Under the pieces are notes generated by a model. It was not told the DNA's origin, did not search any database, and was given only the letters and a program-made list of their open reading frames with translations. Below, piece by piece: positions 1 to 64,000 of a stretch of 64,000 bases of DNA (positions within the stretch are counted from its first letter, which is position 1; each line of letters opens with the position of its first letter). Location of the stretch: positions 1,984,001 to 2,048,000 of the forward strand of contig NC_016051.1 in NCBI RefSeq assembly GCF_000151205.2, given 5' to 3'. Both the position numbers and the translations under genes were made by a program. The DNA is from Thermococcus sp. AM4. Lineage in GTDB: Archaea; Methanobacteriota_B; Thermococci; Thermococcales; Thermococcaceae.

Positions 1-837
1 GCTTCGCTCCTCTACTTCCTAAAGGATAAATACAGGCTCATCGCGGTGGATGCAGATGCCGAAGCGCCGAACCTCGGCCTGCTCCTCGGCGTTGAGGAGT
101 GGGAGGAGGAGAGGGAGCACATAGGTGCCAAGGTCGCCAGGATAAACCCCGAAAGCTGCATCCGCTGTGGGATCTGCTATGAAAGATGCCCCTACGAGAG
201 CATCTACATCGACGAGGACGGCAACTACGTTGTCAACGAGCTCACCTGCGAGGGCTGCAACGTCTGCGGTTTAGTTTGTCCGGTTCCGGGCACTATAACC
301 CTTGAGCAGGCCCGCTCTGGAGTCATCAGAAAGGCAACCACCAAGTACGGCTTTCCGATAATCTCGGCCCAGCTCGACGTCGGCAGGCCCGAGAGCGGCA
401 AGCTCGTCACCGAGGAGAAGGAGTGGGCGAAGAAGCTTATGGAAGAGCTCAACCTGGAACACATGATCGTTGATTCGGCCGCCGGCATAGGCTGTCAGGT
501 CATAGCGAGCCTCGGAGGGGCGGACGTTGCGATACTCATCGCCGAACCGACGCCGGCATCGCTCAGCGACGTTCAGCGTGCCTACAAGGTCGTCCAGCAC
601 TTCCGGGAGCCGGCTTACCTGATAATCAACAAGGCCGACCTGAACCCGGGCTTTACCGCCCTTAGGGAGTGGGCCGAGGCGGAGGGGATTCCGGTTATCG
701 GCGAGGTCCCCTACGACAAAGCGATACCGAGGAGCATGGCGATGCTTAAACCTGTTGTCGAGGCCTTCCCCGACAGCCCTGCGAGCAAAGCGCTCAGGGA
801 GATAGCCGAGAGAATAGCCCGGGAGATCCTTGGCTGA
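1..837 (+). CDS. MinD/Mrp-type P-loop ATPase with inserted two-cluster ferredoxin domain (5' end outside window)
   Basis: The reading frame is open to base 1, so the gene begins upstream and the Walker A motif is missing here. What remains starts with the MinD-family stretch VDADAEAPNLG, followed by two complete 4Fe-4S motifs, CIRCGICYERCP and CEGCNVCGLVCP (each CxxCxxCxxxCP), then the C-terminal half of the ATPase with DSAAGIGCQV and IINKADLNPG. Such MinD/ferredoxin fusions are common in archaea and anaerobes, often as adjacent pairs, and are thought to act in iron-sulfur cluster handling or redox-coupled reactions in the cytoplasm; the exact reaction is not established. The GTG at 46 lies inside the conserved domain and is not the start. 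The stop codon abuts the stop codon of the next gene on the other strand. Confidence 0.85.
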   Translation, partial: ASLLYFLKDKYRLIAVDADAEAPNLGLLLGVEEWEEEREHIGAKVARINPESCIRCGICYERCPYESIYIDEDGNYVVNELTCEGCNVCGLVCPVPGTITLEQARSGVIRKATTKYGFPIISAQLDVGRPESGKLVTEEKEWAKKLMEELNLEHMIVDSAAGIGCQVIASLGGADVAILIAEPTPASLSDVQRAYKVVQHFREPAYLIINKADLNPGFTALREWAEAEGIPVIGEVPYDKAIPRSMAMLKPVVEAFPDSPASKALREIAERIAREILG

Positions 838-1176
838 TCACTCCTCCATTTTTGGGGCCTCGTTTCCCTGGGGGAGGATTACGAGTTCCCTTCCTTCCAC
901 TATCATCTGGGCGACCTTTTTTCTGGCCGAGCTGAGCGCTCTCCAGACGGTGCCCCTGGAAACGCCCATCCTCTTCCCAGCTTCCTCCTGGGTCAGTCCC
1001 TCGTAATCCACGAGCCTTAGGGCCTCGAACTCCTCGTAGCTCATGAATATGGGCGGTTTAGGGGGGACCATCGGTGGGAGGGCCGGGTAGAAGTGCTTGA
1101 CCTGCGGAATGAAGCCGATCATCCTCATCTTCCTTCTCCTTCCCCGTCCCCTGCCCCATCCCATTCCTCCGGGCAT
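838..1176 (-). CDS. UPF0251 (DUF134) helix-turn-helix protein
   Basis: Small basic protein of 112 residues with an N-terminal Gly/Arg-rich stretch (GWGRGRGRRRK), the family signature FMSYEEFEALRLVDYEGL, and a sigma-factor-like helix-turn-helix (TQEEAGKRMGVSRGTVWRAL). UPF0251 proteins are presumed DNA-binding regulators and are often found beside MinD/ferredoxin ATPases and NifX-like genes, which fits the neighbour at 1-837. The frame stays open to 1248, but I choose ATG 1176: a GGTGA ribosome binding site sits 5 bases upstream, a TATA-like stretch (about 1213-1228) lies 40-50 bases upstream inside the longer frame, and family members begin near this residue. Targets and ligand unknown. Confidence 0.8.
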   Translation of the reverse strand: MPGGMGWGRGRGRRRKMRMIGFIPQVKHFYPALPPMVPPKPPIFMSYEEFEALRLVDYEGLTQEEAGKRMGVSRGTVWRALSSARKKVAQMIVEGRELVILPQGNEAPKMEE

Positions 1177-1427
1177 CTCCTTCACCGCCTTTTTACGTTC
1201 ATTCTCGCCGGCCTTTATGAACTTTATCGTGCCCCGGAGGGGATTCATGGAAAGGGACGGGAATCTGGGAGTTGGGGTAGTACGGGCTTAATATGCTCAA
1301 TCCGTGTAATTGAAACGCCGTTCTGGGTATTTTGGGCAAATGGAACGATTTGAAACGTTTTTCCCTTCCCATTCCCGCCGCATCCCTCATATAGAACTTC
1401 CTCCAAACCCACAACAGGTGATGAGAT

Positions 1428-2432
1428 ATGATGGGGAAGCTGAAGGTGTGGTTCGTTATCATCCTGATAGTGCTTTCACTCGTTCCGGTCTACACTGTGA
1501 CGGCCGAGAGCTCCGGCACCGACTCCAGTGTCGTCACGAACTCCACGCTGAACCAGAGTGCAAACGCCACCCGGGTTGCCGCGGAGGTAATGCTCAGAAA
1601 CCTTGAGAGGCTTCAGAACTACACTGCCTCTCTGATCAACGGGACCGAGAACATCAGTGCCGAAACGATGGAGCTCTACGAGAGGGCCCTCAACCTCACG
1701 GACGAGGCCAGGACCCTTTACGCCGAGGGAAGATACAGGGAGTCCCTTCACACCGCGATACTGGCGATGAAGGCTTACAGAGACGTCATAAGGAGCGTAA
1801 GGTTCGGCATCGAACCCGAGCTGATGAGGGAAATGATCCGGATCAGGGCAGAGGTCATGAGGATGCACTGTTACTTCGGGCACGTCAGAATGCTCATCAG
1901 AGCTGCCGAGATGCACGGCCTGAACGTTTCCAACGTAACCGTGCTCCTGAACCAGACCCGCGCGGCCTATCTCAAGGTCCTCCGGGATCTGAGGACCAAC
2001 GACACTGCCCTTGGTCCAGACCTCGAGCGTGCTAGGGAGCTCAGGAAACAGCTCGACATGGAGCTCGAGAGACTCCAGATGCAGTTCGCGATCAAGAAGG
2101 CCGACAGGATAGCGAGGGCCTTTGACTGGAGGCTTGAGATGATGATAAGGGCCCTCGAGAGGATGAGGAACGTTCCGGGCTTCAACACGACCGCCATCGA
2201 CAACCTCACCCAGGAGCTCAACCAGCTCAGGATCAGGGTGGACCAGCTCGTCAGGGAGGGCAAGTACGTTGAGGCGCTCCACCTCATAAAGGAATCAACG
2301 CCCAAGCTCATCAGGAGTGCGGTGCACCTCAGGTGGATACACAAGGACCACAGGATATACTGGCCGGTGGAGCGGGATCACCGCAGGGGCTCTTTCCACT
2401 CCCACCACGAGAAGGGAGAGCGCGGCCACTGA
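1428..2432 (+). CDS. Secreted helical protein of unknown function
   Basis: Protein of 334 residues starting with a signal peptide (MMGKLKVWFVIILIVLSLVPVYTVTA, likely cut near residue 26). The rest is predicted to be long amphipathic helices rich in Glu, Arg and Leu, with at least ten Asn-X-Ser/Thr sequons, as expected for a glycosylated extracellular archaeal protein. There is no C-terminal membrane helix; the tail is His/Arg rich. Start ATG 1428 follows a GGTGA site (AGGTGATGAGAT) and a TATA-like CTCATATAG near 1388-1397. An oligo-T stretch follows the stop. I do not recognise a family with an assigned function. It lies directly upstream of another secreted/membrane protein (2499), but that gene seems to have its own promoter. 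Confidence 0.75.
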   Translation: MMGKLKVWFVIILIVLSLVPVYTVTAESSGTDSSVVTNSTLNQSANATRVAAEVMLRNLERLQNYTASLINGTENISAETMELYERALNLTDEARTLYAEGRYRESLHTAILAMKAYRDVIRSVRFGIEPELMREMIRIRAEVMRMHCYFGHVRMLIRAAEMHGLNVSNVTVLLNQTRAAYLKVLRDLRTNDTALGPDLERARELRKQLDMELERLQMQFAIKKADRIARAFDWRLEMMIRALERMRNVPGFNTTAIDNLTQELNQLRIRVDQLVREGKYVEALHLIKESTPKLIRSAVHLRWIHKDHRIYWPVERDHRRGSFHSHHEKGERGH

Positions 2433-2442
2433 CCCTCTCTCA

Positions 2443-2463
2443 TTTTTTGGGTTACGTTTTTAA
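2443..2463 (+). terminator. Oligo-T terminator overlapping the next promoter
   Basis: A run of six T (2443-2448) follows the stop at 2432, typical of archaeal termination. Immediately after it CGTTTTTAAT (2455-2463) looks like the TATA box of the gene starting at 2499, about 40 bases further on. Confidence 0.45.
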
Positions 2464-2498
2464 TCGTCGTCTGGATAGAGAGCTTTGAGGGATGAAGG

Positions 2499-3551
2499 AT
2501 GAGGCTTAAAGCAGCTTTCATCGTCGCGCTCATGCTGGTGCTTTCCCTCGCAGCTTCCGCGGGGGCCCAGTCGGTCGTCTCGCTGTCCCTAAAGGTCTAT
2601 GAGGACGGCTACGTTCTCGTAAACGAGACGGTATCGACCGTGAACTACAGCGTTGTCCTGGAGGTTCCCCTGCTAGGGAGCCACGTCGAGGGCCTTCTTG
2701 CGGTGGACCAGGACGGCAACGTCCTCCCCGCCGAGGTGAACGGAAGCAACGTCACGGTCTACTTCGGAAACGCCAGTCTGGTGAGGCTCTCCTACTACAC
2801 CCCCGATCTAACCTCCAAGGACGGCCCGATATGGACAGTTTCCCTTCAGAGCCCCGTCCCCGTCGAGATAACCCTCCCCAGGAATTCGGTTATCGTTGAT
2901 CTGAGCGACATCCCCCTTGAGATCAGGGGCAACGTGATAGTCATGCCCGCCGGAAACGTGAGCGTCTCTTACATAATACCCATGGAAACCACGACCACTA
3001 CCACAACGACCACAACCACAGCGACCTCTCCCCCCACGACGACCTCCACAACGACTACAACTACCACCTCACCAGGTGGCGGTTCAGGCCCTACGTCCTC
3101 CACAACTACCACCTCAACGACTACCACCTCAACAACGACTTCCAGCACAACCACTACCACAACAACCACAACGACGACCTCAACGACCCCTGGTACTCAG
3201 GGGGGAGGCGGATCCGTGGGAACGTGGCTCCTGATCCCGATCCTGCTCATCGGCGTGGCCCTGGGGTATGCCTACATCAGGAGGAAGGAAGGGCATCGAA
3301 GTCAGAACCCGGAGGCCCTCAGGAAGTTCCGGGAGAAGATAGAGGCCATGGAGGATCTCAACGATGACGAGAGGGGTGCGCTGATATTCCTCCTCGAGAA
3401 CGGCGGCAAGGCTCCGCAGTCCAAGGTCAGGGAAGCCCTCGGTCTGCCCAAGACAACGGCATGGAGAATGTTCAAGAGGCTCGAGGAGAGGGGGCTCGTC
3501 AGGGTTTACAAGCTGGGAAGGGAGAACTGGGTTGAGCTCGTGCTCGAGTGA
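2499..3551 (+). CDS. Membrane-anchored winged-helix protein with extracellular domain and Thr-rich linker
   Basis: 350 residues in a clear order: signal peptide (residues 1-24), extracellular beta-rich domain (about 25-160) with several N-glycosylation sequons, a long Thr-rich linker (about 163-228) broken by Gly/Pro segments, one membrane helix (GTWLLIPILLIGVALGYAYI, about 236-255), then a basic stop-transfer and a cytoplasmic winged-helix domain ending ...GLPKTTAWRMFKRLEERGLVRVYKLGRENWVEL. The topology puts a DNA-binding-type domain inside and a possible sensor outside, which suggests one-component signalling across the membrane. This is inference; related Thermococcales proteins are annotated only as helix-turn-helix proteins. 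Start ATG 2499 follows GGGATGAAGG. The extracellular domain is not one I can name. Confidence 0.75.
   Translation: MRLKAAFIVALMLVLSLAASAGAQSVVSLSLKVYEDGYVLVNETVSTVNYSVVLEVPLLGSHVEGLLAVDQDGNVLPAEVNGSNVTVYFGNASLVRLSYYTPDLTSKDGPIWTVSLQSPVPVEITLPRNSVIVDLSDIPLEIRGNVIVMPAGNVSVSYIIPMETTTTTTTTTTTATSPPTTTSTTTTTTTSPGGGSGPTSSTTTTSTTTTSTTTSSTTTTTTTTTTTSTTPGTQGGGGSVGTWLLIPILLIGVALGYAYIRRKEGHRSQNPEALRKFREKIEAMEDLNDDERGALIFLLENGGKAPQSKVREALGLPKTTAWRMFKRLEERGLVRVYKLGRENWVELVLE
2980..3195 (+). repeat. ACN-rich low-complexity tract encoding the Thr linker
   Basis: Imperfect runs of Thr codons (ACC, ACG, ACA, ACT) with two Gly/Pro breaks. It is coding sequence for the extracellular linker of the membrane-anchored winged-helix protein, not an independent element. 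Similar tracts occur in this window at about 46380-46585 and 53868-54080. Confidence 0.8.
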
Positions 3552-3552
3552 A

Positions 3553-3564
3553 GGCTTTTAAATC
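3553..3564 (+). promoter_or_regulatory. TATA box of a leaderless phosphoesterase mRNA
   Basis: GGCTTTTAAATC lies about 25 bases before ATG 3583, so transcription should begin at or very near the start codon. No ribosome binding site precedes the ATG, in keeping with leaderless translation. Confidence 0.6.
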
Positions 3565-3582
3565 CCCTTCCCACCTTTTTTC

Positions 3583-4266
3583 ATGCGCGTTGAGCTCCTC
3601 CCCCAAAAGGCCTTGAGAATCGGGTCAACCCTGCTCGTTGCCGATCTTCACGTCGGCTTTGAGGCGGCCATGGCAGAGGAGGGAAACTACGTCCCAAGCC
3701 TTCTCCGAAAGATGGTGGCGGATCTGAGATCTCTGCTGCTCGCCGGGAAGTTTCGGAGGCTCGTGATAAACGGCGACCTCAAGCACTCCTTCGTCCCGGT
3801 CAGACGGGAAAGGCGGGAGCTCAGGGCGTTCTTTGAAGGGATCGAGGGGCTCGTGGATGAGATAATCCTCGTCAGGGGCAACCACGACGTGGGGATAACC
3901 TGGCTCCGGGAGCTGGGAGTTGAGATAGTCGATTCCCTTGAGCTGGCCGGGTGGACGGTCCTCCACGGACACAGGCTCGAGGAGGGCGAGCGCTTCATCA
4001 TAGGCCACGAGCATCCTGCGATAAGGCTGAGGGACGAGGTTGGGGCGAGCGTTAAGGTTCCCATCTTCCTGAGGGGTGACGAGCTGATAGTCCTCCCCGC
4101 CTTCAGCCCCTGGGCCTACGGAAACGACGTAACAAGGGAGATAGTTTCCCCCTTCCTGAGAAAGTTCGAGACGGACTCGATGAGAGTCATAGTCCCCCTT
4201 GAGAACGAGCTCCTCGATTTCGGCGAGCTAGGAAAACTGAAGAAAACGCTGAGGGCCCTATTGTAG
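3583..4266 (+). CDS. Calcineurin-like metallophosphoesterase (COG1407/SbcD-related)
   Basis: 227-residue cytoplasmic phosphoesterase. The metal-binding motifs are all present: ADLH (Asp21, His23), NGD (Asp65), RGNHD (Asn100, His101), LHGH, and a final GHEH. This spacing is that of the small archaeal ICC-like phosphoesterase family related to SbcD/Mre11 nucleases; the natural substrate is unknown. In many archaea and bacteria members of this family are encoded next to Lhr-type helicases, and here the Lhr gene starts only 400 bases downstream on the same strand, which suggests a shared role in nucleic-acid repair. Leaderless start at ATG 3583 is supported by the TATA box 25 bases upstream. Confidence 0.85.
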   Translation: MRVELLPQKALRIGSTLLVADLHVGFEAAMAEEGNYVPSLLRKMVADLRSLLLAGKFRRLVINGDLKHSFVPVRRERRELRAFFEGIEGLVDEIILVRGNHDVGITWLRELGVEIVDSLELAGWTVLHGHRLEEGERFIIGHEHPAIRLRDEVGASVKVPIFLRGDELIVLPAFSPWAYGNDVTREIVSPFLRKFETDSMRVIVPLENELLDFGELGKLKKTLRALL

Positions 4267-4277
4267 CATTTCGCCCT

Positions 4278-4580
4278 CTACTGCCCGATCTCGAGCTTTG
4301 GTTTCTTCCCGAGCCTGTATCTCACGACATAGCGGCCGTGCTCGAACTCGTCTTCCTCTGCCTCAAGGACCTCGACCGGCTCAAGCTCAAGGCCCAAATC
4401 CATCGCCTCCCACTTGATGTCGTCGAAGTAGTCGTACAGCCCGCAGGTGGCGCAGAAGGAGCCCTCGAACTCTATGATGGCCTCGTCTCCCTCGAGCTTT
4501 AGAATCCTCGCTCTGGCCTCGCTGCCGTGAAGGCGGTTGAACTCATCGAGAACCTTCCTGAGCTTCTCCTCGACCTCCAT
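4278..4580 (-). CDS. Small conserved protein with CATC motif
   Basis: 100-residue acidic protein: an N-terminal helix (residues 1-18), then beta-rich sequence with FEGSFCATCGLYDYFDD. The single CxxC resembles metal or iron-sulfur motifs in NifU C-terminal-like domains, and the length and pattern suggest a distant relative, but this is a weak inference. Start ATG 4580 has GGTGGGAG just upstream and a TATA-like ACTTTTTAAG about 30 bases before it. It is convergent with the phosphoesterase gene (11 bp gap) and divergent from the Lhr helicase gene. Function unknown. Confidence 0.65.
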   Translation of the reverse strand: MEVEEKLRKVLDEFNRLHGSEARARILKLEGDEAIIEFEGSFCATCGLYDYFDDIKWEAMDLGLELEPVEVLEAEEDEFEHGRYVVRYRLGKKPKLEIGQ

Positions 4581-4607
4581 TCTCCCACCGGATTTAGTTC
4601 GCCAAGC

Positions 4608-4660
4608 TCACTTAAAAAGTTTGCTTAACCAACCGAATAGTTTAAAAACCGAAAGTGCAA
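4608..4660. promoter_or_regulatory. Divergent promoters between the CATC protein and the Lhr helicase
   Basis: On the minus strand ACTTTTTAAG (about 4611-4620) serves the CATC gene. On the plus strand GTTTAAAAACC (about 4639-4649) lies roughly 25-30 bases upstream of ATG 4671 and GGGTGG precedes that start. Confidence 0.5.
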
Positions 4661-4670
4661 CGGGTGGCCG

Positions 4671-7541
4671 ATGGCGGAGAAAAGGATAAGGTGGGCGAGA
4701 AAAGAGTATTCGGACGAGGAGATATTCTCAATCCTCAGCGAGCCGGTTAGGGAGTGGTTCAGGCGAAAGTTCGGGAGCTTCACGCCCCCACAGCGCTACG
4801 CGGTTATGGAGATTCACAAAGGCGAGAACGTTCTCATCTCCTCGCCGACCGGCTCTGGAAAAACGCTCTCCGCTTTCCTCTCGGCTATAAACGAGCTGAT
4901 TCTCCTCGGGAAGGAGGGCAAACTCGAGGATAAAATCTACGTCCTCTACGTCTCACCGTTGAGAGCTCTCAATAACGATATAAAGCGCAACCTGGAGGGG
5001 CCCTTGGCCGAAATCAAGGAAGTGGCAAAGGAGCTCGGCTACGATTTGCCCGAAATTCGCGTCGGCATAAGGACGAGCGACACGTCGAGCTACGAGAAGA
5101 GCAAGATGGTGAAGAAACCTCCCCACATTCTGATAACCACCCCGGAGAGCCTTGCGATAGCTCTAAACGCCCCCAAGTTCCGCGAGAGACTGAAGACGGT
5201 TAAGTACCTTATCATAGACGAGGTTCATGCTTTGGCCGAGAACAAACGCGGTTCTCACCTGGCTTTGAGCGTTGAGAGACTTCAGGAGATGGCCGAGGAG
5301 AGGTTCGTGAGAATCGGCCTCAGTGCGACGATACACCCGCTCGAGGAGATAGCGAAGTTCGTCTTCGGCTTCGATGACGACGGGGAGCCGAGGCCAGGTC
5401 TCATCGTTGACGTAAGCTTCGCCAAGCAGACCGAAATAAAGGTCGAGAGCGTCGTCGAGGACCTAATCTACACTCCTGCCGGAGCGCTGAGCGAGGCGCT
5501 CTACAGGAGACTGGCAGAGCTTATCAGGGAGCACAGGACGACGCTGATATTCACCAACACGAGGAGCGGTGCCGAGAGGGTTGCCTTCAACCTGAAGAAG
5601 CGCTATCCCGAGTTTGAAGGCCTAATAGAGGCGCACCACTCAAGCCTGTCGCGCGAGGTTAGGCTGGACGTTGAGGAGAAGCTGAAGAGGGGCGAGTTAA
5701 AAGCAGTAGTGTGCGTTCCGGGTCATTCCAAAATTATTACCTCCAGAGGCATTAGAAGAATTGACGGTCTTAGTGTAGATGAGGAAATCGTGGGAGTTAA
5801 AGAATCAAGGAGTCGTTTTGTTGAGTTTGGGGGAACTCACAGAATCGAATACAACTCGACTGGTGTCAAGCTTAAGACAAGGCTCGGCTTTGAAGTTGAA
5901 GCCACACGAGAACATAAGTTCCTGACGATAAAGGATGGAAAGCTCACCTGGGTTGAGGTTGAGAAGCTTAAACCGGGTGATTACGTTGGAGTTCTGCGCA
6001 GGTTGCCAAGTCCTGATGAAGAAGTTCCCATTTTTGAAATCCTCCCGGACTCCGCATACCTGCACCTTCGAACTGAATTTCTAAGGGAGCTGAAGAAGAA
6101 CATTCAGACTAAATTCTGTTCAATTAACGCTTTTGCAAGAAAGCTAGGCATGAGTGGAAGCTACTTATCGAAGCAACTCCTAGGGGAGTATCCATTTAGG
6201 TGGAGCAAACTAAAAGTAGTCCTCCAGGAAGTTGGAATGACCCTTGACGAAAGCGACGTGGTGAGGATAACTTCCGACAAAAACAGCTATGAATTGCCGA
6301 AGAGGTTCACACCTGGGCTGGCTCGATTGCTCGGTTTCTGGATTGCCGATGGTTCGTGGAAAGATGGCACGGTAACGCTGTTCTCCAGCGATTTGGACAT
6401 GCTTAAGCATTATGCCAAGCTCGCCAAAGAGGAGCTCGGAATCGAGGGGAGCATAAGAAAGCAAAACGAGAATACATACTCTCTTGAGCTTTCCTTTAAC
6501 GTTCTTTTTCACATGTTCAGAGAGTTCGTTGGGAATGGGGGCAAGAAATCCCTCAACGGCAGATTTCCAGAGATACTCTACCGCCTTCCAAAGGAGCACA
6601 AAGCTCAGTTTCTCTCGGGATATTTCGATGGTGATGGATACCTTGAGATAAAAGAAGGCAAGCGAGTGTATTCAGCGGGCTTCGCTACGTTCAACCCCGA
6701 GTTCGCCGAGGGGATACGAAATCTCTTGCTTCAGCTCGGAATCGTTGCCTCCATCAGGAGAAGACATTATAATGAACGGCAATTCTTTAGGGGCAGGGAG
6801 ATAAGAAAGACCGGGACGTCTTACACTGTTGCTATCTTGGGAGGAGAGTACCTCAGGAAATTTGCGGAACTAGTTGAACCTTGGCGCCCAGGGCTTAGAA
6901 AGATAAAGGAAATCCCTGTGGAAGGATACTCCAACCATGATGTAATCCCAGGAATCGGCAAACGCCTGAGGAAGCTTCGAGAAACTCTTGGCATTACCTC
7001 GTACATGCTTCAAAAGGCTGGCTTTTATAATCCTGTGAAAGTCGAACTCGGAACCCGTGAAATCAGCAGAAGAAACTTGGTGAAACTCCTCAATTTTTAT
7101 GAGAGAGTTGCAGGAGAGGGGAAGGTGGAAGGCGTAATCCCCGAAATCGAGGAGCTTAGAAAACTCGCTGAGGGAGACGTTTTCTTTGATAGAATTGAAT
7201 CCGTTGAATCTGTTTTCATCGCCGATGCCTATGGCATATTGAACTCCAAAACAGGGAACTACGTTGTCAATGGCTTCGTCTCAAAAAACAGCTCAACGAG
7301 CCTTGAGCTCGGGATAGACATTGGAACGATTGACTTAGTTGTTCTAATCGGCTCGCCGAAGAGCGTGAATCGCGCTTTACAGAGAATAGGGAGGGCCGGC
7401 CACAGGCTACACGAGGTCAGCAAGGGAGTTATTTTGGCTCTCGATAGAGATGACCTGGTCGAGGTCACCGTTCTGGCGCACAACGCGAGGAACAGGCGCT
7501 TAGACCGCGTCAGAATTCCAAAGAACCGCTCGACGTCTTAA
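4671..7541 (+). CDS. Lhr-type ATP-dependent helicase, N-terminal part, interrupted by an intein and ended early by a frameshift
   Basis: Superfamily 2 helicase of the Lhr (large helicase-related) family, a cytoplasmic DNA/RNA unwinding ATPase with repair roles. Residues 1-347 carry the Q-like region (FTPPQRYAV), Walker A (SSPTGSGKT), DEVH box ([14 protein letters not shown]), GLSAT motif III and the start of RecA domain 2. Residues 348-873 (bases 5712-7289) are an intein inserted inside motif V, between KAVV and [10 protein letters not shown]. The extein then resumes with motif VI ([11 protein letters not shown]). The frame stops at 7541, but the natural continuation ...[14 protein letters not shown]... 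lies one frame over from base 7526, so one C seems to be missing near 7526-7527. Without intein and frameshift the protein would be about 880 residues, usual for archaeal Lhr. Confidence 0.9.
5712..7289 (+). mobile_element. Intein with LAGLIDADG homing endonuclease in the Lhr helicase
   Basis: 526 codons. The N-terminal splice block begins with Cys1 ([10 protein letters not shown]); block B has the TxxH signature in ATREHKF; the two LAGLIDADG motifs are LLGFWIADG and [10 protein letters not shown]; the C-terminal blocks are [26 protein letters not shown], shown here in part as [11 protein letters not shown], followed by Ser as first residue of the C-extein. The final Asn needed for cyclisation is present, but the usual penultimate His is replaced by Lys. 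Two additional helix-turn-helix-like stretches occur (around [20 protein letters not shown] and [18 protein letters not shown]). Base composition is clearly more AT-rich than the helicase around it, as expected for a mobile element. Insertion in motif V, the catalytic core, is typical of inteins. Confidence 0.93.
7524..7528 (+). other. Frameshift site in the Lhr helicase gene
   Basis: The upstream frame reads Lys-Asn (AAG AAC) then goes out of register and stops at 7539-7541. Reading CCG from 7526 restores [11 protein letters not shown] and continues without interruption to 8869. A single lost C in the CC pair at 7526-7527 (real mutation or sequencing/assembly error) explains it. No classical slippery heptamer is seen. 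Confidence 0.85.
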
Positions 7542-8869
7542 CTCAACACCTCCTCGGAATGGCCCTGAACAGAGTATGGGAGGTTGATGAAGCTTACCGC
7601 GTCATCAGAAGGGCCTATCCCTTCAGGGATTTGCCCTTCGAGGACTTCATGAGTGTTTTGAGGTACTTGGCCGGAGAATATGCCGGACTGGAGGAGCGGA
7701 AGGTTTACGCCAAGATATGGCTGGAGGACGGGAAGTTCGGAAAGCGCGGAAAGATGACGAGGGCGATTTACTACATGAACGTCGGCACGATTCCCGATGA
7801 GGCCAAAATCAGGGTTTACACAATGGACAAAAAGCTAATAGGCACAGTTGAGGAGGAGTTCGCCGAGAGGCTGATGCCCGGCGACATCTTCGTCTTAGCT
7901 GGAAGAACCTACGAGTTCGTCAAGAGCCGTGGAAACAAGCTCTACGTCATCCCGCGCGAAGGTGCTAAGCCGACTATTCCGGCGTGGTTCTCGGAGATGT
8001 TGCCTTTAAGCTTCGATTTAGCGGTGGATATTCAGCGCTTCAGGAGGGAGGTTAAGAGCTTACTCAACAGGAAGGACGCCGTTAAAAGGTTGATGAGGAA
8101 ATACGGGATAGATGAAAAGGCCTCGCGCGCCATAATCGCTTACTTCCGCGAGCAGGCGAGGTATTCAATAGTTCCGGATGACGAGACGGTCCTTGTTGAG
8201 TTCGTTCCCGGAAAGCGGAACCGCTACTTCTTCCACACGCTCATAGGGAGGCGCGCCAACGATGCTTTAAGCAGGGCCTTCGCCTACCTCGTGAGCAAGA
8301 AAAAGAACTGCAACGTCGGGATAGCGATAAACGACAACGGCTTCGCTTTGCTCCTTCCGCCGGAGGTTGAGCTGAGCGAGAAGGAGGTGATGGAGCTTTT
8401 CGAGGTTGATGACCTGAGGGAAACGCTGAAGAGAGCCTTGGACAACACCGAGCTGTTGAAGAGGCGCTTCCGCCACGTCGCCAACCGCGGGTTGCTAATT
8501 TTGAGGCGCTACGTCGGGAGGAGCAAGAGGCTCGGCAGGCAACAGGTCATGGCGGTCTCGCTACTCAAGGTGCTCAAGGAGAACTATCCCGACTTCCCGC
8601 TCCTGAAGGAGGTCTACCGCGAGATTATGGAAGACAAGATGGACGTGGAAAACGCGGAGTCCTTCCTGAGCTGGGTCCGCGAGGGGAAGATAAGGGTGGT
8701 CTTCCAGAGGAACGCCGTTCCCAGTCCCTTCGCCTTCAACCTTGAGGCAATAGGCTCGAGCGACGTGGTTCTGATGGAAGACAGGAGGGAGCTGATTAAA
8801 GCTCTCCACAGAAAAATAATGGCGATGATAAAGGAAACGCAATCAGAAGACGTTGAGCTTGTCGTCTAA
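7526..8869 (+). CDS. Lhr-type helicase, C-terminal part (continuation after frameshift)
   Basis: About 447 codons that continue the helicase from [20 protein letters not shown]. This is the winged-helix and Lhr-core C-terminal region, needed with the RecA domains for unwinding. It has no start codon or ribosome binding site of its own before the internal ATG at 7559, and its sequence shows no further damage. An intact downstream half argues that the frameshift is recent or is a sequencing error, not an old pseudogene. If translated alone from ATG 7559 it would lack any ATPase motif. The end overlaps the convergent AdoMet synthetase gene by 27 bases. Confidence 0.85.
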
Positions 8870-10060
8870 GATCATCTTCTGGATCTTCGTTATGTCCGCG
8901 AGCCAGGCATCGGCTATGTCGTAGGCCGGCTTCTGGAGGACGTCTATGGAGTAGCCCTTCTTCGGGATTATCTGTATGCTCGCGACGAGGGGCTCGTCGA
9001 TGGGCTTTCCTATCTGGCTCAGTATCCTGACGTAGACCTCCTGCACGCCCTCGACCTGCTCCGCTATGTCGTTGGCGATGAGCATCGAGAGGAGGTTGTA
9101 GATCTTTCCGACGTGGGAAACTGGGTTCTTTCCGGCCGCGGCTTCCATGCTCATGTGCCTGTTCGGGGTGATGAGACCGTTGACGCGGTTTCCTCTGCCA
9201 ACGCTGCCGTCGTCTCCGGCTTCCGCGCTCGTTCCGGTAACGGTTATGTAGTAGATGCCGTTCTTCGGGTCGTCGGCGGTGTTCACGAATATCTTGGTCG
9301 GCCTCTGGGTGTGCTCCTCAACTATGCCCTTTGCCGCCTCGTAGATCTCCTCCTTAACGGCCATGTAGTCGTCCGGGTTCGAGACCTCGCTGTCCACTAT
9401 GGCCGCGGCTATGGTGAGGTCGATCTCGTCGCCCTTTCTGAGGCCCATGACCTTTATGTCCTCACCAACGGCCGGGCACTTCTTCTTGAACTCGTCGCTG
9501 TTGAGCAGCTTTTCGGTCTCTAGGACTATCCTCTCGGTCTCGCTGAGCGGGGCGTAGCCAACTCCAAAGGAAGTGTCGTTCGCGAGCGGAATCGGGTTCT
9601 CCTTGGCCTTGTTGAAAACGCCGACGAGGTCAACGCTTCCCTGCCCTATGCGGGAGTCGATGATGACGTGGTTCTCGATGTCGAGGTGCCTCACGGCCTT
9701 TCTGAGGTAGTCCTTTGCCGCTTTAATCGCGACCTGGTGAACGGGGAACTCCTCCCTGTCAACGAGCTCAACGGCCCTTCCAGAGAGGAGGATGTAGATC
9801 GGCTTGATGACCTCACCGCCGCCGAACTGGGGGTAGGCCCTACCGCCAACGACTTCAACCTGGTCGGTGTTGTGGTGGAGTATGATGCCGTACCTCTTTA
9901 TGTACTCCCTGCTTAGAGCCCTGCTGACGGCCTCGGCTATGCCGTCGGCTATGCTGTCCGGGTGGCCTATTCCCTTTCTCTCGACCAGCTCAACCTTCTG
10001 CATTTCAACGGGGGTTCTAACGAGCTCCTCGACGACTATGTTCCTGACTTTCTCAACCAT
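8843..10060 (-). CDS. mat: S-adenosylmethionine synthetase, archaeal type
   Basis: 405-residue methionine adenosyltransferase of the archaeal family, which makes AdoMet from ATP and methionine in the cytoplasm. The archaeal signature [23 protein letters not shown] near the N-terminus and [12 protein letters not shown]-like region ([18 protein letters not shown]) are present; the protein has the family's usual length of about 400. ATG 10060 is chosen because AGGTGGTGACGCTC precedes it directly; the frame can be extended upstream only to a GTG inside that ribosome binding site. TATA box TTATATAAAAG lies at about 10105-10116. AdoMet feeds the methyltransferases and, after decarboxylation, the aminopropyl transfer step encoded at 15889-16758. 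Confidence 0.95.
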
Positions 10061-10104
10061 GAGCGTCACCACCTTTTCTTTTAGCAGACCCCGGTCTGAG
10101 GGAA

Positions 10105-10116
10105 CTTTTATATAAT
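10105..10116 (-). promoter_or_regulatory. TATA box of the AdoMet synthetase gene
   Basis: Minus strand reads AATTATATAAAAGTTCC, a near-ideal archaeal TATA element, about 45-55 bases before ATG 10060, leaving a leader of roughly 20-25 bases that contains the ribosome binding site. Confidence 0.7.
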
Positions 10117-10150
10117 TTTCGGCATGAAGAACCGGGAGTGATATTCCCGA

Positions 10151-10199
10151 CGGTTATAACCGCGAAAACCTTAAAATTTTCCCCGAAGAATTTTCTTCG
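10151..10199 (+). promoter_or_regulatory. Promoter of the double-hairpin H/ACA RNA with palindromes
   Basis: CGAAAACCTTAAAATTTT (about 10163-10180) fits BRE plus TATA and would place the start of transcription near 10200, exactly where the guide RNA structure begins. A perfect 12-base palindrome CGGTTATAACCG (10151-10162) lies just upstream, and a perfect inverted repeat CGAAGAA-TT-TTCTTCG (10184-10199) fills the space between TATA and start site. Whether these are operators is unknown. Confidence 0.55.
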
Positions 10200-10352
10200 A
10201 CGGTCCCGCCCGGTTGGCCCGCCGGACGGAGTGAGCTTTCGCTCCCGATGAGGTCCCGTGGACGATGCCGGGCGGACAGGGCTTGGCCTCCGGACCGCCG
10301 GAGGAAGCCGAGGGCGATCGATGAAGGCGGGGGATCAGCCAAGCCCACATCA
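10200..10352 (+). ncRNA. Two-hairpin H/ACA guide RNA (pseudouridylation guide)
   Basis: Two consecutive units each have the H/ACA plan. Unit 1: lower stem CCGCCCGG (10206-10213) with CCGGGCGG (10268-10275), directly followed by ACA (10276-10278). Unit 2: lower stem GGGCTTGG (10279-10286) with CCAAGCCC (10339-10346), directly followed by ACA (10347-10349). In each, the upper stem leads to a kink-turn-like pair of strands: GGAG on the left and GATGA on the right. In unit 2 the pocket strands CCUCCGG (10287-10293) and GGAUCA (10332-10337) are complementary to CCGGAGG and UGAUCC, which flank a UG dinucleotide at the 5' end of archaeal 16S rRNA (...UUGAUCCUGCCGGAGG...). The pocket is 15 nt from ACA, the normal distance. 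Predicted target: the U equivalent to E. coli 16S U20. The target of unit 1 is not identified. Confidence 0.8.
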
Positions 10353-11816
10353 GCCCTGCTCCTTTATCTTGAGCGCCTCCAGGAACTTCTCGGTTATGGC
10401 CTCCTCCGCCAGCTTTAGAAGGGAGTTCTTGTCCTTTGCGAGCTTGAACAGGCCGAGGGGAATTCTCGCTCCTCCCATCGTCGCGTGACCGCCCCCGCTC
10501 CCTATCTCTCCAAAGGCTTCTTTCATGACCGCCCCTATGTTCACCCTCACGTCCCTCGTCCTGGCGGACATCTCTATGTAGTCGTCGACTATTCCGAAGA
10601 CGAGGACAGTGCTTATACCCTCCAGCCTGAGGAGGAAATCGGCCGATTCGGCCAAGGCGTCCCTGTTCCTTATGAACCCGACGTTGGATATAACCACGTT
10701 CTTGTAGGACTTCCTGTTGAGTATCGCCCTCGCCAGTATCTCCGCCGTTTCGGTTGAGATGTCCGGGTGCTCTATCCTGTCCAGGAGCTCGTGGTTAACC
10801 TTTCCCGCTAAGAACTCAACGGCCTTCAGGTCGACCTGGCTGAGCTGGGAGAACTTCTTCGTGTCGGTGTATATGCCGTAGAAGAGGGCCGTGGCGAGTG
10901 TCTCGGAGAGGGGTATGTTGAGGGCCTTTATGTACTCGGTGAGGATCGAGGCAGACGCCTTAACGTCCTCCCTTATGTCCACGAAGGCGTCTCTGGGAAT
11001 GAGCTCGTGGAGGTGCTGGAAGATCTGGTGGTGGTCTATCAGGATCTGTATCTTCTCCCTGTCCTCGGGTTCGAGAACCGTCAGGTTTCCATTCGGCTGG
11101 GCGTCGACTATCGCTATCGCGCTGTGCTTTCTTATCTCGTAGGAGCCCTTTGAAACGCGCCTCAGGTTTATTCCGAGAAGGTTCACGAAGGCCTGGTTCT
11201 CGTGGTGGGTTATCTCGCCCCCGTGTGCTATGGTGGTTTTCAGGCCGACGCTCTGGGCTATGAGGGACAGCGCGACTGCGGACGAGATGGCATCGGGGTC
11301 GGGGTTGTTGTGGGTGAGTATCAGAAGGGAGTCGGTTTTCTCTTTTATTTCCTTGAGCTTCTTGAAGAGCATGAGGGCGTTCTTTTTCTCGCCGAGCTGG
11401 AAGAGCGTCCTGAGGAAGGCCTCGGTTATGGCCTTCTGGGGGTAGATGCCGTAGTCTATCCTCACCTCCTTCTCGAACTCCTCGAGGATTATGTCCTCCA
11501 TCGTCTCCTTTGGCATGTCGTCGGGCAGGAGTGCCACTATCGGGACGTCTTTGTTGTTGGTCCTTATGACGTAGATGGTCTTCTTCACGGCCTCAAGGTT
11601 TCTCGTGGTTATCACGACGACGTTGGCCTTGTCAACGCCCGCCTTCAGAAGGGTTGCGGTGTAGGAAAAATCCCCCTGAACGACGTTAAAACCGCTCTCC
11701 TCAAGGGATTTCGCGCGGAGCTCGTCCTTCTCCACTATCGTGATTTCAAACTCTCCCTTAAGGGCTTCCGCGATCTGTCTGCCTATGCTCCCTCCTCCGA
11801 GGATCAGGATGCGCAT
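10350..11816 (-). CDS. TrkA-N domain and DHH/DHHA1 phosphoesterase fusion
   Basis: 488-residue cytoplasmic protein. Residues 1-140 are a TrkA-N/RCK-type Rossmann domain (LILGGGSIG at 5-12) that binds NAD or another nucleotide. Residues from about 160 form a DHH phosphoesterase: THNNPDPDA (169-176), DHH at 261-263, and the DHHA1 motif GGGHATMGG (441-449). DHH-DHHA1 enzymes cleave nanoRNA, cyclic dinucleotides or pAp; the fused TrkA-N domain suggests ligand control, as in c-di-AMP or nanoRNA phosphodiesterases, but the substrate of this archaeal subgroup is uncertain. Start ATG 11816 has GGTGATGATC immediately upstream. TATA CTATTTAAAC lies near 11838-11848. The stop codon coincides with the end of the convergent H/ACA RNA. 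Confidence 0.88.
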   Translation of the reverse strand: MRILILGGGSIGRQIAEALKGEFEITIVEKDELRAKSLEESGFNVVQGDFSYTATLLKAGVDKANVVVITTRNLEAVKKTIYVIRTNNKDVPIVALLPDDMPKETMEDIILEEFEKEVRIDYGIYPQKAITEAFLRTLFQLGEKKNALMLFKKLKEIKEKTDSLLILTHNNPDPDAISSAVALSLIAQSVGLKTTIAHGGEITHHENQAFVNLLGINLRRVSKGSYEIRKHSAIAIVDAQPNGNLTVLEPEDREKIQILIDHHQIFQHLHELIPRDAFVDIREDVKASASILTEYIKALNIPLSETLATALFYGIYTDTKKFSQLSQVDLKAVEFLAGKVNHELLDRIEHPDISTETAEILARAILNRKSYKNVVISNVGFIRNRDALAESADFLLRLEGISTVLVFGIVDDYIEMSARTRDVRVNIGAVMKEAFGEIGSGGGHATMGGARIPLGLFKLAKDKNSLLKLAEEAITEKFLEALKIKEQG

Positions 11817-11835
11817 GATCATCACCTGTGAGCAA

Positions 11836-11912
11836 CAACGTTTAAATAGATACGTTCCCATAAATTGGGAGGGATGCACCGCCCGTATTATCCTGTTTGG
11901 GATATATATAGC
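11836..11912. promoter_or_regulatory. Divergent promoters, DHH gene and DUF2226-like gene
   Basis: Minus-strand TATA CTATTTAAACG (about 11838-11848) serves the DHH gene. Plus-strand GGATATATATAG (about 11900-11911) serves the gene at 11944, about 35 bases upstream of its ATG. Confidence 0.6.
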
Positions 11913-11943
11913 TGTCGCCCATAAACAATCAGATGGTGAGATC

Positions 11944-13596
11944 ATGAAGCTGCCTGACACAAGGCCCCTTAAGGAAAACGTTGTCGTGATATCTCCCTCG
12001 GATTTGGCCCAGGAAGTCAAGAGCGCGGCTTCCCAGTCTGGAGGGGCGTTCCTGAAGGTCTTCGGTAAAAAGGGCAACTCCAAGTACTACTTTACGATAC
12101 TCTTCGACAGGACCAAGGTTCTGGCCGCCGAGGGACAGGACCTCGAATCCGGGGCCCAGATAATCGGCGAAGACGCGATAAACCTCTTCCGGGAGCTCAT
12201 GGGCAATCCGATGGTCGTTGACGTCTATTCCCTCGATGAGATCGGTGTCAAGCTCTCGATAGCCGAAAACCTTGACATCTACTCAAAAACTCCCAAGGTA
12301 ACGATAGAGGAGCTCTTCGGAGGGGCGCCGGCAAGGGTCGAAAAGCCGGTTCCGGAAGAAAAGCCCAAGCCCGCGCCGAAACCCGCGGAGAAACCCGTCG
12401 AAAAGCCCGAGACGGTTCAGGAGAAGCCCAAGCAGAAGCCCGGTGAAGTCGAGATAGTCATTGAAATCCCCGGCGGAGGGGTCCTTGAGGAGGCCCTGAA
12501 GGAGTACACGAAGCACCTGATCTCAGAGGCTAAGAGGATCAGAACCCTTCAGATAAACAAGGTCGTTTACTCCGGTGAGCTCACCGAGGGTGTCGTTTAC
12601 CTCAACGTCCACATATACGGCCACAGCGAGGGGCAGATGAGGGAAGTTGCCGAGAAGAGAATGCTCCACGCGATAAGCAAGTACGCCCCCGTTATACTCA
12701 GGATAGCGGACATAAAGCCCATCCTCAAGGAGATAAAGGTCATCCTCGACGGAAAGGAAGTGGCCCCGCAGGAGATCGTGGAGAAGGACAAGAAGAAGGT
12801 CGGCAAGATCGACAGGGAGGGCAGGTTAACTTTGGCGGTTCTCGAGGACGTCTGGCCCTACTTCAGCGCCATGGTGAGGACGGTTGTCGGCGAGATAGAG
12901 CGCCAGGGAATAGCCGTCAAGGCCGCCACCTTCGACGTTCCGGGCAGGAAGGAGTTCGAGGTGAACGCGAAGCTCGTCGTCGAGACGTCACTCCCCGAGG
13001 ACCAGGCCACGAGGATAATCAGGGACATCATCACGAAGCACACGAAGGAACTTGGAAGGACGTTGAAGAGGTACATGACTGTTCGCAACGTTGAGGTGGA
13101 CTTCATAAAGAAGGCCGAGACCGCAAAGCCATCCGCAAAGGTGCCGGCAACAGGTAAGGCGGCCGAAATCCTCCAGAGAAAGGCGGAGATAGAGAAGGAA
13201 GTCGAAAAGCTGCTCCAGCAGGCGGGTGTGGAGGAGCTGGCCTTCCTGACGGAGGAGAAGAAGCGCGAAAGCGAGAAGGCCCTTCTGAGGAGCAGAATAG
13301 AGCCGGCTATGGAAGAGCTCAAGAACAGGCTCCACACCGAGCTCAAGCTCATTCCGAGGGTTACGTTCAAGTGGCTCAAGCTCAACTGGGACGCCAAGGG
13401 AACGACCGTCTACGTGGACATCGAGGCATCTTTCATGAAGGAGGAGATAGGCGGCCTCTTCGGCTCGTTCTCAGGGGTGAACGAGGACAGGATCAAGCAG
13501 GACGTCAGGGAAACGATACTCCGCGTGATCAGGGACATACAGAAGGAGTACGGCATCAAGATCAGCCTCAACAAGTTCAACGTTATCGTTAGGTGA
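11944..13596 (+). CDS. Large conserved Thermococcales protein (DUF2226-like)
   Basis: 550 residues. An N-terminal globular domain of about 130 residues (MKLPDTRPLKENVVVISPSD...) is followed by a Pro/Lys/Glu-rich linker (about 133-175, repeated EKPxxKP units), a central alpha/beta domain (about 180-330), and a charged helical C-terminal region with heptad-like segments (EKEVEKLLQQAG). I associate the N-terminal domain with DUF2226, whose role is unknown. No signal peptide or membrane helix, so it is probably cytoplasmic. Start ATG 11944 follows GGTGA and is preferred to the open frame upstream, which would run through the promoter. A structural or nucleic-acid-associated role is possible, but nothing in the sequence proves it. 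Confidence 0.75.
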   Translation: MKLPDTRPLKENVVVISPSDLAQEVKSAASQSGGAFLKVFGKKGNSKYYFTILFDRTKVLAAEGQDLESGAQIIGEDAINLFRELMGNPMVVDVYSLDEIGVKLSIAENLDIYSKTPKVTIEELFGGAPARVEKPVPEEKPKPAPKPAEKPVEKPETVQEKPKQKPGEVEIVIEIPGGGVLEEALKEYTKHLISEAKRIRTLQINKVVYSGELTEGVVYLNVHIYGHSEGQMREVAEKRMLHAISKYAPVILRIADIKPILKEIKVILDGKEVAPQEIVEKDKKKVGKIDREGRLTLAVLEDVWPYFSAMVRTVVGEIERQGIAVKAATFDVPGRKEFEVNAKLVVETSLPEDQATRIIRDIITKHTKELGRTLKRYMTVRNVEVDFIKKAETAKPSAKVPATGKAAEILQRKAEIEKEVEKLLQQAGVEELAFLTEEKKRESEKALLRSRIEPAMEELKNRLHTELKLIPRVTFKWLKLNWDAKGTTVYVDIEASFMKEEIGGLFGSFSGVNEDRIKQDVRETILRVIRDIQKEYGIKISLNKFNVIVR

Positions 13597-13643
13597 CCTC
13601 AAAATTTTTAAGTTTTCCTAACTTCTTTATCCGGGTGCTGGTA

Positions 13644-14786
13644 ATGCAGATCATCGGGTACGTGCTCGTCATCATAGCCCTGGGCAGGTTTTTGGCTGAA
13701 CTCTTCGAGAGGATAGGCTACCCGGGGATAGTTGGCGAGATAACTGCCGGTCTTCTCCTCGGCTACTTCCTCAGGAACGTTCCGGTTAGCGAGATGGATC
13801 TCCTGGCCGAGTTCGGAATATTTTTCCTCATGATCCTCGCGGGCCTTGAGATAACCGCTGAGGAGCTCCGCATGGGCGGCAAAAAGGCCCTTCCCGTTTA
13901 CCTAGTGACGCTCGCGGTTATGTTCTTCATAACCCTGCCCTTCACCGGCTACTCTGTGTCCACCGGAAACGTCCTCGCGGCCGCGATCCTTGCAGTTGCC
14001 AGCGCCCCCATAGTCGTCCGGATAAAGCGCTTCTTCGGTGAGGACTACCTCCACGTGGCCCTCTCGTACGCCATAATAAGCGAGGTTGCCATACTCGTTC
14101 TCGTGTACATACTCGCCAACTTCAAGGAGGCCCACGATCCGGCGGATCTCGCGATAACGGTCGTGAAGCAGGTTCTCTTCATAGGCGGCGTGCTCTACCT
14201 CAACTACAAGATCGGAATACAGCACAAGGTCTGGCTGGTAACTCAGCTCAGGCGCCTCAGGAGCGACGAGGCCGTCTTCGGGGCCTTCATGATCTTCGCG
14301 GCAACGCTCGGCTTTATAAGCGAGGAAGTTGGAATGCACTTCACGATAGGTGCCTTCCTGGCCGGTTTGATACTCCACAGCGATCTGGTGGGAACGAGGC
14401 AGTACGAGAGGCTTGAGACGATCCTGAGCGGCGTTACCTACGGCATCTTCGCCCCGATATTCTTCGCCTGGCGCGGGATGAACTTCAGGGCTGAGGTTAC
14501 CCTCGCGACGGTTTACTTCTTCCTGGCCATCTACTTCGTCCGCTTCCTCCTGACCGTCGTTCTGACGTGGGACGGAAGGCTCGTCAGCTCAATTGCCAAA
14601 GCCACAGGGCTTGTGAGCTTTGGGATCCTTGGCCTGCTCGTCTCGGACCTCGGAAACTCCTACGGCGTCTTAACCGGCGAGCTCTACTCGATATCGGCTT
14701 TGACGTCCATCGGGGGCATTTTCCTCGCGGCAACGATCGGCAGGGGCCTTTCCCTCCTCCGCCGTTCGGGTGGGAAAGGTTTATAA
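13644..14786 (+). CDS. Cation/proton antiporter (CPA2, Kef/NapA type)
   Basis: 380-residue integral membrane protein with 11-12 hydrophobic helices and conserved CPA2 features: an early RIGYPGIVGEITAGLLLGYF segment and a core LILAVASAPIVVRIKRFF-type helix, then FISEEVGMHFTIGAFLAGL. It would exchange Na+ or K+ for H+ across the cytoplasmic membrane. No TrkA-N domain is attached. ATG 13644 follows GGGTGCTGGTA and lies about 30 bases downstream of TTTTTAAGTTTT, so the longer frame from 13593, which runs through the TATA box, is rejected. Same strand as the previous gene but independently transcribed. Confidence 0.88.
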   Translation: MQIIGYVLVIIALGRFLAELFERIGYPGIVGEITAGLLLGYFLRNVPVSEMDLLAEFGIFFLMILAGLEITAEELRMGGKKALPVYLVTLAVMFFITLPFTGYSVSTGNVLAAAILAVASAPIVVRIKRFFGEDYLHVALSYAIISEVAILVLVYILANFKEAHDPADLAITVVKQVLFIGGVLYLNYKIGIQHKVWLVTQLRRLRSDEAVFGAFMIFAATLGFISEEVGMHFTIGAFLAGLILHSDLVGTRQYERLETILSGVTYGIFAPIFFAWRGMNFRAEVTLATVYFFLAIYFVRFLLTVVLTWDGRLVSSIAKATGLVSFGILGLLVSDLGNSYGVLTGELYSISALTSIGGIFLAATIGRGLSLLRRSGGKGL

Positions 14787-14835
14787 GTCCCGCGATGAGG
14801 GAACGGGTAGCTGTAAAGTGAGATGGGTGGTTAAG

Positions 14836-15309
14836 ATGAGCTGGATGACGCCCAAGAGGGCTTTCATGGGTGCTGCTGCCGCAGAAGGAGGAACGAAGCT
14901 CAACGCTTTCGATAACGCCCTTCTAAAGCTCGGCATAGGGAACGTTAATCTAGTCAAGCTCAGCAGCGTTATACCCGCCCACATAGAATGGATCGAGAAG
15001 GTCCACGACGTTCCGATAGGGATGCTCCTCCCGACGGTTTACGCGCACATCGAGAGCGACGAGCCTGGGATGACGATAAGCGCTGCGCTCGGCGTCGGCA
15101 TAAGCGAGGGCAACCAAGGCGGCCTGATCTACGAGTATTCCGGCTACTGCACGAAGGAAGAGGCCGAAGAAATGGTCAGGAAAATGGTCGAGGAAGGCTT
15201 CGCAGTTCGCGGCTGGAAGCTCAAAGAGTTCAAGGCAGTCTCAGCCGAGATAACTGTCAAGGAAAAGCCCGCCGCCGTTGTTGCTGCTGTCGTCATGTTC
15301 CCCTACTAA
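14836..15309 (+). CDS. pdaD: Pyruvoyl-dependent arginine decarboxylase proenzyme
   Basis: 157-residue proenzyme that cleaves itself and decarboxylates arginine to agmatine, first step of archaeal polyamine synthesis. The self-cleavage site is LSSVIP: by analogy with the M. jannaschii enzyme the bond between Ser43 and Ser44 is broken and Ser44 becomes the pyruvoyl cofactor. Other family features are AFMGAAAAEGGTKLNAFDNALL and the Gly-rich GVGISEGNQGGLIYEYSG. ATG 14836 has GGTGGTTAAG upstream, and TATA GGTTTATAAGT lies at about 14778-14788, inside the end of the antiporter gene. The stop overlaps the convergent gene by 4 bases. The aminopropyltransferase gene follows at 15889. Confidence 0.95.
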   Translation: MSWMTPKRAFMGAAAAEGGTKLNAFDNALLKLGIGNVNLVKLSSVIPAHIEWIEKVHDVPIGMLLPTVYAHIESDEPGMTISAALGVGISEGNQGGLIYEYSGYCTKEEAEEMVRKMVEEGFAVRGWKLKEFKAVSAEITVKEKPAAVVAAVVMFPY

Positions 15310-15800
15310 AGCCGCTCCATGTCTATGAGGACGAACTCGTCCGCCTTTCTTTTTTCGAAGGTCATCCTGTACCTGGCTTCCCCCTTCGAGGCTAAAACCT
15401 CGACGTAACCGCTGTTCTCCCCGCCCATCACGTTCATCCATATGACGTTGTAGCCCCTCCTCTGGAGGAAGGTCTTGAGGACCCCTTTGATCGTAACCCC
15501 GGGTTCTAGCCTTTTACCCTCACCCCTGCCTTTGAGGAACGCCCACAGATCCAGAAACGCCTTCCTGGGGTTTGAACCCTCGACCGGCATCATGAACAAG
15601 ACCGAGTTCCCCTCCCTCAGGAGGATCCAGTGGGACGAGCCGGAAAAGACCGTCACCGTGAGCTCAACACTCGGATCATCGCTTTCCAGAACGATCTCGC
15701 CGACGAGATGGGGGATCCCGTACCTCAGACCGTCTTCTATCTCCCCGGCGAGGGATTTGATCCTCTGAAAGAGCTCTTTCCTGATTTTGATTTCACTCAT
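15306..15800 (-). CDS. Conserved protein of unknown function between pdaD and speE
   Basis: 164-residue, mostly alpha/beta soluble protein without signal peptide or recognisable catalytic motif. It begins MSEIKIRKELFQRIKSLAGEIEDGLRYG and has a central HWILLREGNSVLFMMPVEG segment. In T. kodakarensis a gene of similar size sits at the same place between pdaD and speE (from memory TK0148), so the position is conserved even though it runs in the opposite direction from both. TATA GTTTATAAAAC at about 15820-15830 lies some 25 bases before ATG 15800, so translation is probably leaderless. A link to polyamine metabolism is only suggested by position. Confidence 0.7.
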   Translation of the reverse strand: MSEIKIRKELFQRIKSLAGEIEDGLRYGIPHLVGEIVLESDDPSVELTVTVFSGSSHWILLREGNSVLFMMPVEGSNPRKAFLDLWAFLKGRGEGKRLEPGVTIKGVLKTFLQRRGYNVIWMNVMGGENSGYVEVLASKGEARYRMTFEKRKADEFVLIDMERL

Positions 15801-15888
15801 CACTCGGGTTTGCGGGCGGTGTTTTATAAACTTTGTTCCGCCCAGATAGGTTTAAAACCCCGAGGTTAAGCTAAACGTGGTGGTGAGC

Positions 15889-16758
15889 ATGGGATTCAAC
15901 GAGATGGAGGGTGCCTTCATCGAATGGTACCCGAGGGGCTACGGTGTGGCTTTCAAGGTCAAGAGGAGGCTCTTCGCGATTCAGACAGACTACCAGAGGC
16001 TCGAGATCTATGAAACCGAGGGATTTGGAAAGCTTCTGGTTCTCGATGACACCGTTCAGCTCGTGGAGGTTGGGGAGGAGAGCTACCACGAGGCGCTCGT
16101 TCATCCGGTTATGCTCGCGCACCCGAACCCCAGGAGGGTTCTCGTCATAGGTGGTGGGGACGGAGGAACCCTGAGGGAAGTCCTCAGGCACGAGACCGTC
16201 GAAAAGGCCACGATGGTTGAGATCGACGAGGGGGTCGTTGAGGCTTCCTACCTTTACCTCGACGTTGCGAAGGATCTCCTCGAACGCCTCATAAAGGGCG
16301 AGGAGGAGAGGGCCGAGCTCATAATCGGGGACGGCGTGAAGTACCTCAGAGAAACCGACGAGCGCTTTGACGTCATAATCGTCGATTCAACCGATCCCGT
16401 CGGCCCGGCGAAGCTCCTCTTTTCCGAGGAGTTCTACCGCTCGGCCTACGAGAAGCTCAACGAAAGGGGCCTCTACGTCACCCAGGCCGGTAGCGTCTAC
16501 CTCTTCACCAACGAGCTCCTCGATGCATACAGGGCGATGAAGAAGGTCTTCGACAGGGTTTACTACTTCAGCTTCCCCGTCATCGGCTACGCCTCGCCCT
16601 GGAGCTTCCTCGTCGGTGTGAAGGGTGACGTCGATTTCACCAGGATAGACGTCGAGAGGGCCAGCAAGCTGGACCTCTACTACTACGATCCTGAGAGGCA
16701 CGAGACCCTCTTCCAGATGCCCCGCTACGTAAGGAAACTCCTGGAGGACGGGAAGTGA
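15889..16758 (+). CDS. speE: Polyamine aminopropyltransferase (agmatine/spermidine synthase type)
   Basis: 289-residue aminopropyltransferase that moves the aminopropyl group from decarboxylated AdoMet to a polyamine acceptor. It has the AdoMet-binding signature [26 protein letters not shown] and the catalytic-loop [18 protein letters not shown]. In Thermococcus the enzyme is known to prefer agmatine, giving N1-aminopropylagmatine that is then converted to spermidine, and also makes longer polyamines; linkage to pdaD supports this. ATG 15889 is chosen because GGTGGTGAGC directly precedes it; the frame extends only through GTG codons within that site. TATA GGTTTAAAACC at 15849-15859. The next gene starts in the stop codon. 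Confidence 0.93.
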
Positions 16759-17630
16759 AGCTCAACAGGAGGTACTTTTCCCTCTTCCTTACTCTTTTCC
16801 TCGGCCTCTTTCTCGCCTACAGGGTGAGGAAGGAGCTGAGTTCCATCGACTGGTCGAGGATTGACCCCTCATGCTTTCCGGCAGTCTTCCTTTTCGGGGT
16901 TCTGGCGTTCCTCGCCTACACCGCGATATGGTACTTCCTGCTGTCATCGATCAGGGAGGTCTCCTTCAAAAGACTGCTCGAACTCAACCTCGTCGGGAGC
17001 TACCTCTCGATGACCCTCAACTCCGCCCTCGGCGGGATTGTGAAGGCCAGGTACGCCCTCCCCAACTGGTGGCAGTCGGTGGGAGTTATTGCCCTGGCAA
17101 CCGCTTTGGAGATTCTCCCCGGTGGCGTGGTGGCGGTGATATCTGGCGATCTCGTGGTCCTCCCGGCCCTTCTCTTCCTGCTCTGGGCCGTCGTTCACGA
17201 GGACTCCGTTTATCCCCTCGTGGCGTTCCCCTTCCGGCTTTTAGGAAAGGAGGAGTGGATACGGAACTTCTACCTCGGCTGGAAGAGGGCCAAGCTCAAT
17301 AGGAGTGCCTTCCTCAGGGCCGTTGCCGTTGCCCCGCTCCAGTCCCTGTTCCTGGCCCTCGCCCTCGTTGCCACCGGTGGGGCCTTTGGGGTACGGGTTC
17401 CGATTGGGAAAGGGCTCATTGCAGTGGCTTACTCAACGGTTCTTGGGGGTGTTTTCGGAACGCCCGGGGGGATCGGGGGGAACGAACTCGGCGTTATCCT
17501 CGCCATCGGAGACGTTTCCGCGGCTGCAACGATGGCCTTCGTGTACAAGTTCTTCACCCAGTACGTTTTTGCTATCATCGGGGCGGTTCCATTCTACCGG
17601 GTTCTGAGGGAGAACGGAAAATCCTTATAG
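16755..17630 (+). CDS. Flippase-like/LPG synthase TM-type membrane protein (UPF0104)
   Basis: 291 residues with about eight membrane helices and the family pattern ...[25 protein letters not shown] near the middle and [19 protein letters not shown] near the C-terminus. UPF0104/lysylphosphatidylglycerol synthase TM-region proteins include the archaeal glycosylation factor AglD and putative lipid flippases; the substrate here is unknown. The GTG start at 16755 overlaps the TGA of speE (GTGA), so the two are translationally coupled, but a functional link to polyamines is not evident. It acts in the cytoplasmic membrane. Confidence 0.8.
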
Positions 17631-17661
17631 GCACCTTTTCCAATTCCCTCAGGTGATAATC

Positions 17662-18381
17662 GTGAGGGTGGAGGAGCTGAGCTGGCCCGAGTTCGATAGA
17701 ATCAAGGACAAGCTTGTCGCGGTTATACTGCCTGTGGGTAGCGTTGAGGCCCACGGCAGGCACCTGCCCCTCGGAACTGACGTCTTCGCTCCGGTGAGGA
17801 TAGCCGAGCTGGTTGAGCAAAAGATCAGGGAGAGGGGAAAGGAAGTCCTTCTCATGCCCCCAATCTGGTACGGGCACAGCTTTGCCCTGAACGTTTACCC
17901 CGGCACGATCAACGTCCGGCCCGAGTCTCTTAGGATGTACGTCGGTGATGTGCTCGCGGAACTCGCGGCCGAAGGCTTCAGGAGGATAGTCCTTCTCAAC
18001 GGGCACGGCGGGAACGTCTATCCCCTCACGGAGGCCGCGGAGGACGTGGCAGAGCTTTACCCCGACGTCGAGGTTTACCTCATCAACTGGTGGCTCGACT
18101 TCAGGGAGGAGATCCTCTCGGTGTGCTCCAGCCAGGGGCATGCCGGGGAGGACGAGACATCCGTCATGCTGGCGGTGAGGCCCGAGCTCGTTAACATGCG
18201 CGAGGCCCGGGGAAGGAAGGTTAAGAGAAATGTCAGGGTGATAAGGAAGGATATAGGAAAGGAGGTATTTCCCGACGGTCTCAACGACGACCCCTCGCCG
18301 GCGACCGCCGAGAAGGGGGAGAGAATACTCCAGCTGGTGTCGGAGAGGATAGCCCGCGTGATCCTTGGTGAAGAGGAATGA
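17662..18381 (+). CDS. Creatininase-family amidohydrolase (ArfB-like)
   Basis: 239 residues of the creatininase family, metal-dependent amidohydrolases. Seen: LPVGSVEAHGRHLPLGTD near the N-terminus (metal ligands Glu, His, Asp), LLNGHGGN in the middle, and SQGHAGEDETSVML. Archaeal members include ArfB, the formamide hydrolase of riboflavin/F420 precursor synthesis, so that is a candidate role; creatinine itself is an unlikely substrate. Start chosen is GTG 17662, with AGGTGATAATC just before it; the alternative GTG at 17653 is within that ribosome binding site. A TATA-like CCTTATAGG lies near 17622-17631. The stop overlaps the next start (ATGA). Confidence 0.85.
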   Translation: MRVEELSWPEFDRIKDKLVAVILPVGSVEAHGRHLPLGTDVFAPVRIAELVEQKIRERGKEVLLMPPIWYGHSFALNVYPGTINVRPESLRMYVGDVLAELAAEGFRRIVLLNGHGGNVYPLTEAAEDVAELYPDVEVYLINWWLDFREEILSVCSSQGHAGEDETSVMLAVRPELVNMREARGRKVKRNVRVIRKDIGKEVFPDGLNDDPSPATAEKGERILQLVSERIARVILGEEE

Positions 18382-19019
18382 GCGTCCCGGGAGAAGTCCT
18401 GGATGAGCTCGAGAAGAGGATAAAGCGACTTCAGGCGGTTATAGAGATAGCCGAGAGTGTTCCCTCTCCCGAGGTGAGGCCCGTTCCAAAACCCCCTTCC
18501 TCTTTCTCGGTGTACCTGTGGATGAGCGCCGCGTGGTTCATCGGCGGGTTGCTCATCATATATTTCCTCCGCTCCAGGTACGGGGGAACCCTAAGCAACG
18601 CTCCAACGGGCGTTTCTCTGGCGGTGTACGCCATACTGGCTTTAGGCGTCGTTGTTCTGCTCGTCGCTTACTATCTCTCCCGGAGAAGGGAGGAGGGGGA
18701 GGTTTTTGACATCGATGAGAGGGCGAGGGCGGCGAGGCGTCTCCTCAAGGAGTTCTACCTTCCGCTCAAGGAGGCCTTCAAATGGGGCGATGAGGAAGCG
18801 ATCCGCGCCCTGGCCGACAGGCTCCTCGAGGATCCCCTCCTGGCCAGGGCTATGGAGATTCTCCGCGAGGGCGATCCAAAGCTCTGCGCCTACGCGCTGT
18901 ACCTCTACGTTTCGAGGGAGAGCGTTGGGGAGGATGAGATAAAGGAAGCCCTTGAGAGGCTGGACAACAAACCCCTCCGCAGGCTTTTAAGCGCACTGCT
19001 GGAAGGCCAAAGGATTTAA
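18378..19019 (+). CDS. Two-helix membrane protein with cytoplasmic helical domain
   Basis: 213 residues: an N-terminal coiled-coil-like helix (MSVPGEVLDELEKRIKRLQ), two membrane helices (about 45-64 and 79-101), then a charged helical domain (about 108-213) resembling short repeat helices (RALADRLLEDPLLARAMEILREG). Translationally coupled to the creatininase-family gene through an ATGA overlap. No family recognised. The 3' end of the gene contains the TATA box of the downstream H/ACA RNA. Confidence 0.7.
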   Translation: MSVPGEVLDELEKRIKRLQAVIEIAESVPSPEVRPVPKPPSSFSVYLWMSAAWFIGGLLIIYFLRSRYGGTLSNAPTGVSLAVYAILALGVVVLLVAYYLSRRREEGEVFDIDERARAARRLLKEFYLPLKEAFKWGDEEAIRALADRLLEDPLLARAMEILREGDPKLCAYALYLYVSRESVGEDEIKEALERLDNKPLRRLLSALLEGQRI

Positions 19020-19022
19020 GTT
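19011..19022 (+). promoter_or_regulatory. TATA box of the single-hairpin H/ACA RNA
   Basis: AGGATTTAAGTT lies about 25 bases before 19041, where the RNA structure begins. It overlaps the last codons of the upstream coding gene. Confidence 0.55.
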
Positions 19023-19040
19023 TCCTTTTCCTATCCTCGA

Positions 19041-19102
19041 TCGCCCTCCCCTCTCACGCCTCCGGGAGGAGTGACCGGGGGACGGTCGGGGAGGGCACAT
19101 CA
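19041..19102 (+). ncRNA. Single-hairpin H/ACA guide RNA for 23S rRNA
   Basis: Lower stem GCCCTCCCC (19043-19051) pairs perfectly with GGGGAGGGC (19088-19096), followed immediately by ACA (19097-19099). The upper stem CCUCCGG (19059-19065) pairs with CCGGGGG (19075-19081) and is capped by GAGGAGUGA (19066-19074), a K-loop with the GA/UGA pattern bound by L7Ae. Pocket strands are UCUCAC (19052-19057) and CGGUC (19083-19087). They are complementary to GUGAGA and GACCG, which flank UC in the highly conserved 23S segment ...UUUAGACCGUCGUGAGACAGG.... The predicted pseudouridine is the U equal to E. coli 23S U2593, close to the peptidyl transferase centre. The guide lies 14 nt from ACA, in the normal range. 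Confidence 0.83.
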
Positions 19103-19561
19103 CGTCTTTTCCCGTATAAACAGGATAAAACCAATAGCCGCGAGAAAGCTTGCGTAGGCTGTTACGTCATGGGCTATGAACATTGAACAGTTGTGCTCAA
19201 GGAGCACAAACATAACGGCTATCCTCAGTCCATCGAACAGGGCCATTATGAGAAACGACACCGGAAGCAGGATCAGATCCTTCAATCCCCTCCAGGTAAG
19301 GGCAAAGTATGCAACCACGAGCCCGAACACCGGGGCTGGGGTGCATAGATAGACAACTTCAACGGAGATCCCGTTCCCGTATATTGTGCCGTCGACAAGG
19401 CTTACGCCCTTCACGGGCGTCAGGATCAAAAACGCCACCCGGGCAACGAGGGTGATCAGATAGTTTTCTATGGGCTTGAACAAAACTGAGAGCCCAACCG
19501 CTCCGATTAGCAGTAGGATGATCGTTCTCGTAAACTGCTTTGGGGACACTTTGGCCGCCAT
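19100..19561 (-). CDS. Small archaeosortase/exosortase-family protein
   Basis: 153-residue membrane protein with four to five helices and the cysteine-arginine-histidine set of the archaeosortase/exosortase family: Cys73 in VVYLCTPAPVFG, Arg113 in LFDGLRIAVMFVL and His131 in FIAHDVTAYASF. The Cys to Arg distance (40) matches the family; the final His is closer than usual and the protein is shorter than most members. These enzymes cleave and modify C-terminal tripartite sorting signals outside the membrane. The divergent operon at 19688-20990 encodes three secreted proteins sharing exactly such a signal, so they are its likely substrates. A TATA-like ACATTTAATTCC just upstream suggests a leaderless mRNA. 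The assignment rests on motifs only. Confidence 0.75.
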   Translation of the reverse strand: MAAKVSPKQFTRTIILLLIGAVGLSVLFKPIENYLITLVARVAFLILTPVKGVSLVDGTIYGNGISVEVVYLCTPAPVFGLVVAYFALTWRGLKDLILLPVSFLIMALFDGLRIAVMFVLLEHNCSMFIAHDVTAYASFLAAIGFILFIREKT

Positions 19562-19581
19562 GTCACATGTTATTCACTTGA

Positions 19582-19636
19582 GGAATTAAATGTTTCGAAG
19601 GGGTGCTGTTTTCAAATCAAAAACGTTATATATTTT
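19582..19636. promoter_or_regulatory. Divergent promoters of the sortase gene and its substrate operon
   Basis: Minus-strand ACATTTAATTCC (about 19582-19593) lies 25 bases before ATG 19561. Plus-strand CGTTATATATTTTG (about 19624-19637) lies about 55 bases before ATG 19688. The AT-rich 126-bp gap has no other feature that I can see. Confidence 0.5.
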
Positions 19637-19687
19637 GCAGGAAACACTTTAAGTTGAAAGTTCATTGAGGTATGGATGGTGGGAACA

Positions 19688-20113
19688 ATGAACAGAACTG
19701 TGCTGGTGGGACTGCTTTTCGCGGTGCTCTTTCTTGCTCCCCTGGTCATTGCGGATGAGCTCAACGCGATTGAGATCAAGGTCTACAACGTCAACACGAA
19801 CCACGTCTACTTTGACAAGGTGGTTCCCAGGGACAGGCCGTACCATACGGTTATTCATTTTGTAGATGGATCAACGCAGTACAACATTGATCTGACCTAC
19901 GATCCCCATCCCTCCCATGTGGTCTCCAACACCCGCTGTATAGGGAATGTATGTAACGTTACAGTGGTGGACAGAGGCGGTTTCACTCAGGTTGACAACA
20001 TCGGCATAAGGATGAGCCCAACCCATGCGGACTTCGGCACAAAGGCTTCCCTTCCTTCCGGATTGGTGATAGCACTTGGGGTTCTGCTCACTATATCGGT
20101 CCTGCGGAGGTGA
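19688..20113 (+). CDS. Secreted CTERM protein 1, putative sortase substrate
   Basis: 141 residues: signal peptide (MNRTVLVGLLFAVLFLAPLVIA), a conserved domain beginning DELNAIEIKVYNVNTNHVYF, a Cys pair in CX4C spacing (CIGNVC) followed by an N-glycosylation sequon, and a C-terminal tripartite signal: motif FGTKASLPSG, helix LVIALGVLLTISVL, and Arg-Arg. Two paralogues follow at 20119 and 20544. The tail matches the form, though not the known motifs, of archaeosortase targets. ATG 19688 with GGTGGG upstream is chosen; ATG 19676 (with GAGGT upstream) is possible and would add four residues before the signal peptide. Function of the ectodomain unknown. Confidence 0.8.
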   Translation: MNRTVLVGLLFAVLFLAPLVIADELNAIEIKVYNVNTNHVYFDKVVPRDRPYHTVIHFVDGSTQYNIDLTYDPHPSHVVSNTRCIGNVCNVTVVDRGGFTQVDNIGIRMSPTHADFGTKASLPSGLVIALGVLLTISVLRR

Positions 20114-20118
20114 ATCGA

Positions 20119-20547
20119 ATGAGAAAACTGCTCTCGTTTCTGATTGCGGGTTTTCTGATCTGCGGGGTTGCTTTCGTGGTGGCAGGGGATCTCAATGCCA
20201 TCGAGATCAAAGTATACAACGGGAATACCGTATACCTCGACAAGATTATCCCGAAGGATCAGACGTTCCACACGGTTCTGCACGTGGATACTGACTCCAC
20301 CCACTACATCATAGATCTGACGTACGATCCCTCGGCTGGAAACTCGATCTCGGAGGTCTGTCATGATAACTTCTGCAACCTGACTGTGAGGGCGGGGCCA
20401 AATGCCCATGACTTCCTCGGCGATGTCAATATAGAGTTCATACCCACCCACGCTGACTTCGGCACAAAGGCTCCCGTTCCTCTCGGGTCGATCGGTGCGA
20501 TGGCCCTGTTGCTGGCGGCACTTCTTTTAAGGAGGGGACGGCCATGA
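20119..20547 (+). CDS. Secreted CTERM protein 2, putative sortase substrate
   Basis: 142-residue paralogue of the preceding gene: signal peptide (MRKLLSFLIAGFLICGVAFVVAG), domain DLNAIEIKVYNGNTVYLDK, CX4C pair (CHDNFC) with NLT sequon, and C-terminal signal FGTKAPVPLG, hydrophobic helix, LLRRGRP. The THADFGTKA segment is identical to that of protein 1. ATG 20119 has GGAGGTGA 5 bases upstream, overlapping the previous stop, so the genes are coupled. Function unknown; cell-surface location inferred. Confidence 0.8.
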   Translation: MRKLLSFLIAGFLICGVAFVVAGDLNAIEIKVYNGNTVYLDKIIPKDQTFHTVLHVDTDSTHYIIDLTYDPSAGNSISEVCHDNFCNLTVRAGPNAHDFLGDVNIEFIPTHADFGTKAPVPLGSIGAMALLLAALLLRRGRP

Positions 20548-20990
20548 GGGTCTCCGGCCTTAGGGCAGTACTCGCTATCTTGATTATCCTGCTCGCAGGA
20601 CTTCCTCCAGTTATCGCTGCGGACTTCAGGTCCGTTGAGATCAAGGTCTACAACGTCAACACGAACCACGTCTACTTTGACAAGATAATCCCCAAGGATC
20701 AGCCTTACCACGTGGTTCTCAACGTGGAGGGAGACACCTACGACATAACATACGACCCCTCTAAGAGTGGGGGTAGCACTCACTACAGCTGTGTAGACAG
20801 CTCGTGCACGATTACGATCGTGGCAGGAGTTAAGGAGGGACATCCAACCTCCAGCCAAAACGGACCCATCAAGGTTATCTTTATCCCGAGCAACAAGTCC
20901 CCTGGGGGCTCTACCAAAGCCCCGATACCGGCAGGTGTTTACTGGGCCGTTCTTGGAATCCTCATAGTGGCCATCTACAGAAGGGGTTGA
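20544..20990 (+). CDS. Secreted CTERM protein 3, putative sortase substrate
   Basis: 148-residue third paralogue: signal peptide (about residues 1-27), domain beginning ADFRSVEIKVYNVNTNHVYF, CX4C pair (CVDSSC), and C-terminal signal STKAPIPAG, helix VYWAVLGILIVAIY, then RRG. It is more divergent between the Cys pair and the sorting motif, while the TKA-x-x-P-x-G core is kept, which points to that core as the recognised element. The start ATG overlaps the previous stop (ATGA). The block encoding its KVYNVNTNHVYFDK segment is nearly identical at DNA level to protein 1, so duplication is recent or gene conversion occurs. Confidence 0.8.
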   Translation: MRVSGLRAVLAILIILLAGLPPVIAADFRSVEIKVYNVNTNHVYFDKIIPKDQPYHVVLNVEGDTYDITYDPSKSGGSTHYSCVDSSCTITIVAGVKEGHPTSSQNGPIKVIFIPSNKSPGGSTKAPIPAGVYWAVLGILIVAIYRRG

Positions 20991-21046
20991 TAGATCTCTC
21001 ACCCATTTTCTGCACAATTCATGACTCAAGCGCAATCCCCAAAAAC

Positions 21047-21177
21047 CTTATAAGCTAACTTCCCAATTCTGGCCGATGCTTATGAGGGGGGAGTGTTTTA
21101 TCCTTCGCTCCGCCCGTTTCGGGACTTGAGCCCTCTTTTAGCTTAGCCTTAACTATCACCCTTGGGAGGGTTCTGCC
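21047..21177 (+). promoter_or_regulatory. Promoter and about 100-nt leader of ileS
   Basis: TATA CTTATAAG (21047-21054) predicts a start near 21078, leaving a leader of about 100 nt, unusually long for this genome. It contains GC-rich inverted segments (for example GGGACTTGAGCCC near 21120) and a 17-codon frame from ATG 21076 to TGA 21129. The ileS ribosome binding site GGGAGG is at about 21164-21169. Whether the leader regulates ileS is unknown. Confidence 0.4.
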
Positions 21178-24100
21178 ATGATTAAGGAGCCGGAGTTTAG
21201 GGAATACAACCCGGGTAAGCTGGAGGAGAAAATAGAGGCCTTTTGGAAGGAGAACGACACCTACGAGAAGGTCAAGGCCAGCAGGGCGAACGGCCCGAAG
21301 TACTACTTCCTCGACGGACCGCCGTACGTGAGCGGTGCAATACACCTTGGAACTGCCTGGAACAAGATAATCAAGGACATGATAATCCGTTTCCGGACGA
21401 TGCAGGGCTACAACGTTCGCAGACAGCCGGGCTTCGACATGCACGGCCTGCCGATAGAGGTCAAGGTCGAGCAGGCCCTCGGGCTCAAAACCAAGAAGGA
21501 CATCGAGACCGAGATAGGCGTCGACAACTTCATCAAGAAGTGTAAGGAGTTCGCCCTCAACAACCTGAAGATAATGACCGAGCAGTTCAAGATGCTCGGA
21601 ATCTGGATGGACTGGGACAACCCCTACATGACGATAAAGAACGAGTACATCGAATCGGGCTGGTTTACCCTCAAGAAAGCCTGGGAGAAGGGGCTCTTGG
21701 AGAAGGACAAGCGCGTTCTCCACTGGTGCCCGCGCTGTGAGACGGCCTTAGCTGAACACGAGGTCCGCGGTGAGTACAAGGTCAGGAAGGACCCGAGCAT
21801 CTACGTCAAGTTCCCGGTCGAGGGCAAGGAGAACGAGTACCTCCTCATCTGGACGACAACGCCCTGGACGCTCCCGGCCAACTTAGCCGTTACCGTTCAC
21901 CCCGAGTACGACTACGCGAAGGTCAGGGTCGAGACCGAGAACGGCGAGGAGTACTGGATAATCGCGAAGGCCCTCGTCGAGCGCGTTCTTGCTGAGGTCG
22001 GAGTCAAGGGCGAGGTAGTTGAAACCTTCAAGGGCGAGGAGCTTGAGGGAGTGAGATACGTTCACGTCCTTCTCGACGAGTATCCCGCCCAAAAAGAGTT
22101 CCGCGAGAAGTACGAGTGGGCTCACCGCGTAATCCTCGGCGAGCATGTAACCCTTGAGGACGGTACAGGACTGGTTCACACCGCGCCGGGCCATGGTGAA
22201 GAAGACTTCGAGGTCGGGCAGAAGTACGGTCTGCCTGTTTACAGCCCGGTCGACGACCAGGGTCGCTACACCGAGGGCAGGTGGAAGGGCGTCTACGTCA
22301 AGGACGCCGACCCGGAGATAATCGAGCACCTTCGCGGAAAGGGCTACCTCGTCAAGGCTGGAACGATAGAGCACAAGTACCCGCACTGCTGGCGCTGTAA
22401 GACCCCGCTGATTTTCAGGGCAACAGACCAGTGGTTCCTCAAGGTGAGTAAAGTCAAGGACAAGATAATCAAGGAGAACGACGAGAAGGTCACCTGGTAT
22501 CCTGACTGGGTGAAGGTCAGATACGACAACGGCGTCATGAACTCGGGCGACTGGGTCATAAGCAGGCAGAGGTACTGGGGAATACCTCTTCCGATATGGC
22601 AGGCCGAGGACGGCGAGATATACGTCGTTGGAAGCTTTGAGGAGCTTGTCAAGCTCGCCGTTGCGATAGAGGTTAACGGCGAGCGCGTTGAACTCCCGGA
22701 GGACTACAACGAAAAGCTCAGGGTCATAGAGGAGAAGCTTGGCCCAGAAGATTTGCACAGGCCCTACGTCGATGCATTCATCATAAAGGTCAACGGCAAG
22801 GAGATGAAGCGCGTCAGGGACGTCGTTGACGTCTGGTTCGACAGTGGTATAGCGAGCTGGGCTTCGCTCGACTATCCAAGGAACAAGGAGCTCTTTGAGA
22901 AGCTCTGGCCGGCCGACTTCATAGTCGAGGGCGAAGACCAGGTTACGAAGTGGTTCTACTCCCAGCAGGCCGCCAGCGTCATAGCCTTCGACACCGTGCC
23001 GTACAGAGCGGTTGCCATGCACGGCTACGTTTTAGATGAAAAGGGCGACAAGATGAGCAAGAGCCTCGGCAACATCATAAGGCCCGAGGAGGTCGTCCAG
23101 AAGGAGGGAAGGGACCCGTTCCGCTTCTACATGCTCTGGGCCACCAACCCCTGGGAGAACCTCCGCTTCAGCTGGAAGGGCCTCGAGCAAGTCAAGAGGA
23201 TGCTCAACATACTCTGGAACGTCTACGTGCTCAGCGCCACCTACATGAGCCTCGACAACTTCGACCCGACGAAGCTCAAGCCCGAGGAGCTTCCGTTCCG
23301 CGAGGAAGACAGGTGGATACTCAGCAGGGTCAACGGGCTCATAAAGGACGTGGAGGAGGGCATAGAGACCTTCAGGCTGACGAAGGCAACCAGAGCAATC
23401 TACAACTTCGTCGTCGAGGACCTGAGCAGGTGGTACGTCCGCCTAATCCGGAAGCGCATGTGGGTCGAGGGCGACGACCCGGACAAGCTGGCCTCTTACT
23501 ACACCGTCTGGAAGGTCTTCGACGTCCTGCTGAGGCTGATGGCCCCGTTCACGCCCTACATAGCCGAGGAGATATACCAGAACATGCTCAGGCCGTTCCT
23601 CGGCGTGGAGAGCGTCCACATGCTCGACTGGCCGAAGCCCGACGAAAACGCGATAGACGAGGAGCTCGAGCGCGAGATGGAGGCGGTAAGGAAGATAGTC
23701 GAGGCGGGTTCAAGCGCCAGGCAGAGGGCCAAGATAAAGCTCCGCTACCCGGTCAGGAGGATAATCGTCGAGACCGAGGACGAGACAGTAAAGAAGGCCG
23801 TCGAGAGGCTCAACAGAATCCTGCGCGACCAGCTCAACGCCAAAGAAGTGGTCGTCGGAAAGGTCGAGCGCGAGCTCGTCATCAAGCCGAACTTCGCGAA
23901 AGTTGGCCCGAAGTTCAAGGGCGACGCCAAGCTCGTGATAGCCTGGATAAACGAGCACGGGAGGGAGCTCTACGAGAAGGGCGAGATGGACGTGGAAATC
24001 GAGGGCAAGACCTTCCACCTCACGAGGGAGCACCTGACCATCGAGGAGAAACTGCCTGACTTCTTCGTTAGCGAAGAGTTCGAGGGTGGAAGGGTCTTCG

Positions 24101-24378
24101 TGGACAAGACCCTCACGAGGGAGCTTTTGGCGGAGGGCCTCGCCAGGGAGTTCGTCAGAAGGATACAGGAGATGCGCAAGCGCCTTGATTTGGACGTGAA
24201 CGACAGAATCGCCGTCACTATAGAGACCACCGACGAGAACCGCGAACTGCTCGAGGAGAACCTCGACTACATAAAGAAGGAAACCAGGGCGACCGAGGTT
24301 ATTTTCGGCGAGGCGAAGGGCTACGTCGTCGAGTGGCCCGAGGTTCAGGCGAAGATAGGGATTGAGAAAGTGGAGTGA
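21178..24378 (+). CDS. ileS: Isoleucyl-tRNA synthetase
   Basis: 1066-residue class I aminoacyl-tRNA synthetase charging tRNA-Ile in the cytoplasm. HIGH-type motif is HLGT in GAIHLGTAWNKI; KMSKS motif is DKMSKSLGN; the editing domain with TTPWTLPAN lies between, and the archaeal/eukaryal-type C-terminal anticodon-binding region follows. Length is normal for the family. Start ATG 21178 has GGGAGG eight bases upstream and begins MIKEPEFREYNPGKLEEKI, as in relatives. Codon usage is strongly biased, as for highly expressed genes. The last 80 bases are overlapped by the convergent methyltransferase gene. Confidence 0.97.
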   Translation: MIKEPEFREYNPGKLEEKIEAFWKENDTYEKVKASRANGPKYYFLDGPPYVSGAIHLGTAWNKIIKDMIIRFRTMQGYNVRRQPGFDMHGLPIEVKVEQALGLKTKKDIETEIGVDNFIKKCKEFALNNLKIMTEQFKMLGIWMDWDNPYMTIKNEYIESGWFTLKKAWEKGLLEKDKRVLHWCPRCETALAEHEVRGEYKVRKDPSIYVKFPVEGKENEYLLIWTTTPWTLPANLAVTVHPEYDYAKVRVETENGEEYWIIAKALVERVLAEVGVKGEVVETFKGEELEGVRYVHVLLDEYPAQKEFREKYEWAHRVILGEHVTLEDGTGLVHTAPGHGEEDFEVGQKYGLPVYSPVDDQGRYTEGRWKGVYVKDADPEIIEHLRGKGYLVKAGTIEHKYPHCWRCKTPLIFRATDQWFLKVSKVKDKIIKENDEKVTWYPDWVKVRYDNGVMNSGDWVISRQRYWGIPLPIWQAEDGEIYVVGSFEELVKLAVAIEVNGERVELPEDYNEKLRVIEEKLGPEDLHRPYVDAFIIKVNGKEMKRVRDVVDVWFDSGIASWASLDYPRNKELFEKLWPADFIVEGEDQVTKWFYSQQAASVIAFDTVPYRAVAMHGYVLDEKGDKMSKSLGNIIRPEEVVQKEGRDPFRFYMLWATNPWENLRFSWKGLEQVKRMLNILWNVYVLSATYMSLDNFDPTKLKPEELPFREEDRWILSRVNGLIKDVEEGIETFRLTKATRAIYNFVVEDLSRWYVRLIRKRMWVEGDDPDKLASYYTVWKVFDVLLRLMAPFTPYIAEEIYQNMLRPFLGVESVHMLDWPKPDENAIDEELEREMEAVRKIVEAGSSARQRAKIKLRYPVRRIIVETEDETVKKAVERLNRILRDQLNAKEVVVGKVERELVIKPNFAKVGPKFKGDAKLVIAWINEHGRELYEKGEMDVEIEGKTFHLTREHLTIEEKLPDFFVSEEFEGGRVFVDKTLTRELLAEGLAREFVRRIQEMRKRLDLDVNDRIAVTIETTDENRELLEENLDYIKKETRATEVIFGEAKGYVVEWPEVQAKIGIEKVE

Positions 24379-24979
24379 GGCTTTTAGCCTTTCCCCTTTT
24401 CTCAAACACCCCTACGGACACCTCGAGATGGTTGAATCTCTCCAGTTTCCCTCTGACCTCCTCCGGCAGGAAGTCTCCAACCCACTCTAAGTTCAGGGAC
24501 TCCAGGACGTCGTGGTACGTGTAAAATATGATCCTGCCTCCAGCTCTGCACACCCGGATCAGATGGCTCACCGTCTCTGGCAAATCCTCGGGATGGACGT
24601 TGTAGGGGTCAAAGAAGATGAAATCAAAGTACCCGTCCGGGATCTCGCGCACGTAGTCCCTGACGTTGGCGACTGTGAAATTGTCCGCGAACTCGGGCAG
24701 TATTTCGCGCTTCGCCTGTTCTATTGACTCCTCTATGAAGTCCACGCCGTAAGGGATTAGCCCATACCCTGAGTTCTTGACTAAGTGCCTCAAAAGCAGG
24801 CCGTTTCCGCAACCGAGGTCTATGACCCTGCCCGGGTGATTTATGAAGCTGAGGAAGAAGTCGTAAATCTCGTGTGGGTATACGAGGAACCCGTTGGGTA
24901 GATAGGGGTTTCCATCGTTTTGTTCCCAGTACAACTCTCTGAGCCTTCTCTTCTTGCTCTCGTACCAATCTTCCCCCAT
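24299..24979 (-). CDS. Class I SAM-dependent methyltransferase
   Basis: 226 residues. AdoMet-binding motif I is VIDLGCGNGLLLRHL, followed by VDFIEESIEQAK and a motif IV-like FDFIFFDPYN; the fold is that of small-molecule or protein methyltransferases, and the substrate is unknown. ATG 24979 is chosen over ATG 25012 because a TATA element AATTTTATATTTG (about 24996-25008) lies between them, giving a leaderless mRNA. The last 28 or so residues, a Ser/Pro/Arg-rich tail, are encoded entirely within the antisense of ileS, so the original stop may have been lost. Confidence 0.8.
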   Translation of the reverse strand: MGEDWYESKKRRLRELYWEQNDGNPYLPNGFLVYPHEIYDFFLSFINHPGRVIDLGCGNGLLLRHLVKNSGYGLIPYGVDFIEESIEQAKREILPEFADNFTVANVRDYVREIPDGYFDFIFFDPYNVHPEDLPETVSHLIRVCRAGGRIIFYTYHDVLESLNLEWVGDFLPEEVRGKLERFNHLEVSVGVFEKRGKAKSLTPLSQSLSSPEPRATRRRSPSPRRK

Positions 24980-25047
24980 ATATGTTACCAATTTCAAATA
25001 TAAAATTCCCAATAAAACTTTTATCCGAGCTGTCCATACCCTGCTCT

Positions 25048-25641
25048 TCAGCGGGTGAGGGAGTCCCAGAGCCCAACGTTTCCCTCGGATTCGATTGCAA
25101 ACTTGAATGGTTTGTTGGGATCAATTTTGTACTCTCTGCCCGCCATGTCAATCACAGTACCGTCTTCTTTTTGGATTCCAAAGATGGCGGCTCCAAGAAC
25201 TACGTAGCGATAGTGAGTGATTCCCCGTTCCTTTGCGAGTTTGTCCAGTTGCTGGCTGATGGGAATGTTGCCCTTGAACACCTGCATCCAGGTGGGGGGC
25301 ATTGTTTTCAACGCGGGCACGAACATAATCCCGATCACTTTGCCTCCTTTGAGCAGTGGAACTTCATAGTAAGCAGGCCTTCCGTCGGGGAAATAGAACA
25401 GTGTCATTTTTCCGACTTCAGCGTTCCTGAGCTCTGAAAATGGGAGCCTGTTGAGTTCAGTTCTTGCAAGATACTTAGCAGTATTCGGGGACACTCTTAG
25501 AGTCTGATGGGACGCTATAACCCCCTTGTCTGGGTCACCGGGGGAAATTCCCGAGGCCTTTGCCCCCGTGTTTAGCACCGCCATGCCCAACACTAATAAG
25601 ATTAGGAGTAATATTCCAAGCCGCTTACTCTTCCAGATCAT
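25048..25641 (-). CDS. Secreted protein of unknown function
   Basis: 197 residues with an N-terminal signal peptide or anchor (IWKSKRLGILLLILLVLGMAVLNTGAKA). The mature part has few landmarks: a segment MTLFYFPDGRPAYYEVPLLKGGKVIGIMFVPAL resembles the exported PepSY-like or bacterial-type secreted domains that bind peptidases, but I would not assign it. No C-terminal membrane helix. ATG 25641 follows GGTGGTGATTGTC. TATA-like GATATATTC near 25692 and CTTTAAAC near 25662 precede it. Codon usage is less biased than in neighbouring housekeeping genes, consistent with an accessory gene. Confidence 0.65.
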   Translation of the reverse strand: MIWKSKRLGILLLILLVLGMAVLNTGAKASGISPGDPDKGVIASHQTLRVSPNTAKYLARTELNRLPFSELRNAEVGKMTLFYFPDGRPAYYEVPLLKGGKVIGIMFVPALKTMPPTWMQVFKGNIPISQQLDKLAKERGITHYRYVVLGAAIFGIQKEDGTVIDMAGREYKIDPNKPFKFAIESEGNVGLWDSLTR

Positions 25642-25755
25642 GACAATCACCACCCTGTATCGGGCAGTTTAAAGTAGGCAGTTGGAGAATATATCTTTTT
25701 CTATTTGCGGGCTAAATTTGAGCGTCCCCCGTGGATTATGTAATAGCTTATGCCC

Positions 25756-25780
25756 CCGTAAGTTACTTACGGTGGCGTAA
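25756..25780 (+). repeat. Palindromic 5' element, copy 1 (direct repeat with 27119)
   Basis: CCGTAAG-TTA-CTTACGG (25756-25772) followed by TGGCGTAA; CTTACG-GTGG-CGTAAG can pair instead. A related sequence lies at 27119-27142 in the same orientation (20 of 24 positions equal). It precedes the GTG start of a broken ATPase gene and includes its ribosome binding site GGTGG, so it seems to be the 5' region of an ATPase gene family. Confidence 0.5.
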
Positions 25781-26245
25781 GTGCCGTTCGACCTCTAGGC
25801 TGAAGGGGCCTCAAAGGAGTTCCTGAGAACAGGCTTTAGAGGGGCTGGCCTTGATGTGGGCGAAGACACCATGGACCGCGCCGTATCAATCCTTGACGGA
25901 ATTCTTGGCTGGCTCGTCCTCTTCGGCGTGAAATACCTTGAGACGAAAGACTTCGAAAAGGCAATGGAGGCGACGCTCAACGTTGCAAAGGGCCTGCTGT
26001 TCGGTGATCTGGGGGAGCTTGAGAGGAGGAGCAGGAGGTACACTGAGATTTTACGGGCGATAGCCCTCGGCTACAGCAGGTGGGGCCTGATAAGGGATTA
26101 CCTCGCCGTGAAGGGTATGAAGACTCCAGAACCGAGGCTGTACGAACTTCTCAAGAACCTGAAGAAGAGGGGGTGGGTTGAGGAGGAGAACCGGGAGTAC
26201 AGACTGGCCGACCCCGTGGTCAAGCTAATCCTGAGAGGGTCGTAG
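25781..26245 (+). pseudogene. Remnant of an archaeal AAA ATPase gene (internal deletion)
   Basis: GTG 25781 reads Met-Pro-Phe-Asp-Leu, the usual N-terminus of Thermococcales Arch_ATPase proteins (MxFDLRPK...), then a TAG at 25796. In the same frame the C-terminal part resumes at once: AEGASKEFLRTGF, ILDGILGWLVLFGVKYLE, YTEILRAIALGYSRW and a winged-helix region to the stop at 26245. The whole nucleotide-binding domain (about 200 residues with Walker A and B) is missing. If the ATG or GTG codons near 25856-25871 are used, a 125-130 residue C-terminal fragment could still be made. The family is thought to include mobile-element or defence-linked ATPases; this copy is dead as an ATPase. Confidence 0.75.
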
Positions 26246-26285
26246 AGCCTGGTACACTGGTTAAGCTTTCGCCCTTCTCTTTTCT

Positions 26286-27062
26286 TTAACCAAAAACAAT
26301 CCTCCGTGCGATCCACAGCTGAAGAACCACGATGATCGTCAGCGCCAGAGCGGTCAGTTTCCTTGATTTCTCCGGAAGATAGAGGCCGATGAGGCAATAA
26401 AGGAAGTTCAGGCCTGAAAGCTCAAGGAGTGAGGCCACCAGACCGGTTTTCCTGCCGATGGCCATTACCTCTCCTATGGGGTCATTGCCGGCCGGATAAC
26501 TCGAATGAAGTGCTATGAACCTAACAGCGATGAGTGTCAACGTGTAGAGGAGGTTCTGCCTCATCATCTCAACTAAAAAGTCTCTGCTCAGATCTCTTCC
26601 TTTAAAGAGTTTGTAGATTGCGAATGGAAAATCCATGACCCACAGAACCATTGAGACGAGGAGAACAAAGAGGGCAAAGATACGCACAAATATCGCGACC
26701 CCGTTGAGAATCCCCTTTAGTGGATTTTCCGTCATCACGACGGCCGTGGCAACCAATCCCCAGAACATCAATGCTCTGGTCACGGTCTCGAAGATCTCCT
26801 TTGGAAGGTAGAGCCTGCCGTGGGTTTTCTCGATTATCTCGGGAAGACGCTTTAGGTCCTCCCGCGAGTAACCGTAGCGTTCAAGGGTCTTTCCAGCGAA
26901 GTGAAGCGCCACGAGGAGGAACGGAACGAGGAGAATGAAGGCAACGAAAACGTTCACGGCGTTGAGGTTTTCCCTTATTTGACGGACGAAAATCCAGATA
27001 GCGAGCCAAAACCCAACCGTCAGCAACCAGGGGAGGAGGTAGTCCCTGACAAAGACCCGCAT
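26286..27062 (-). CDS. Polytopic membrane protein of unknown function
   Basis: 258 residues with about six hydrophobic helices (for example PWLLTVGFWLAIWIFV near the N-terminus, VFVAFILLVPFLLVALHF, a double helix in the middle, and LTALALTIIVVLQLWIA at the C-terminus). A charged loop near residues 60-90 (YGYSREDLKRLPEII) probably faces the cytoplasm. No family recognised. ATG 27062 has a GGAG about 10 bases upstream. It lies between the two ATPase-gene relics at 25756 and 27119 and convergent to the first, so it may have been left from, or carried by, an older accessory element. Confidence 0.65.
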   Translation of the reverse strand: MRVFVRDYLLPWLLTVGFWLAIWIFVRQIRENLNAVNVFVAFILLVPFLLVALHFAGKTLERYGYSREDLKRLPEIIEKTHGRLYLPKEIFETVTRALMFWGLVATAVVMTENPLKGILNGVAIFVRIFALFVLLVSMVLWVMDFPFAIYKLFKGRDLSRDFLVEMMRQNLLYTLTLIAVRFIALHSSYPAGNDPIGEVMAIGRKTGLVASLLELSGLNFLYCLIGLYLPEKSRKLTALALTIIVVLQLWIARRIVFG

Positions 27063-27118
27063 GGCGGCTAATATCTCCGGGGGTAGATAACCCTTTCGAA
27101 GTCCCTCGCCTGTACCAT

Positions 27119-27172
27119 CGTTAGGTACTTGCGGTGGCGTACAAGCTGCTCACGAACGGGAGGACGAGTGGT
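27119..27172 (+). repeat. Palindromic 5' element, copy 2, with stub of a coding frame
   Basis: CGTTAGGTACTTGCGGTGG and following bases resemble the element at 25757. A frame from GTG 27134 runs only 13 codons (ends at a TGA near 27175). I read it as the 5' end of a second ATPase gene whose body has been deleted. Confidence 0.4.
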
Positions 27173-27197
27173 TGAAAAGTGAAGATGAAAACAGTCT

Positions 27198-28031
27198 TCA
27201 CGGGCCGTTCTCGATCAGCTGGAAGTACGGCCTGACTGCACCTTCGGGGCCTTTGACCAGAAGGATCCTCGCCAGGTTCATGCCTTCTATCCTCGCGCAC
27301 TCGAGGTAGAGGTATTCGTCGCCTTTTCTGTAAAGGCCGATGAACGTCACGTCTATGGGCCCGGCGGTGATTATGCCCTCGGTTGCTGTAAGCCTGGTGA
27401 AGTTCAGCGCCAGAATTCTGTCTTCGAGGGCTTTCGCGATCTCCTCGGGAGTGCAGCTGCAACTGGCGCTGAGCCCTTTTTCCGACACCGAGCCTCCGAA
27501 GACGGGCTCGGGCGTGAAGAGCCACGCATCCCTCCTGATGGGGACGAAGTAGTAGGCGATCTCAACCGTTCCGTACGTTGCGTTGGCTTTTGCGACGGGC
27601 TCTGGCTTCGGCTTGAAGACTCCGTCAGTGCAGTTCTTAATTCCATAGTCTATCTCCCTGATCAGTTCCACCGTTTGGAGGGGCGTCTCGAACTCCCACG
27701 CACCTCCCCACAGCCTGCATGGTGGGACGAGCCCCATCTCCGCCGTCCAGTTGCTCTTAACTGAGTGGAAAAAGGCGTCGAACGGATCCCCGTTTTCCGT
27801 CTTGTACACGTAGATCTCCGAAAAGCCGACGAAGCTTGTGTCGTTGAGCGGCTTCACTGCGGACGTTCCCCAGAAACCCAGGATAGCAGGACTGCAGTGG
27901 AACGTGGCGTTGGTCGAGGTGAGCCCGCACTCCTTCGTTTTAGGGCCGTGGTTTTCGCCCCTGTGGTGGGTTAGGGCAACCGAGGCAACGATGATGGCAA
28001 CGATGGCAATTACCGGGAGCAACCTTTTCAT
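27198..28031 (-). CDS. Secreted cysteine-containing protein of unknown function
   Basis: 277 residues with a signal peptide or anchor (MKRLLPVIAIVAIIVASVAL), several Asn-glycosylation sequons and six to seven Cys residues (including CSC near residue 190), which may form disulfides outside the cell. No enzyme motif recognised. ATG 28031 has GGGGATGGCG upstream; the ATG two codons earlier is within this site. A TATA-like ACTTTTTTAGC lies about 35-45 bases upstream. It follows the glmA gene on the same strand with a 77-bp gap but seems independently transcribed. Confidence 0.65.
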   Translation of the reverse strand: MKRLLPVIAIVAIIVASVALTHHRGENHGPKTKECGLTSTNATFHCSPAILGFWGTSAVKPLNDTSFVGFSEIYVYKTENGDPFDAFFHSVKSNWTAEMGLVPPCRLWGGAWEFETPLQTVELIREIDYGIKNCTDGVFKPKPEPVAKANATYGTVEIAYYFVPIRRDAWLFTPEPVFGGSVSEKGLSASCSCTPEEIAKALEDRILALNFTRLTATEGIITAGPIDVTFIGLYRKGDEYLYLECARIEGMNLARILLVKGPEGAVRPYFQLIENGP

Positions 28032-28113
28032 CGCCATCCCCGGGATCTGTTACTTCAAAAGCTAAAAAAGTTTTGGCTGAGTGTGGAGATAAAACAGTGA
28101 ACTGTCCGGAGGT

Positions 28114-30471
28114 TTAGAGCACTTCGAGCTCGAATGTGTCATTTTCGTGTTTGATGACAAGCGTTACCCTGTCCCCTTTCTCGGCTTCGTCCACTATCGT
28201 CCCCCCGATGACCTTCACCGCACTCGCCGTTATCGAGACCTCGCTGAGGTTTGAGAGGTGGTTCCTGAAGCGTAGCACGTCCCCCTCGACCCCGACTAAA
28301 CTCGCCGTAGCGTGGTGTACCACCGTATTTCCTGCTTTCACGTTGACGGGGAGGAATAGAACGCCGCGCTTCCTCATTTCAATCTCCCCCAGCAGTTCGG
28401 GGAGCTCAATGCCGCGGTACCTTACCCTTCCCCCGATTCTGTGTCCCCTGGGATTTGAGACGACTACGTACGCGTATCCGTCGCCTTCCATCGGCAGGAC
28501 TATCATGTCCGGATGTGTGGTGGAGAAGTCCTCCTTTACGCCCTGCAATTCCTTCAGCTTCCACACGAACTTTCTGTGGAGGTCGTGGTGGCTCACGTAG
28601 TACTGCAGTCTGAAGCCGAGAACTATGGCGCTTCCGGAGCCCTTCCTCACCATAGCGCCGACCGGCTTTCCGTCCATGAAGGCGATCGGCTCTCCCCCCC
28701 GAACCTCCCGGACGACGTTCCTGACCAGCATTCTGTCTATTCCGTCCGCTGAAACGCTGGAGAACTGCACGAGCCTCGGGTTCCTCCTGGCTTTTCCGCC
28801 TTCAACGCTCACGCCGAGGAAGTCGGAGAGGTGCGTGCATGGCCTGAGGTTTTCGTCGTACTCCGGGAGGGTCGGCATTACGACGAGGTTACCCCCCTTT
28901 GAAACGAAGGCCGCGAGCTTCTCCTGCACCTCCCTGCCCATGAAGTCGAGGGAGTAGACCCAGAGCTGGCGGTAGTTCAGGAGCTCCTCTAGAGTTGCGT
29001 CTTCGAGGTCAACGACGTCGAAGGGGGTGTTGCTCATCGCGAGAAGGGTTAAGAGGCCGCGCTCGCCGAGGAGGTACTCGTTGAGGTCGGTGCTCTCCTT
29101 CAGGCCCTCGTAGCCCCACAGGCTGAGGGCTTCGTAGGGTTCATAGGCCCCGACCGCTACCTTCGGCTTCAGCTTTGCCTCCCTGAGGCCCGGGGCGGAT
29201 GAGCTTGCGGAAACGTATCTGACAGCCTCAACGTGCTCCCTTTCCTTTCCATCAAGGCCGATCGGGGAGTAGACGTCCCAGGTTATGCCGTTGTGGGATT
29301 CGTAGCCTTTTGGATTTTCACCGCCGACGTAGAGGTAGTAGTTGATGTTCGGTATTCCGAGGGGTGGCAGGAGGGCGTAGAGGAGCTCCGCCTCGTCCGG
29401 TTCTATGGTGTGGGCCAGGGAAACCTGCGTCTCTATGCTCAGCGGCGGTGTTCCCGTTTTGCGGAGGTGGTAGCGGTAGACCCCGGTCTTGAAGTAGAGG
29501 TGGCCGAGCCTGTCCTCCTTGAAGTCGAAGGAGCGGTAGAATGAATACCAGAACTCGGTCCAGACGTGGATCCGGAGGTTTTTCTCCTTGATGTACCTGA
29601 AGAAGTGCCTCCACGCGAGCTGGAGCAGATAGGGGTCGAGTATGCTCACCGGCACGTCGATGTAGCGCTCCATGATGCCGTAGAGGTATTTCACGTACTC
29701 GTTGATCATCCAGAGCTTGAAGCGGTGCCAGTCGAGGATCTTCGTCAGGGGCTCCTCAAAGCTTTCCGGCGGCCGGATCTCGGAGTAATCGCTGAACTCG
29801 CCCCGGTATCTCTCCCCCAGTTCCTCGATGGTGTGGTTGGAGCGAAGCCATTCTTCCCACAGACCACCCGGACGGGTGATGATCTCGTTGTAGTCGGTGA
29901 GGAAGGGCTGGAAGATGGTCTCCCAGTAGGACGGCTCGTCGTCTATGGAGACGCTTATTATCGGCCCGCCGTTTGTGTGGAGGTAGTCTTTGATTATCGG
30001 GAGAACGGCCTCGTACCACTTCGAGACGGCCTCGAGGTAGGTGGGGTGGAGGTAGGTAATCGGTGGGTAGTAGATGTCCCCGGGCAGTGGTCCTTTCGGG
30101 CCCTTTGCAAGGATCTCGGGGTGTTTTCTGATCAGCCAGTCGGGTATCCCGCCGTTTCTCCATTCGCCGCAGATGTAGGGGCCCGGCCTTATTATGACCT
30201 TCAGGCCAACTTCCTCAGCAAGCTCAAGGAAGCCCACCAGATCCCTCTGGGGGTGCGTCTCCCCGGTGAAGTCGAGCGTTCCCTCGGCGGGCTCGTGCCA
30301 GTTCCAGGCGACGTAAGTGTCTACCGTGTTGAGCCCGTGCCTCCTCATCCTCTCCAGCCTCTCCCTCCAGCTCTCCCTCGGGACGCGGAAGAACTGGAGC
30401 GTTCCCCCCTTCACCTGGAAGGGCCTTCCGTCGAGCAGGTAAACCCTATCGTTGAAGCCAACCTTCCCCAT
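28114..30471 (-). CDS. glmA: Exo-beta-D-glucosaminidase (GH35)
   Basis: 785-residue GH35 enzyme close in length to T. kodakarensis GlmA, which releases glucosamine from the non-reducing end of chitosan oligosaccharides in the cytoplasm. Catalytic Glu candidates are Glu179 in ISVSIDDEPSYW (acid/base) and Glu347 in PPLSIETQVSL (nucleophile), matching the positions reported for the T. kodakarensis enzyme (178 and 347). The N-terminal KVGFNDRVYLLDGRPFQVKGG and WNWHEP are typical GH35. No signal peptide. ATG 30471 is preferred: GTGGTGATGCTC directly precedes it, and it lies five bases after the glmD stop. Last gene of the importer-glmD-glmA operon. Confidence 0.93.
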   Translation of the reverse strand: MGKVGFNDRVYLLDGRPFQVKGGTLQFFRVPRESWRERLERMRRHGLNTVDTYVAWNWHEPAEGTLDFTGETHPQRDLVGFLELAEEVGLKVIIRPGPYICGEWRNGGIPDWLIRKHPEILAKGPKGPLPGDIYYPPITYLHPTYLEAVSKWYEAVLPIIKDYLHTNGGPIISVSIDDEPSYWETIFQPFLTDYNEIITRPGGLWEEWLRSNHTIEELGERYRGEFSDYSEIRPPESFEEPLTKILDWHRFKLWMINEYVKYLYGIMERYIDVPVSILDPYLLQLAWRHFFRYIKEKNLRIHVWTEFWYSFYRSFDFKEDRLGHLYFKTGVYRYHLRKTGTPPLSIETQVSLAHTIEPDEAELLYALLPPLGIPNINYYLYVGGENPKGYESHNGITWDVYSPIGLDGKEREHVEAVRYVSASSSAPGLREAKLKPKVAVGAYEPYEALSLWGYEGLKESTDLNEYLLGERGLLTLLAMSNTPFDVVDLEDATLEELLNYRQLWVYSLDFMGREVQEKLAAFVSKGGNLVVMPTLPEYDENLRPCTHLSDFLGVSVEGGKARRNPRLVQFSSVSADGIDRMLVRNVVREVRGGEPIAFMDGKPVGAMVRKGSGSAIVLGFRLQYYVSHHDLHRKFVWKLKELQGVKEDFSTTHPDMIVLPMEGDGYAYVVVSNPRGHRIGGRVRYRGIELPELLGEIEMRKRGVLFLPVNVKAGNTVVHHATASLVGVEGDVLRFRNHLSNLSEVSITASAVKVIGGTIVDEAEKGDRVTLVIKHENDTFELEVL

Positions 30472-30476
30472 GAGCA

Positions 30477-31457
30477 TCACCACTTAACGACCTTGCTCAA
30501 AAACCTCGGCCGGTCGGGGTCCATGCCCCGGGACACGGCCTTGTGGTACGCCAAGAGCTGGAGCACGGGCAGGTACAGGACGGGGGCGAGGAGTTCCTCC
30601 CCCGCGGGAACCCTTACGAAGTAGTCCGCCCCCGTGTCGCGCCTCCCGACTGTTAGAACCCTCGCACCCTGACCCTGGAACTCCCTCGTAAGCTTCTCGT
30701 GCCAGTCAAACGGTTCCCCAACGAGGAGAACGACGAGCGTTCCGTCGTCGGCTATCGACTTGAAGCCGTGCCTCACCTCGAACGTTGGATAGGCCTCGCT
30801 CCAGAAGACGGCCATCTCCTTCATCTTGAGCATTCCCTCGAGGGCTATCGGGTACAGTATCCCAGAGCCGAGAAAGATGACGTTCCTGAAGTCGAACTCC
30901 TCGACTATGCCCTTCACCTTCTCCTCGCTCTCGAGCACCTCCCCCGCGAGCGACGAGAGTGCCCCTGCCTCGAAGGTTTCCCTCCCGCGGGAGTGGAGGA
31001 GCAGCTGGAGGTAGGCGAAGTAAAAAGCCGGAAACGAGTGGGTCATGACCACGCTCTCCTCGTGGACTGGAACGATGAGCGCGTAGTCCGCCTTCCTTGA
31101 GAGAGTGCTCTCGTAGGCCGTGATGGCTAACTTCGGCACGTTCAGGGCCTCAAGGGCCTTTATGGCCTCGGTCGTCTCCCCCGAGCGGGATATCGACACC
31201 AAAAGCTCGGGCTCCCCTATGCTGTACCATTCCCTCGCATAGAAGAGTTCGGAGCAGGGGAGGGCCACTCCCCTGCCCCCGAGGTGGGTGGTTGCCATGG
31301 CCAGCGGCTTTGCCAAAAAGTGTGAGCTTCCACAGCCGGTGTAAACTATCTCCCCCGGTAACCGAAACTCGTGATCTGCTATGAAGTCCTCAAAGGCCCT
31401 CTGGGCTTTCATTATCCCCTCGGGCAGCTTCCGAATCTCCCTGATCGTCGCGTGCAT
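30477..31457 (-). CDS. glmD: SIS-domain glucosamine-6-phosphate deaminase
   Basis: 326 residues with two SIS (sugar isomerase) domains: [14 protein letters not shown] and [15 protein letters not shown] in the first, and [21 protein letters not shown] in the second. It resembles the isomerase half of GlmS without the glutaminase domain. T. kodakarensis GlmD, encoded in the same position, deaminates glucosamine-6-phosphate to fructose-6-phosphate, joining chitin breakdown to glycolysis. ATG 31457 has GGGGGTGGTTGA upstream that overlaps the end of the ABC ATPase gene. Part of a continuous minus-strand operon. Confidence 0.92.
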
Positions 31458-32423
31458 TCAACCACCCCCGTAAAGATGACAGGCAACCCAGTGGTTTTTC
31501 TCGACTTTGCGGAGCTCGGGACGGCTTCTAAAGCAAATTTCCCGAGCCTTAGAACACCTCGGCGCGTAACGGCAACCCTGAATAGAGTAAACCGCCCCCT
31601 CCTCCTTCTCCGGCTCGATCCCCTTGAACTCCCACTTCACATTCAAATCCGGCACACTCTCAAGGAGCATCTGGGTGTAGGGGTGGAGCGGGTTGTGGAA
31701 GACCTTCTCGGTGTCGCCCATCTCCACAATCGTCCCACGGTACATGATAATCGTCGTGTCGCTGATGTAGTAGCCGAGCGCCAAGTCATGCGTCACGAAG
31801 AGAACGGACGTTCCGTACTTGTCCCTGAAGTCGCCGAGAAGGTTTAGAACATCAATCCTCGTTGATGCGTCGAGCATCGAAACGGCCTCGTCAGCTATGA
31901 GGAGCTTCGGCTTCAGCAGTAAGGCCCTCGCTATGAGGATTCTCTGGAGCTGGCCGCCGCTGAGCTGGTGCGGGAACTTTCCGCGAACCTCCTCCGGGTT
32001 GAGGCCCACCTGGGTCAGGGCCTCATCGATCATCTCCTCCCGCTCGCTCCTGCCGACGTCCGGAAAGTATGAGTTGAAGACGAGGTCGAACGCTCTGTCT
32101 ACTGGGTGGAGGGGGTTGAAGCTGGCGAAGGGGTCCTGGAAGACAGCCTGAACCTGGCGATAATAATCCCGCCTCAACTCTTTCTTGCCGAACTTCAGAA
32201 CGTCTTTGCCTTCAAAGAGAATCCTTCCGCTCGTCGGCTGAATCAAGCGGAGGATGAGCTTTCCAATCGTCGTCTTACCACTCCCGCTCTCGCCGACGAG
32301 GGAAACAATCTCGCCCTTCTTCATAGTGAAGCTGACGTCGTCCACCGCGCGAATCTCAAAGCCCCCAATGAGGCCCGAAGTGAAGATTTTCGTGAGGTGC
32401 TCGACCCTGAGAAGTTCGCTCAT
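31458..32423 (-). CDS. Oligopeptide/oligosaccharide ABC transporter ATP-binding protein (OppF/DppF type)
   Basis: 321-residue ABC ATPase with Walker A GESGSGKTTIGKL, signature LSGGQLQRILIARALLLKPKLLIADE, and the C-terminal oligopeptide-transporter domain containing Cys residues (GCRYAPRCSKAREIC) that in relatives holds an iron-sulfur cluster or structural metal. Partner of the OppD-like subunit encoded just upstream (4 bp overlap). Opp-type importers in Thermococcales carry oligosaccharides; with glmD/glmA and dac nearby this one probably imports chitooligosaccharides such as diacetylchitobiose. Confidence 0.9.
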   Translation of the reverse strand: MSELLRVEHLTKIFTSGLIGGFEIRAVDDVSFTMKKGEIVSLVGESGSGKTTIGKLILRLIQPTSGRILFEGKDVLKFGKKELRRDYYRQVQAVFQDPFASFNPLHPVDRAFDLVFNSYFPDVGRSEREEMIDEALTQVGLNPEEVRGKFPHQLSGGQLQRILIARALLLKPKLLIADEAVSMLDASTRIDVLNLLGDFRDKYGTSVLFVTHDLALGYYISDTTIIMYRGTIVEMGDTEKVFHNPLHPYTQMLLESVPDLNVKWEFKGIEPEKEEGAVYSIQGCRYAPRCSKAREICFRSRPELRKVEKNHWVACHLYGGG

Positions 32424-33391
32424 TGGCTTTCACCCCCGAGGAGATGACAGGCGGCGTAATGCTCGTCCCCAACCTTCACGAGTTTTGGCTCCTCACTCGG
32501 GCACTTGTCGAGGACATAGGGGCAGCGCGTGTAGAAGCGGCAGCCTTCCGGCGGGTTGAGCAAACTGATCGGGTAGCCTGGAATTCCGCGGAGTTTTTGC
32601 TTTTTGTACTGTACTCCCATCCTCGGGAGAGAGTTTAGAAGCAGTTGTGTGTAGGGATGAGCCGGGTTGTTGATGACTTCTTCTGTTGGCCCGATTTCGG
32701 CGACTTTTCCAGCGTAGAGGATCATGACTCTATCGGCTATTTTGTCGAGTAAGGCCAGATCGTGCGTGACGAAGATGATGGATTTTACAATGCCCTCCTT
32801 CATGAAGTGGTGGAGGAGCTCGATGACTACTCTTTGAGTCGTGACGTCGAGGGCAGAAGTAATCTCGTCCGCGATGAGGAGATCGGGGTTGAGTAAAGTT
32901 GAGACGACCATTGTTGCCCTCTGCCGCATTCCGCCGCTCAGCTCAACCGGATACATGTCGGCTACTTTTTCGCTGAGTTTGACCATTTTCAGCCTCTCGC
33001 GGAGGAGTTTCTCGACTTCTTCCCGGTTTGTGAGGCCGTGTTCTCTCGCTAAGTCCCAGACGATGTCCTTGATTTTTTTGGTTGGGTTGAGGGCGTTCAT
33101 TGCGTACTGTGGGATGATTGAGAGTTCTGTGTAGCGGATTTTTCTGGATTCTTCTGGGGGGAGAGTCATGAGGTCTTTGCCTTTGAAGAGGGCTTTGCCG
33201 CCCATGTGGGTCATTGGGGGTTTTCTGAGGATTAGGGAGTGGACGAGGGTTGACTTACCACAACCGCTTTCGCCGGCTATTCCGAAGACTTCCCCCTCCC
33301 TAACCTCAAAACTAACCCCATCAACAGCCCTAACGTAGCCGAGGGGCGTTGAGTAGTAGATCTTGAGGTTTTCAACGGTGAGCATTGCCAT
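32420..33391 (-). CDS. Oligopeptide/oligosaccharide ABC transporter ATP-binding protein (OppD/DppD type)
   Basis: 323-residue ABC ATPase: Walker A GESGCGKSTLVHSL, signature LSGGMRQRATMVVSTLLNPDLLIADE, and C-terminal Opp domain with CRFYTRCPYVLDKC. It forms the ATPase pair with the OppF-like protein. Starts at ATG 33391 after GGAGGGAGTGAA and overlaps the next gene by 4 bases. Between about 32560 and 33270 the codons end in A or T more often than in the flanking operon genes, a mild composition shift that may reflect recombination with another importer locus. Substrate inferred to be chitooligosaccharide. Confidence 0.9.
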   Translation of the reverse strand: MAMLTVENLKIYYSTPLGYVRAVDGVSFEVREGEVFGIAGESGCGKSTLVHSLILRKPPMTHMGGKALFKGKDLMTLPPEESRKIRYTELSIIPQYAMNALNPTKKIKDIVWDLAREHGLTNREEVEKLLRERLKMVKLSEKVADMYPVELSGGMRQRATMVVSTLLNPDLLIADEITSALDVTTQRVVIELLHHFMKEGIVKSIIFVTHDLALLDKIADRVMILYAGKVAEIGPTEEVINNPAHPYTQLLLNSLPRMGVQYKKQKLRGIPGYPISLLNPPEGCRFYTRCPYVLDKCPSEEPKLVKVGDEHYAACHLLGGESQ

Positions 33392-33392
33392 T

Positions 33393-34331
33393 TCACTCCC
33401 TCCTCAGTCTCGGGTTGAAGACCTCCTCCAGGCCGAGGTTGATGAAGAACAGCGCCGTGATGATGAGGGTTATGATCAGCCCGGGCGGAATGAACCACCA
33501 CCACCAGCCGAACTGGAGGGCGTTGTAGGCTATGGCCCTCTGGAGGATGTTTCCGAGGGAGACCATTGTGGTTGGCCCGAGGCCTATGAAGTCGAGGGTC
33601 GCACTCGCGAGGATTGCACCGCTGAACTGCAGGATTCCGGCCATGAAGATGTAGGAGATCATGTTGGGCATTACCTCGGTGAAGATGATCTTGAGGTCGC
33701 TCAAACCGGCGAGCTTCGCGAGATGGACGAACTCCCTGTTCTTGAGCGAAAGGGTCTGACTTCTAACGGCCCTCGCGACCCAGGGCCAGCCCGTGAGGCC
33801 GATTATAACCGCCTGTATCTCCGGCGTTCTCGCGGACAGGTAGGCGGCGACGAGGATCAGGAGCACTATCGAGGGGATTACAAGCATTATGTTGGTGAAC
33901 ATCATGAGCAGCTCATCAACCCAGCCGCCCTTGTAGCCGGCGACGAGGCCTATCGTTATTCCCAGGGCGGTCCCTATCACCGCCGCGAGGAACGCTATCC
34001 ACAGGCTGGTTCTCAAACCGTAGACAAGCCTCGCGTAGAGGTCCTGTCCGTTGATGTTCGTTCCCAGGATGTGGAGAACCCTGACCTCCTTTCCGGTGTA
34101 CGTCGTGATGTTCTCGTGGCTCATCGGCGGTAGCGTTTTGGTGCCGTATGAGGCAATCGGGATCCCCTGGATCTTCTCGTAGTAGAGGCCGTTCCACGCG
34201 AAGGGTGTGAAGAGCGGGCCGATGAGTGCGAAGAGGATGAAGAACGCGAGTAAGCCGAATCCGAACTGGAACTTCCTGTTCCTGAAGGCGATCCTAACGA
34301 CCTCTAACCTGCTTCTCCTCGCCATCCTCAA
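33393..34331 (-). CDS. ABC transporter permease (OppC/DppC type)
   Basis: 312-residue membrane permease with an N-terminal helix (FGLLAFFILFALIGPLFTPF), an extracytoplasmic loop, and five further helices containing the EAA coupling loop (HLAKLAGLSDLKIIFTEVMPNM). Pairs with the OppB-type permease encoded just upstream (4 bp overlap). The C-terminal NLGLEEVFNPRLRR is typical of the family. Confidence 0.9.
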   Translation of the reverse strand: MRMARRSRLEVVRIAFRNRKFQFGFGLLAFFILFALIGPLFTPFAWNGLYYEKIQGIPIASYGTKTLPPMSHENITTYTGKEVRVLHILGTNINGQDLYARLVYGLRTSLWIAFLAAVIGTALGITIGLVAGYKGGWVDELLMMFTNIMLVIPSIVLLILVAAYLSARTPEIQAVIIGLTGWPWVARAVRSQTLSLKNREFVHLAKLAGLSDLKIIFTEVMPNMISYIFMAGILQFSGAILASATLDFIGLGPTTMVSLGNILQRAIAYNALQFGWWWWFIPPGLIITLIITALFFINLGLEEVFNPRLRRE

Positions 34332-35308
34332 CCCTCCGTGTAGCTCGCCCTGACGCGCGGGTCTATGAGGGCGTAGATTATGTCAATCAGGAAGTTGGCC
34401 GCGAGGACCGAGATTACGACGATGAGGAAAGCTCCCTGGAGGAGGAAGTAGTCCTGGTTGAGTGCCGCGTTCATTATGAGCACGCCGATTCCAGGGTAGT
34501 TGAAGACTATCTCCGTCGCAATCGCCCCGGCCACCATCATTCCGAGCTGTAGGGCCAGGCCTGTCACCTGGGGCAGGATGGCGTTCCTGTAGGCGTGCTT
34601 GGTCATTAGCTTCTCGCTCGCGCCGAGGGCCTCTAAATAGCGGACGTAATCCGCCTCAAGCTCGTAGATTATCATGTTCCGCATCCCAATCGCCCAGCTA
34701 CCGATCATGACTATGAAGAGGCTCAGGAAGGGCAGAATCCAGTGTTTCAGAAAGCTCAGTATGAAGGTTAGAGAGAGGCTCGGGGTTAGATCGGGGGCGT
34801 AGGCACCAGAATAGGGGAGCCAGCCGAGTTTAACCCCCACAACGTAGACGAGAATCATGGCGAACCAGAAGTAGGGCATGCTCGCGAGGAAGTAGAAAAC
34901 CGGCATCGTGTACCTGTCGTACCTCTTGTTTTTGCCGGCGATCGCGCCGAGCCAGTTTCCAACAACCCAGCTGGCCAGTATGGCCGGGAGGAGGATGGCT
35001 ATGTCGTAGGGGAGGGCGTGCTTGATTATACTCGAAACCGGGGCGTTGTACAGCATGCTGTAGCCCAGGTCCCCGTGAAGGATGTTGACCCAGAAGTTCA
35101 CGAACTGCTTCCACAGGGGCTGGTTCAACCCGTAGAGCTCCTCGTAGAACTTCACGAGGGATTCGCTCACCGCACCGCTCCTGCCCATCATCGCCTCGAT
35201 CGGGTTCCCGGGCATGAGCCGCGGGAGCAGCCAGTTGATGGTCACGGCGAACACGAAGGTTATTCCGTACACGACGACCTTGCGCATGAGGTACTTCTTG
35301 AATCCCAT
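34328..35308 (-). CDS. ABC transporter permease (OppB/DppB type)
   Basis: 326-residue membrane permease with six helices. N-terminal MRKVVVYGITFVFAVTINWLLPRLMPGNP is characteristic of OppB, as is the EAA loop YLEALGASEKLMTKHAYRNAILPQVTGLALQ. ATG 35308 has GGAGGGTAAGCG upstream. It follows the binding-protein gene by 50 bases in the same operon. Confidence 0.9.
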   Translation of the reverse strand: MGFKKYLMRKVVVYGITFVFAVTINWLLPRLMPGNPIEAMMGRSGAVSESLVKFYEELYGLNQPLWKQFVNFWVNILHGDLGYSMLYNAPVSSIIKHALPYDIAILLPAILASWVVGNWLGAIAGKNKRYDRYTMPVFYFLASMPYFWFAMILVYVVGVKLGWLPYSGAYAPDLTPSLSLTFILSFLKHWILPFLSLFIVMIGSWAIGMRNMIIYELEADYVRYLEALGASEKLMTKHAYRNAILPQVTGLALQLGMMVAGAIATEIVFNYPGIGVLIMNAALNQDYFLLQGAFLIVVISVLAANFLIDIIYALIDPRVRASYTEG

Positions 35309-35358
35309 CGCTTACCCTCCTGGTATCTTCATCAAAGTAAAGAAAAACGGGAGAGGTT

Positions 35359-37212
35359 TTACCTTCTCCGCCTCAGGAGCAGCGGCACGATTGCGAGACC
35401 GACCAGTGCGGCCGGCCCACAGAGCTTCCAGCCGCCCTTCTCGGAGGTTGTGGTTGAGCTGGGCGATGGCGAGGGCGTCGTTGAGGCCCCTCCCTGGGTC
35501 GTAGTTGTGGTTGTGCTCGTGGTGGCGCTGGCGGGTTTGACGCCGAGCAGCGCTAAGGCCGTTCCCCAGGTTCCGTACTTGGCCCAGAATATGGGCACGC
35601 CGTAGGGGTTCTTCTCGTTGGGCCAGTTGGTCCAGTACTGGGTGTTGGCCTCGTAGAAGAGCGTCGCCATGTAAACCGGAACGGCCGGGACGTCCTTGAG
35701 CCATATCTCGCTGAGCTCCTTTATGTACTGCGCCTCCTTGTTCGGGTCGGTGGTCTTGGCGAACTCGTCGAGTATCTGCTGGGCCTGCTCGTTGGTGTAG
35801 TTGCCGAAGTTAGCTGCACCGTCCTTGCTCATTAGGGCGTTGTAGACCGCGTAAGCGGTCGGCTGGAAGGTTCCGGCCCAGTGGAGGCCGAGGTCGAAGT
35901 CGCCCTTGTGGAACTTGTCCATCATTGCCCCCCAGTCGTACTTGTCGATGACGACCTTTATTCCGAGGGCGCTGAGCTGGTTCTGGATTATCTCGGCGGT
36001 CGAAATCCAGTCGGAACAGCCGGCGCAGGTGACGAGGTGCAACTCGATGACCTTGCCGTTGTAGGTTCTCCAGCCGTCTGAGTTCCTCTTCATGCCCAGC
36101 TGGTCGAGTATCTTGTTGGCCTCCGCTATGTCCCCGTACTTCCATCCGTACTGGCTGATCAGGCTCTCAAGACCGATCTTGTCGCCCCACTTCTGGAGGA
36201 GGCCCGTGCCAAAGGGTATCTCCGAGGGCTTTCCGCTGATCGGGCCGTTCTTGTTGATCTGCTCCGGGTTTATAGCCATCGCTATGGCGCGCCTGAACTG
36301 CGGGTTGTCCATCGGGGGCCTCTTGGTGTTGAAGTAGAGCAGAACGGGCGCGACGGGCGGGAAGTACGGCGGTTTATCGAGCCAGCTGACGAGATGCGGG
36401 TTCTGCTTCTTGGCCTGCACGATGTCTATGTAGTAGGTTCCGACGTCGAGGTCACCCTTGATGAACATGTTCGCGGCCTGGGAGTTGTCCTTAACGTAGA
36501 GCTGGATTATGTACTTCGGAGCGGGCTTGCCGAAGACCTTGTTGCCCCACCAGTCGTCGTTCCTCTCGAGGATGGCCTTCTGCTGCTGAACGACCTCCTT
36601 GAGCTTGTAGGGGCCAGAACCGACAAGATATTTCTGCTCGTCGCCGAGGAAGGTCATCTTCTTAACCTTGGCCGGATCGATGTCCTTGAAGATGTGCTCC
36701 GGGATTATGAGGGCGCCCTGTCCCCAGCCGTAGAAGAGCTGGAGCTGCCAGAGCTGGTAGTTTGGAGTGCCGTCGAAGATGAAATCAACGGTCCTGTCGT
36801 CGACGACCTTTATCTCCTTGAGGCCGAGCTTGGTCCAGTTCCTGATCCCTATCTTCTGGTAGTACTCGTAGGAGAACTTGACGTCCTCAGCAGTGAGCGG
36901 TTTTCCGTCCTGCCACTTGAGGTTCGGCCTCAGTTTGACCTCAAAGGTGTTTGAGTTTACCCACTTCCAGCTCTCGGCGAGCCAGGGCTTCAGTTCACCG
37001 GTCATGAAGTTCAGCATCGCGAGGGGTTCAAAGATGAGACCGTCAAGGCCGAGGATGTTGCCGCCCCAGAAGGGGTTGGCGTTGGTCGGCGGTGCGCTGT
37101 TTGCCGTGTAGAGCGTTTCGTTTCTCGGATACTCCGAGGCGCTCACGAACCCAAAACCAAAAACGCTGCCGAGCATCAGGGCCGCAAAGGCCACGGCCAG
37201 ATACCTTTTCAT
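35359..37212 (-). CDS. ABC transporter substrate-binding protein with CGP-CTERM anchor
   Basis: 617-residue extracellular solute-binding protein of the OppA/DppA family (SBP_bac_5): signal peptide (MKRYLAVAFAALMLGSVFGFGFVSA), core with typical FEPLAMLNFMTGELKPWLAESW, WQDGKPLTAEDVKFSYEYY, and RRAIAMAINPEQI. Near the C-terminus a Thr/Ser linker leads to KGGWKLCGPAALVGLAIVPLLLRRRR, the Thermococcales CGP-CTERM anchor. It therefore uses a C-terminal anchor and not a lipobox. First gene of the operon (binding protein, two permeases, two ATPases, glmD, glmA), with AGGTGACGAACT before ATG 37212 and TATA GCTTATATAG at 37263-37272. Likely ligand: chitooligosaccharides. Confidence 0.9.
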   Translation of the reverse strand: MKRYLAVAFAALMLGSVFGFGFVSASEYPRNETLYTANSAPPTNANPFWGGNILGLDGLIFEPLAMLNFMTGELKPWLAESWKWVNSNTFEVKLRPNLKWQDGKPLTAEDVKFSYEYYQKIGIRNWTKLGLKEIKVVDDRTVDFIFDGTPNYQLWQLQLFYGWGQGALIIPEHIFKDIDPAKVKKMTFLGDEQKYLVGSGPYKLKEVVQQQKAILERNDDWWGNKVFGKPAPKYIIQLYVKDNSQAANMFIKGDLDVGTYYIDIVQAKKQNPHLVSWLDKPPYFPPVAPVLLYFNTKRPPMDNPQFRRAIAMAINPEQINKNGPISGKPSEIPFGTGLLQKWGDKIGLESLISQYGWKYGDIAEANKILDQLGMKRNSDGWRTYNGKVIELHLVTCAGCSDWISTAEIIQNQLSALGIKVVIDKYDWGAMMDKFHKGDFDLGLHWAGTFQPTAYAVYNALMSKDGAANFGNYTNEQAQQILDEFAKTTDPNKEAQYIKELSEIWLKDVPAVPVYMATLFYEANTQYWTNWPNEKNPYGVPIFWAKYGTWGTALALLGVKPASATTSTTTTTTQGGASTTPSPSPSSTTTSEKGGWKLCGPAALVGLAIVPLLLRRRR

Positions 37213-37249
37213 AGTTCGTCACCTCATTATAAAGGATGTCAATTTTATA

Positions 37250-37303
37250 ACATTCCCCGGTTCTATATAAGCTTTTTGGTAGACGGGTTTGTCCGGGAAT
37301 GTA
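37250..37303 (-). promoter_or_regulatory. Inverted repeat around the TATA box of the chitooligosaccharide importer operon
   Basis: ACATTCCCCGG (37250-37260) and CCGGGAATGTA (37293-37303) are inverted copies with one extra C in the first. They flank the TATA element GCTTATATAG (37263-37272) of the binding-protein gene. Such placement fits a repressor or activator binding site for induction of the operon; the regulator is not known. Confidence 0.45.
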
Positions 37304-37350
37304 TAATTTGTGGGCATTTTACAAGGCCCTGGGGAGCCGCCCCTCAAAAA

Positions 37351-37360
37351 CTATAAAAGG
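37351..37360 (+). promoter_or_regulatory. TATA box of the GH1 glycosidase operon
   Basis: CTATAAAAGG, 52-61 bases before ATG 37412, predicts a leader of about 30-35 bases with GGTGAGACGGC as ribosome binding site. No copy of the inverted repeat at 37250-37303 overlaps it directly. Confidence 0.6.
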
Positions 37361-37411
37361 CATGAAAACCACAAATCTTTCCAGAGTTATAACAGTGAGC
37401 GGTGAGACGGC

Positions 37412-38866
37412 ATGTCAGGGTTCATCTGGGGTGTTGTGCAGTCGGCGTTTCAGTTCGAGATGGGCGACCCGCTGAGGAGGAACATCGACTCCAGGAGCGA
37501 CTGGTGGGCGTGGGTCAGGGATCCCTTCAACATAAAGAACGATCTCGTAAGCGGCGACCTGCCCGAGGACGGGATAAACAACTACGACCTCTACGAGATA
37601 GACCACCGCCTCGCCAAGGACCTCGGGACGAACGCGTATCAGCTCACGATAGAGTGGAGCAGGATCTTTCCGTGCCCGACCTGGGGAGTTGAGGTGAAGG
37701 TTGAGAGGGACGGTTACGGCCTTATCAGGCGCGTTAAAGTGCCAAAGGAGGCACTCGAAGAGCTCGATCGGCTGGCAAACAGAAGAGAACTGCTCCACTA
37801 CCGGGCCGTTCTCAGGAACCTCAAAAAGCTCGGCTTCACGACCTTCGTCACGCTGAACCACCAGACGCTGCCCCTCTGGGTTCACGATCCCCTCTGGACG
37901 AGGGCGGACTTCGATGGAAGTAAAGCCAGGGGCTGGGTTGACGAGGGGAGCATAATCGAGTTCGTTAAGTTCAGCGCCTACGTTGCCTGGAAGTTCTCCG
38001 ACTTGGTTGACTTCTGGGCGACCTTCGACGAGCCGATGGTTACCGTCGAGCTCGGCTATCTGGCACCTTACGTCGGCTGGCCGCCTGGGATCCTCAATCC
38101 AGAGGCGGCCAAGCGCGTGATCATCAACCAGATGGTTGCCCACGCACGGGCCTACGATGCCATAAAGGAGCACACGAAGGCGCCGGTGGGGATAATCCTC
38201 AACATAATCCCGGCGTATCCCCTCGACCCCAGCGACGAGAGGGACGTGAAAGCGGCCGAGAACTACGATTACTTCCACAACAGGCTCTTCCTTGAGGCAC
38301 TCAACAGGGGAAGGGTTGACCTCGACGTCAGCGGCGATCCCGTCAGGATAGACCACGTGAAGAGAAACGACTGGATAGGGAACAACTACTACACGAGGGA
38401 AGTGGTTAAGTGGGTTGAGCCGAGGTTCGAGGAGCTGCCGCTGATAAGCTTCGTGGGAGCGGAGGGCTACGGCTATTCGGGCGATCCCAACAGCGTCTCC
38501 CCAGACAACAACCCGACGAGCGACTTCGGCTGGGAGGTCTATCCGAGGGGCCTGTACGATTCAACCCTCGAGGCGAGCTCCTACGGAAAGCCGGTCTACA
38601 TAACCGAGAACGGCATAGCGGACTCGAAGGACATACTCCGCCCGAGGTACATAGTTGAACATGTCGCGGCCATGCGCGAGGCGATTGAGGGCGGCGCGGA
38701 CGTCAGGGGCTACTTCCACTGGGCTCTAACGGATAACTACGAGTGGGCGATGGGTTTTAAAATCCGCTTCGGACTCTACGAGGTCGATCTGCTCACCAAG
38801 GAGAGGATCCCGAGGAGAAGGAGCGTTGAAACTTACAAAAAGGTCATCGAGGAGGGGATCGAATGA
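37412..38866 (+). CDS. GH1 family beta-glycosidase
   Basis: 484-residue cytoplasmic GH1 enzyme. Nucleophile Glu399 lies in YITENGIAD; the acid/base Glu207 lies in ATFDEPMV, where most GH1 enzymes have Asn before the Glu. WGVVQSAFQFEMGDP at the N-terminus is typical of the archaeal beta-mannosidase/beta-glycosidase branch. In T. kodakarensis a GH1 gene sits in the same locus between the importer operon and the deacetylase, so it may hydrolyse beta-linked disaccharides from the imported chain, though glucosaminide activity is unproven. Start ATG 37412 after CGGTGAGACGGC. Its stop overlaps the start of the VapB-like gene. Confidence 0.9.
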   Translation: MSGFIWGVVQSAFQFEMGDPLRRNIDSRSDWWAWVRDPFNIKNDLVSGDLPEDGINNYDLYEIDHRLAKDLGTNAYQLTIEWSRIFPCPTWGVEVKVERDGYGLIRRVKVPKEALEELDRLANRRELLHYRAVLRNLKKLGFTTFVTLNHQTLPLWVHDPLWTRADFDGSKARGWVDEGSIIEFVKFSAYVAWKFSDLVDFWATFDEPMVTVELGYLAPYVGWPPGILNPEAAKRVIINQMVAHARAYDAIKEHTKAPVGIILNIIPAYPLDPSDERDVKAAENYDYFHNRLFLEALNRGRVDLDVSGDPVRIDHVKRNDWIGNNYYTREVVKWVEPRFEELPLISFVGAEGYGYSGDPNSVSPDNNPTSDFGWEVYPRGLYDSTLEASSYGKPVYITENGIADSKDILRPRYIVEHVAAMREAIEGGADVRGYFHWALTDNYEWAMGFKIRFGLYEVDLLTKERIPRRRSVETYKKVIEEGIE

Positions 38867-39072
38867 AGACGATAGCGGTGGATGAGAGCACGTGGAAGAA
38901 GATAAAGATGCTCAAGGACAGGCTCGATGCGAGGTCCTACGACGAGGTTCTCCAGCGGCTCATAGAGGTCTGGCACCTGGTCGAGCTCGACAAGAAGGTT
39001 GATGATATCATTGTCAGCGAGGACGAGGCGGAGACCCTGCTCAACGTCCTTAAAAAGAAGAAGGGGAGTTGA
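38863..39072 (+). CDS. VapB-like antitoxin
   Basis: 69-residue protein (MKTIAVDESTWKKIKMLKDRL...) with the short beta strand plus helix-loop-helix layout of ribbon-helix-helix/VapB-type antitoxins in archaea, followed by an acidic-then-Lys-rich C-terminus that would bind the toxin. Start ATG overlaps the GH1 stop (ATGA), and the PIN-domain gene follows at once. The pair is cotranscribed with the sugar enzyme, which is unusual for an autonomous toxin-antitoxin module. Confidence 0.75.
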   Translation: MKTIAVDESTWKKIKMLKDRLDARSYDEVLQRLIEVWHLVELDKKVDDIIVSEDEAETLLNVLKKKKGS

Positions 39073-39074
39073 AA

Positions 39075-39524
39075 ATGCCCCTGCCGCAGGAGATAACCTT
39101 TGACAGCATCGCGCTCCTCAAGATGCACACCGCGAACAGGAAGAGGCAGCTCGAGATAACCCTCGCCAAGTTCACGGTCTACGTCCCTGTCCTGAGCCTG
39201 TACAACTACCTGGCCGCCAAGGCCTACCTGAAGAGGAACGTCGAGAGGGAACTCGGCCTGCTCAAGGAGATCTACAACGTCGTGCCCCTGAGCGATGAGA
39301 TAATCGTCCGTGCGAGCAAGATCGAGGGATACCTGCTCCAGAGGGGCCTGGTCGTTGATCCTGAGGACGTTCTCGCGGCTTCGACGGCCATAACCACCAA
39401 CAGCCTCCTCGTCACCGAGTCGCCCGAGAGGTACGAGCACATGAGGCAGTTCGGCCTCGACGTGATGCCCCTTGAGAAGTTCCTAAGGGAAATGGAGAGG
39501 ATCGTGGAGCGGGAGCTCAGATAA
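39075..39524 (+). CDS. PIN-domain protein, VapC-like toxin
   Basis: 149-residue PIN-fold protein: FDSIALLK near the N-terminus with the first acidic residue, central helices, and VDPEDVLAASTAITTNSLLVTESPERYEHMRQFGLDVMPLEKF, which holds the second acidic cluster and the C-terminal GLxV strand of VapC ribonucleases. The usual TRN/TND triplet is replaced by TES, so one active-site residue may differ. ATG 39075, five bases after the VapB-like stop; the TTG at 39069 is not preferred. Ends with an 8-bp overlap with the convergent dac gene. RNase activity is inferred. Confidence 0.75.
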   Translation: MPLPQEITFDSIALLKMHTANRKRQLEITLAKFTVYVPVLSLYNYLAAKAYLKRNVERELGLLKEIYNVVPLSDEIIVRASKIEGYLLQRGLVVDPEDVLAASTAITTNSLLVTESPERYEHMRQFGLDVMPLEKFLREMERIVERELR

Positions 39525-40308
39525 GCCCGGCGAAAGGGGTTATGTGGAGGAAGAGCCCGGGCATGAAGCGCAGACCCTCCGCGTACCTCACCCCAATCTT
39601 TTCCCCGTAGAACTCCGCCACGGTTCTGAGGAATGGCTCCCACTTCTCCCAGACATCGTCCGTGAACTGGCTCCTGTGGGCCCTTATCGCCCTCAGCTTG
39701 AGCTCCATGAGCCCCGTTATATCAATGAAGTAGTTCGGCTTCGCCGTATAGTAAAAACCGAAGAGATCGACCTGGTGGGGCTTTATTCCGAGCTGGACGT
39801 CGCTCGGGACGACGTTGGGCAGCGGCGAGAAGGAGACCGCTTCAAGGGCAAGTTTTCCCGCGGTTACGTGGTCAGGATGGGCCTCGTAGGGCAGCCAGGG
39901 GTCGGGGGCAAGAACGGCATCTGGTCTCTCCCGCCTGAGGACTTTGATTATCTGATTCCTCGCCTCGACGGTGTAGGGGAGCTCCGTGTCCCTGTAACCG
40001 AGCCATATTATCCTCTCCACGCCGAGCATCCTCGCGCTCTCTTCCTCCTCGCGCTTCCTGATCAGGGCGAGTTCATGGGCGCTGACGTTTTCATCCGTCG
40101 TTCCCATCGAGCCGTCGGTGAGGCAGAGGTAGACGACCTCCTTTCCCATCTCGGTGAGTTTCCTTATCGTGCCCCCGAGACCGATTACGCAGTCGTCGGG
40201 ATGGGGTTCGATGCAGAGAACCTTTTCAACGTCCTTAAAAGGATCCGAGAGGTCGAAGTCGAGAAGTGCGAGTAACTTTTCGAGCGAGGCCTCGAAGCTC
40301 AAAACCAT
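39517..40308 (-). CDS. dac: LmbE-type deacetylase (diacetylchitobiose deacetylase)
   Basis: 263 residues of the LmbE/PIG-L zinc deacetylase family. Zinc ligands are in PHPDD (residues 35-39) and AHPDH (HPDHVTAGKLALE). T. kodakarensis Dac, with the same N-terminal DPFKDVEKVLCIEPHPDD stretch, removes the non-reducing-end acetyl group of N,N'-diacetylchitobiose so that GlmA can act, and is encoded in the same locus. ATG 40308 follows GCGGGTG; two TATA-like stretches (GATTTTATAAC near 40318-40328 and GATTATAAAAAC near 40330-40342) precede it. In T. kodakarensis the chitinase gene is next to dac; here a radical SAM gene follows. Confidence 0.9.
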   Translation of the reverse strand: MVLSFEASLEKLLALLDFDLSDPFKDVEKVLCIEPHPDDCVIGLGGTIRKLTEMGKEVVYLCLTDGSMGTTDENVSAHELALIRKREEEESARMLGVERIIWLGYRDTELPYTVEARNQIIKVLRRERPDAVLAPDPWLPYEAHPDHVTAGKLALEAVSFSPLPNVVPSDVQLGIKPHQVDLFGFYYTAKPNYFIDITGLMELKLRAIRAHRSQFTDDVWEKWEPFLRTVAEFYGEKIGVRYAEGLRFMPGLFLHITPFAGLI

Positions 40309-40366
40309 CACCCGCTGTTATAAAATCCAAGGTTTTTATAATCATTTCGGTTTTCATAATAGGGGG

Positions 40367-41452
40367 TCAGGGCAGGGGAATCCTCTCGACCTCCATCCTG
40401 TCGAAGGTTGGGTACTCCTCCACGATGAAGAACCACACGTCGCCTTCGATGGCCTCGGCCAGCTCAACAGCGACCTCCTCGGGCATCTCGATCCTGCCCT
40501 TCTCCCTGTTTACGTAGAGCCACTCCTCCGGAACCTCGGCCTCGCTGACGAGGAACTCGTAGAGTCCGTCGAGGTCATCGTATTCAGCTATGCCGAAGCG
40601 GAGCGTTCCGTCCTCTGTGATCTCCATGTACGGCCTGGCAACGTTCCTCGCCATTCTCCTCAACCGGTTCCTTAGCTGGACGGCGTCCTTGAGCTTGGCC
40701 GTGCAGAGGTGGTAGCTCAGCGAGGTGTTCTCCTCGCCCCACTCGAGCAACTTAAGGCCGAGCTCAAGCGAGCCCTTTATCGCTGAGCTTTCGTCGCTTA
40801 CCGGCTCGTAGCCCATGTCGAGCATGGTTTTAAGGGTAACCTCGCTGAACTCCAGCTCGTTCACGTTGAGGAACTTCGCGCCGAGGCTGTCGAGGAATTC
40901 GGCGTACCACTTCATCCTCTCGAACTGTCCGGGAATCGAGGGGATCTCCCCGCCGACGTCCCAGCCGAAGTCGAAGGCGTTCTTTATGTTCTCGATTTCC
41001 ACCTTGAAGAGCTTCGAGTTCGGGTTGAAGAGATCTGGATGGAAGCGTATCTCATCTAAGCCCGCATCGTAGAGCTTCTCGAGGTTCTTCTTGGTCGCTA
41101 AAGCGCCGGTGGTGTAGAGGTGGACGTGAAAGTCCTCGCCAAAGTTCTCCTTGAGCGCGCGGATGTATTGAACCGTTCTGTCGAGCCTCGCGAGGGGGTC
41201 CCCGCCGGTGACGCCCGCGCCCTTTGCCTCCTGAATCATCGCCTCCTCGATGATGTCATCAACGCTCTTAACGGGCCTCTCGTTGGCGTAAACGACATCT
41301 TCCCTCCTCCAGGGGCTCAGCGGGCAGTAGAAGCAGTCCCTCGGGCACTTCCCTGTGGTGAAGAGGACGAGCTTCTCACCCCTAACGCAGAGCTGACAGC
41401 CCTTCGGAAGTTCCCTCACGGCGTACGAGAAGTAAGGGGTCTCCCATACCAT
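40367..41452 (-). CDS. Radical SAM protein
   Basis: 361 residues with the radical SAM cluster motif CPRDCFYCP (CxxxCxxC) after an N-terminal [13 protein letters not shown] that holds two more Cys, and [12 protein letters not shown] as the AdoMet-contacting GGE-like region. It resembles archaeal radical SAM proteins related to pyruvate formate-lyase activating enzymes and to MiaB-unrelated tRNA-modifying types; the reaction is unknown. Start ATG 41452 after GAGGGCT; the TTG four codons earlier is less likely. The TATA element at 41483-41493 is shared, as a near palindrome, with the divergent rnp2 gene. Confidence 0.82.
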
Positions 41453-41480
41453 AGCCCTCGCCAACCCTAACCCGGGGATA

Positions 41481-41493
41481 GGCCTTAAAAACG
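41481..41493. promoter_or_regulatory. Bidirectional TATA between the radical SAM gene and rnp2
   Basis: GGCCTTAAAAACG reads as a TATA box on the plus strand (about 25 bases before ATG 41514, leaderless) and CGTTTTTAAGG reads as one on the minus strand (about 35 bases before ATG 41452). One short element may drive both genes. Confidence 0.5.
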
Positions 41494-41513
41494 TTGGCGG
41501 GCAAAGTTGTCCG

Positions 41514-41882
41514 ATGCCTATGAGGGAGAAGCCGAAGTACCTGCCCCCGACGCTCCGCGAGAAGCACCGCTACATAGCCTTCCAGCTGATTGGGGAGAGG
41601 CCCTTCCGGAAGGACGAGGTCAAGAAAGCCATCTGGGAGGCAAGCCTCTCAACGCTCGGTGTTCTCGGCTCGGCCAAAGCAAAGCCCTGGTTCATACGCT
41701 TCGACGAGAAGAGCCAGACCGGAATCGTCAGGGTTGACAGGAAGCATGTGGAAGAGCTCAGGTTTGCCCTAACCCTCGTGACGGAGATAAACGGCTCGAG
41801 GGCAATCTTCAGGACGCTTGGCGTTTCGGGAACGATAAAAAGGCTGAAGAGGAAGTTTTTAGCTGAATTCGGCTGGCGTTAG
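41514..41882 (+). CDS. rnp2: Ribonuclease P protein component 2 (Pop5)
   Basis: 122-residue Pop5/Rpp14-family protein, one of the archaeal RNase P subunits that help the RNA cut tRNA 5' leaders. Sequence [61 protein letters not shown] and [12 protein letters not shown] closely follow the Pyrococcus Pop5 protein. Leaderless start at ATG 41514 is supported by the TATA box 25 bases upstream. The stop overlaps the convergent glycogen synthase gene by 4 bases. Confidence 0.93.
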
Positions 41883-43222
41883 AGCAGGAAGGGCATCGCC
41901 TTGTCCACAGCGCCGGTGTAAACGAGCAGGTAGCGCCTGCAGGCCTTCTCCCAGGTGAAGTCCCTTCTCGCGCGCTTCTTGGCGTTCTCACGGAGCCTTG
42001 CGAGGGTTCCTTCATCGAGCTCTTTAGCCGAAACCATGGCCCTCGCGAGGGCAAAGGCGTCTCTCGGTGGGACGAGGATTCCGGTGGCGTTATCCGGGTC
42101 GGCGTTGAGGTCTATTATCGTGTCTTTGAGCCCCCCGACGGCGCTCGCTATTGGAATCGCCCCGAGGCACATCGCCTCGAGCTGAACCAATCCAAAGGGC
42201 TCAAAGTAAGACGGAATCACCACGAAGTCCACCGAGCCGTACAGCTCGCGGACGGTTTCCCTCGGCAGGACGTCGGTGATTACCCTGACGTTCTCCGGGA
42301 AGCGGTTCTCAACGGCTTTGGCCCAGGCCTCCAATCCGGGGTCGCCCTTGCCGACGATGATGAAGCGCATCTCCCTAAAAGCGGGATCGCCGGAGAGTAT
42401 CTCTATCGCCCTGAGGAGCGTGTCAACGCCCTTCTGGGCCCTGTCGAAGCGGCCGATGAACATGAAGGCCCTTCCGTCGCTCAAACCGAAGCGCCCGAGG
42501 ATTAGCCGTCTCCGCTCCTCCCTCGGTTTGTCGGCGTTCTCAAGGAGCTCCTCGCTCCAGAAGGAGCAGTCTATGCCGTTGAAGACGTGCGTCACCTTGC
42601 CGTCGAAGTTCCTGAAGAAGTCCCACTCCTCCCAGAGGTAGCTTTTGCTAACGGTCGTTACCGCGTCGGCTACGTAGCAGGCGGTGTGCTCGGGGTCTAT
42701 TTCCGGATAAGGCGCGAGCTCGCCCAGGTTGGCCTCGTGGAAGTAGTGAGCCGGAATTTTGGCCTTGTTGAGCCTGTGGACCGTGAAAACGGCCCTAAGC
42801 GAGAAGTACTTCTTCAAAAGTCCGAGGGCAAAAACCGTGTGCCAGTCGTGGGCGTGAACGACATCGGGCTTGAAACCCTCGATGAGGTGGTTGAGCAGAC
42901 CGGCCGAGGCTTTCCCGAAGAGGACGGCCTTCCGGAGGAGGGTCTCCCAGTCAGGATAGACGTCGGTGTCGAGAACGTCGCCGGAGAGCGTGTAAACCGT
43001 GACCCCGTTCTGCTCCCGCTTTCTGGCGGTTACCTCGACGGTTCTGCCCTCGAAGGAGAGCCTGAAAGTGAGGAAAGGCTCGCCGAGGTTCCGTCCGTGG
43101 TCGGGGGTGAAGACGATCACCTCGTTGCCCTTGGCCAATCCTTCGGCTATGTTGGTCACTGCCTCCGCCAGGCCGCCGACCTTGACGGGGAGGTACTCGA
43201 AGGATAGGAGGAGAACGCGCAT
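41879..43222 (-). CDS. glgA: Glycogen synthase (GT5)
   Basis: 447-residue GT5 glycosyltransferase: N-terminal [22 protein letters not shown] with the KxGGL nucleotide-sugar loop, [32 protein letters not shown], and the C-terminal [20 protein letters not shown] motif with the catalytic Glu. It extends alpha-1,4-glucan using ADP- or UDP-glucose. ATG 43222 lies five bases after the trmBL1 stop, with its ribosome binding site in GAGTGAT, so glgA is cotranscribed with the sugar-responsive regulator. This couples glucan storage to the maltodextrin control circuit. Confidence 0.92.
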
Positions 43223-43227
43223 AGGCA

Positions 43228-44250
43228 TCACTCGAGGAGTATGAACTTCTCGCCCTCGACGTCCTCGAAGTAGCTCCCGATTCCGCCGACCTTGAGCTCC
43301 TTTCCGTTGTGTCTGAAGGTGACGTTCGCTGTCAGTGGAGTGTACTCGTAGGCGACTATCTCGCCGTCTATCGTCACGGGCTCCTTCGTGTCGATGATCC
43401 TGCCGACGATCTCTGCCCTCCTAGGAAGCCCGACGAAGCGTAGAACCGTGATGAGGGTCCGGATGTTGACAAGGGAGAGCGGCTTTGGAAGCTTCTCGTA
43501 GTTGAGGGGCTTGATGACCTCGCTGTTGTCGAAGTAGATGGTGTAGAACCAGTGCATGTAGTTCTGGATTATCCTCGGGCTCTTGGCCCAGAAGGAGTAG
43601 AACTTCTCCTTTCTGGTGTCCTGGGGCAGGGCACCGAAGAAGAGGGCGTAGTCTATGTCCCCGATTACCCAGCTGGCCATGAGCCACGGCGCCCCGCCGC
43701 TCCTTGCGAGGATTATGTTGTCGCCCCTCAGCCAGTCGGGAACGTCTTTGAAGTTGCTTATGATCACGAACACGACGTCCTTCCTGCCCTTTATCTCGTT
43801 CTTGAGGAGCTCGAGGAACTCCAGCGGGGTGTTGATCAGAACCTCGTGCTTCGCGCTTCTGATGACGTATTCTGCCCTCTCTATGGTGTTGTCAAAGCCC
43901 TGTATCGTCCATATCTCCGGCAGCTCCTCGCCGTGAACCTCGCGGTAGAGCTCGAGGAAGGCCTCTTTCAGGGCCTCTATGTCCTTTACAATCTCCTCCT
44001 TGATCTTTTCGAGTATCACCTCGGGATTGACCGGCTTGTAGAGCCTCGGCGTGCCCTGCATGACGTCGACGAAGCCCTTCCGGTGGAGCGAGCTCAGGAC
44101 ATCGTAGACCCTCGTGTGCGGAATGCCGCTCTCCTTCGTTATGTCGGTGGCCTTGCTCGGGCCGAGCTTGAGGAGCGTGATGTAGGCAACGCTCTCGTAC
44201 TTCGTCAGGCCGAGCCTCTGGAGCTTTTCAATTATCTCATCTTCCCTCAT
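43228..44250 (-). CDS. trmBL1: TrmBL1/Tgr global sugar-responsive regulator
   Basis: 340 residues of the TrmB family: N-terminal winged helix (KLQRLGLTKYESVAYITLLKLGPSKATDITKESGIPHTRVYDVLSSLHRKGFV), a coiled helix linker, and the C-terminal sugar-binding domain. The gene sits in the same place as Tgr of T. kodakarensis, which binds the Thermococcales glycolytic motif (TATCAC-N5-GTGATA), represses glycolytic and sugar-uptake genes and activates gluconeogenesis until maltose or maltotriose is bound. A near-match of that motif lies at the malE promoter in this window (46254-46270). Divergent from the cyclomaltodextrinase gene, upstream of glgA. Confidence 0.93.
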   Translation of the reverse strand: MREDEIIEKLQRLGLTKYESVAYITLLKLGPSKATDITKESGIPHTRVYDVLSSLHRKGFVDVMQGTPRLYKPVNPEVILEKIKEEIVKDIEALKEAFLELYREVHGEELPEIWTIQGFDNTIERAEYVIRSAKHEVLINTPLEFLELLKNEIKGRKDVVFVIISNFKDVPDWLRGDNIILARSGGAPWLMASWVIGDIDYALFFGALPQDTRKEKFYSFWAKSPRIIQNYMHWFYTIYFDNSEVIKPLNYEKLPKPLSLVNIRTLITVLRFVGLPRRAEIVGRIIDTKEPVTIDGEIVAYEYTPLTANVTFRHNGKELKVGGIGSYFEDVEGEKFILLE

Positions 44251-44267
44251 CCCTTAACCCCCGACAA

Positions 44268-44310
44268 GCTTAAGTTCACTGGTACCAGTTTATTCATTAC
44301 CAGTGATACA
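44268..44310. promoter_or_regulatory. Divergent trmBL1/cyclomaltodextrinase promoter with inverted repeats
   Basis: The 72-bp gap holds ACTGGTACCAGT (about 44278-44289), a perfect palindrome, and TCACTGGT...ACCAGTGA as a wider inverted repeat with ACCAGTGATA on the right. The latter contains a TGM half-site (GTGATA). GTTTATTC and CTTAAG are the only TATA-like stretches. Probably an operator for TrmBL1 or another TrmB-type regulator. Confidence 0.4.
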
Positions 44311-44322
44311 AAGGTGGTCGAT

Positions 44323-46239
44323 GTGTATAAAACTTTCGGGTTCGTTGAGGATCCAGTCTTCGGGAGGCTCGCGAAGGTTGAGTTTTCAATTCCCTATCGC
44401 GGCGAGGAGTACGCCTATCTCCTCGGGAGCTTCAACGCCTTCAACGAGGGGAGCTTTAGGATGGAGAAGCGTGGAAACCGCTGGGCTGTGACGGTTCTCC
44501 TCCCCGAGGGCGTTTGGAGGTACGCGTTCTCGCTGGGGGGCAGGTTCGAGGTTGACCCCGAAAACGAAAGCACCGAAACCTATCGCAGGCCATCGTACAA
44601 GTTCGAGAAAACGGTCAGCGTCGCGAGGATTGCCGGCCCGGAGCTGGCCTATCACTCGCCTTCCCTCCTCCACCTTTACTCCTTCGGCGGGAGGGTTCAC
44701 TTCATTCTCAGGGCGAGAAAAGATCGTCTGCACTCCGTTTTCCTTGTGATGGATGATGCGAGAATCGAGATGAGGAAGCGGGCGAGCGATGAGCTCTTCG
44801 ACTACTTCGGGGTGGACGTTGGCGGGATTGAGGGGACGATCGAGTACTCGTTCGTGGGAGAGGGCAGGGAAGGGACTTTTGAGCTTGGCCCTTTTGAAGC
44901 CGTTCCGATGACACTTGAGGCCCCGGAGTGGCCGCTCGGAAGAGTTTTCTACCAGGTGATGCCCGATCGCTTCGCCGGCCGTTCTCTCGGTGACTCTGGG
45001 GATTTCTGCGGCGGTGACCTCTGGGGGCTGATTGAGAGGCTGGACCACATCACCGGACTGGGCTTCAACGCCCTCTATCTAACCCCGATCTTCGAGTCAA
45101 CAACCTATCACGGCTACGACATCGTTGATTACTTCCACGTTTCCAGGAGACTTGGTGGGGATGAGGCCTTTGAGGCTCTCGTGGGGGAGCTGAGGAAAAG
45201 GAACGTCAGGCTGATCCTCGACGGGGTTTTTCATCACACCAGCTTCTTCCATCCGTACTTCCAGGACGTCGTTGAGAAGGGCGAAAAAAGCAGGTACGCA
45301 GGGTTTTACAGGGTTCTGGGCTTTCCAGTCGTCTCGGAGCGTTTTCTTGAGGTGCTGAACTCTGACCTGCCCCCCGGGGAGTTGGGGAAAGCCCTGAGGA
45401 AAGTCGGCTGGAACTACGAGAGCTTTTACTCCGTCTGGCTGATGCCGCGGCTGAACCACGATAACGAGGAGGTCTTTGAGTTCGTCGTTGGCGTTATGCG
45501 GCACTGGCTGGGCGGGGCGGATGGATGGAGGCTCGACGTGGCCCACGGCGTTCCCCCTGATTTCTGGGCAAGGGTGCGGGAGAGAGTGCCCTCATCAGCC
45601 TACCTGATCGGGGAGGTCATGGACGACGGGAGGCTTTACCTATTCCGGGGGTTCCACGGGGTCATGAACTACGCGCTCTACGACGCGATGCTCAGGTTCT
45701 TTGCCTTTGGCGAGACAACCGCCGAGGAGTTCCTGAACGAGCTCGAGCTCATCAGCGTTCGCTACGGGCCCGCCGAGTACTACGCCTACAACTTCCTCGA
45801 CAACCACGACACTGAGCGCTTCCTCGACCTCGTTGGCGACGAGCGGATCTACCTCTGCGCCCTGGCCTTTCTGATGACCTACAAGGGCATTCCCGCTGTT
45901 TTCTACGGCGATGAGATCGGGCTGAGGGGCAGAAAGGGGGGAGGCCTCGACGTCGGGAGGACTCCGATGGACTGGGAGAGCGAAAACTGGAACCATAAAA
46001 TACTGAAAACGACCGAAAAACTGGTCCGGCTCAGGAGGAACTCCAGGGCCCTCCAGGTGGGGACCTTCAGGCCCCTGTTCTTCAGGAGCAGGACGATGGT
46101 CTACGAAAGGGCCGCCGGCGATGAGGTCTTGATCGTTGCCATAAACTGCTCCGACGCCCCGGCTGAGGTTCCCCTCCCTGATGGGAGAGGGATTACCATC
46201 CCACCGCTGGCCTTCAGGATAATCGATGCCGGCCGATAA
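44323..46239 (+). CDS. Cyclomaltodextrinase / neopullulanase-type GH13
   Basis: 638-residue cytoplasmic GH13 enzyme with an N-terminal glycogen-binding-like domain (GSFNAFNEGSFRMEKRGNRWAV), then the (beta/alpha)8 barrel: ILDGVFHHTS (region I), GWRLDVAHGVP (region II, nucleophile Asp), LIGEVMDD (region III, acid/base Glu) and NFLDNHDTERF (region IV). It hydrolyses cyclodextrins and maltodextrins taken up by the Mal importer. GTG 44323 is chosen: AAGGTGGTCGAT precedes it and relatives begin YKxFGF; the open frame extending into trmBL1 antisense is rejected. It is 62 bp upstream of the malE gene but the latter has its own promoter. Confidence 0.9.
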   Translation: MYKTFGFVEDPVFGRLAKVEFSIPYRGEEYAYLLGSFNAFNEGSFRMEKRGNRWAVTVLLPEGVWRYAFSLGGRFEVDPENESTETYRRPSYKFEKTVSVARIAGPELAYHSPSLLHLYSFGGRVHFILRARKDRLHSVFLVMDDARIEMRKRASDELFDYFGVDVGGIEGTIEYSFVGEGREGTFELGPFEAVPMTLEAPEWPLGRVFYQVMPDRFAGRSLGDSGDFCGGDLWGLIERLDHITGLGFNALYLTPIFESTTYHGYDIVDYFHVSRRLGGDEAFEALVGELRKRNVRLILDGVFHHTSFFHPYFQDVVEKGEKSRYAGFYRVLGFPVVSERFLEVLNSDLPPGELGKALRKVGWNYESFYSVWLMPRLNHDNEEVFEFVVGVMRHWLGGADGWRLDVAHGVPPDFWARVRERVPSSAYLIGEVMDDGRLYLFRGFHGVMNYALYDAMLRFFAFGETTAEEFLNELELISVRYGPAEYYAYNFLDNHDTERFLDLVGDERIYLCALAFLMTYKGIPAVFYGDEIGLRGRKGGGLDVGRTPMDWESENWNHKILKTTEKLVRLRRNSRALQVGTFRPLFFRSRTMVYERAAGDEVLIVAINCSDAPAEVPLPDGRGITIPPLAFRIIDAGR

Positions 46240-46245
46240 TCGCAA

Positions 46246-47720
<1,475 letters not shown>

Positions 47721-47724
47721 TCTC

Positions 47725-47733
47725 TTCTTTTTA
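47725..47733 (+). terminator. Oligo-T stretch between malE and malF
   Basis: CTTCTTTTTAAC directly after the malE stop. Possible partial terminator inside the operon, or TATA element of an internal promoter for malF; the sequence alone does not decide. Confidence 0.3.
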
Positions 47734-47755
47734 ACTTTCTTGAGAGGTGAAAGGG

Positions 47756-48655
47756 ATGAGAAAGAGCACAGTTGCGGCACTAACGCTGATCCTTCCAGGC
47801 ATAGCCGCGTTCCTCTTCTTCAACATCTACCCGATACTCTACTCGATCTACATCGCCTTCACGAACGCCCAGCTGGGGAACTTCCCGATTCAGACCCCCA
47901 ACGCTCCGCCGCTGAAGTTCGTTGGTCTTGACAACTTCAGATGGGCCCTCAACGATCCTGGATTTAGATCGGCTTTCCTCTGGACCTGGATCTTCGTGGC
48001 GACCAGCGTCACCCTCAAGGTTCTGGCGGGAATTTTCCTCTCGATCCTCTACAACAGCAGGTACGTCATCGGGAAGTCCCTCTACAGGGCGCTCCTCATA
48101 GTTCCCTGGGCCCTTCCCCTCCTGTTCTCGATCACGGTCTGGCGCTTCATGTTCGATCCCATATTCGGGCCCATCAATATAATCCTCCGCGACTTTGGGG
48201 TCTCAAATCCCCCGGACTGGATAAACAACGCGACCTACGGCTTCATAGCCCTCAACATCATCGAGGTCTGGCTGGCCTATCCCTTCATGATGACGGTGAT
48301 AACCTCGGCCCTTCAGTCGGTTCCGGACATACTGGTCGAGGCGGCCATAATAGACGGGGCCAACTACTGGCAGAGGCTCACTAAGGTCGTCATCCCAATA
48401 GTTAGCAAGCCGATAGCCTTCGCCACCATACTCACGAGCGCCGCCAGCTTCCAGTACTTCCTGGTTCCATTCCTCTACAACGGCACGCTCTTCGAGGACA
48501 GGTTCCTGCTCCTCTACGGCTACCAGAGGGCTTTTGGCGCTTCGATTCCCCATTACGGCAGAGCGGCGGCGGTTCTCTTCATAGCCACCCTGATCCTGGC
48601 CGTCTACATGTACATAAGCATGAAGATAACCAAACTGCAGGAGGGGGCTAGCTGA
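47756..48655 (+). CDS. malF: Maltodextrin ABC transporter permease (MalF-like)
   Basis: 299-residue membrane permease with six helices and the EAA loop LVEAAIIDGANYWQRLTKVVIPIVSKPI. N-terminal LTLILPGIAAFLFFNIYPILYSIYIAF is typical of sugar permeases of the MalF/UgpA type; the long N-terminal extracytoplasmic domain of E. coli MalF is absent. ATG 47756 is chosen with GAGGTGAAAGGG upstream. Its TGA overlaps the start of malG. Confidence 0.9.
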   Translation: MRKSTVAALTLILPGIAAFLFFNIYPILYSIYIAFTNAQLGNFPIQTPNAPPLKFVGLDNFRWALNDPGFRSAFLWTWIFVATSVTLKVLAGIFLSILYNSRYVIGKSLYRALLIVPWALPLLFSITVWRFMFDPIFGPINIILRDFGVSNPPDWINNATYGFIALNIIEVWLAYPFMMTVITSALQSVPDILVEAAIIDGANYWQRLTKVVIPIVSKPIAFATILTSAASFQYFLVPFLYNGTLFEDRFLLLYGYQRAFGASIPHYGRAAAVLFIATLILAVYMYISMKITKLQEGAS

Positions 48656-49986
48656 TGTTCGATTTCCACTTCAGGAACCGGAGGGAGCTTTTTAAGGCCC
48701 TCCTCGCGACGGCCCTGGCGGTAATAGTCATGGGGATAATCCTCTTCCCCGTTTACTACATGTTCACGGTCTCGCTGAAACCTCAGGGAACGCTCGCCTC
48801 GACGTCCCTCGACATAATCCCGGACCACGTGACGCTCCAGAACTACAGGGAGGTCATGTTCGGCCACAAGGAGGCGACCGTGAAGACCAAGGTTTTCAAC
48901 ATAACCTCATCCAGGGGCAAGCTGCTCGGAACGGAGTACACCATAGAGTACACGGACGGTGTGCTCTACGGCAAGGCCTACATAAACACGCCCTTCAACC
49001 TCAAGTACGTGTCGCACATCAAGGTCGAGGGAGCCAACAAGAGCGTCGAAAACGGTCAGGTCAGGTACGTCAAGGGCGAGTTCGTTTCCATGGACGCGAA
49101 GAAGATAAGCTCCACCCAGGGCATCATCGGCAGGGTCTACCTCAAGGCCAGGGAGGTTAAAATAACCGTGAACGGCAAGACGAGCCTTCCACTCGAGGGG
49201 CTGACCAGAATCGACAACAACATCTACGTGGGCAAAAACGTCACCCTCAGGCTCTCCGGCAGGGTTAGGCTCGACTCCGAAAAAGGACACTTCGAGGCCA
49301 GGGACTTCTTCTACGTCTTCGTGAACCAGGTCGGCGGCGGCTTCTTCGGCTATCTCAAGAGAAGCCTGATCATAGCGTCCCTAACGGTCGTGCTGACGCT
49401 GCTCTTCGCGGTTCCAGCGGCTTACGCCTTCTCAAGGCTCAAGTTCTTCGGCAGGGAGCACATCCTGTACTTCTACCTGATGTTCACCCAGGTTGCCGGA
49501 GGACTGGGGATAGCGGGCTTGGTTGCCCTCTACGGAATGCTCGTTAAGCTCAACCTGACCAACAACATCTACGTCCTTCCCTTCATCTACGCCGCCGGTG
49601 GTGTCCCCTTCAACACGTGGCTCCTCAAGAGCTACCTCGACTCCATAAGCCCCGACTTCGACGAGGCGGCCCTCGTGGACGGTGCGAACTACCTCCAGAT
49701 AATCTGGCACGTGCTCCTCCCGATGGCCCTGCCCGGAATAGCAACCGTTGCAATCTTCGCCTTCATCGGCGGCTGGACAGAGCTGATCCTCGCCAACCTG
49801 CTCCTCAATCAGGAGAACTACCCCCTGACGGTGTGGCTCTTCAGCATGCTCAACGACCTCAGGAACGTTTCATGGAACCAGTTCTCCGCGGCGGCACTGC
49901 TCTTCGCGCTCCCGGTGTTCATAATGTTCCTCCTCGCCCAGAACTACATCAAGAGCGGATTGACCGTTGGGGGTCTCAAGGAATGA
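48655..49986 (+). CDS. malG: Maltodextrin ABC transporter permease (MalG-like) with large external domain
   Basis: 443 residues, about 150 more than bacterial MalG. After the first helix (about 17-40) there is a hydrophilic beta-rich extracytoplasmic insertion (about 60-225, with KVFNITSSRGKLLGTEYTIEY and several N-glycosylation sequons), followed by the usual permease helices and the EAA loop DEAALVDGANYLQIIWHVLLPMALPGI. The insertion probably contacts the binding protein or glycan outside the cell. ATG 48655 overlaps the malF stop by one base. Confidence 0.9.
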   Translation: MFDFHFRNRRELFKALLATALAVIVMGIILFPVYYMFTVSLKPQGTLASTSLDIIPDHVTLQNYREVMFGHKEATVKTKVFNITSSRGKLLGTEYTIEYTDGVLYGKAYINTPFNLKYVSHIKVEGANKSVENGQVRYVKGEFVSMDAKKISSTQGIIGRVYLKAREVKITVNGKTSLPLEGLTRIDNNIYVGKNVTLRLSGRVRLDSEKGHFEARDFFYVFVNQVGGGFFGYLKRSLIIASLTVVLTLLFAVPAAYAFSRLKFFGREHILYFYLMFTQVAGGLGIAGLVALYGMLVKLNLTNNIYVLPFIYAAGGVPFNTWLLKSYLDSISPDFDEAALVDGANYLQIIWHVLLPMALPGIATVAIFAFIGGWTELILANLLLNQENYPLTVWLFSMLNDLRNVSWNQFSAAALLFALPVFIMFLLAQNYIKSGLTVGGLKE

Positions 49987-49991
49987 TTTCG

Positions 49992-49997
49992 TTTTTT
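49992..49997 (+). terminator. Oligo-T stretch between malG and the amylopullulanase gene
   Basis: GTTTTTTACG six bases after the malG stop. Possible partial terminator within the operon. Confidence 0.3.
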
Positions 49998-50025
49998 ACG
50001 ACTTTGTCTATGGAGGTGTTGTGAG

Positions 50026-53000
50026 ATGGTACGGTGGAATAGAAAAGTTGCCCTTTCCCTGCTCCTGATCGGGTTTATGATCGTGAGTGCATTCAGTGTG
50101 CACTTCGGCAGTGCCGATGAGACCAAGCCGAAGCCGCTCAACGTTATCATAGTCTGGCACCAGCATCAGCCCTTCTACTACGACCCCATCCTCAACGTTT
50201 ACACGAGGCCCTGGGTGAGGCTCCACGCGGCCAACGACTACTGGAAGATGGCCCACTATCTAAGCGAGTATCCGGAAGTGCACGCGACCATAGACCTCTC
50301 CGGTTCTCTCATAGCCCAGATAGTGGACTACATGCACGGTAAGGAGGACACACTGCAGATCATCAGCTACAAGATCGCGAACGGAGCGCCGCTGAGCCTT
50401 GACGAGAAGTGGCAGGTTCTCCAGGTTCCCGGGGGCTTTTTCGACCACACCATTCCCTGGAACGGCGAGCCCGTTACCGATAAGGACGGAAACCCGACGA
50501 GGAAGATCTGGAAGCACTACACCGAGCTCAAGGACAAGCTCATGAACGCAAAGAAAAAGTACTCAAACCTGCCCCTGGAGGAGCAGAAGGTCAAGATAAC
50601 GGGTGAATTCACGGAGCAGGACTACATAGATCTCGCCGTCTACTTCAACCTGGCCTGGATAGACTACGGCTACATCGTCAGCCACCCGGAGCTGAAGGCG
50701 ATATACGACAGGGTTGATGAGGGCAACTACACGAGGGACGACCTTAAAACCGTCCTGAATGCTCAGATGTGGCTCCTCAACCACACCTTCGAGGAGCACG
50801 AGAGGATAAACCTCCTCCTCGGCAACGGGAACGTAGAGGTCACGGTCGTTCCCTACGCCCACCCGATAGGGCCGATTCTCAACGACTTCGGCTGGGAGAG
50901 GGACTTCGACGAGCAGGTTAAGAAGGCCGACGAGCTCTACCGCGAGTACCTCGGAAACGGCACCGTTACGCCCAGGGGAGGCTGGGCCGCCGAATCCGCG
51001 CTGAACGATGAAACACTGAAGATCCTCGCCGACAACGGCTGGCAGTGGGTCATGACGGACCAGATGGTCCTTGAGAGGATGGGAATCCCAAAGACGGTTG
51101 ACAACTACTACCACCCCTGGGTGGCCCAGTTCGGCGACAAGAAGATATACCTCTTCCCGAGGAACCACGACCTCAGCGACAGGGTTGGCTTCCGCTACGC
51201 CGGCATGAACCAGTACCAGGCCGTTGAGGACTTCGTAAACGAGCTCCTCAAGATCCAGAAGCAGAACTACGACGGCTCGCTCGTCTACGTCGTAACCCTC
51301 GACGGCGAGAACCCGTGGGAGCACTACCCCTACGACGGCCAGCTCTTCCTCACCCAGCTCTACAAGCGGCTCACCGAACTGCAGGAGGAGGGCCTCATAA
51401 GAACGCTGACGCCGAGCGAGTACATCCAGCTCTACGGCGACAAGGCCAAGGTTCTAACGCCCAAGATGATGGAGCGCCTCGATTTCACCAGCGAGGAGCA
51501 CGTTAAGGCCCTTCTGAAGGCCCAGAGCCTCAACGAGCTCTACGACATGGCGGGAATAAAGGAGGAGATGCAGTGGCCCGAGAGCAGCTGGATAGACGGA
51601 ACGCTCTCGACGTGGATCGGTGAGCCCCAGGAGAACTACGCCTGGTACTGGCTTTACCTTGCCAGAAAGACCCTCATGGAGCACAACGCTTCGATGAGCC
51701 TTGCCAGGTGGGAGAACGCCAACGAATACCTCCTCAGGGCTGAGGGTAGCGACTGGTTCTGGTGGTACGGCAAGGACCAGGACAGCGGGCAGGACTACGC
51801 CTTTGACCGCTACTTCAAGGTTTACCTGTACGAGATCTACCGCCTCGCGAACGTAACCCCGCCGGATTACCTCTACGGCAACTACTACCCCGACGGCGAG
51901 CCCTACATAAGGCGGTCCCTCGACGGCCTCAAAGAGGGCCAGGTGAGGACTTACTCGAGCCTCTCACCCTTGGCCAAGAACGTCAGCGTTTACTTCGATG
52001 GCAAGGGGCTCCACTTCGTTCTAAACGGCAACCTGAGCGAGTTCGAGGTGAGCCTGTACGAGGTGAACAGGCGCGTTGGAAACACCTTCACCCTGCTCCA
52101 GAGCAGGCCGGACGAGCTGAGATACTCAACCTGGCCGTTCTCGAAGGACAGCGTTGGCCTGATGATAACCAAGCACATTCTGTATAGAAACGGCACTGCT
52201 GAAATCTACAACGCGACCGGCTACGATAACTCCACCCTCCTCGGCAACCTCACCGTTGAGAGAACCGGTGACTCTGTTGAAATCACCGTGCCCTTTGACT
52301 ACATCGAGAGCCCCAGCGACTTCTACTTCGCAGTTTCGACCGTGAGGAACGGCAGCCTTGAAACGATAAGCACCCCCGTCGAGCTCAAACTCCCCACTCA
52401 GGTCAAGGGCGTTGTCATAGCGGACATCAAGGATCCCGAGGGAGACGATCACGGTCCTGGAACCTACACCTACCCGACGGACAAGGTCTTCAAGCCCGGC
52501 GTCTTCGATCTCCTCCGCTTCAGGCTCCTCGAGGGCACCGACGACTACATCATGGAGTTCTACTTCAAGAACCTCGGCGACAACCCCTGGAATGGACCGA
52601 ACGGATTCAGCCTTCAGATCATCGAGGTTTACCTCGACTACAAGCCCGGCGGAAACACTTCTGCAATAAAGATGTTCCCCGACGGTCCGGGGGCAAACGT
52701 TGACCTCGATCCGGACCATCCGTGGGACGTGGCCTTCAGAATTGCGGGCTGGGACTACGGCAACCTGATCGTCCTGCCGAACGGAACGGTTTACCAGGGT
52801 GAGATGCAGATCTCTGCCGATCCAACCAAGAACGCCATAATAGTCAAGGTCCCGAAGAAGTACATCAAGATCGACGAGGATTACGGCCTTTGGGGAGACG
52901 TTCTAACTGGATCGCAGGATGGCTATGGTCCGGACAAGTGGAGGCCGGTGGCCGTTAAGGCCGAGCAGTGGAAGGTCGGAGGCGGAGATCCAGACGCTAT

Positions 53001-54159
53001 CATAGCGGGCGTTGAACCAAGGGTGATGGACGAGCTCGTTCCGCCCGGCTTCAAGCCTACTCAGGAGGAGCAGCTGAGCTCTTATGATGCAGAGAAAGGA
53101 AAGCGCGCAACCGTAAAGGCGATCCCGCTCCTCAAGACGGGAATAGTCGTTAAGGATCCAGAGGGTGACGATCACGGTCCTGGAACCTACACCTACCCGA
53201 CCGACCCGGTCTTCGTTCCGGGCGCATTCGACCTCCTCAAGTTCAGGATGGTGAACGAGAGCGACTGCTGGCGCCTTGAGTTCTACTTCAAGAACCTCGG
53301 CGACAACCCCTGGAATGGACCGAACGGCTTCAGCCTGCAGATAATCGAAGCCTACTTCGACTTCAAGGACGGAGGCAACACCTCGGCAATAAAGATGTAT
53401 CCAGACGGCCCCGGCGCCAACGTCGACCTCGATCCAAAGCACCCGTGGGATCTCGCGCTCAGGATCGCCGGCTGGGACTACGGCAACCTGATCGTTCTCC
53501 CGAACGGAACGGTTTACCAGGGCGAAATGAAGATCTCCGCCGATCCAACCAAGAACGCGATAATCGTGGAGCTCCCGAAGAGGTACCTCCGGGTCAGTCC
53601 GGAGTACGGCCTCTACGCCTCGATACTCACTGGAAGCCAAGACGGCTATGGCCCGGACAAGTGGAGGCCTGTGGCCGTTAAGGCCGAGCAGTGGAAGGTC
53701 GGGGGCGGAGACCCCGATGCAATCATAGCCGGCGTCGAGCCAAGGGTGATGGACGAGCTCGTTCCGCCCGGCTTCAAACCCACTCAGGAGCAGCAGCTGA
53801 GCTCTTATGATGCAGAGAAAGGAAAGAGGGCCACCGTGTTAATGATAACCCTCATCAAGGGCACCTCCACCGGAGGGGGCACGACAACAACCACGACCAC
53901 AACGACTACCACCACAACCACGACTTCTAGCACAACTACGACTACGACGACCACTTCATCCGGTGGCTCGGGTTCTGGGCCGACGACCACGACCACTACA
54001 ACGACGACTACAAGCACCACAACTACCACGACAACAACGACCGCCGCTACCACAACCACAACGACCACTACCTCCTCGAAGGGCGGCTGGAAGCTCTGCG
54101 GGCCGGCCCTGATAGTTGGCCTCGCAATAATCCCGCTCCTCCTCAGGAGGAGGCTTTGA
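50026..54159 (+). CDS. apu: GH57 amylopullulanase, cell-surface anchored (CGP-CTERM)
   Basis: 1377-residue secreted type II pullulanase cutting alpha-1,4 and alpha-1,6 bonds in starch. Signal peptide (residues 1-29); GH57 catalytic domain with HQHQP (45-49), nucleophile Glu323 in GGWAAESAL and acid Asp426 in TLDGENPWE, which are 103 residues apart as are Glu291 and Asp394 in the T. hydrothermalis enzyme; central beta domains; a tandem pair of about 230-residue domains (about 802-1030 and 1043-1270) each starting DPEGDDHGPGTYTYPTD, similar to glucodextranase C-terminal domains; a Thr-rich linker; and KGGWKLCGPALIVGLAIIPLLLRRRL, the CGP-CTERM anchor. Start ATG 50026 after GGAGGTGTTGTGAG. Placed between malG and malK, so enzyme and importer are made together. 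Confidence 0.94.
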   Translation: MVRWNRKVALSLLLIGFMIVSAFSVHFGSADETKPKPLNVIIVWHQHQPFYYDPILNVYTRPWVRLHAANDYWKMAHYLSEYPEVHATIDLSGSLIAQIVDYMHGKEDTLQIISYKIANGAPLSLDEKWQVLQVPGGFFDHTIPWNGEPVTDKDGNPTRKIWKHYTELKDKLMNAKKKYSNLPLEEQKVKITGEFTEQDYIDLAVYFNLAWIDYGYIVSHPELKAIYDRVDEGNYTRDDLKTVLNAQMWLLNHTFEEHERINLLLGNGNVEVTVVPYAHPIGPILNDFGWERDFDEQVKKADELYREYLGNGTVTPRGGWAAESALNDETLKILADNGWQWVMTDQMVLERMGIPKTVDNYYHPWVAQFGDKKIYLFPRNHDLSDRVGFRYAGMNQYQAVEDFVNELLKIQKQNYDGSLVYVVTLDGENPWEHYPYDGQLFLTQLYKRLTELQEEGLIRTLTPSEYIQLYGDKAKVLTPKMMERLDFTSEEHVKALLKAQSLNELYDMAGIKEEMQWPESSWIDGTLSTWIGEPQENYAWYWLYLARKTLMEHNASMSLARWENANEYLLRAEGSDWFWWYGKDQDSGQDYAFDRYFKVYLYEIYRLANVTPPDYLYGNYYPDGEPYIRRSLDGLKEGQVRTYSSLSPLAKNVSVYFDGKGLHFVLNGNLSEFEVSLYEVNRRVGNTFTLLQSRPDELRYSTWPFSKDSVGLMITKHILYRNGTAEIYNATGYDNSTLLGNLTVERTGDSVEITVPFDYIESPSDFYFAVSTVRNGSLETISTPVELKLPTQVKGVVIADIKDPEGDDHGPGTYTYPTDKVFKPGVFDLLRFRLLEGTDDYIMEFYFKNLGDNPWNGPNGFSLQIIEVYLDYKPGGNTSAIKMFPDGPGANVDLDPDHPWDVAFRIAGWDYGNLIVLPNGTVYQGEMQISADPTKNAIIVKVPKKYIKIDEDYGLWGDVLTGSQDGYGPDKWRPVAVKAEQWKVGGGDPDAIIAGVEPRVMDELVPPGFKPTQEEQLSSYDAEKGKRATVKAIPLLKTGIVVKDPEGDDHGPGTYTYPTDPVFVPGAFDLLKFRMVNESDCWRLEFYFKNLGDNPWNGPNGFSLQIIEAYFDFKDGGNTSAIKMYPDGPGANVDLDPKHPWDLALRIAGWDYGNLIVLPNGTVYQGEMKISADPTKNAIIVELPKRYLRVSPEYGLYASILTGSQDGYGPDKWRPVAVKAEQWKVGGGDPDAIIAGVEPRVMDELVPPGFKPTQEQQLSSYDAEKGKRATVLMITLIKGTSTGGGTTTTTTTTTTTTTTTSSTTTTTTTTSSGGSGSGPTTTTTTTTTTSTTTTTTTTTAATTTTTTTTSSKGGWKLCGPALIVGLAIIPLLLRRRL
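52429..53838 (+). repeat. Tandem 723-bp duplication inside the amylopullulanase gene
   Basis: Copy 1 (52429-53115) and copy 2 (53152-53838) encode the paired C-terminal domains. Long stretches are almost identical at DNA level, for example around 52914-53100 and 53637-53823 and around 52560-52620 and 53283-53343, while others have diverged. This points to duplication with continuing gene conversion. Confidence 0.85.
53868..54080 (+). repeat. ACN-rich tract encoding the Thr linker of amylopullulanase
   Basis: Two long runs of Thr codons separated by Ser/Gly-rich spacers, just before the CGP anchor. Coding low-complexity sequence; likely O-glycosylated wall-spanning stalk. Confidence 0.8.
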
Positions 54160-54186
54160 CCTTTCCCCATTTTTGGAGGTGATACA

Positions 54187-55302
54187 ATGGCCGAAGTCGT
54201 GCTCAAGGGCGTGTGGAAGCAGTTTGGCGAGGTAACCGCGGTCAGAGACATGAACCTTCACGTTAGGGATGGTGAGTTTATGATTTTGCTTGGTCCGAGT
54301 GGGTGTGGGAAGACGACGACGCTTAGGATGATAGCAGGCCTAGAAGAACCTACGAAGGGGCGGATTTTTATTGGGGGTCAGCTTGTTGCGGATCCGGAGA
54401 AGGGGATCTTCGTCCCGCCGAAGGACAGGGATATTGCCATGGTTTTTCAGAGTTATGCCCTCTATCCTCACATGACGGTTTATGATAATATAGCCTTTCC
54501 TCTTAAGCTTAGGAGGGTTCCTAGACAGGAGATTGATCAACGCGTTAGGGAAGTTGCGGAAATGTTGGGTCTTGCTGGGCTTTTGAATAGGAAGCCGAGG
54601 GAGTTGAGTGGTGGGCAGCGGCAGAGGGTTGCTTTGGGTAGGGCTATTGTTAGGAAGCCTAAGGTTTTTCTTATGGATGAGCCGTTGAGTAATCTTGACG
54701 CTAAGCTTCGTGTGAGGATGCGTGCTGAGTTGAAGAAGTTGCAGAGGCAGCTTGGGGTTACGACGATTTATGTGACGCATGATCAGGTTGAGGCTATGAC
54801 GATGGGTGATAGGATTGCTGTGATTAATCAGGGTGTTCTTCAGCAGGTTGGGACGCCTGAGGAAGTTTACAACAAACCAGCCAACACATTCGTTGCCGGC
54901 TTCATAGGCTCACCACCAATGAACTTCCTGGACGCCACCATAACCGAGGACGGTTTTGCCGACTTCGGCGAGTTCAAGCTCAAACTCCTCCCGGACCAGT
55001 TCGAAGTCCTCAGGGAGAGGAACCTCATCGGAAAGGAAGTGATCTTTGGGATAAGGCCGGAGGACATCTACGACGCCATGTTCGCCCAGGTTAAGATACC
55101 GGGGGAGAACATGACCAGGGCCATCGTGGAGATCATCGAGAACCTCGGAAGCGAGAAGATAGTCCACCTCCGCGTTGGTAGCGTTACATTCCTCGGCTCC
55201 TTCAGGGCGGAGTCGAAGGTAAAGGAAGGCCAGGAAGTCGATGTGGTCTTCGACATGCGCAGGGCTCACGTTTTCGAGAAGAACGGAAAGGCAATCTTTT
55301 AA
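54187..55302 (+). CDS. malK: Maltodextrin ABC transporter ATPase (MalK)
   Basis: 371-residue ATPase energising MalFG: Walker A GPSGCGKTTTLRMIAG, Q-loop VFQSYALYPHMTVYDNI, signature ELSGGQRQRVALGRAIV, Walker B VFLMDEPLSNLDA, H-loop VTHDQVEAMT, then the C-terminal TOBE/regulatory domain (FGIRPEDIYDAMFAQ). ATG 54187 has GGAGGTGATACA upstream. The core from about 54262 to 54865 uses T-ending codons (for example ATT, GTT, CTT, GGT), very unlike the C/G-ending codons of both ends of the same gene and of its neighbours. This suggests that the core was replaced by recombination with foreign DNA. Confidence 0.93.
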   Translation: MAEVVLKGVWKQFGEVTAVRDMNLHVRDGEFMILLGPSGCGKTTTLRMIAGLEEPTKGRIFIGGQLVADPEKGIFVPPKDRDIAMVFQSYALYPHMTVYDNIAFPLKLRRVPRQEIDQRVREVAEMLGLAGLLNRKPRELSGGQRQRVALGRAIVRKPKVFLMDEPLSNLDAKLRVRMRAELKKLQRQLGVTTIYVTHDQVEAMTMGDRIAVINQGVLQQVGTPEEVYNKPANTFVAGFIGSPPMNFLDATITEDGFADFGEFKLKLLPDQFEVLRERNLIGKEVIFGIRPEDIYDAMFAQVKIPGENMTRAIVEIIENLGSEKIVHLRVGSVTFLGSFRAESKVKEGQEVDVVFDMRRAHVFEKNGKAIF

Positions 55303-55324
55303 ACTCCCCCTTCCCCTTTTCTCC

Positions 55325-55723
55325 ATGCTCGAGAAACTGGCGGAGTTCATAGCCGAGAACTTCCCGCGGGGAAAGGCGGTAGAGCTTGGCATAGGCTTCC
55401 AGACGAAGGTGGCCCTAAGGCTGACCGAGCTCGGTTACGACGTTCTGGCGATAGACTGGAACGAAGAAGCGGTCGAGAACGCGAGGAAAGCCGGCATAAA
55501 AGCGGTCCGCGACGACCTCTTCAGGCCAAGGGTCAGCCTTTACAGGGACGCGGTCCTTCTTTACTCCGTAAGACCGACGCCCGAGATAATGAAGCCCATC
55601 GTCGAGCTGAGCAGAAAGACCGGTGTTCCCCTCGTGATTCTGCCCCTGAGCGGTGACTCCGTGCCCAAACAGATGAGGCTCGTGAACTACAAAGGACTGG
55701 CAATATACGTTTATAAGCCGTGA
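55325..55723 (+). CDS. UPF0146 family protein (methyltransferase-like fold)
   Basis: 132-residue archaeal protein: LAEFIAENFPRGKAVELGIGFQTKVALRL looks like a reduced AdoMet-binding motif I, followed by LAIDWNEEAV and VLLYSVRPTPEI, which fit a shortened Rossmann methyltransferase fold. UPF0146 members have no assigned reaction. ATG 55325 is preferred, with TATA CTTTTAAAC (about 55297-55305) 25 bases upstream, so leaderless; the frame running back into malK is rejected. Confidence 0.8.
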   Translation: MLEKLAEFIAENFPRGKAVELGIGFQTKVALRLTELGYDVLAIDWNEEAVENARKAGIKAVRDDLFRPRVSLYRDAVLLYSVRPTPEIMKPIVELSRKTGVPLVILPLSGDSVPKQMRLVNYKGLAIYVYKP

Positions 55724-55745
55724 GCGAACTAAAGCCGGTGGTGGT

Positions 55746-57116
55746 ATGAGGCTCTTTGGCACCGCGGGAATTAGGGGGAGGCTCTGGGAGAAGGTGACGC
55801 CCGAGCTTGCGTTGAAGGTCGGAATGGCCGTTGGAACATACAAGAGGGGAAAAGCCGTCGTCGCGAGGGACGGGAGGACCTCAAGCATCATGTTCAAGAA
55901 CGCGGTGATAAGTGGCTTACTCGCGAGCGGAATGGAGGTTTTAGATGCCGATTTGATTCCAACTCCAGCTTTAGCATGGGCAACGAGGGAGCACGGCGAC
56001 GCGGGGGTTATGATTACGGCAAGTCATAACCCTCCGACCGACAACGGGATAAAGGTCTTCAACGGCGACGGGACCGAGTTCTACGTCGAGCAGGAGAGGG
56101 AGCTTGAGGGGATAATCTTCTCAGGGAACTTCAAAAAAGCGGAGTGGAACGAGATTAAAACGGTTAAACCCCTCGACGTTATAGACGACTACATCGGAGC
56201 GGTTCTCGACTTCGTGAACCACGAGACGAACCTTAAAGTCCTCTACGACGGGGCCAACGGCTCAGGAAGCGTTTTAGCGCCTTACCTGCTCCGCGAGATG
56301 GGAGCTAAGGTTATAAGCGTGAACGCCCACGTTGATGGCCACTTCCCGGGAAGGAAGCCAGAGCCCCGCTATGAAAACATCGCCTACCTCGGGGAGCTTG
56401 TTAAAGAACTCGGCGTCGATTTGGCTATAGCGCAGGACGGCGACGCCGACAGGATAGCGGTCTTCGACGAGAAGGGTAACTACGTTGACGAGGACACGGT
56501 AATAGCGCTCTTCGCCAGGCACTACGTTGAAGAAAACGGCGGGGGAACGGTTGTTACGTCGATAAACACCGGGTCGAGGATAGATGAGGTGGTTGAAAAG
56601 GCCGGAGGAAAGGTTGTACGCGTTCCCCTCGGCCAGCCCCACGACGGCATAAAGAAATATGGAGCCATCTTCGCCGGCGAACCCTGGAAGCTTGTGCACC
56701 CGAGGTTCGGCAACTGGATTGACAGCTTCGTGACGATGGCGCTCCTGATTAAGATGATTGACGAGAAAGGCCCCCTCTCGAAGCTCGTCTCGGAGATTCC
56801 GGTCTATTACCTGAGGAAGGAAAACGTCCCGTGCCCGGACGAGCTCAAGGGGAAGGTCGTCGAGAGGGCCAGAGAAGAGCTTGAGAAGGCCTTAGGGGAA
56901 GAAATCAAAGAAATTCTCACGATTTCGGGCTACCGCTTCCAGCTGAGGGACGGCTCGTGGGTTCTCGTCAGGCCGAGCGGGACGGAGCCGAAGATTCGCG
57001 TCGTCGTCGAGGGACCGAGCGAAAAAAGAAGGGACGAGCTCTTCGAGTTAGCTTATAAAACGGTTGCAAAAGAAGTGGAAAAGCTCAAACGAAGCGCGCG
57101 GGTCGAAGGGTTCTGA
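55746..57116 (+). CDS. glmM: Phosphoglucosamine/phosphomannose mutase
   Basis: 456-residue alpha-D-phosphohexomutase. The phosphoserine loop is ITASHNPPTDNGIKV, the metal loop DGDADRIAV, the sugar loop GEPWKL-like (FAGEPWKLVHPRF), and the C-terminal phosphate-binding RPSGTEPKIRV. It interconverts hexose 1- and 6-phosphates; archaeal paralogues act on glucosamine or mannose/glucose phosphates, and which one applies cannot be read with certainty, so the symbol is tentative. ATG 55746 has GCCGGTGGTGGT directly upstream. The 3' end overlaps the convergent MBL-fold gene by 32 bases. Confidence 0.85.
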   Translation: MRLFGTAGIRGRLWEKVTPELALKVGMAVGTYKRGKAVVARDGRTSSIMFKNAVISGLLASGMEVLDADLIPTPALAWATREHGDAGVMITASHNPPTDNGIKVFNGDGTEFYVEQERELEGIIFSGNFKKAEWNEIKTVKPLDVIDDYIGAVLDFVNHETNLKVLYDGANGSGSVLAPYLLREMGAKVISVNAHVDGHFPGRKPEPRYENIAYLGELVKELGVDLAIAQDGDADRIAVFDEKGNYVDEDTVIALFARHYVEENGGGTVVTSINTGSRIDEVVEKAGGKVVRVPLGQPHDGIKKYGAIFAGEPWKLVHPRFGNWIDSFVTMALLIKMIDEKGPLSKLVSEIPVYYLRKENVPCPDELKGKVVERAREELEKALGEEIKEILTISGYRFQLRDGSWVLVRPSGTEPKIRVVVEGPSEKRRDELFELAYKTVAKEVEKLKRSARVEGF

Positions 57117-57900
57117 CTGCTATTTCCCTTTTGTCTATCATGACCTTGAAGCCCTCCTTGGCGACGTAGGTCTTGACGCCGGTCACCGTTTCGATGTACT
57201 TTGCCTCCTTGTAGGGGTTGGCGAAGTGCATCTTCATGCCGATGTGGCTCATTATCAGGACTTCGGGCTTTTTCTCCATGCTCTTGAGCATCTCAACGGC
57301 ATCGTCGGTGCTGAGGTGGTAGGGAATCCCCATATCCCTCGGGCGCGTTATCGCCGCTATGAGAACCCTCGCCCCGTCGTGCCACTCTATAAGGCCGTCA
57401 AAGTAGGCCGTGTCCGGGATGTAGGAGATGTCGCCGTAGGCGGTCTTCATGCGGAAGCCGATGGTTGTGGGGTCCGAGTGCTGGCTCGGCGTTATGAGGA
57501 ACTCCTCCTCGCCTATCGCTATCTTGTTGCCCGGCTCTGGCGTGTGGACGCTCTCAAGGACCTCTATGTGGTACTTGCTTATCGCAGGCGTATGAGTCTC
57601 GTCGCCGTAGACGACGCTCTTCGAAGCTATGAGCACTCCCCTCTTCTTGAGCGCACCGCCGGTCATGGCCTCGACCATGACCTCGAGGTCGTTGCAGTGG
57701 TCGACGTGCCTGTGGGAGACGAAGATAGCATCGAGCCTTCTCGGGTCGAGCTTGTAGCGCCAGCTCCTGACGAGCGCTCCCGGTCCGGGGTCGACGTAAA
57801 CGTTCCTGCTCGCCCTTATGTGGAATCCCCCGGTGGAGCGGAACTGGGTTATTGTGATGAACCTCCCGCCCCCGCTCCCGAGGAAGGTTATCTCTATCAC
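57085..57900 (-). CDS. MBL-fold metallo-hydrolase
   Basis: 271-residue metallo-beta-lactamase-fold protein with the signature SHRHVDHCND (HxHxDH), the later Asp in IPDTAYFDGLI and C-terminal His in MSHIGMKMH. The N-terminal IEITFLGSGGGRFITITQ resembles RNase Z/PhnP-type hydrolases, but no family-specific substrate arm is seen. Start GTG 57900 after GGAGGTGAGGGA is chosen; the open frame to 58095 passes through the promoter. Minus-strand TATA GCTTATATACC is at about 57945-57955. Confidence 0.85.
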   Translation of the reverse strand: MIEITFLGSGGGRFITITQFRSTGGFHIRASRNVYVDPGPGALVRSWRYKLDPRRLDAIFVSHRHVDHCNDLEVMVEAMTGGALKKRGVLIASKSVVYGDETHTPAISKYHIEVLESVHTPEPGNKIAIGEEEFLITPSQHSDPTTIGFRMKTAYGDISYIPDTAYFDGLIEWHDGARVLIAAITRPRDMGIPYHLSTDDAVEMLKSMEKKPEVLIMSHIGMKMHFANPYKEAKYIETVTGVKTYVAKEGFKVMIDKREIAVRTLRPARFV

Positions 57901-57944
57901 TCCCTCACCTCCGTATCCTCTGCGGACGGTAGGGTTTGGGCGGT

Positions 57945-57976
57945 GGGGTATATAAGCGCTCCGAAACCGGTTTAAG
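57945..57976. promoter_or_regulatory. Divergent promoters of the MBL-fold and M20 peptidase genes
   Basis: GGTATATAAGC (about 57946-57956) reads as TATA on the minus strand for the MBL gene. GGTTTAAGC (57968-57976) lies about 35 bases before ATG 58007 for the peptidase. Confidence 0.5.
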
Positions 57977-58006
57977 CTCCGGGGAGAAGTAGTGGCGGTG
58001 GTTCTG

Positions 58007-59269
58007 ATGGAGTTCGAAGGGGTTCTGAAGGAAGTTGAAAGCTTAAGGGACGAGATGGTAAAGACGCTCGTCGAGCTGATTAAGATTCCGGCCATAAGCC
58101 CCGACTACGGCTACGAGGGGGAGTACGACAAGGCGCAGAAGTTGCTTGAGATTATCATGGACTGGCCCTTCGACAAGGTCGAGGTCTATAACGCGCCCGA
58201 TGAGAGGGCCAAGAACGGGGTCAGGCCGAACGTATTGGCCTATTACTACGGCGAGAAAGGTGAGGAAAGCGAGAGGCTCTGGATTCTTACGCACATCGAC
58301 GTCGTTCCGCCGGGGGACCTGAGCAAGTGGACCGTTACGGAGCCATTCAAACCGCTCGTCAAGGACGGCAAGGTCTACGGACGCGGAAGCGAGGACAACG
58401 GGCAGAGTTTGGTTGCTTCGCTCTACGCTGTGAAGGCCATGATGAACCTCGGAATAAGGCCGAAGAGAACCGTCATTTTGGCCTTCGTCAGCGACGAGGA
58501 AACCGGGAGCAAGTACGGAATCGGGTGGCTGATGAAGGAGCACCCGGAGCTATTCAGGGAAGACGACCTCGTTCTCGTCCCAGACGGCGGAAACGAGGAC
58601 GGAACGTTCATAGAGGTTGCCGAAAAGGGAATCCTGTGGTTCAAGCTCAAGGTCAAGGGCCAGCAGGTGCACGCGAGCATGCCGGACAAGGGCCTGAATG
58701 CACACCGCGTCGCACTCGATTTGGCCTACAACCTCGACAAAAGGCTTCACGAGAAGTACAGCGAGAGGGACGAACTCTTTGACCCGCCGGAGAGTACCTT
58801 CGAGCCGACGATGGGAGGAAACCCGGCCGACAGCCCCAACATAATTCCCGGCGAGCACGAGGTCGTTTTCGACTGCAGGGTCCTGCCGAGGTACAGCCTT
58901 GACGATATTCTCAGGGACGTCGAGGACGTCGCGAAGGAAGTTAAGGAGAGGCACAGGAAGGAGCTTGACGGGAAGGTTCTCCCCGAAATCGAGGTGGAGG
59001 TTCTCCAGAGGGGCGACCCGGCACCGCCGACGGACCCGAACAGTGAGATAGTGAAGCTCCTGAAGGAGGCGATAAAAGAACTCCGCGGAAAGGAAGCAAG
59101 GGTTGGTGGCATAGGAGGCGGAACCTTCGCGGCGTTCTTCAGGAGGAAGGGAATTCCAGCGGTTGTCTGGGCGACGCTCGACGAAACTGCCCACCAGCCC
59201 AACGAGTACGCCAAGATTGACAACATGGTCGAAGATGCCAAGGTCATGGCATACTTAGCTCTGCGCTGA
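58007..59269 (+). CDS. M20 family metallopeptidase/deacylase
   Basis: 420-residue zinc hydrolase of the M20 (ArgE/DapE/ACY1/CPG2) family: THIDVVPPGD with the first His-Asp, YGRGSEDNGQSLVASLYA, and SDEETGSKYGIGWL with the catalytic Glu pair, followed by the dimerisation domain and a C-terminal DETAHQPNEY with the last His. Related Thermococcales proteins are annotated as dipeptidases or acetylornithine/succinyl-diaminopimelate desuccinylase-like enzymes; the substrate is open. ATG 58007 follows GGCGGTGGTTCTG. Cytoplasmic, no signal peptide. Confidence 0.88.
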   Translation: MEFEGVLKEVESLRDEMVKTLVELIKIPAISPDYGYEGEYDKAQKLLEIIMDWPFDKVEVYNAPDERAKNGVRPNVLAYYYGEKGEESERLWILTHIDVVPPGDLSKWTVTEPFKPLVKDGKVYGRGSEDNGQSLVASLYAVKAMMNLGIRPKRTVILAFVSDEETGSKYGIGWLMKEHPELFREDDLVLVPDGGNEDGTFIEVAEKGILWFKLKVKGQQVHASMPDKGLNAHRVALDLAYNLDKRLHEKYSERDELFDPPESTFEPTMGGNPADSPNIIPGEHEVVFDCRVLPRYSLDDILRDVEDVAKEVKERHRKELDGKVLPEIEVEVLQRGDPAPPTDPNSEIVKLLKEAIKELRGKEARVGGIGGGTFAAFFRRKGIPAVVWATLDETAHQPNEYAKIDNMVEDAKVMAYLALR

Positions 59270-59343
59270 CTTTACTTCAACTTCTTTTGAAGCGGTGGAA
59301 GGCTACTTATACTCCACCGCCCTACTGTCGATGGGTGGTGGAG

Positions 59344-60666
59344 GTGCGTCTGGTCAGGGTAACCGCCGTCGTCCTGCTGGTGCTCCTCATCTCGGGCTGT
59401 GTGGGTACCAAAAGCACACTCGAGAACCCTTCAAACGGCACTTCAACGGTTCCAGGAAAAGTCTTGGAGAGCTCTTCACCGGAGAACACTTCGGCAGGGG
59501 GAGTTTCTGATCACAACCGCTACTCGCCTTTATCTGGAAACTCCACGGGGGTCGTTGCGGGGGAGGTGAGTTTTGCGCTCGACCTGTACCAGCATCTCGC
59601 TGAAAACGGGGGAAACGTTTTCTTCTCGCCCTTCAGCATCCATACGGCCCTGACAATGGCCTACGAGGGGGCGCGGGGTGAAACCGCCAGGGAGATGGCC
59701 GCGGTTCTCCACCTGCCCGAAAACGACTCCCTCATGAGACTTGAGTTTAGAGGACTTCTCCTCCGTCTCAGGAATTCCACCGGAATTGAGCTTAACGTGG
59801 CCAACGCTCTCTGGCTCCAGAGGGGCTTTCCAGTGAAAAACGAATACCTGAGCGTCATCAGGAGATACTATTTCGGCGAGGTTAGGGAGGTTGACTTCGT
59901 AAACGATCCCCAGGGCGCTGAGAACGCGATAAACTCCTGGGTGGAGAACGAGACGAACGGCAGGATAAAGGAGCTCGTGAAGGACCTCCCGATCAGCACG
60001 AGGCTTGTGATAACGAACGCGATCTACTTCAAGGCCAACTGGACGCTTCCATTCAATCCCGGTGAGACCCACAACGACACATTCAAGCTTTCCGACGGGG
60101 GGAACGTGACGGTTCCCATGATGACCCGGCTCGGATGGTTCAACTACGCGGAGACCAGAGATTTCCAGGCCCTCGAGCTCCCGTACAGGAGCTCGGGATC
60201 GGGCAACTTCAGCATGGTAATAATCCTCCCGAAGAGGGTTGACGGCCTTGGGGACATCGAGGAAAACCTCAGCCCTCAATTTCTCAGATGGGTTCTGGAT
60301 TCAATGAGGCGGGAAGAGGTTGAGGTGACGATACCGAAGTTCAAGTTTGAGAGCGGCTATCACCTGAAGAAAGTTCTGATTAGGATGGGAATGGGGTTGG
60401 CCTTTACTGATAAAGCGGACTTCTCGGGAATTTCCGATGAGCCGCTGGCGATAAGCGACGTTGTTCACAAGGCATTCATAAGCGTCGCCGAGAACGGAAC
60501 CGAGGCGGCCGCGGCGACAGCCGTTGTGATAACGCTGACTTCCGCCCATGGAGAAACCCCCGAGTACAAGATCTTCAAGGCGGACCACCCGTTCCTTTTC
60601 TTCATCGTCGACAGGGACAGCGGGCTTGTACTCTTCATGGGACGCCTCGTGAACCCGAAGGGCTGA
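59344..60666 (+). CDS. Secreted lipoprotein serpin (I4 protease inhibitor)
   Basis: About 440 residues. N-terminal VRLVRVTAVVLLVLLISGC is a signal peptide with a lipobox Cys; a Ser/Thr/Asn-rich linker leads to a complete serpin domain (FSPFSIHTALTMAYEGARGETAREMA, NAIYFKANWTLPF, DHPFLFFIVDRDSG). The reactive-centre hinge NGTEAAAATAVV fits an inhibitory serpin, with Thr-Ser (in TLTSAHG) as likely P1-P1'. T. kodakarensis has a serpin that inhibits chymotrypsin-like and subtilisin proteases, and this may be its counterpart, guarding against the cell's own secreted subtilisins. The GTG at 59344 is my best start; TATA CTTATACT is about 59307-59315. Other GTG codons (59335, 59338) are possible. Confidence 0.88.
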   Translation: MRLVRVTAVVLLVLLISGCVGTKSTLENPSNGTSTVPGKVLESSSPENTSAGGVSDHNRYSPLSGNSTGVVAGEVSFALDLYQHLAENGGNVFFSPFSIHTALTMAYEGARGETAREMAAVLHLPENDSLMRLEFRGLLLRLRNSTGIELNVANALWLQRGFPVKNEYLSVIRRYYFGEVREVDFVNDPQGAENAINSWVENETNGRIKELVKDLPISTRLVITNAIYFKANWTLPFNPGETHNDTFKLSDGGNVTVPMMTRLGWFNYAETRDFQALELPYRSSGSGNFSMVIILPKRVDGLGDIEENLSPQFLRWVLDSMRREEVEVTIPKFKFESGYHLKKVLIRMGMGLAFTDKADFSGISDEPLAISDVVHKAFISVAENGTEAAAATAVVITLTSAHGETPEYKIFKADHPFLFFIVDRDSGLVLFMGRLVNPKG

Positions 60667-60695
60667 GTTTTTAAGCTCCCTCTCCAACTTTTTCC

Positions 60696-61442
60696 ATGCC
60701 CCTCTGGAAGGACGGAAAGCTAGGACTGCCGGTGAAAGAGGCGGTAAAGCTCTTTCCGGAGCTTAGCAATTACCTCGACGAGCGCGGAAGGCTCGACTTC
60801 TCAAACAGAAAAGCCAGAATACTCTACAACAGAGCCATAGCGAAGGCCCTCTTCGGGCTGGAGATAGAATACCACCCGCGCGGTCTCGTGACGCCCCAAA
60901 TATCGCGCTACCTCTTCCTGAAGACGTTTTTGAGGAGTGGGGAGAAGGTTCTGGAGATTGGAACGGGACACACCGCGATAATGGCGCTTCTCGCTGAGAA
61001 GCTCTTCAACTGCGAGGTAACGGCAACGGAGCTGGACGATGAGTTCTTCGAGTACGCGAGGAGGAACATCGAGCGAAACCTCGCCAAGGTCAGGCTAATC
61101 AAGAGCGACGGGGGAATAATCAGGGGAGTAATTCCCGAAGGCGAGAGCTTCGATGTGATTTTCTCCGCCCCGCCATACTACGAGAGGCCGACGAGAGGCG
61201 TTTTAACGGAGAGGGAAGGTGTTGGCGGGGGAAAGTACGGCGAGGCCTTCTCGGTGAGGCTGATAGAGGAAGCGAAGGACTACCTGCAGCCCGGCGGTAG
61301 GGTGGCCCTCTTCCTGCCCGACAAGGAGGAGCTGATAAATGCCATAACGGAAAAGGGGGAGGAGCTGGGCTACTCGGTGAGGGGCGTTCGCTTTAAAGCT
61401 GGGACGCGGTGGAGGCATAGTTTGATACTAAACAAGGCTTAG
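60696..61442 (+). CDS. RlmF/METTL16-like SAM-dependent methyltransferase
   Basis: 248 residues with motif I VLEIGTGHTAIMALLAEKLF, TATELDDEFFEYA, and motif IV FSAPPYYERPT, in which SAPPYY stands in for the NPPF/Y of N6-adenine methyltransferases. The overall pattern (short N-terminal region ending RALTxxL-like, then the fold) suggests the RlmF/METTL16 group acting on RNA adenines; the target is unknown. Leaderless start at ATG 60696, with TATA TTTTTAAGC (about 60667-60676) about 25 bases upstream. The end overlaps the convergent ATPase gene by 15 bases. Confidence 0.82.
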   Translation: MPLWKDGKLGLPVKEAVKLFPELSNYLDERGRLDFSNRKARILYNRAIAKALFGLEIEYHPRGLVTPQISRYLFLKTFLRSGEKVLEIGTGHTAIMALLAEKLFNCEVTATELDDEFFEYARRNIERNLAKVRLIKSDGGIIRGVIPEGESFDVIFSAPPYYERPTRGVLTEREGVGGGKYGEAFSVRLIEEAKDYLQPGGRVALFLPDKEELINAITEKGEELGYSVRGVRFKAGTRWRHSLILNKA

Positions 61443-62720
61443 GAACGCCCACCATGGAATCATCAGGAGGTTCTCCCTGACTTCAAACTCCTTTCCAATG
61501 ACTATTCCGAAGTCCGCCCCGGTTCGCTCCATGCTCCTCTTAACCTGGGCGTAGTCAGACTTCCCAAGGCCAACTTCGATGAGGTAACGCTTTCCGGCCC
61601 GCGTGAGGACGAAATCCGCGCCACCCTTTCCGGGTTCGTACTCAAGAACACCTTCACCCGAGAGATACAGCGCAACGGCATCCTCGAGCAGGGGGGCGAG
61701 TTCAACGACTTCAAACTTGGACAGGAGCGATGCCCTGAGCGAGGGAGCCAAGAACTTGAGCTTCGGACTTCTGCGGATTTTCTTTGATAGGCCGCCAATT
61801 GGAGGAATTTCGATGAGCAGTCCGCTGGCGACGAAAGCCCTCACGAGTTCTATAACGGTGCTCTTTGATATCCCAAGGGTTTTTGACAGCTTCTCGTAGC
61901 TGAAGCGCTCTCCCTTGGGCGTTGCGAGGAGGGTTAAGAGCCTGAGGGCTGAATCCAGCGTTGACGAGTCGAAGTTCCTGAACTCCGGCAGGTCGCGGTA
62001 GACTATCCGTTCAAGAAGGGAAAAGAGAGCATCGTACGCCAGTCGCTCATCCATCTCAAGCGTCAGGGGAAGTGAGCCGAGCTTTAGATAATTCTCCGTC
62101 TCACTGGCATAGCGGGCCCCCAAGGAAAGCGCCCTCTCGAGTTCATCAGTCCTGAACTCAAAGAGGGCATCGAGGCCGATTCTCTCAACGTCCTTCCCGC
62201 GAAGGTGGAGGTACTCAACGAAGCTCAGGGGTTTTACGTCAACGTGGATAGCTCTCCTCGCGAGGTCGGGGCTTTCTCTCAGCTTTAGGGCGGACGAACC
62301 TGTGGCAATTATCAGGGCCTTTCGCCTATCGTGAAGAACCTTAAGGGTTAAATCCCAGTTTTCAGCGTACTGAACCTCGTCGAGCAGGAGAACCGGCCTT
62401 TTTGGTCTTAAAACATCGAAGTATCGCTCAATGACCTCGTGGAGGGAAAAACCGAGCAGGCGGACTTCATCTGCGGAGATGTAGATCACGTCTGACGTTT
62501 GCGAGAGGGTATGGAAGTAGAGCTGACCGAGGAGAGTTGTCTTTCCAGTTCCCCTGAGGCCCGGTAGGAGGACTGTCTTAGGATTACTACCATCGATATA
62601 GGCATCAACAAAACCGGAAAGCTCTTCAAAGAGGAAGCGCTTCCTCAGCTTCCTCGCGTAGTCAAACCTTGAGGGCAACTCCGCGGAGAGCTTTAAAAGA
62701 TAGTCCGTTATCTCGACCAT
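61428..62720 (-). CDS. AAA ATPase with C-terminal DUF4143/nuclease-like region
   Basis: 430 residues: Walker A LPGLRGTGKTTLLG, Walker B RPVLLLDEVQYAENW, sensor IIATGSSALKLRESPDLARRA, then a winged-helix segment (YEKLSKTLGISKSTVIELVRAFVASGLL) and a C-terminal PD-(D/E)XK-like part (EYEPGKGGADFVLTRAGKRYLIEVGLGKSD). This is the common prokaryotic AAA-14/DUF4143 type, of uncertain role, possibly linked to mobile DNA or defence. ATG 62720 has AGGTGGGAAT directly upstream. A 22-bp inverted repeat overlaps the region just upstream (62733-62754); the protein's own winged helix may bind it. Confidence 0.85.
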   Translation of the reverse strand: MVEITDYLLKLSAELPSRFDYARKLRKRFLFEELSGFVDAYIDGSNPKTVLLPGLRGTGKTTLLGQLYFHTLSQTSDVIYISADEVRLLGFSLHEVIERYFDVLRPKRPVLLLDEVQYAENWDLTLKVLHDRRKALIIATGSSALKLRESPDLARRAIHVDVKPLSFVEYLHLRGKDVERIGLDALFEFRTDELERALSLGARYASETENYLKLGSLPLTLEMDERLAYDALFSLLERIVYRDLPEFRNFDSSTLDSALRLLTLLATPKGERFSYEKLSKTLGISKSTVIELVRAFVASGLLIEIPPIGGLSKKIRRSPKLKFLAPSLRASLLSKFEVVELAPLLEDAVALYLSGEGVLEYEPGKGGADFVLTRAGKRYLIEVGLGKSDYAQVKRSMERTGADFGIVIGKEFEVRENLLMIPWWAFLSLV

Positions 62721-62732
62721 ATTCCCACCTAT

Positions 62733-62754
62733 TTTGGTCGTTTGAACAACCAAA
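62733..62754 (-). promoter_or_regulatory. Inverted repeat at the AAA ATPase promoter (operator candidate)
   Basis: TTTGGTCGTT-TG-AACAACCAAA: two 10-base arms with one mismatch and a 2-base spacer, 13 bases before the start codon of the ATPase gene. Position and symmetry fit an operator for autoregulation. Confidence 0.5.
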
Positions 62755-62767
62755 TAGAAAAGGATTT

Positions 62768-62824
62768 CGGTCGGTAGAGCGACCGTAATGGGACTCGGAC
62801 CGTGGGCGTCTCAGCACTCACGCC
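62768..62824 (-). other. Structured intergenic segment with K-loop-like hairpin
   Basis: On the minus strand GGCGT-GAGTGCTGAG-ACGCC (62805-62824) is a stem capped by a loop with the GA...UGA pattern of L7Ae-binding K-loops; GACC/GGTC extends it after a 3-base bulge. Downstream, CGGTCG-CTCTAC-CGACCG (62768-62785) forms a second hairpin followed by a T-rich stretch. It could be the 3' end of the rRNA methyltransferase mRNA or a small RNA. No ACA box or full C/D box set was found. Confidence 0.35.
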
Positions 62825-62857
62825 GGTCTCAGTGGAGGTGCTTTCTCGTCATCGTCC

Positions 62858-64000
62858 CTACCGCATATCCTCAACGTAGAGGAAGAGGCACTTAAGGTAT
62901 TCGGTGTCCTTCGAGGCCATGAGTATCGGGTGGTCCGGGGCCTGAGTCCTATAAGGTTCGAGCATTTTGAGGAACTTGCCGGCCTTCGCCCCAGCGGCGA
63001 TGACCATGTCCTTGAAGGCCTGCATGTCAACGTGCTGGGAGCAGGAGCAGGTGACGAGGACTCCCCCTTCCTTCACCAGCTGCAAACCGGCGTAGTTCAC
63101 GTTGAAATACGCTCTGAGCCCGCGCTTGAGATCCTTCTCGTGCTGGACGAAAGCCGGGGGATCGAGGATTACGATGTCGAACTCCTCGCCCCTCTTTATC
63201 ATTTCCTCCATGACAGGGAAGGCCGAGCCGACGATGTACTTCATCTTATCCTCGACGCCGTTTAGTTTCGCGTTCTCCTTCACCATGTTGATTGCCCAGG
63301 GCGACTTGTCGACGGCGACGACCTCATCGGCACCTGCAACGGCCGCGTGCATCGCGAAGCCACCGGTGTACGTGAAAACATCCAAAACCCTCATGCCGGG
63401 CTTGACGTATTTTTCCAAAGCGATTCTGTTCTCCCGCTGGTCGAGGAAGAAGCCCGTCTTCTGTCCCCGCATGTCGACGATGAACTTGGCCTTTCCCTCT
63501 TCGATTATCGTTCTGTACTTCTCCTTACCGAGGAGAACGCGCTCTATCTCCGGTAAACCTTCCCTTCTCCTCGAGCGCCCGGTGTTCTTCTCGAAGACGG
63601 TCTCTATTTCAGGCTCGGCCTCCATTATGGCCTCTGCAACGTCAAGCTTGAAACGCTCCATGCCAACGCTCGAAATCTGGATTGAGGCTATCTCGTTGAA
63701 GCGATCGACTATAAGGCCTGGCAGATAATCTGCCTCGCCGTAGACCATTCTGTAAGCCTTGTCGTAGCCGAGAACCTTCTTCCTGTACTCGTTGGCCTTC
63801 CTAATCCTCTCCTTGAAGAGCTCCTTCGTTATCGGGGTTTCCCTGTCCTTGATGAGCAGGCGGACCATTATGTTCGAGTTGGGGTTGACGAAGCCCCTGC
63901 CGAGGAACTTGCCGCCACGAGTGTAGACCTCGACTATATCTCCCGGCTCAAAGTCGCCCTCGGTCCTCACCACTCCCTTCTTGAACACTATCATCGCGCC
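62858..64000 (-). CDS. RlmI-like rRNA cytosine methyltransferase, PUA plus SAM domain (5' end outside window)
   Basis: 381 codons are visible; the frame is open to the window edge (Gly-Ala precede MIVFKKGVVR), and relatives have about 15 more N-terminal residues. Domain order: PUA-type RNA-binding domain (GDIVEVYTRGGKFLGRGFVNPNSN), a linker EEHVR-type region, then the methyltransferase with GQKTGFFLDQRENR, VLDVFTYTGGFAMHA (motif I), and VILDPPAFVQHEKD (motif IV), with the catalytic Cys in VTCSCSQHVD. This is the RlmI/RlmK-like COG1092 family making 5-methylcytosine in rRNA. ATG 63994 could start translation but is probably internal. Confidence 0.9.
   Translation of the reverse strand, partial: GAMIVFKKGVVRTEGDFEPGDIVEVYTRGGKFLGRGFVNPNSNIMVRLLIKDRETPITKELFKERIRKANEYRKKVLGYDKAYRMVYGEADYLPGLIVDRFNEIASIQISSVGMERFKLDVAEAIMEAEPEIETVFEKNTGRSRRREGLPEIERVLLGKEKYRTIIEEGKAKFIVDMRGQKTGFFLDQRENRIALEKYVKPGMRVLDVFTYTGGFAMHAAVAGADEVVAVDKSPWAINMVKENAKLNGVEDKMKYIVGSAFPVMEEMIKRGEEFDIVILDPPAFVQHEKDLKRGLRAYFNVNYAGLQLVKEGGVLVTCSCSQHVDMQAFKDMVIAAGAKAGKFLKMLEPYRTQAPDHPILMASKDTEYLKCLFLYVEDMR

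Follow-up and report, generated by a model that had tools for sequence, protein, structure and literature searches.

We found that a two-gene unit of Thermococcus sp. AM4, comprising a gene for a secreted helical protein (A) and a gene for a transmembrane protein with a cytoplasmic winged helix (B), recurs in most Thermococcales and in a second archaeal phylum, and that a candidate DNA site, GRAACG-N2/3-CGTTYC, lies directly upstream of a weak BRE/TATA before many A genes of both phyla. The reading that we favor, and regard as moderately probable, takes B to be a one-component regulator tethered to the membrane, which activates A and a small number of other genes, most of them for the surface; A would probably act back on the sensor. 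Our search of open-access literature, subscription papers aside, found no description of the A-B pair or of the GRAACG site. The window, by which we mean the whole analyzed stretch of 64,000 nucleotides, belongs to a closed 2.09-Mb genome, and the relevant features are collected in Table 1. Elsewhere in the window, a helicase-like ORF with an apparent intein (by reading) occupies 4671-7541; it stops at 7541 and has an in-line continuation from 7559 in another ORF (436 aa; region 7520-7600), so that the gene looks split or frameshifted around 7541/7559.

Table 1. Coordinates of the A-B unit in the window, with the basis of each assignment.
Feature	Position	Strand	Details and basis
Candidate operator, upstream half	1341..1359	+	TGGAACGATTTGAAACGTT; two half-sites 10 bp apart
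Conserved core-promoter element	1378..1393	+	CCGCATCCCTCATATA; weak BRE and TATA-like
A, secreted; partner of B and presumably its main target	1428..2432	+	334 aa
TATA-like gtttttaatc before B, presumed separate operator-free B promoter	2456..2465	+	Inferred
B, transmembrane one-component regulator	2499..3551	+	350 aa, ATG start, frame open throughout
B signal peptide	2499..2567	+	About residues 1-23; hydropathy; cleavage position putative
B exported beta sensor domain	2562..2993	+	Residues 22-165; AlphaFold; ribophorin I/Ost1 and M1-aminopeptidase N-domain fold
B Thr/Ser stalk, lineage-specific	2976..3206	+	Residues 160-236; composition
B membrane helix	3216..3272	+	Residues 240-258; hydropathy
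B cytoplasmic winged helix, DUF7343	3345..3542	+	Residues 283-348; profile match
B presumed recognition helix PKTTAWRMFKRLE	3447..3485	+	Residues 317-329; analogy to wHTH families

In the first-pass annotation, B was read as an exported beta domain carried on a stalk, with a single membrane helix leading to a winged helix in the cytoplasm, and this order is upheld by hydropathy, structure prediction and the match to PF24034. The hydropathy profile has an N-terminal peak at residues 5-23 and a single internal peak at 240-258, and the membrane helix is followed by YIRRKEGHR, a positive-inside segment that therefore gives B an N-out/C-in orientation. The C-terminus lies above the gathering cut-off for PF24034 (DUF7343; E 2.1e-10, 40.7 bits against 27.6) and for HTH_24 (26.0 bits against 21.9), and slightly below the respective cut-offs for MarR_2 and TrmB; several B relatives score marginally below the DUF7343 cut-off, for example 26.5 in L046. 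Input and DNA-binding-type output domains share one polypeptide with a membrane segment, with no kinase or receiver domain, an architecture by which B can be classed as a transmembrane one-component regulator in which signal-controlled DNA binding is predicted. The Thr-rich stalk, which had been taken as a defining part, did not hold up as such. Although residues 160-236 of the window protein include 48 Thr and 11 Ser in 77 positions, just 9 of the 53 B proteins in which an internal membrane helix was detected have a run of at least four Thr, a count that omits five further B proteins showing no internal peak by our crude hydropathy test. A common B paralogue of about 279 aa carries only a short linker in its place, and the stalk is dispensable and no fixed component of B. 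The Thr-rich matches from the initial genome search (L002-L006, with many more rows) were discarded as low-complexity similarity to other stalks rather than relatives.

The sensor domain has no Pfam family by sequence in the window protein and no convincing one among 50 members, and the N-domain profile found nothing in the PDB up to E 1. Structure prediction, suggested earlier as a check, gave an all-beta AlphaFold model of residues 22-165 (pLDDT 94.3, pTM 0.88), whose best Foldseek matches are N-domains of M1/M61 aminopeptidases and Ost1 (E 7e-5 to 1e-3). In VIA-align the top match is Ost1/ribophorin I (7oci_A; Z 12.8, rmsd 2.8, 143 of 144 residues), followed by 1z1w at Z 11.5, with the M1/M61 enzymes at Z about 10-11.5. 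The sensor thus modeled appears to have the same fold as ribophorin I/Ost1, and this likeness, seen in one model only, could reflect descent or a common beta arrangement. The luminal domain of ribophorin I/Ost1 and the M1/M61 N-domains resemble B in fold, whereas the proteins that contain them have no winged helix and serve in other roles. Proteins with the B sensor and a C-terminal hydrophobic tail, without a winged helix, are encoded in L074 (2679-3275) and L081 (967-1563) and by frames of about 190-200 aa in genomes of the g13 group; in L074 and L081 we take the tail to be CGP-CTERM-like, and it had no NCBIfam match. The one in L081 sits behind an A gene, and such proteins could act as decoys for A.

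The N-domain profile of B matched 98 of 115 genomes of the window's phylum and 88 of the 94 in its own family, a conservation that rules out chance for B. The earlier expectation that such an arrangement is rare in hyperthermophiles therefore fails: the A-B system is common in the Thermococcales. Six family genomes are without detected B, four of them less than 83% complete and two 96-99% complete, and within the window's class the ten genomes of another family (f3) yielded no N-domain match. In a first set of 60 stretches fetched around A or B matches, A directly adjoins B on the same strand for 56 of the 58 HTH-bearing B genes. One of the two exceptions is in G048 (family f5) and the other in G060, a genome of another phylum, where an A-like ORF lies behind B with a first-pass E of 6e-5, while a longer stretch of the same genome scored none below 1e-2. 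Ten stretches of the first set carry A-B-A-B tandems. The distance matrices of A and B correlate with r 0.928 over 46 full-length family pairs, a value reached by 0 of 1000 shuffles of paralogues within the 10 multi-copy genomes (maximum r 0.886), and nearest neighbors agree for 18 of the 23 compared, where shuffles average 6.7 and never exceed 17. Tandems, distance correlation and nearest-neighbor agreement together indicate that A and B copies evolved as pairs.

Partner A begins with a signal peptide, followed by nine long helices that form three three-helix repeats (model pLDDT 85.7). Pfam and NCBIfam gave no convincing match and no enzyme signature, Foldseek found nothing significant for the model (best E 0.095), and the matches of the A profile in the PDB are generic helical proteins. 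On the opposite strand beside A, the window encodes a DUF134 protein (PF02001; 838-1248). Second A copies without B, with the promoter element present, were seen in eight stretches (L045, L052, L055, L058, L063, L071, L086, L093), and a leucyl-tRNA-synthetase-like ORF lies near six B-less second copies, including those of L045, L055, L063, L071 and L093.

The phylum of G060 provided a second view of the pair. Archaeal AmoA was found in 6 of the 12 genomes searched, G060 and five others of its family f8, which identifies this phylum as the one with the ammonia-oxidising archaea. The B N-domain occurs in 54 of 121 sampled genomes and 35 of 69 genera there. We assembled a second set of 40 B stretches from this phylum (604 ORFs), calling a gene A-like at E <1e-2. 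By this threshold 30 of the 40 stretches contain an A-like gene, at most 400 bp from B in 27 of the 30, in 14 convergent, 10 A-first and 6 B-first arrangements. The neighborhood is kept while the gene order changes, which argues for a functional tie between A and B. This tie had been proposed from the window alone, together with co-occurrence in other genomes as its check, and both sets of stretches support it. The A profile found no new match in 824 control ORFs (852 minus 28 known A). Because its iterated form drifted (50 of 167 ORFs below 1e-4), first-pass values alone were used; two B stretches, L298 and L299, had no A at E <1e-2, while one was found in L231, a stretch covering the L298 gene. 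In a FastTree of 95 proteins, a split with support 0.80 has 52 of 56 first-set B proteins on one side and the 39 second-set proteins on the other, where the remaining four of the first set, all from family f2 (L094, L096, L097, L100), also group. Several B proteins of the second phylum have a helical hairpin, similar to one A repeat, between beta domain and membrane helix. A single hhalign comparison of these inserts from 12 proteins with A gave a probability of 84.8 and E 6.5e-6, which is suggestive of a partner joined to its sensor, with the caveat that both sequences are helical and charged. A separate protein of this phylum (L261 4072-5331) combines a B-like sensor with a membrane tail and has no winged helix; the gene behind it is A-like and has the site.

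The candidate site emerged from the A promoters. An alignment of 66 of them yielded a core-promoter element, [AG][CT]CGnnYCCT[AC]A(A/T)ATA, that stands behind the GRAACG half-sites and whose end lies roughly 30-45 bases upstream of the start codon. The exact palindrome GRAACGnnCGTTYC precedes 31 of the 66 A genes and has no other occurrence in those stretches (457,085 bp), a count made on the very sequences that yielded the motif; 16 of the 66 promoters have no match even at 3 mismatches. The second phylum is the fairer test. With the 2-bp spacer the exact site occurs in 5 of the 40 stretches, always before A, two of these (L279, L294) having been known earlier. When a 3-bp spacer was also admitted, which we did only after inspecting the second-set promoters, the site precedes 15 of 30 A genes with no occurrence elsewhere in 330,220 bp, and a looser form allowing G/A at the inner base precedes 17 of 30 against 3 occurrences elsewhere. 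The looser site is present in 10 of the 14 convergent A promoters, in which A and B are transcribed from separate promoters. No B promoter carried the site in either set (0 of 62 and 0 of 40). Since the site lies before A whatever the orientation of B, and never before B, the presumed target is A and not B itself. Some A-B pairs are B-first operons without a visible site (for example L262).

Across the window's family, the composite of palindrome and core-promoter element was listed at 83 sites, spread over 67 of the 94 genomes, against 12 matches of a reversed-pattern control. It was absent from the six family genomes without detected B, and exact palindromes were absent from the ten genomes of f3, which is also without B. 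The composite pattern has no match in the window's own genome. An exact palindrome at 217458 of that genome lies inside a PIN-like ORF and is taken as chance; other exact palindromes in relatives (L190-L192, L195, L196) fall in coding sequence or are without the core-promoter element and were not considered targets, and other genes with the core-promoter half but no palindrome in front (L177, L179, L180, L183) were not counted.

The A promoter of the window itself departs from the palindrome by 3 bases. Matches to the 2-bp-spacer palindrome with at most 2 mismatches number 12 in the window, against 13.7 expected, and none is at the A promoter. The upstream half of its own site is, at up to 3 mismatches, the sole match in the window (0.08 expected), and its 18-base core has no other 0-mismatch match in the genome. 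Both parts of the window element recur in six orthologues of the same subtype (L048, L054, L062, L077, L085, L092), and in promoters of this subtype a GTTTC-like half-site follows the first two half-sites after about 13 bases rather than 2, which places it one helical turn further. Comparison with these relatives alone leads us to accept 1341-1393 as a putative split variant of the site. The second A copy of the same genome (1227797) carries GAAACCTCCGTTTC and CACCGGGTTCCTGAAATA. T-rich boxes resembling the one before B in the window are found before B in L048, L054, L062, L075 and L077, and such a TATA-like box of its own may keep B at a steady level.

There are several possible explanations for a conserved site beside this gene pair. 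Most simply, B itself would be what binds there, given that site and recognition helix are equally conserved. The stretch [IL]PKTTAWRMF[KR]RLE, which contains the presumed recognition helix, is the best-conserved segment of the entire B protein, and B proteins of the other phylum have P[KR][TS][TS]xWR at the corresponding place. One could suppose instead that a different transcription factor reads the site and that B accompanies A for another reason, as the site-free B promoters might suggest as long as binding by B is itself deduced. Yet site and B co-occur in two phyla, are jointly missing from f3 and the six B-less genomes, and are matched by a near-invariant recognition helix, so that we hold this to be quite improbable. 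A further alternative is that the winged helix does not bind DNA at all and that B anchors some other protein at the membrane or serves it as an adaptor. Winged-helix folds are able to bind protein, and the sequence matches of this one to solved DNA binders are weak (LrpA, E 0.0046), but it is PKTTAWR and the basic RMFKRLE turn that top the conservation of B, and a conserved site beside the partner gene requires a reader; this alternative seems to us very improbable.

Most composite-element sites are A promoters. The other genes with the element, taken from part of the listed sites and including 16 additional element stretches, encode proteins of a few kinds. A membrane-anchored LamG protein (PF13385) has the element or a close variant in 4 of the 4 members found in 61 genomes. 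The element also lies upstream of a secreted GH39-like protein in G015 (PF01229, 6e-14), of DUF257 proteins in G099 and G103 (PF03192, 1e-39), and of a small protein family of about 110-140 aa in seven stretches (G098, G101, G103, G108, G062, G063, G030). The small-family ORFs mostly end in GPGGFEPPTTRL, presumably because they read through into a tRNA gene, and L363, L365, L367, L368, L370, L371 and L193 show an apparent one at the 3' end. Three of the 16 added stretches (L373, L374, L376) have no ORF starting within the expected range. With LamG and GH39-like surface proteins among the element genes and no enzyme signature in A, the pair might be a structural unit of surface attachment or matrix, in which the winged helix keeps surface genes in step and no true sensing takes place. 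A well-conserved outer domain wired to a DNA-binding domain would however be costly for anchoring alone, and the element also precedes genes for DUF257 and small proteins of unassigned location. We consider a purely structural unit unlikely.

The position of the site bears on the direction of control. TFB-RF1 of Pyrococcus furiosus (PF1088) has a palindromic site TCTGAANTTCAGA directly upstream of a weak BRE, from which it recruits TFB and activates the promoter (PMC5937170). The same source gives VRAAA as the BRE consensus of Thermococcales and places the TFB-RF1 gene in an operon behind its first target, an ABC transporter (PMC5937170). At A promoters the site likewise immediately precedes a BRE that departs strongly from VRAAA, and this TFB-RF1-like position favors activation over repression. 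The two systems differ in target and site, and the accessible part of that source names no exported domain for TFB-RF1 (PMC5937170). By reading, TCTGAANTTCAGA was not found at A promoters, which have GRAACG half-sites instead. The opposite sign of control would have B repressing A, its winged helix standing in the way of TFB/TBP or RNA polymerase until released by a signal from outside. The site does touch the core promoter region, and many archaeal winged-helix proteins are repressors; but it lies upstream of the BRE, neither over the TATA box nor over the start site, and the conserved core promoter looks weak, as would fit a need for an activator. Repression is rather unlikely in our estimation.

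For activation by B we propose the following scheme. The beta domain would lie outside the membrane, and the single helix would pass its signal inward. The winged helix, more likely tethered than released by proteolysis, would bind GRAACG half-sites, probably as a dimer or higher oligomer, reading them as GRAACG-N2/3-CGTTYC or, in the window type, spread across an extra helical turn. From upstream of the weak BRE, B would most likely recruit TFB/TBP and so activate the promoter. Its constant target would be the neighboring A gene, joined in some genomes by second A copies, LamG, the GH39-like enzyme and the small proteins. Exported A most likely meets the outer domain of B, closing a feedback loop through which B would read the amount of free A, or of intact surface. 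A secreted feedback target appears to fit the promoter data better than A as a plain ligand, the other role that the first-pass annotation had offered.

A comparable loop is known from the bacterial Cpx system, in which the secreted helical protein CpxP is the main target of the very system whose sensor, CpxA, it restrains through the outer domain. By analogy, CpxP/CpxA-like feedback would be a natural reading of A-B. Cpx consists of a kinase and a response regulator, whereas B is one polypeptide; histidine kinase and response regulator domains are absent from B, which is thereby no Cpx-type two-component system. Among archaeal proteins, those with a membrane segment and a helix-turn-helix, like B, are presumably what is annotated as COG2512 'membrane-associated transcriptional regulator'. 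ArnR and ArnR1 of the Sulfolobales archaella system are likewise membrane-anchored archaeal HTH regulators, described as membrane-bound activators of surface-structure genes, with an N-terminal HTH, HAMP-like and sensing domains, and two C-terminal membrane helices (PMC6396743). B differs from ArnR in its exported N-terminal beta domain, single membrane helix, C-terminal winged helix, dedicated secreted partner and different site, and the N-terminal HTH and paired C-terminal membrane helices of the ArnR family are absent from it. The output principle, a transmembrane one-component regulator, is therefore known, whereas the open-access literature searched has no description of this sensor domain, of its dedicated secreted partner or of the site.

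To our knowledge, how archaea convey the state of their envelope to their genes is poorly known, and few membrane-bound archaeal regulators have been studied. A precise candidate site and a short target list make binding, direction of control and signal directly testable, and the pair, found in most Thermococcales, is presumably present in tractable laboratory strains as well as in ammonia-oxidising archaea. In its widest form, which we put forward tentatively as possible though doubtful, A and B would make up an ancient surveillance system of the archaeal surface, spread over two phyla or more. A single chain would then combine the tasks of sensor kinase, response regulator and activator, its ribophorin-I-like outer domain reading the level of A and setting the A gene through a site shared between the phyla. 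On this view the A-like hairpin within several second-phylum B proteins would look like a partner joined to its sensor, and the ribophorin I domain of eukaryotes might descend from a surface sensor of this kind. A site kept across phyla beside the same gene pair would be unusual for any archaeal regulator, and its presence before A in distant archaea suggests an old way of watching their own surface.
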